Of a stretch of DNA of 10,104 bases, positions 1-10,104 are shown piece after piece. The notes beneath the pieces are model-generated. The model saw nothing but the letters and a program-made list of their open reading frames with translations. It ran no database searches and was not told the DNA's origin. Positions within the stretch are counted from its first letter, which is position 1, and each line of letters begins with the position of its first letter. The stretch is taken from assembly GCA_024278035.1 (NCBI GenBank), contig JAJRUA010000066.1:1-10104 (forward strand), in the 5' to 3' direction. This DNA comes from Planctomycetota bacterium. Lineage in GTDB: Bacteria; Planctomycetota; Planctomycetia; Pirellulales; Lacipirellulaceae. The translations under genes were made by a program, and so were the position numbers.

Positions 1-1461
1 ACTGATAGGAGAGGCCCTCACTGCATCGTAAACACTGGCAAGCTGCCGACCAATCGATTGGGGCGAATAAACATTGCGGACGACTTGGGCGTTCGTTTCG
101 ATCTCGTTGCCATAGTCCATTTCCCCCGAAATCTGTTCGGCAACGCCCGCCATGCTCTGTAAGACTTTCTTTCGCACGACTGGATCGCAGACGACTTGCT
201 CAATCAGCGCCGCCTGCTGGTCGGTGGTAAGACGGGCGAAATCGATAACGCCATTGCCGGTTAGCCGTTTGACCGCTGCTGATAATTCCGCCTCGGCGAG
301 CGGCTCCCTACCAAAATCACGGCATGTCTTTCGGTGTCTTTCGGCAAGCGAGTCTCGAACGGCATCAACACCGATCAACTCTAGCGGAACCAACACTTGC
401 TCATGCAGGCCGGTGAACGCCATGCCCGCCTTGCGGAACTCGGTGGTGATCTCCTGCAGGTCGCGGCCAACCAGGGGGCGTCCCGCCAGTGAGGATTCCA
501 GAAAGACCATGCCAAACCCTTCAGCAAGGCTCGTTGTGAGAATCATGTCCGCTGCAGCAAGAGCATCCGCGAACTCCACGCCGGCGCTGGCCGTATCGAA
601 TCGGCAGGGCAAGGCAAGCTTTTCGGCAAGCGTTTGCCAGCGATCGAACGAAACGCGTTCCCAAGGATTCTTCGGAGCCAATGTCACCACAAACGCCGAC
701 CCTTGGGGCGCAAGGGCCGATAGCAAAAGCATCTCCCCCAGATTCTTCCGACGAATCCCTCGCACGGGATAAACAAACAGTCGGGCCGTGGCTGCCAGAC
801 CAAGGGCGGGTAAAACACGCTCCCGAGCCTCTTCCCGTGGAGGCAATGCTCCCGACTCCGCTGCCGGGTTGGGCAAGGTGTGCAACCGATCGTTCGACAC
901 CCCGGCAAGTCGCAGCACAGCAGCGTCGCGCTCTGTGAGCGCTGTATAATGCACGTGCGCCGCTTGCGGATAAAGCTGCTTGCCGATCGAATCCGTGCCG
1001 AGTGCTTTCACAAGATGGCGATAATTTACGGGCCGGTTGTCCTCGGCAAAATCATGGATTTGCAGCAATTGCCGCCAGCCCTCTTTCGCCAATTGTGCCA
1101 GCGCTCCCGGCAGCGAAGCGTTTTTTCCCAAAGAATGGTTATGCGTGTGAAGTAGCGTTTCTTTGGGCAATAAACTGTGCGAATAAAGCGTTTCTGCAAT
1201 CGCCGCTGCAAGCCCTTCGGCATCCATCTCAGCATCGGGCGGGTCGTACCCCACTGCTGACAGCACGACCAACTCAATCGGAAATGCCTTGGCCCCTGCC
1301 AGTGGATTCTCCGGCCAACCGTCACGCTGGCCATCGTAAAGAATCACCACTCGTTCCGGTTGGCGATCCGGCGACAACGTCGCCAGCGCCCGCAGGTGAT
1401 TCACCATCACCTGCGTTACGCCGCCCCGATTCAGGTGGTGATGAAGAATTACGAGCTGCAT
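1..1461 (-). CDS. Glycosyltransferase family 4 protein (3' end beyond the window)
   Basis: Likely a cytoplasmic retaining GT-B glycosyltransferase that moves a sugar from a nucleotide donor; the acceptor cannot be told. The minus-strand frame is open from ATG at 1461 to base 1, giving 487 codons with no stop. The N-terminus reads MQLVILHHHLNRGGVTQVM, the usual first strand and glycine-rich loop of GT4 enzymes. HTHNH lies at residues 105-109. The donor domain has R234 and K239 (an R-x4-K motif in VYPVRGIRRKN) and the EX7E motif with E314 and E322 in EGFGMVFLE. About 110 residues follow, ending in a YSPQSIGRQLASVYD helix that resembles the usual GT4 C-terminal tail, so little is probably missing. 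ATG 1461 is the only ATG, GTG or TTG in frame after the stop at 1564-1566. No clear ribosome site precedes it. Family assignment is firm; the substrate is unknown. Confidence 0.88.
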   Translation of the reverse strand, partial: MQLVILHHHLNRGGVTQVMVNHLRALATLSPDRQPERVVILYDGQRDGWPENPLAGAKAFPIELVVLSAVGYDPPDAEMDAEGLAAAIAETLYSHSLLPKETLLHTHNHSLGKNASLPGALAQLAKEGWRQLLQIHDFAEDNRPVNYRHLVKALGTDSIGKQLYPQAAHVHYTALTERDAAVLRLAGVSNDRLHTLPNPAAESGALPPREEARERVLPALGLAATARLFVYPVRGIRRKNLGEMLLLSALAPQGSAFVVTLAPKNPWERVSFDRWQTLAEKLALPCRFDTASAGVEFADALAAADMILTTSLAEGFGMVFLESSLAGRPLVGRDLQEITTEFRKAGMAFTGLHEQVLVPLELIGVDAVRDSLAERHRKTCRDFGREPLAEAELSAAVKRLTGNGVIDFARLTTDQQAALIEQVVCDPVVRKKVLQSMAGVAEQISGEMDYGNEIETNAQVVRNVYSPQSIGRQLASVYDAVRASPIS

Positions 1462-1558
1462 CTCAGTTATTCTATCGCCCTCTCGATGGGAAAAGAAGAA
1501 GTGAAGAATCCACCGGTGGAGCTGATGGACTTCAGGATACGCCCAGGAGGGGCATAAA

Positions 1559-1621
1559 ATGCCTTACTCCCTTAGGGTGCATGGATTTATAATGCGAAGT
1601 GTCGCGCTTGCCGACAAGTAA
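1559..1621 (+). CDS. Possible 20-codon leader peptide
   Basis: A very short reading frame (MPYSLRVHGFIMRSVALADK, then TAA) begins eight bases after a perfect AGGAGG at 1545-1550, the best Shine-Dalgarno match in the window. It sits upstream of the terminator-like hairpin at 1724-1765, so a leader-peptide role is conceivable, but no amino acid is enriched. It overlaps the TATAAT at 1588-1593, so it could be translated only from a transcript starting further upstream. I do not recognise the peptide and it may be chance. Confidence 0.15.
   Translation: MPYSLRVHGFIMRSVALADK
1588..1593 (+). promoter_or_regulatory. Candidate sigma-70 -10 box
   Basis: A perfect TATAAT lies at 1588-1593 and would place the transcription start near 1600, exactly where the first hairpin of the candidate RNA begins. 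No good -35 box is visible; at an 18-base spacing the hexamer is TTACTC. The site is partly symmetric, and the minus strand reads TATAAA at 1587-1592, so it might also serve the divergent GT4 gene. Confidence 0.4.
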
Positions 1622-1780
1622 ATACGACAGGCGGCGAGAAAGGTTGCGTGATGGCCGAAGACGCATTGCACCAACGATGGCCTAGCGGAGAAATAGGGCA
1701 ATGCTGAGGAGCAACCGTGCGCTGCCCCAAGAGACCGCGACCTTCGGGACGCGGACTTTTGGGGTTTTCGATTGTTTTTT
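1600..1780 (+). ncRNA. Candidate structured small RNA or 5' leader
   Basis: This non-coding stretch contains nested complementarity. A 5' hairpin pairs TGTCG 1600-1604 with CGACA 1625-1629, with CTTG 1607-1610 pairing CAAG 1615-1618 inside it. A long rod follows: GGCGGCG 1630-1636 with CGCTGCC 1720-1726, GGTTGC 1642-1647 with GCAACC 1711-1716, GCATTGC 1663-1669 with GCAATGC 1698-1704, and CCTA 1681-1684 with TAGG 1694-1697. A terminator-like hairpin and T-rich tract close it. The TATAAT at 1588-1593 fits a start at 1600, giving about 180 nt. It lacks the sequence signatures I know for SRP RNA, tmRNA and RNase P RNA. The size and the large internal loop loosely recall 6S RNA, without sequence support. 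It may be a free small RNA or a cis-acting leader of the gene at 1811. Structure is by eye only. Confidence 0.4.
1724..1780 (+). terminator. Intrinsic terminator or attenuator upstream of DUF1572 gene
   Basis: Outer arms CCCCAA 1725-1730 and TTGGGG 1759-1764 pair, followed by CCGCG 1735-1739 with CGCGG 1750-1754 and CC with GG around a TTCG loop (1743-1746), a very stable tetraloop. The strand then reads TTTT, CGATTG and TTTTTT up to 1780. The orientation is plus strand only, because the opposite flank is not T-rich. No plus-strand gene lies upstream, so it must end a small RNA or attenuate the gene starting at 1811. Confidence 0.65.
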
Positions 1781-1810
1781 CCGCTGCCATGCAGGAAGTG
1801 AGATAACAAA

Positions 1811-2332
1811 ATGCCAAATTTCCAAGAAGATGCGATTGGCTTGCAATGGCTTTCCGCGACCGTCGATACGTTTCGTCTAAATAAGGAACACGCCGACCAG
1901 GCCATTGTTCAGATGGGGGACGAGAATCTCCGTCTATCACTTGATTTCGAGACCAACTCAGTTGCGGTCATTATGAAACACGTTGCTGGGAACCTTCGCT
2001 CGCGTTGGACGAACTTTCTGGAATCGGACGGTGAAAAAATAAATCGCAACCGCGATCAAGAATTCATTGATGACTATAACAACAGGGAAGAGATACTCAA
2101 CGATTGGGAGGCGGGTTGGCAGGTGTTGTTCGATGGATTGGAAAAACTCCAGCCGAATGATCTGTTGCGGGAGATCACGATTCGTGGCCACCGACTTTCC
2201 GTACCCCATGCGATTGCCCGCTCAATGTCGCACTGCTCCAATCACATCGGACAAATTGTACAGGTGGCACGTATTCAGGTAGGAGACGGATGGCACACGC
2301 TGTCGATTCCACGCGGTCAATCCGATGAATAG
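1811..2332 (+). CDS. DUF1572 / DinB-like four-helix protein
   Basis: A cytoplasmic protein of 173 residues resembling the DUF1572 branch of the DinB/YfiT-like fold. It contains the typical SVAVIMKHVAGNLRSRWTNF segment (residues 50-69) followed by the SDGEK stretch, and the C-terminal HCSNHIGQIVQVAR helix. Fold members usually bind a metal through three histidines; here H57, H141 and H145 (HxxxH) are at the expected places, so metal binding is likely. The biochemical role of DUF1572 is not established; relatives are thiol-dependent transferases or stress proteins. No signal peptide is present. ATG 1811 is chosen because the family N-terminus starts here. The nearest purine-rich site, AGGAAG at 1793-1798, is rather far. 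The terminator-like hairpin ending 30 bases upstream could control it. It is separated from glgA by 267 bases and seems unrelated to it. Confidence 0.85.
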   Translation: MPNFQEDAIGLQWLSATVDTFRLNKEHADQAIVQMGDENLRLSLDFETNSVAVIMKHVAGNLRSRWTNFLESDGEKINRNRDQEFIDDYNNREEILNDWEAGWQVLFDGLEKLQPNDLLREITIRGHRLSVPHAIARSMSHCSNHIGQIVQVARIQVGDGWHTLSIPRGQSDE

Positions 2333-2599
2333 AACCGCAATCAATGGGGCGGCGGCGACAACGTCACCAAACTGTGAAGCTATTCTATCGATTATGGGCG
2401 ACCTTTCTTAGCCCGCTTCTCCGACGGGCCACTTGTGCCGGATAGGTCGGTTGCTCCTTCCTTAAGGTGGTTTTGGTTGCATAGGAAAGCCAATTGGACT
2501 AGACGGAGTCGTCGGATTGGGCCGATTTTAGTAACCTACGGTCCTCTCCTTCAGGGCCGCTTCGAGTGCCCTTGCAACCGTTTAAGAGAACCCCGAGCT
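2333..2599. other. Intergenic region before glgA
   Basis: No gene is supported. The glgA frame stays open upstream to an ATG at 2435, but that stretch encodes an Arg/Trp-rich sequence unlike any GlgA N-terminus. GCCCG 2411-2415 can pair with CGGGC 2425-2429, and an imperfect hairpin lies at about 2540-2560, neither followed by a T-tract. The glgA promoter probably lies here but I could not pick a convincing -35/-10 pair. Confidence 0.5.
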
Positions 2600-4087
2600 G
2601 TGAACATTCTCTTTGCCACGACTGAAGCCGTTCCTTTCTGCAAGACGGGGGGGCTTGGCGATGTGTGTGGTGCGTTGCCGGTGGCGCTCGAAGCGCTTGG
2701 TGAAAATCCGACCGTGATTTTGCCCGCGTTTCGTGAGGCTCTTGAATCGGGGCAACCGATTGAGCCGACAGGCGTTCGGTTTGAGGTCCCCATTGGTAGC
2801 AAGCGGGTGACGGGCGAGTTCCTGCGGAGCAAGTTGCCGGGTAGCGAGGTGACCGTCTATTTGGTCGAGCAGCATGGCTACTTCAATCGCGATGGCCTCT
2901 ACTTCGACCAGAGCGGAGATTATCGCGACAACTGTGAACGATTTGTTTTTTTTAGTCGGGCCGTTCTGGAAGCAATCGAACGGTTTGATTTACGGACGGA
3001 CGTGCTGCATTGCCACGATTGGCAGACGGGCCTGTTGCCGGTTTATCTCAAGACGCTCTACGCCGACAGCCCGGCCCATCGAGATATCAGCACGCTGTTT
3101 ACGATCCATAACTTGGCGTACCAAGGTGCTTTTTGGCACTGGGATATGGAGCTAACGGGCCTCGGTTGGGACCTGTTCAACTGGCAACAACTGGAGTTCT
3201 ATGGGCAATTGAACTTCATGAAATCGGCGCTCGTGTTTGCCGATACGCTCAGCACGGTTAGCACGAGCTATGCCGAGGAAATTCAGTCGTTGCCGGCAAG
3301 TTGTGGCTTGGAAGGGGTGCTCAGCGGCCGCAGCGAAGACTTGTTTGGTGTTTTGAACGGAGTGGATTACGCCCAGTGGAACCCCAAGACCGACCCCTTG
3401 TTGGCACAAAATTACGACGCGTCCAACTACGTTGCCGGCAAGCGGGCATGCAAACGGGCCCTGCAACAAGAGGTGGGGCTCCCGCTGCGAGAAGAGACGC
3501 CGCTTCTGGCGAGCGTTGGGCGAATTGCTGAGCAGAAAGGTTGGGACCTGATCACGGACATTTTACCACGACTGGCAGAGCAAATGGATGCCCAATGGGT
3601 GTTGCTCGGTACGGGCGATCCACAGCTTGAGCAAGCCCTCCAGCGATTGGCCCATGAGTTCCCTGAGCGAGTGGCCGTCCGAATTGGCTTTTCTAACGAG
3701 TTGGCCCATCGCATCGAGGCGGGGGCCGATATGTTTCTCATGCCAAGCCGTTACGAACCTTGTGGGCTCAACCAGATGTACAGTCTCAAGTACGGTGCGG
3801 TGCCGATCGTGCGTGAAACGGGTGGCTTGGCCGATACGATCACGAACGCCAATGAGACGACCCTCGCCGCGGGCACGGCCAATGGCTATTCGTTTGCGGA
3901 CGTTTCGCCTTATGCTTTATCGATGTCGATCGACCGGGCAGTGAGGGCTTACCACGAGCCGGAAGTCTGGCGACAGATTATAGAGACGGGCATGCGACAA
4001 GATTGGTCATGGGACCGAAGTGCCCGGCGGTACGTGGAACTCTACGAACGGACACGTGCGCAAGCGAGTTCGCCCGCGATGGTGTGA
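2600..4087 (+). CDS. glgA: Glycogen synthase (ADP-glucose type, GT5)
   Basis: Transfers glucose from ADP-glucose to the non-reducing end of alpha-1,4-glucan in the cytoplasm. The 495-residue product is close to the usual ~480. The N-terminal GT5 catalytic domain starts NILFATTEAVPFCKTGGLGD, with the ADP-glucose-binding K15-T-G-G-L19. HDWQTGL begins at H139 and FTIHNLAYQG includes H170. The C-terminal Rossmann domain has R308 and K313 in GRIAEQKG, E386 in EPCGL, and GGLADT from G408. All key residues correspond to those of E. coli GlgA, so the enzyme should be active. GTG 2600 is preferred over ATG 2435 because the conserved N-terminus begins exactly there; AAGAGA at 2583-2588 may be a weak ribosome site. 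It leads the group followed by the GalT-family and GH57 genes. Identification is very secure. Confidence 0.96.
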   Translation: MNILFATTEAVPFCKTGGLGDVCGALPVALEALGENPTVILPAFREALESGQPIEPTGVRFEVPIGSKRVTGEFLRSKLPGSEVTVYLVEQHGYFNRDGLYFDQSGDYRDNCERFVFFSRAVLEAIERFDLRTDVLHCHDWQTGLLPVYLKTLYADSPAHRDISTLFTIHNLAYQGAFWHWDMELTGLGWDLFNWQQLEFYGQLNFMKSALVFADTLSTVSTSYAEEIQSLPASCGLEGVLSGRSEDLFGVLNGVDYAQWNPKTDPLLAQNYDASNYVAGKRACKRALQQEVGLPLREETPLLASVGRIAEQKGWDLITDILPRLAEQMDAQWVLLGTGDPQLEQALQRLAHEFPERVAVRIGFSNELAHRIEAGADMFLMPSRYEPCGLNQMYSLKYGAVPIVRETGGLADTITNANETTLAAGTANGYSFADVSPYALSMSIDRAVRAYHEPEVWRQIIETGMRQDWSWDRSARRYVELYERTRAQASSPAMV

Positions 4088-4111
4088 TGGAGTGATTTTC
4101 TCCGCCATCAC
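4084..4111 (+). other. Hairpin spanning the glgA stop codon
   Basis: GTGATGG 4084-4090 is a perfect inverted copy of CCATCAC 4105-4111 with a 14-base loop, and it includes the glgA TGA at 4085-4087. An alternative inner pairing GGAG 4089-4092 with CTCC 4100-4103 exists. No T-tract follows, so it is more likely a message-stability or translation element than a terminator. Confidence 0.3.
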
Positions 4112-4192
4112 CGGCGAGGAGCGGTGAAACCAACCAGGACAACCGATTTGGACCAACCCACGATTCTCTCGGCGATTGTTGAGTCCGCTGGC

Positions 4193-5134
4193 ATGAGCGA
4201 GTGGCGTGACGATCCGCTGACAGGCCGGCGAGTAAGAATTGCCGAAGCCCGGGCCGAACGCCCCCGCGATTTTACTTCGCCGGCTTCGCCCAAAGCCCCT
4301 GGAGCCCCCGAAGCTGCCTGCCCTTTCTGTGCCGGTAACGAAGCCTCAACGCCACAAGAAATCGACTCGGTTTCCGATGGCAAGGAGGCTTGGCTTTGCC
4401 GTGTCGTGCCGAACCGCTACCCGGCGTTCGCAGGGACCAGCGGCGTGCAGGAAGTCTTCATTGAATCGCCCGAACACAAAAAGAGGTTCGTCGATCTCTC
4501 GCCAGCCGAGGCAACGGCAGCCGTTACCGCTTGGCTACGGCGTCTTGCTTTCTGGCAACAGGAGGGCCGGTTTGATTACGTGGTTCTCTTTAAGAACGAA
4601 GGGGTCGCGGCGGGCGTTTCGCGTAGCCACGTCCACTCGCAATTGGTTGCCCTGCCAGAAACACCGCCGATCGTCCGTGACGAGTGGCTACGATCGACAG
4701 GCAGGCTCCCCGTTCCAAAAGACCGCCTGATCGCTGAGGAGGAGGGGTACACGTTGTTTTGCCCTCCCGCGCCACGCTTTGCTGGAGAGAGCTGGCTTAT
4801 GCCGCCACTTGAGTGGGGATCGATTGCGCCTTTGATAGAATCGCCGGACAAAACGAATCGACTGGCGGTGCTGTTACAACGGCTGATTGCGGCGGTCACA
4901 AGCGTCGCAGGTGAGGAAGCTTACAACCTAATTTTCCAGATCCCCCCTTTGTCCGCCCCAAAAGAGCCGGGCTACCAGTGGCGAATTGAGATTATTCCCC
5001 GCAACGCGATCCACGCCGGTTTTGAGCTAGCAACCGGCTTGGGGATCAATCCCCTTTCCCCTGAAGCGGCTGCTGAACAGTTAAGAGGGGTTTGGGGGAG
5101 AAGCGAGCAAAGGGCAGAGAGGGCAAGCGGCTAG
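4193..5134 (+). CDS. galT: GalT-family nucleotidylyltransferase
   Basis: A HIT-superfamily enzyme of 313 residues that moves a nucleotidyl group between a nucleotide sugar and a sugar 1-phosphate. It is conventionally annotated as UDP-glucose--hexose-1-phosphate uridylyltransferase (Leloir pathway). Expected zinc ligands are C43 and C46 (CPFC), H95 (SPEHKKRF) and H146. The nucleophile is H148 in the SHVHSQ motif, with Q150 conserved. The N-terminus MSEWRDDPLTGRRV matches the family's usual first residues, which is why ATG 4193 is chosen. An in-frame GTG at 4124 adds 23 residues and has GAGG four bases upstream, so it remains possible. The gene lies 105 bases after glgA and 236 before a GH57 gene, with no galK or galE in view. 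A role on ADP- or UDP-glucose in glycogen metabolism is therefore plausible. The family is secure; the precise substrate is not. Confidence 0.88.
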   Translation: MSEWRDDPLTGRRVRIAEARAERPRDFTSPASPKAPGAPEAACPFCAGNEASTPQEIDSVSDGKEAWLCRVVPNRYPAFAGTSGVQEVFIESPEHKKRFVDLSPAEATAAVTAWLRRLAFWQQEGRFDYVVLFKNEGVAAGVSRSHVHSQLVALPETPPIVRDEWLRSTGRLPVPKDRLIAEEEGYTLFCPPAPRFAGESWLMPPLEWGSIAPLIESPDKTNRLAVLLQRLIAAVTSVAGEEAYNLIFQIPPLSAPKEPGYQWRIEIIPRNAIHAGFELATGLGINPLSPEAAAEQLRGVWGRSEQRAERASG

Positions 5135-5141
5135 CTGCCTA

Positions 5142-5187
5142 CTATGCCACGCAAACCGTGGGTTTGCGGGTCCGGTAAGCCGCATAG
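5142..5187 (+). terminator. Two-tier hairpin after galT, no T-tract
   Basis: CGCAAACC 5150-5157 pairs perfectly with GGTTTGCG 5161-5168 around a three-base loop. Outer arms CTATGC 5142-5147 and GCATAG 5182-5187 also match. It starts eight bases after the galT stop. With no T-run after it, it may be a Rho-type or processing element, or a repeat copy, rather than a true terminator. Confidence 0.35.
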
Positions 5188-5370
5188 CCTCGGCCCACTC
5201 TGGCGATCGTCCTGCCTGCGGTATTCGGGCCGGGGGAACTTCATCGGTTGTTTGCTATCCAACACGTGGACGGATCATGCCGATCTCCGGTACGATAACG
5301 GCTTGTTGTGGTTTATGCTGGTGACCCCGCCTCCTCCCGAAAACAAACGTCCCCCCCGAAGCGACTCCCT

Positions 5371-7605
5371 ATGAGCCAACCCTTACGGCTTGTGCTAGTT
5401 CTGCACAACCACCAACCCATCGGCAATTTTGACAACGTATGCGAGCAAGCGTACCAGGACAGCTACTTGCCGTTCCTGGATGTGTTCGAGCGTTTTCACC
5501 TTCCGATTGGCCTGCATACGAGTGGGTCGTTGATGGAGTGGATTGCGCGCTGCCGGCCGGAGTATTTGCATCGTCTTGCGAGGTTAGTGAGTGAGGGGCG
5601 GATCGAAATCCTCGGCGGCCCGTTCTACGAGCCGATCCTAACGATGATTCCATCGCGTGACCGCATCGGCCAAATTGAAAAGTACACCGAGTGGCTTACC
5701 GAACGATTGGGTGCCAAGGTGCGAGGCATGTGGATGCCTGAACGGGTGTGGGAACAATCGCTCACCAGCGACTTGGCCGCGGCGGGAATGGAGTACACGA
5801 TTTTGGACGACTTTCATTTCAAGAACGCCGGGTGGACGGAAGACCAACTGCACGGCTATTACTTGACCGAAGAAGACACGCATTTGCTCTCCGTCTTTCC
5901 TGGAAGCGAGCAATTGCGATACAAGATTCCCTTCGCTGACCCCCACGAAACGATTGAGCACCTTCGTCACGTCGCCTCGGTTCAGCCGGGGGCGATCGTT
6001 GTCTTTGGCGACGATGGTGAGAAGCTGGGCACGTGGCCTGACACGAAAGAACATGTTTACACGAACGGCTGGCTCGTTCGTTTTTTCGAGGCGATCGAAG
6101 CCAACAGCGATTGGCTCAAAGTGACGACCCCCGCCGAGGCGCTCGACTCGGTTGGCCCTCTAGGCAAGGTGTATATCCCCGAAGGAAGCTACCGCGAAAT
6201 GACCGAGTGGGCGATGCCCGCTCTTCAGCAAAATCGTTTCCACGATGCGCAACACACGCTTCAAAATGCCGGTTTTTGGGACACAATCGCCCCGTTCGCC
6301 CGCGGCGGCTACTGGCGCAACTTCAAAGCACGCTACCCAGAGACCAGCGACATGTATGCCCGGATGCAGATGGTCAGCCGACGGCTCGCTACGCTTCAGG
6401 AGAGCGAGCCCCCCATCGATGGCCCTGCCGCGGAGTTGCTCGACGCCGCAACCACCGAGTTGTACCGCGGCCAATGCAACTGTAGCTACTGGCACGGAGC
6501 GTTCGGCGGTGTCTATTTGCCCCACCTTCGCCATGCGGTTTACGAACACTTGATCGCGGCTGACAATTTGCTTGATCGATACGAAGGACGCGATATTTTA
6601 GGCATCCCCCTCTCACTGACCAGTGACGCGCCGCAGGATTGGGTCGATATCGATACGGGTGACTACAACCTTGACGGTCGGCAGGAGGTTCGCCTCGCAT
6701 CGAACCGGCTGATGGCCCTGGTTACACCTTCGACGGGTGGCGAATTGTACGGGTTGGACATCCGGGCGATCTGCCTCAACCTTGGCAGCACCCTCGCTCG
6801 CCGCGAAGAGGCGTACCATCGCAAGGTGCTTGCCGGTCCGAGTTCCGACGGAGATAATGTCGCTAGCATCCACGACCGAGTCGTCTTCAAGCAAGAAGGT
6901 CTCGAACAGCATTTGCAATACGATAGTCGCCAGCGGAACAGCCTGGTCGATCATTTCTACGATTTGGATGTCTCCAAAGAAGCGATCGTCCAGGGCACGG
7001 CGCGCGAAGCGGGCGACTTCGTAGGGGCCCCCTACGAAGCAAAAGTCCGCCGCAAGCCAGAGCGAATGCAGTTGCAGCTTTGCCGGGAGGGTCATATCGA
7101 TGGCTCACCGATCCGTCTTACCAAGGGTGTCACCCTCGAATCGGGGAGTGCAACGCTAGAAATCGCCTATCTGCTAGAGGGATTGCCGACCGACCGACCG
7201 CTCCATTTTTCCACGGAGTTCAATCTGGCTGGCCTACCGGCAGGGGCCGACGATCGCTTTTTCTACTGCGATAACGATGGCGAAAGCCAAGAATCGAGGG
7301 GGGATCTCAACACACAGCTCGATTTGATCGATGTTGAAAATCTCCACTTGGTCGATAATTGGTTGGGGATTGATGTTGGACTGACCATCGATCGTCCCAC
7401 CTCAATTTGGACCTATCCGATTTCGACCGTCAGCCAAAGCGAAGGGGGGTTTGAGTTGGTGAACCAGTCGGTTGTGGTCCAACCGCACTGGATTCTACAA
7501 GCCGACGCCCACGGTCGCTGGAGTGTCACGCTCCGCCTCACCGCTGATACGGCAGTCGCCGAAGCTCGTGCCAAGGAAGCGGCCAACGAAGTGGCTGCTG
7601 TTTGA
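5371..7605 (+). CDS. GH57 alpha-amylase / 4-alpha-glucanotransferase
   Basis: Cytoplasmic enzyme (744 residues, no signal peptide) that cleaves alpha-1,4-glucan and hydrolyses or transfers the released chain; it resembles Thermococcus litoralis 4-alpha-glucanotransferase. The N-terminal GH57 barrel has HNHQP at 12-16, the nucleophile E124 in WMPERVWE, and the acid/base aspartate in FGDDGEKLGTW (D214/D215). Both fall almost at the residue numbers of the T. litoralis enzyme (E123, D214). A helical DUF1925 segment follows (about 285-385), including QCNCSYWHGAFGG at 368-380. From about residue 412 a DUF1926 beta-sandwich runs to the end, containing DYNLDGRQE (431-439), a calcium-loop-like DxNxDGxxE. 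ATG 5371 gives the family start; the frame extends 21 codons further to ATG 5308, which is unlike the family. Family and catalytic competence are clear; amylase versus transferase is not settled by sequence. Confidence 0.93.
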   Translation: MSQPLRLVLVLHNHQPIGNFDNVCEQAYQDSYLPFLDVFERFHLPIGLHTSGSLMEWIARCRPEYLHRLARLVSEGRIEILGGPFYEPILTMIPSRDRIGQIEKYTEWLTERLGAKVRGMWMPERVWEQSLTSDLAAAGMEYTILDDFHFKNAGWTEDQLHGYYLTEEDTHLLSVFPGSEQLRYKIPFADPHETIEHLRHVASVQPGAIVVFGDDGEKLGTWPDTKEHVYTNGWLVRFFEAIEANSDWLKVTTPAEALDSVGPLGKVYIPEGSYREMTEWAMPALQQNRFHDAQHTLQNAGFWDTIAPFARGGYWRNFKARYPETSDMYARMQMVSRRLATLQESEPPIDGPAAELLDAATTELYRGQCNCSYWHGAFGGVYLPHLRHAVYEHLIAADNLLDRYEGRDILGIPLSLTSDAPQDWVDIDTGDYNLDGRQEVRLASNRLMALVTPSTGGELYGLDIRAICLNLGSTLARREEAYHRKVLAGPSSDGDNVASIHDRVVFKQEGLEQHLQYDSRQRNSLVDHFYDLDVSKEAIVQGTAREAGDFVGAPYEAKVRRKPERMQLQLCREGHIDGSPIRLTKGVTLESGSATLEIAYLLEGLPTDRPLHFSTEFNLAGLPAGADDRFFYCDNDGESQESRGDLNTQLDLIDVENLHLVDNWLGIDVGLTIDRPTSIWTYPISTVSQSEGGFELVNQSVVVQPHWILQADAHGRWSVTLRLTADTAVAEARAKEAANEVAAV

Positions 7606-8009
7606 CGTTAGGCAAGTGGCAGAGCCCCTAGGCGAGCGGCGGGCGTCAGCCCCCGATATCCCCAGGCACGCCACAAATGCCATCGGTGCCACTTCCATCG
7701 GCTCCACGCCGCCGGCAAGGTTTAGCGATTGCGAAGGCGGGGCGACTCGCGTCGGCCTTTCTGCATGTTTCGTTGGCACCGCTACCAAGGGCAGTTTCCT
7801 TCGTAACGCTGGAACAATAGCCGCAATCGGCACGACTCTTTTGGCCGATCCCTACGCACAGGGCGAGAGCCGCGCGGTGGCAAAAGCCGCTGACGACTCT
7901 GCCGTCCCGATGCTCTCTACCTACATTTTTACCTCGGCCAGTCTCTGAAAATCGGGACGAGCCGATCTCGCCGAGTTGGTGGGATGGAACTCAAAAGAAG
8001 AGGACCCGG
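7606..8009. other. Intergenic spacer before the BBP7 gene
   Basis: About 400 bases with no credible gene; the open frame across 7472-7948 is mostly a shadow of the GH57 gene and has no family-like sequence. It holds a GC-rich palindrome at 7637-7655 and a second hairpin at 7734-7759 (AAGGC with GCCTT enclosing CGAC-TCGC-GTCG), followed by a short T-rich stretch that could end GH57 transcription. The BBP7 promoter presumably lies in the right half, but no convincing box stands out. Confidence 0.5.
7637..7655. repeat. GC-rich intergenic palindrome
   Basis: CGG plus GGGC (7637-7644, with C7640 bulged) pairs with GCCCCCG 7649-7655 around a GTCA loop. The GGGCGTCAGCCC core resembles short palindromes I have seen scattered between genes in Pirellulales genomes. 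Only one copy is present in this window, so repeat status rests on memory, not on the sequence here. Confidence 0.4.
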
Positions 8010-9761
8010 ATGACTGTTTTTGCTTATTCAAAGCGGCGTGTTACGTCGCTAGCGGCGTTCGCACTGACGTGCGCCGCAGGAGTTCCCGCCTCGGCTCAGT
8101 TTGTGCCGCTGCAAAACTACTCGCAGCCAGGCCAACCCGCCTACTCTCAGCAGGCCCCGGGTAACTACGCCCCGTATCCTGGAGCTCGATACGCTGGTGC
8201 CCAGCACCCGATGTACGCGGCGCCTCGCGTCGCTAGTGCTGCCGTCTTGCCGGCTCCTGCCGAGGCGATCAACCAAGCGGCACCTGGTGGTCCGCAAGTG
8301 GTACCAGCAGGTCAGCCTGCGTACCAAGCTCCTGTTCAACAAGCGGCTACCAATTACCAAGCGGCTCCGGCCACGACTTCTTCCTGGGAAGGTTACACCG
8401 GCGCTCCGGCTGCCGGTTGTGCGACGGGCAACTGTGGTACGACGGGCGCCGCTTACCCGACATCCGGCTATGGCGTCGCCAATGGTGCCCCAGCGTGCAA
8501 CGTCAGTTCTTACGTTCCCGCAGCAAGGCGGCAGTGGTTCGTCGGGGTTTACGGTCTGTACATGCAGCGGAACCAACCGACGCGACGGGCTACGGCAGTA
8601 CATATCGCGGACACGTCAACGATCGGAAGCGCGTATTCCCCCGATCCGATGGTCGATAATTTTCTTTGGTCAAGCGACGCCGGTGTCGATGGCCAATTCG
8701 GCGGAGAAATCCGTTTTGGAAGCACCTTTGGCCAGGCCGATGCTTGCGGCGGGGGGCAACCGTTCGCTTGGGAGATCGGCTACTGGCAGCTTGGGGAAGA
8801 TTCCTCACAAGCAACTTTGCTTGAAACCAAGACGGTTGAATCGATGAACCTTCATCGACTCTACGGTCGTAAGAACTACGCTGGTCTTCAGTACGACTTT
8901 GATGGTGCCGGTGCCGGTGGCTTCCGTCCCCTGAATGACTACGTTGATTATCAGCCAACAATCGACGGCGTCATGCCCGCTTCGAACGATATTCGAGTGA
9001 TCGGGGTGCGTGAGCGTCAACGTTTTCAGATGAACAACCTTGAGCTTAACTTTTGGCGGATAGGGAACCCGACTGCGTCGGCAGGCCTTGCCGGTGGTGG
9101 CTTGGGCCTTGGCGGACGGGGGCTGGGACTGGGTGGAAGAGGTGCCGGTGGGGCCTGCCGGCCGCCACGCCGGTTCTTCATCAACGGTCTTGCAGGCATC
9201 CGTTACATGAGGATCGACGAAGACTTCCAAACCGCTTGGCAATTCACTCGTGTTGATGGCGCAGGCGACACCCTAGCGGGTGAGCCGACATCGTTCACAG
9301 GTTTCGATAAGGGAGATCCGAACGTGATCTTTGACGATCTCCAAGTAGACAACCAATTGGTCGGATTCCAGCTCGGCTGTAGCATGAACTGGCTTGTTGG
9401 CTACAAGTGGAACCTGTTTGCCGATACAAACTTCGGCATCTACGGCAACCAAGCCAATGCTTACAAGTCTGTGTTTGGTGGTGGCTTTACCAATATCATT
9501 AACGACACGGGCGACACCGCAGTCATTCGATCCTCGAGAAACAACGTTGCATTCGTGGGCGAAGCTCGGTTTGGCGTCGGCTACCAAGTATCGTGTAACT
9601 GCCGCCTGACGGCTGCCTACCGGATATTTGGCCTCTCAGGCATTGCCCTGGCTGGGGATCAAGCGACCGACTGGACCAGTGTCACAACAGCATCGTATAT
9701 CAACAACAACTCAGCATTGATTTTGCAAGGTTTGCAGTCTGGTGTTGAGTGGAAGTACTAG
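8010..9761 (+). CDS. BBP7 family outer-membrane beta-barrel protein
   Basis: A 583-residue secreted protein predicted to sit in the outer membrane; the exact role of BBP7 (putative beta-barrel porin-7) proteins is unknown. A signal peptide is clear: basic SKRR at 7-10, a hydrophobic run, and an ASA site before Q30. Residues 31-165 form a Pro/Gln/Ala/Tyr-rich, probably disordered linker with YQAP-like repeats and a CATGNC pair (C137, C142). The barrel region starts near RRQWFVGVYGLYMQRNQP (174-191), shows alternating aromatic strands, and ends GLQSGVEWKY, with the usual aromatic final residue. A Gly-rich insertion with two GLGLGGR copies lies at 359-381. A good ribosome site, GAGGA 8000-8004, lies five bases before ATG 8010. 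The gene is followed by a strong terminator, so it is probably monocistronic. The family call is good; pore activity is inference. Confidence 0.85.
   Translation: MTVFAYSKRRVTSLAAFALTCAAGVPASAQFVPLQNYSQPGQPAYSQQAPGNYAPYPGARYAGAQHPMYAAPRVASAAVLPAPAEAINQAAPGGPQVVPAGQPAYQAPVQQAATNYQAAPATTSSWEGYTGAPAAGCATGNCGTTGAAYPTSGYGVANGAPACNVSSYVPAARRQWFVGVYGLYMQRNQPTRRATAVHIADTSTIGSAYSPDPMVDNFLWSSDAGVDGQFGGEIRFGSTFGQADACGGGQPFAWEIGYWQLGEDSSQATLLETKTVESMNLHRLYGRKNYAGLQYDFDGAGAGGFRPLNDYVDYQPTIDGVMPASNDIRVIGVRERQRFQMNNLELNFWRIGNPTASAGLAGGGLGLGGRGLGLGGRGAGGACRPPRRFFINGLAGIRYMRIDEDFQTAWQFTRVDGAGDTLAGEPTSFTGFDKGDPNVIFDDLQVDNQLVGFQLGCSMNWLVGYKWNLFADTNFGIYGNQANAYKSVFGGGFTNIINDTGDTAVIRSSRNNVAFVGEARFGVGYQVSCNCRLTAAYRIFGLSGIALAGDQATDWTSVTTASYINNNSALILQGLQSGVEWKY
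9084..9152 (+). repeat. Gly-rich tandem repeat inside the BBP7 gene
   Basis: Codons 359-381 encode an almost pure Gly/Leu/Arg stretch with GLGLGGR in tandem at 364-370 and 371-377. The DNA copies differ at several third positions, so this is an old or selected protein repeat rather than a fresh slippage product. It most likely forms a flexible loop between barrel strands. Confidence 0.7.
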
Positions 9762-9769
9762 AAGAAAAT

Positions 9770-9810
9770 CGCTTTGCCAAGTTGTTACGGCCATAACACT
9801 CGGCAAAGCG
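9770..9810 (+). other. Hairpin just after the BBP7 stop
   Basis: CGCTTTGCC 9770-9778 pairs perfectly with GGCAAAGCG 9802-9810, and TGTTA 9783-9787 pairs with TAACA 9794-9798 inside the loop. It is not followed by a real T-tract, so it is more likely a 3'-end stabiliser of the message that works with the terminator 20 bases further on. Confidence 0.5.
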
Positions 9811-9830
9811 TAAGCGACCCCCCTTTGTTG

Positions 9831-9874
9831 AGCGAAGCCCGCTGGCACCTGTGCCGGTGGGCTTCGTTATTTTT
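9831..9874 (+). terminator. Rho-independent terminator of the BBP7 gene
   Basis: Bases 9831-9847 pair continuously with 9852-9868 (17 pairs including three G-T) around a four-base CCTG loop, followed by TTATTTTT. This is the strongest terminator in the window and lies 70 bases after the BBP7 stop, oriented for plus-strand transcription. Confidence 0.85.
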
Positions 9875-9890
9875 GTGGGCGATCTTAACT

Positions 9891-9944
9891 GCCGACGGAA
9901 GTCGGCGGGGCCACGCGGTTGAACCTCCGACTTCCGTCGTCGGC
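9891..9944. repeat. Large inverted repeat between convergent genes
   Basis: The arm 9891-9908 contains CGGAAGTCGG, an exact inverted copy of CCGACTTCCG in the arm 9924-9944. GCCGA/TCGGC extends the pairing after a three-base bulge, and GG/CC after a one-base mismatch. The loop is about 15 bases. It lies between convergent genes and could act on both strands, or be a copy of a dispersed planctomycete palindrome. Confidence 0.55.
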
Positions 9945-9985
9945 GTAGGAGATAGGAGAGTAGAGAGTGTGAACGGTGGCCACTA

Positions 9986-10104
9986 TTACCGCATCGCGCA
10001 CATCAGCATCCGAAACGCCGGGTCGCGACGCATCCCATCGAAGTCGGTTTCGTCTTCGACCAGAGTGATGAAGGCCGGCTCCAGGTCGAACGACCGCTTG
10101 AGAC
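9986..10104 (-). CDS. 3' end of an unidentified gene, possibly a TPR protein
   Basis: The minus-strand frame entering from the right edge ends at TAA (9988-9986) and gives the last 38 residues, including FDLEPAFITLVEDETDFDGM and MRRDPAFRMLMCAMR. The pattern of a Leu/Asp helix, then 'D-F-x-x-hydrophobic-R-x-D-P-x-F' and a short tail, is common at the end of tetratricopeptide-repeat proteins, where the last repeats read like DPDFAALRDDPRF. The fragment is too short for a firm family. It converges on the BBP7 gene. Confidence 0.6.
   Translation of the reverse strand, partial: LKRSFDLEPAFITLVEDETDFDGMRRDPAFRMLMCAMR

Follow-up and report, generated by a model that had tools for sequence, protein, structure and literature searches.

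The spacer upstream of the DUF1572 gene

The spacer between a glycosyltransferase-like gene and a DUF1572 gene raises the question whether this planctomycete encodes a structured RNA here and, if so, where that RNA begins and to what it is related. The window, by which we mean the whole 10,104-nt stretch of DNA analysed, carries the first of these genes upstream of the spacer on the minus strand (1–1461; its Pfam matches lie under their cut-offs) and the second downstream at 1811–2332, followed by glgA, a galT-like gene and a GH57 gene. A preliminary description had proposed a free-standing RNA on the plus strand, starting near 1600 behind a TATAAT box, folding as a hairpin and a long rod, and ending in a terminator. 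It had placed no plus-strand gene upstream, and this appears to hold: the neighbour at 1–1461 is on the minus strand, and the plus-strand open reading frames upstream overlap it. The glgA/galT-like/GH57 cluster (2600–7605) has the same gene order in a Pirellulaceae locus, L003. In a synteny search from GlgA relatives, neither a glycosyltransferase gene nor a DUF1572 gene adjoined glgA in any of 80 loci.

The covariance search against Rfam that the preliminary description had called for gave no window match at or above a gathering cut-off in release 15, including SRP, tmRNA, RNase P and 6S RNA, in agreement with its failure to match the region to SRP, tmRNA or RNase P RNA. Within 1400–1900 there were six sub-threshold matches, with E values of 0.45–3.8, and a tRNA/tmRNA search of the window found none.

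The TATAAT is present at 1588–1593 (plus strand, as are all window features below), and we judge it a chance match outside the element described in the following sections. The hexamer occurs three times in the window, where 0.88 are expected, and 13 of 200 shuffled sequences contain at least three. The start near 1600 that had been deduced from it is not borne out: a promoter scan of 1450–1850 found none with a matching −35 box, the TATAAT lies upstream of 1602, where the match to relatives begins, and the promoter position in those relatives corresponds to about 1644–1672.

Folding gave a mixed picture. The proposed hairpin at 1600–1629 (z −1.19; 67 of 500 shuffles as good) and rod at 1630–1726 (z −1.48; 44 of 500) are not clearly beyond chance. 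The hairpin with the TTCG loop is real. The segment 1722–1767 folds at −28.0 kcal/mol with a z of −5.75, and none of 500 shuffles is as stable; the UUCG-capped hairpin itself spans 1724–1765 and occupies the position of a second hairpin that we identified by eye in relatives. The whole of 1600–1780 reaches a z of −1.95 (equalled or bettered by 9 of 200 shuffles), an excess that is probably due mainly to this terminal hairpin. The hairpin is a possible terminator: the T-rich tail that had been reported exists, but a terminator scan of 1450–1850 made no call.

A covarying RNA family absent from Rfam

A BLAST search of window 1500–1810 against 396 genomes of one order, the planctomycete genomes having been reached through GlgA relatives, gave nine matches with E ≤ 0.01. 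Six of the nine lie outside the core defined below and were taken as chance; L093, which we read as overlapping a coding sequence, was also set aside. L089 aligns at window 1685–1730 and L090 at 1693–1725. A pattern derived from these two was present in 24 of the 396 genomes when at most two mismatches were tolerated, and a reversed control gave none among the matches listed. One genome has ten places with an identical 24-nt match and another has three. One pattern match, L099, was read as coding and set aside. Three sequences (L117, L118 and L120) were reassigned to a second class, class B, and identical copies were removed. The class A alignment comprised 21 sequences. The window was left out, and the alignment is the basis of covariance model R1.

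The class A consensus consists of an outer stem, an AGGAUA loop, GGG, C-N-C, the apical hairpin UGCU-GAGG-AGCA, A, CCC, GAGCG and the closing strand of the outer stem. Bases can pair in 87.9% of the cells, and 12 of 15 pairs show two-sided changes. Four of five covariation measures were reached by 0 of 500 shuffles and the fifth by 21 of 500, in a test whose shuffles ignore kinship. When the partner strand is slid by one to three columns, the pairing values fall far lower, and RNAalifold returns a nearly identical structure. All eight pairs of the outer helix, which lies outside the pattern used for collection, show two-sided changes. Helix 3 lies inside that pattern, so its variation is restricted by how the sequences were gathered. 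Among the RNAalifold pairs, G·U cells outnumber A·C cells by 24 to 7, an excess that argues for an RNA of this strand. Ten relatives searched against Rfam gave no match at E ≤ 0.05; in L089 and L090 a single SorX match fell below threshold and outside the core.

To judge from these alignments, class A is a real RNA family, supported by covariation, absent from Rfam and covering window 1676–1734. The preliminary description was therefore close to right in calling the region an undescribed structured RNA, and its interpretation stands as far as a covarying family over 1676–1734 is concerned; its start and its helices, and with them the free-standing RNA from 1600, do not.

Within the order, the top R1 match of a genome has E ≤ 1e-4 in 31 of 296 cases, as counted from the table, and E ≤ 0.1 in 58 of 296. 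We prefer the lower figure because a cut-off of 0.1 per genome admits up to about 30 chance genomes among 296. Across the phylum, 22 of 294 genomes match at E ≤ 1e-3. These tallies are partly circular, the models having been built from genomes of the same order. In 66 control loci without a planctomycete label, 1.04 Mb in all, R1 scored at most 14.9 bits and R2, the class B model, at most 12.6 bits. An R1 match of 11.2 bits upstream of glgA in L003 is weak and was taken as chance.

Class A inside transposable elements

In all seven copies that could be delimited, the class A RNA lies inside an IS3-family element, between the transposase gene and the right inverted repeat. Four of these copies come from the ten in genome G127 and three from G146. 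The elements are 1580–1586 or 1620 bp long and end in imperfect 28-bp inverted repeats (TGTCTTG...CAAGACA), and the RNA core is located about 1377–1408 nt from the left end. A 4-bp direct repeat flanks three of the seven: TGGC in L123, GGCC in L098 and AAAG in L124. Pfam detects rve in the transposases of L127 and L119, and HTH_21 in L119 and, below cut-off, in L127. The two proteins are 29% identical over the aligned part, and the RNA lies behind both. Class A occurs inside intact elements, and its helices covary.

In several copies a −35-like TTGCCT overlaps the final transposase codons; TACAAC or a similar hexamer comes 17 nt later, and then the outer stem. The best combined −10 and −35 score averages 7.07 of 12 in 57 sequences, compared with 5.57 in shuffles, a difference inflated by shared descent.

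Not every class A copy is an IS3 tail. Among 54 hand-picked class A loci (weak, partial and duplicate ones omitted; related copies not independent), the RNA shares its strand with an IS3 transposase gene in 20; 9 have another or a distant transposase, oriented oppositely, and 25 have none detected. These assignments take the best match only, with queries drawn from some of the tallied loci and with distances unfiltered; the transposase of L200, for example, is more than 1 kb away. In genome G266, two loci (L142 28–1678 and L159 28–1678) share a 1652-nt unit at 99.9% within different flanks. It has inverted, subterminal end sequences, CATAACCGCGA...TCGCGGTTATG, and contains an IS110-family transposase gene with the class A RNA on the opposite strand. 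There are also orphan 3' ends, roughly 300 nt long; L161, for example, shares 293 nt with L134, ending near a sequence that resembles an inverted repeat.

A sister class with other transposases

Class B was found from weak matches confined to the hairpin. Its consensus, from 13 sequences, is an outer stem, UGAAACGGAG, an inner stem, the same apical hairpin as in class A, GAGGGAUA and the outer stem. Here 98.1% of cells are paired, 9 of 16 pairs show two-sided changes, and four covariation measures were reached by 0 of 500 shuffles and the fifth by 1 of 500. Again G·U cells exceed A·C cells (14 to 2). With R2, 40 of the 196 genomes searched have a match at E ≤ 0.01. By eye, many copies have a −10-like box before the RNA and a G+C-rich hairpin with a run of T after it. 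A possible action as a CsrA sponge, with GGA in loops, was considered and rejected; the apical loops vary (GAGG, GGGA, GGCG, GCGG).

A hairpin that sits near element ends could also work as DNA, as a transposase or target-site structure. We consider this very improbable. The position and the capacity to form a hairpin fit such a role, but the ratio of 38 G·U to 9 A·C cells over both classes is not expected of a DNA hairpin or of the other strand, and many class B copies are flanked, as read by eye, by −10-like boxes and by hairpins resembling terminators, which likewise speaks for RNA.

In the same tally, subject to the same limits, a transposase lies in opposite orientation at 17 of 30 class B loci (IS21 at 4, ISL3 at 2, IS3 at 5 and IS110 at 6) and in the same orientation at one; 12 have none. 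Pfam identifies IstB_IS21 and rve in L177, DDE_Tnp_ISL3 in L117, and DEDD_Tnp_IS110 in L231, L233, L237 and L142. In six IS21-like elements (L176, L177, L178, L179, L182 and L193), the RNA is on the strand opposite istA, at that gene's 3' end and close to where istB begins. At L231, L233, L237, L235, L230 and L244, its neighbours are IS110-like transposase genes, or pieces of them, that are oriented the other way.

Several other class B loci have features of their own. In G251, L189 and L190 carry a shorter hairpin variant followed by a terminator-like hairpin; the two copies are 1.5 kb apart, beside near-identical open reading frames, and the genome has ten matches, all with the same weak score. 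L229 places the RNA beside an apparent CRISPR array, as we read the repeated peptide motifs in its translation. A Verrucomicrobiota plasmid (Termitidicoccus mucosus, NZ_CP109797.1) gave matches of 27.9 and 15.4 bits; its locus, L246, has two class-B-like hairpins (2711–2734 and 2976–3052) where no gene is listed, the second followed by a G+C-rich hairpin and a T-run. One viral contig, found through the exact hairpin, matches at 42.6 bits. The class A query had no match in plasmids, and the long class B pattern had none in viral contigs.

Short class B copies recur within genomes in different flanks (L247 2255–2574 and L248 2235–2553; L249 and L250; L253–L256), and in L253 inverted repeats of 46 nt lie near the ends. 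Copies with differing flanks match, for example, over 320 nt at 95% in G127, 211 nt at 87% in G031, 283 nt at 78% in G071 and 134 nt at 90% in G030. Of 12 locus pairs within genomes, the IS21 pair L176/L177 in G247 shares 2543 nt, ten share 55–320 nt and one shares nothing; in the G140 pair the shared 174 nt run to the contig end. These recurrent short copies are possibly a MITE-like element that carries the RNA.

This raises the question whether the RNA is in general a small mobile element of its own, hitched onto IS3, IS21, ISL3 and IS110 elements, with the window as a solo copy and not an IS tail. The short shared stretches within differing flanks, the neighbours from four transposon families and the inverted repeats near the ends of three of the seven copies tested (46, 21 and 14 nt) agree with such an origin. 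On the other side, four of the seven lack a long inverted repeat at their ends, and beside the pair that shares nothing, two pairs share only 55 and 77 nt. Class A, moreover, lies within a whole IS3 element in every one of the seven copies examined at both ends, and the window match begins at a probable transposase end. We therefore regard a general origin as a separate mobile element as unlikely.

The window copy is a degenerate class A member

R1, built without the window, matches it at 1676–1734 with 25.3 bits (E 3.2e-6), its sole window match at E ≤ 10; intact copies score up to 81.3 bits, far above this. The best conserved module of both classes, the apical hairpin UGCU-GAGG-AGCA, is at 1702–1713 and, with the following A-CC, extends to 1716; R2 has a match there as well (15.1 bits, E 0.026). 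Around it the core of 1676–1734 has a loop AGAAAUA, a GG/CC stem, a 3' loop GUGCG and an outer stem of roughly GCGG/CUGC only. The long outer stem that closes the AGGAUA/GAGCG internal loop in the family is not retained, and the R1 alignment leaves the outer five pairs unfilled. The core folds no better than shuffled sequences (z +0.73 and +0.56 in two tests); for comparison, the core of L119 has a z of −3.49 and that of L127, less clearly, −1.85. Because the long outer stem is lost and the core folds like shuffles, we describe the window copy as degenerate; it is not an intact class A member.

The sequence upstream of the core carries probable traces of the IS3 arrangement. A DNA profile of IS tails, made from 47 relatives in which the core was flanked by as much as 160 nt on its 5' side and 200 nt on its 3' side, matches window 1602–1731 with an E value of 4.3e-12. 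The first part of that match, 1602–1651, is probably what remains of the last codons of an IS3-type transposase gene, reading ..AAG GTT GCG TGA (K V A stop, the stop at 1649–1651). An in-frame TAA at 1619–1621 interrupts the reading frame, so the gene is not open. Neither the 5' coding part nor the 3' tail, when profiled by itself, matches the window, so the assignment rests on position-anchored scoring. In that analysis, positions −70 to −40 relative to the core obtain a score of 9.48, against a null mean of 1.21 with an sd of 2.42, and none of about 4000 random segments reaches it; the null segments came from the fetched loci, and a few family rows are mis-anchored. The stretch from −40 to −10 shows no excess over random segments (p 0.10). 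Abutting the transposase stop, TTGCGT (1644–1649) occupies the site of the family −35, which is TTGCCT in seven rows. At the site of the −10, 17 nt further on, where relatives have TACAAC, TATACT and the like before their GGAGGA loop, the window has a decayed TGCACC (1667–1672) and no −10 box.

The helices of the proposed rod can be judged against the same relatives. In an alignment of 19 sequences including the window, GGTTGC/GCAACC and GCATTGC/GCAATGC are paired in 52.6% of cells, compared with a shuffled mean of 51.7%, whereas the two inner helices of the family are paired in 96.2%. The preliminary description had named drift of the paired arms in relatives as evidence against its model, and such drift was observed for these helices. 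Their covariation score alone is above that of most shuffles (7 of 500 reach the same value). The window GGTTGC is located at the presumed transposase end with its −35-like box. Of what had been observed, the TATAAT, the UUCG hairpin and the absence from Rfam were confirmed, and the 1600–1629 hairpin and the rod were not.

No transposase gene accompanies the window copy, which is an orphan, and by eye no right terminal repeat is seen in the window. Could the tail have been domesticated as a host RNA gene, transcribed from the TATAAT at 1588 to the hairpin at 1724–1765? Such a gene would account for the TATAAT, for the strong hairpin with its T-rich tail and for a core that remains close to the class A family. 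Neither a promoter nor a terminator was called in 1450–1850, however, and the core and rod folds are not clearly beyond shuffles, leaving domestication distinctly unlikely. Given the tail-profile match, the lost −10 and the shuffle-like core fold, we read the window as a truncated and decayed IS3 tail. It is likely that 1602 to about 1765 represents the orphan 3' end of an IS3-family element, comprising the last transposase codons, the structured RNA and the hairpin. With its −10 and outer stem eroded, this copy is most likely silent. The strong hairpin at 1724–1765 may be an exception and could yet influence transcription upstream of the DUF1572 gene (1811).

Possible role of the RNA

In intact elements, a putative promoter overlapping the transposase stop (TTGCCT, 17 nt, TACAAC) would drive a short RNA toward the right end. 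The predicted RNA would start at the outer stem and fold as a rod with an asymmetric internal loop, AGGAUA/GAGCG, capped by UGCU-GAGG-AGCA. Its most likely task is to tune the transposition of its element, either as a small regulator or by binding a protein. Our best guess is accordingly an element-encoded regulatory RNA; the proximity to transposase genes points toward a role in controlling transposition. With class A behind IS3 transposases on the same strand and other copies in opposite orientation, these are not all simple antisense RNAs.

A broader proposal, which we put forward tentatively, is that the RNA is a hitherto unrecognised selfish module with its own promoter, common to IS3, IS110, IS21 and ISL3 elements and to solo MITE-like elements of Planctomycetota, with relatives on a Verrucomicrobiota plasmid and a viral contig. 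Its place and orientation relative to the transposase would be kept because it controls transposition or is needed for it. This proposal is strengthened by the Pfam confirmation of four transposase families and by the IS110-family unit that carries the RNA inside. The window itself is a relic, of value mainly as a lead to the family; the intact copies, including the ten with an identical 24-nt match in one genome, make the family directly testable.

Relation to known RNAs

Insertion-sequence RNAs serve as regulators or guides, as exemplified by RNA-OUT, omega RNA and bridge RNA. Small RNAs borne by these elements include RNA-OUT of IS10 and art200 and 5'tnpA of IS200, which either lie antisense to the transposase mRNA in its 5' part or arise from that part by processing; omega RNA belongs to TnpB elements. 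Like RNA-OUT, art200 and 5'tnpA, class A is a short structured RNA of an insertion sequence, linked to the transposase gene of that element. Unlike them, it lies on the same strand as the IS3 transposase gene and downstream of it, and the IS3-tail type to which the window belongs has no antisense arrangement of the RNA-OUT kind. With bridge RNA, seekRNA and omega RNA it has in common a structured RNA in the noncoding end of the element, and in G266 class A is found inside an IS110-family element. It differs from them in that its commonest partner is an IS3 (rve) transposase, and in that the RNA of the G266 element is on the strand opposite the transposase. 5'tnpA is treated in PMC12594629, and the bridge RNA or seekRNA of IS110 and IS1111 in PMC11187229.

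Among the literature matches listed, in which subscription journals are thinly covered, no title or opening of an abstract describes a class A or class B RNA. A table in Weinberg et al. (2010; PMC2864571) lists Rhodopirellula-1, without an Rfam number, as a candidate structured RNA of Planctomycetes and Proteobacteria. The likeness is that of a candidate structured RNA in Planctomycetes, and the present family may already have been described under that name.

Small RNAs derived from MITEs (PMC5896051) resemble the present RNA in that a short repeated element can supply an RNA. The present RNA differs from them in its covarying fold, which extends across several element types. If one phylum has such a covarying RNA in several transposon families that are unrelated to each other, it would add a new case to the RNAs of insertion sequences.
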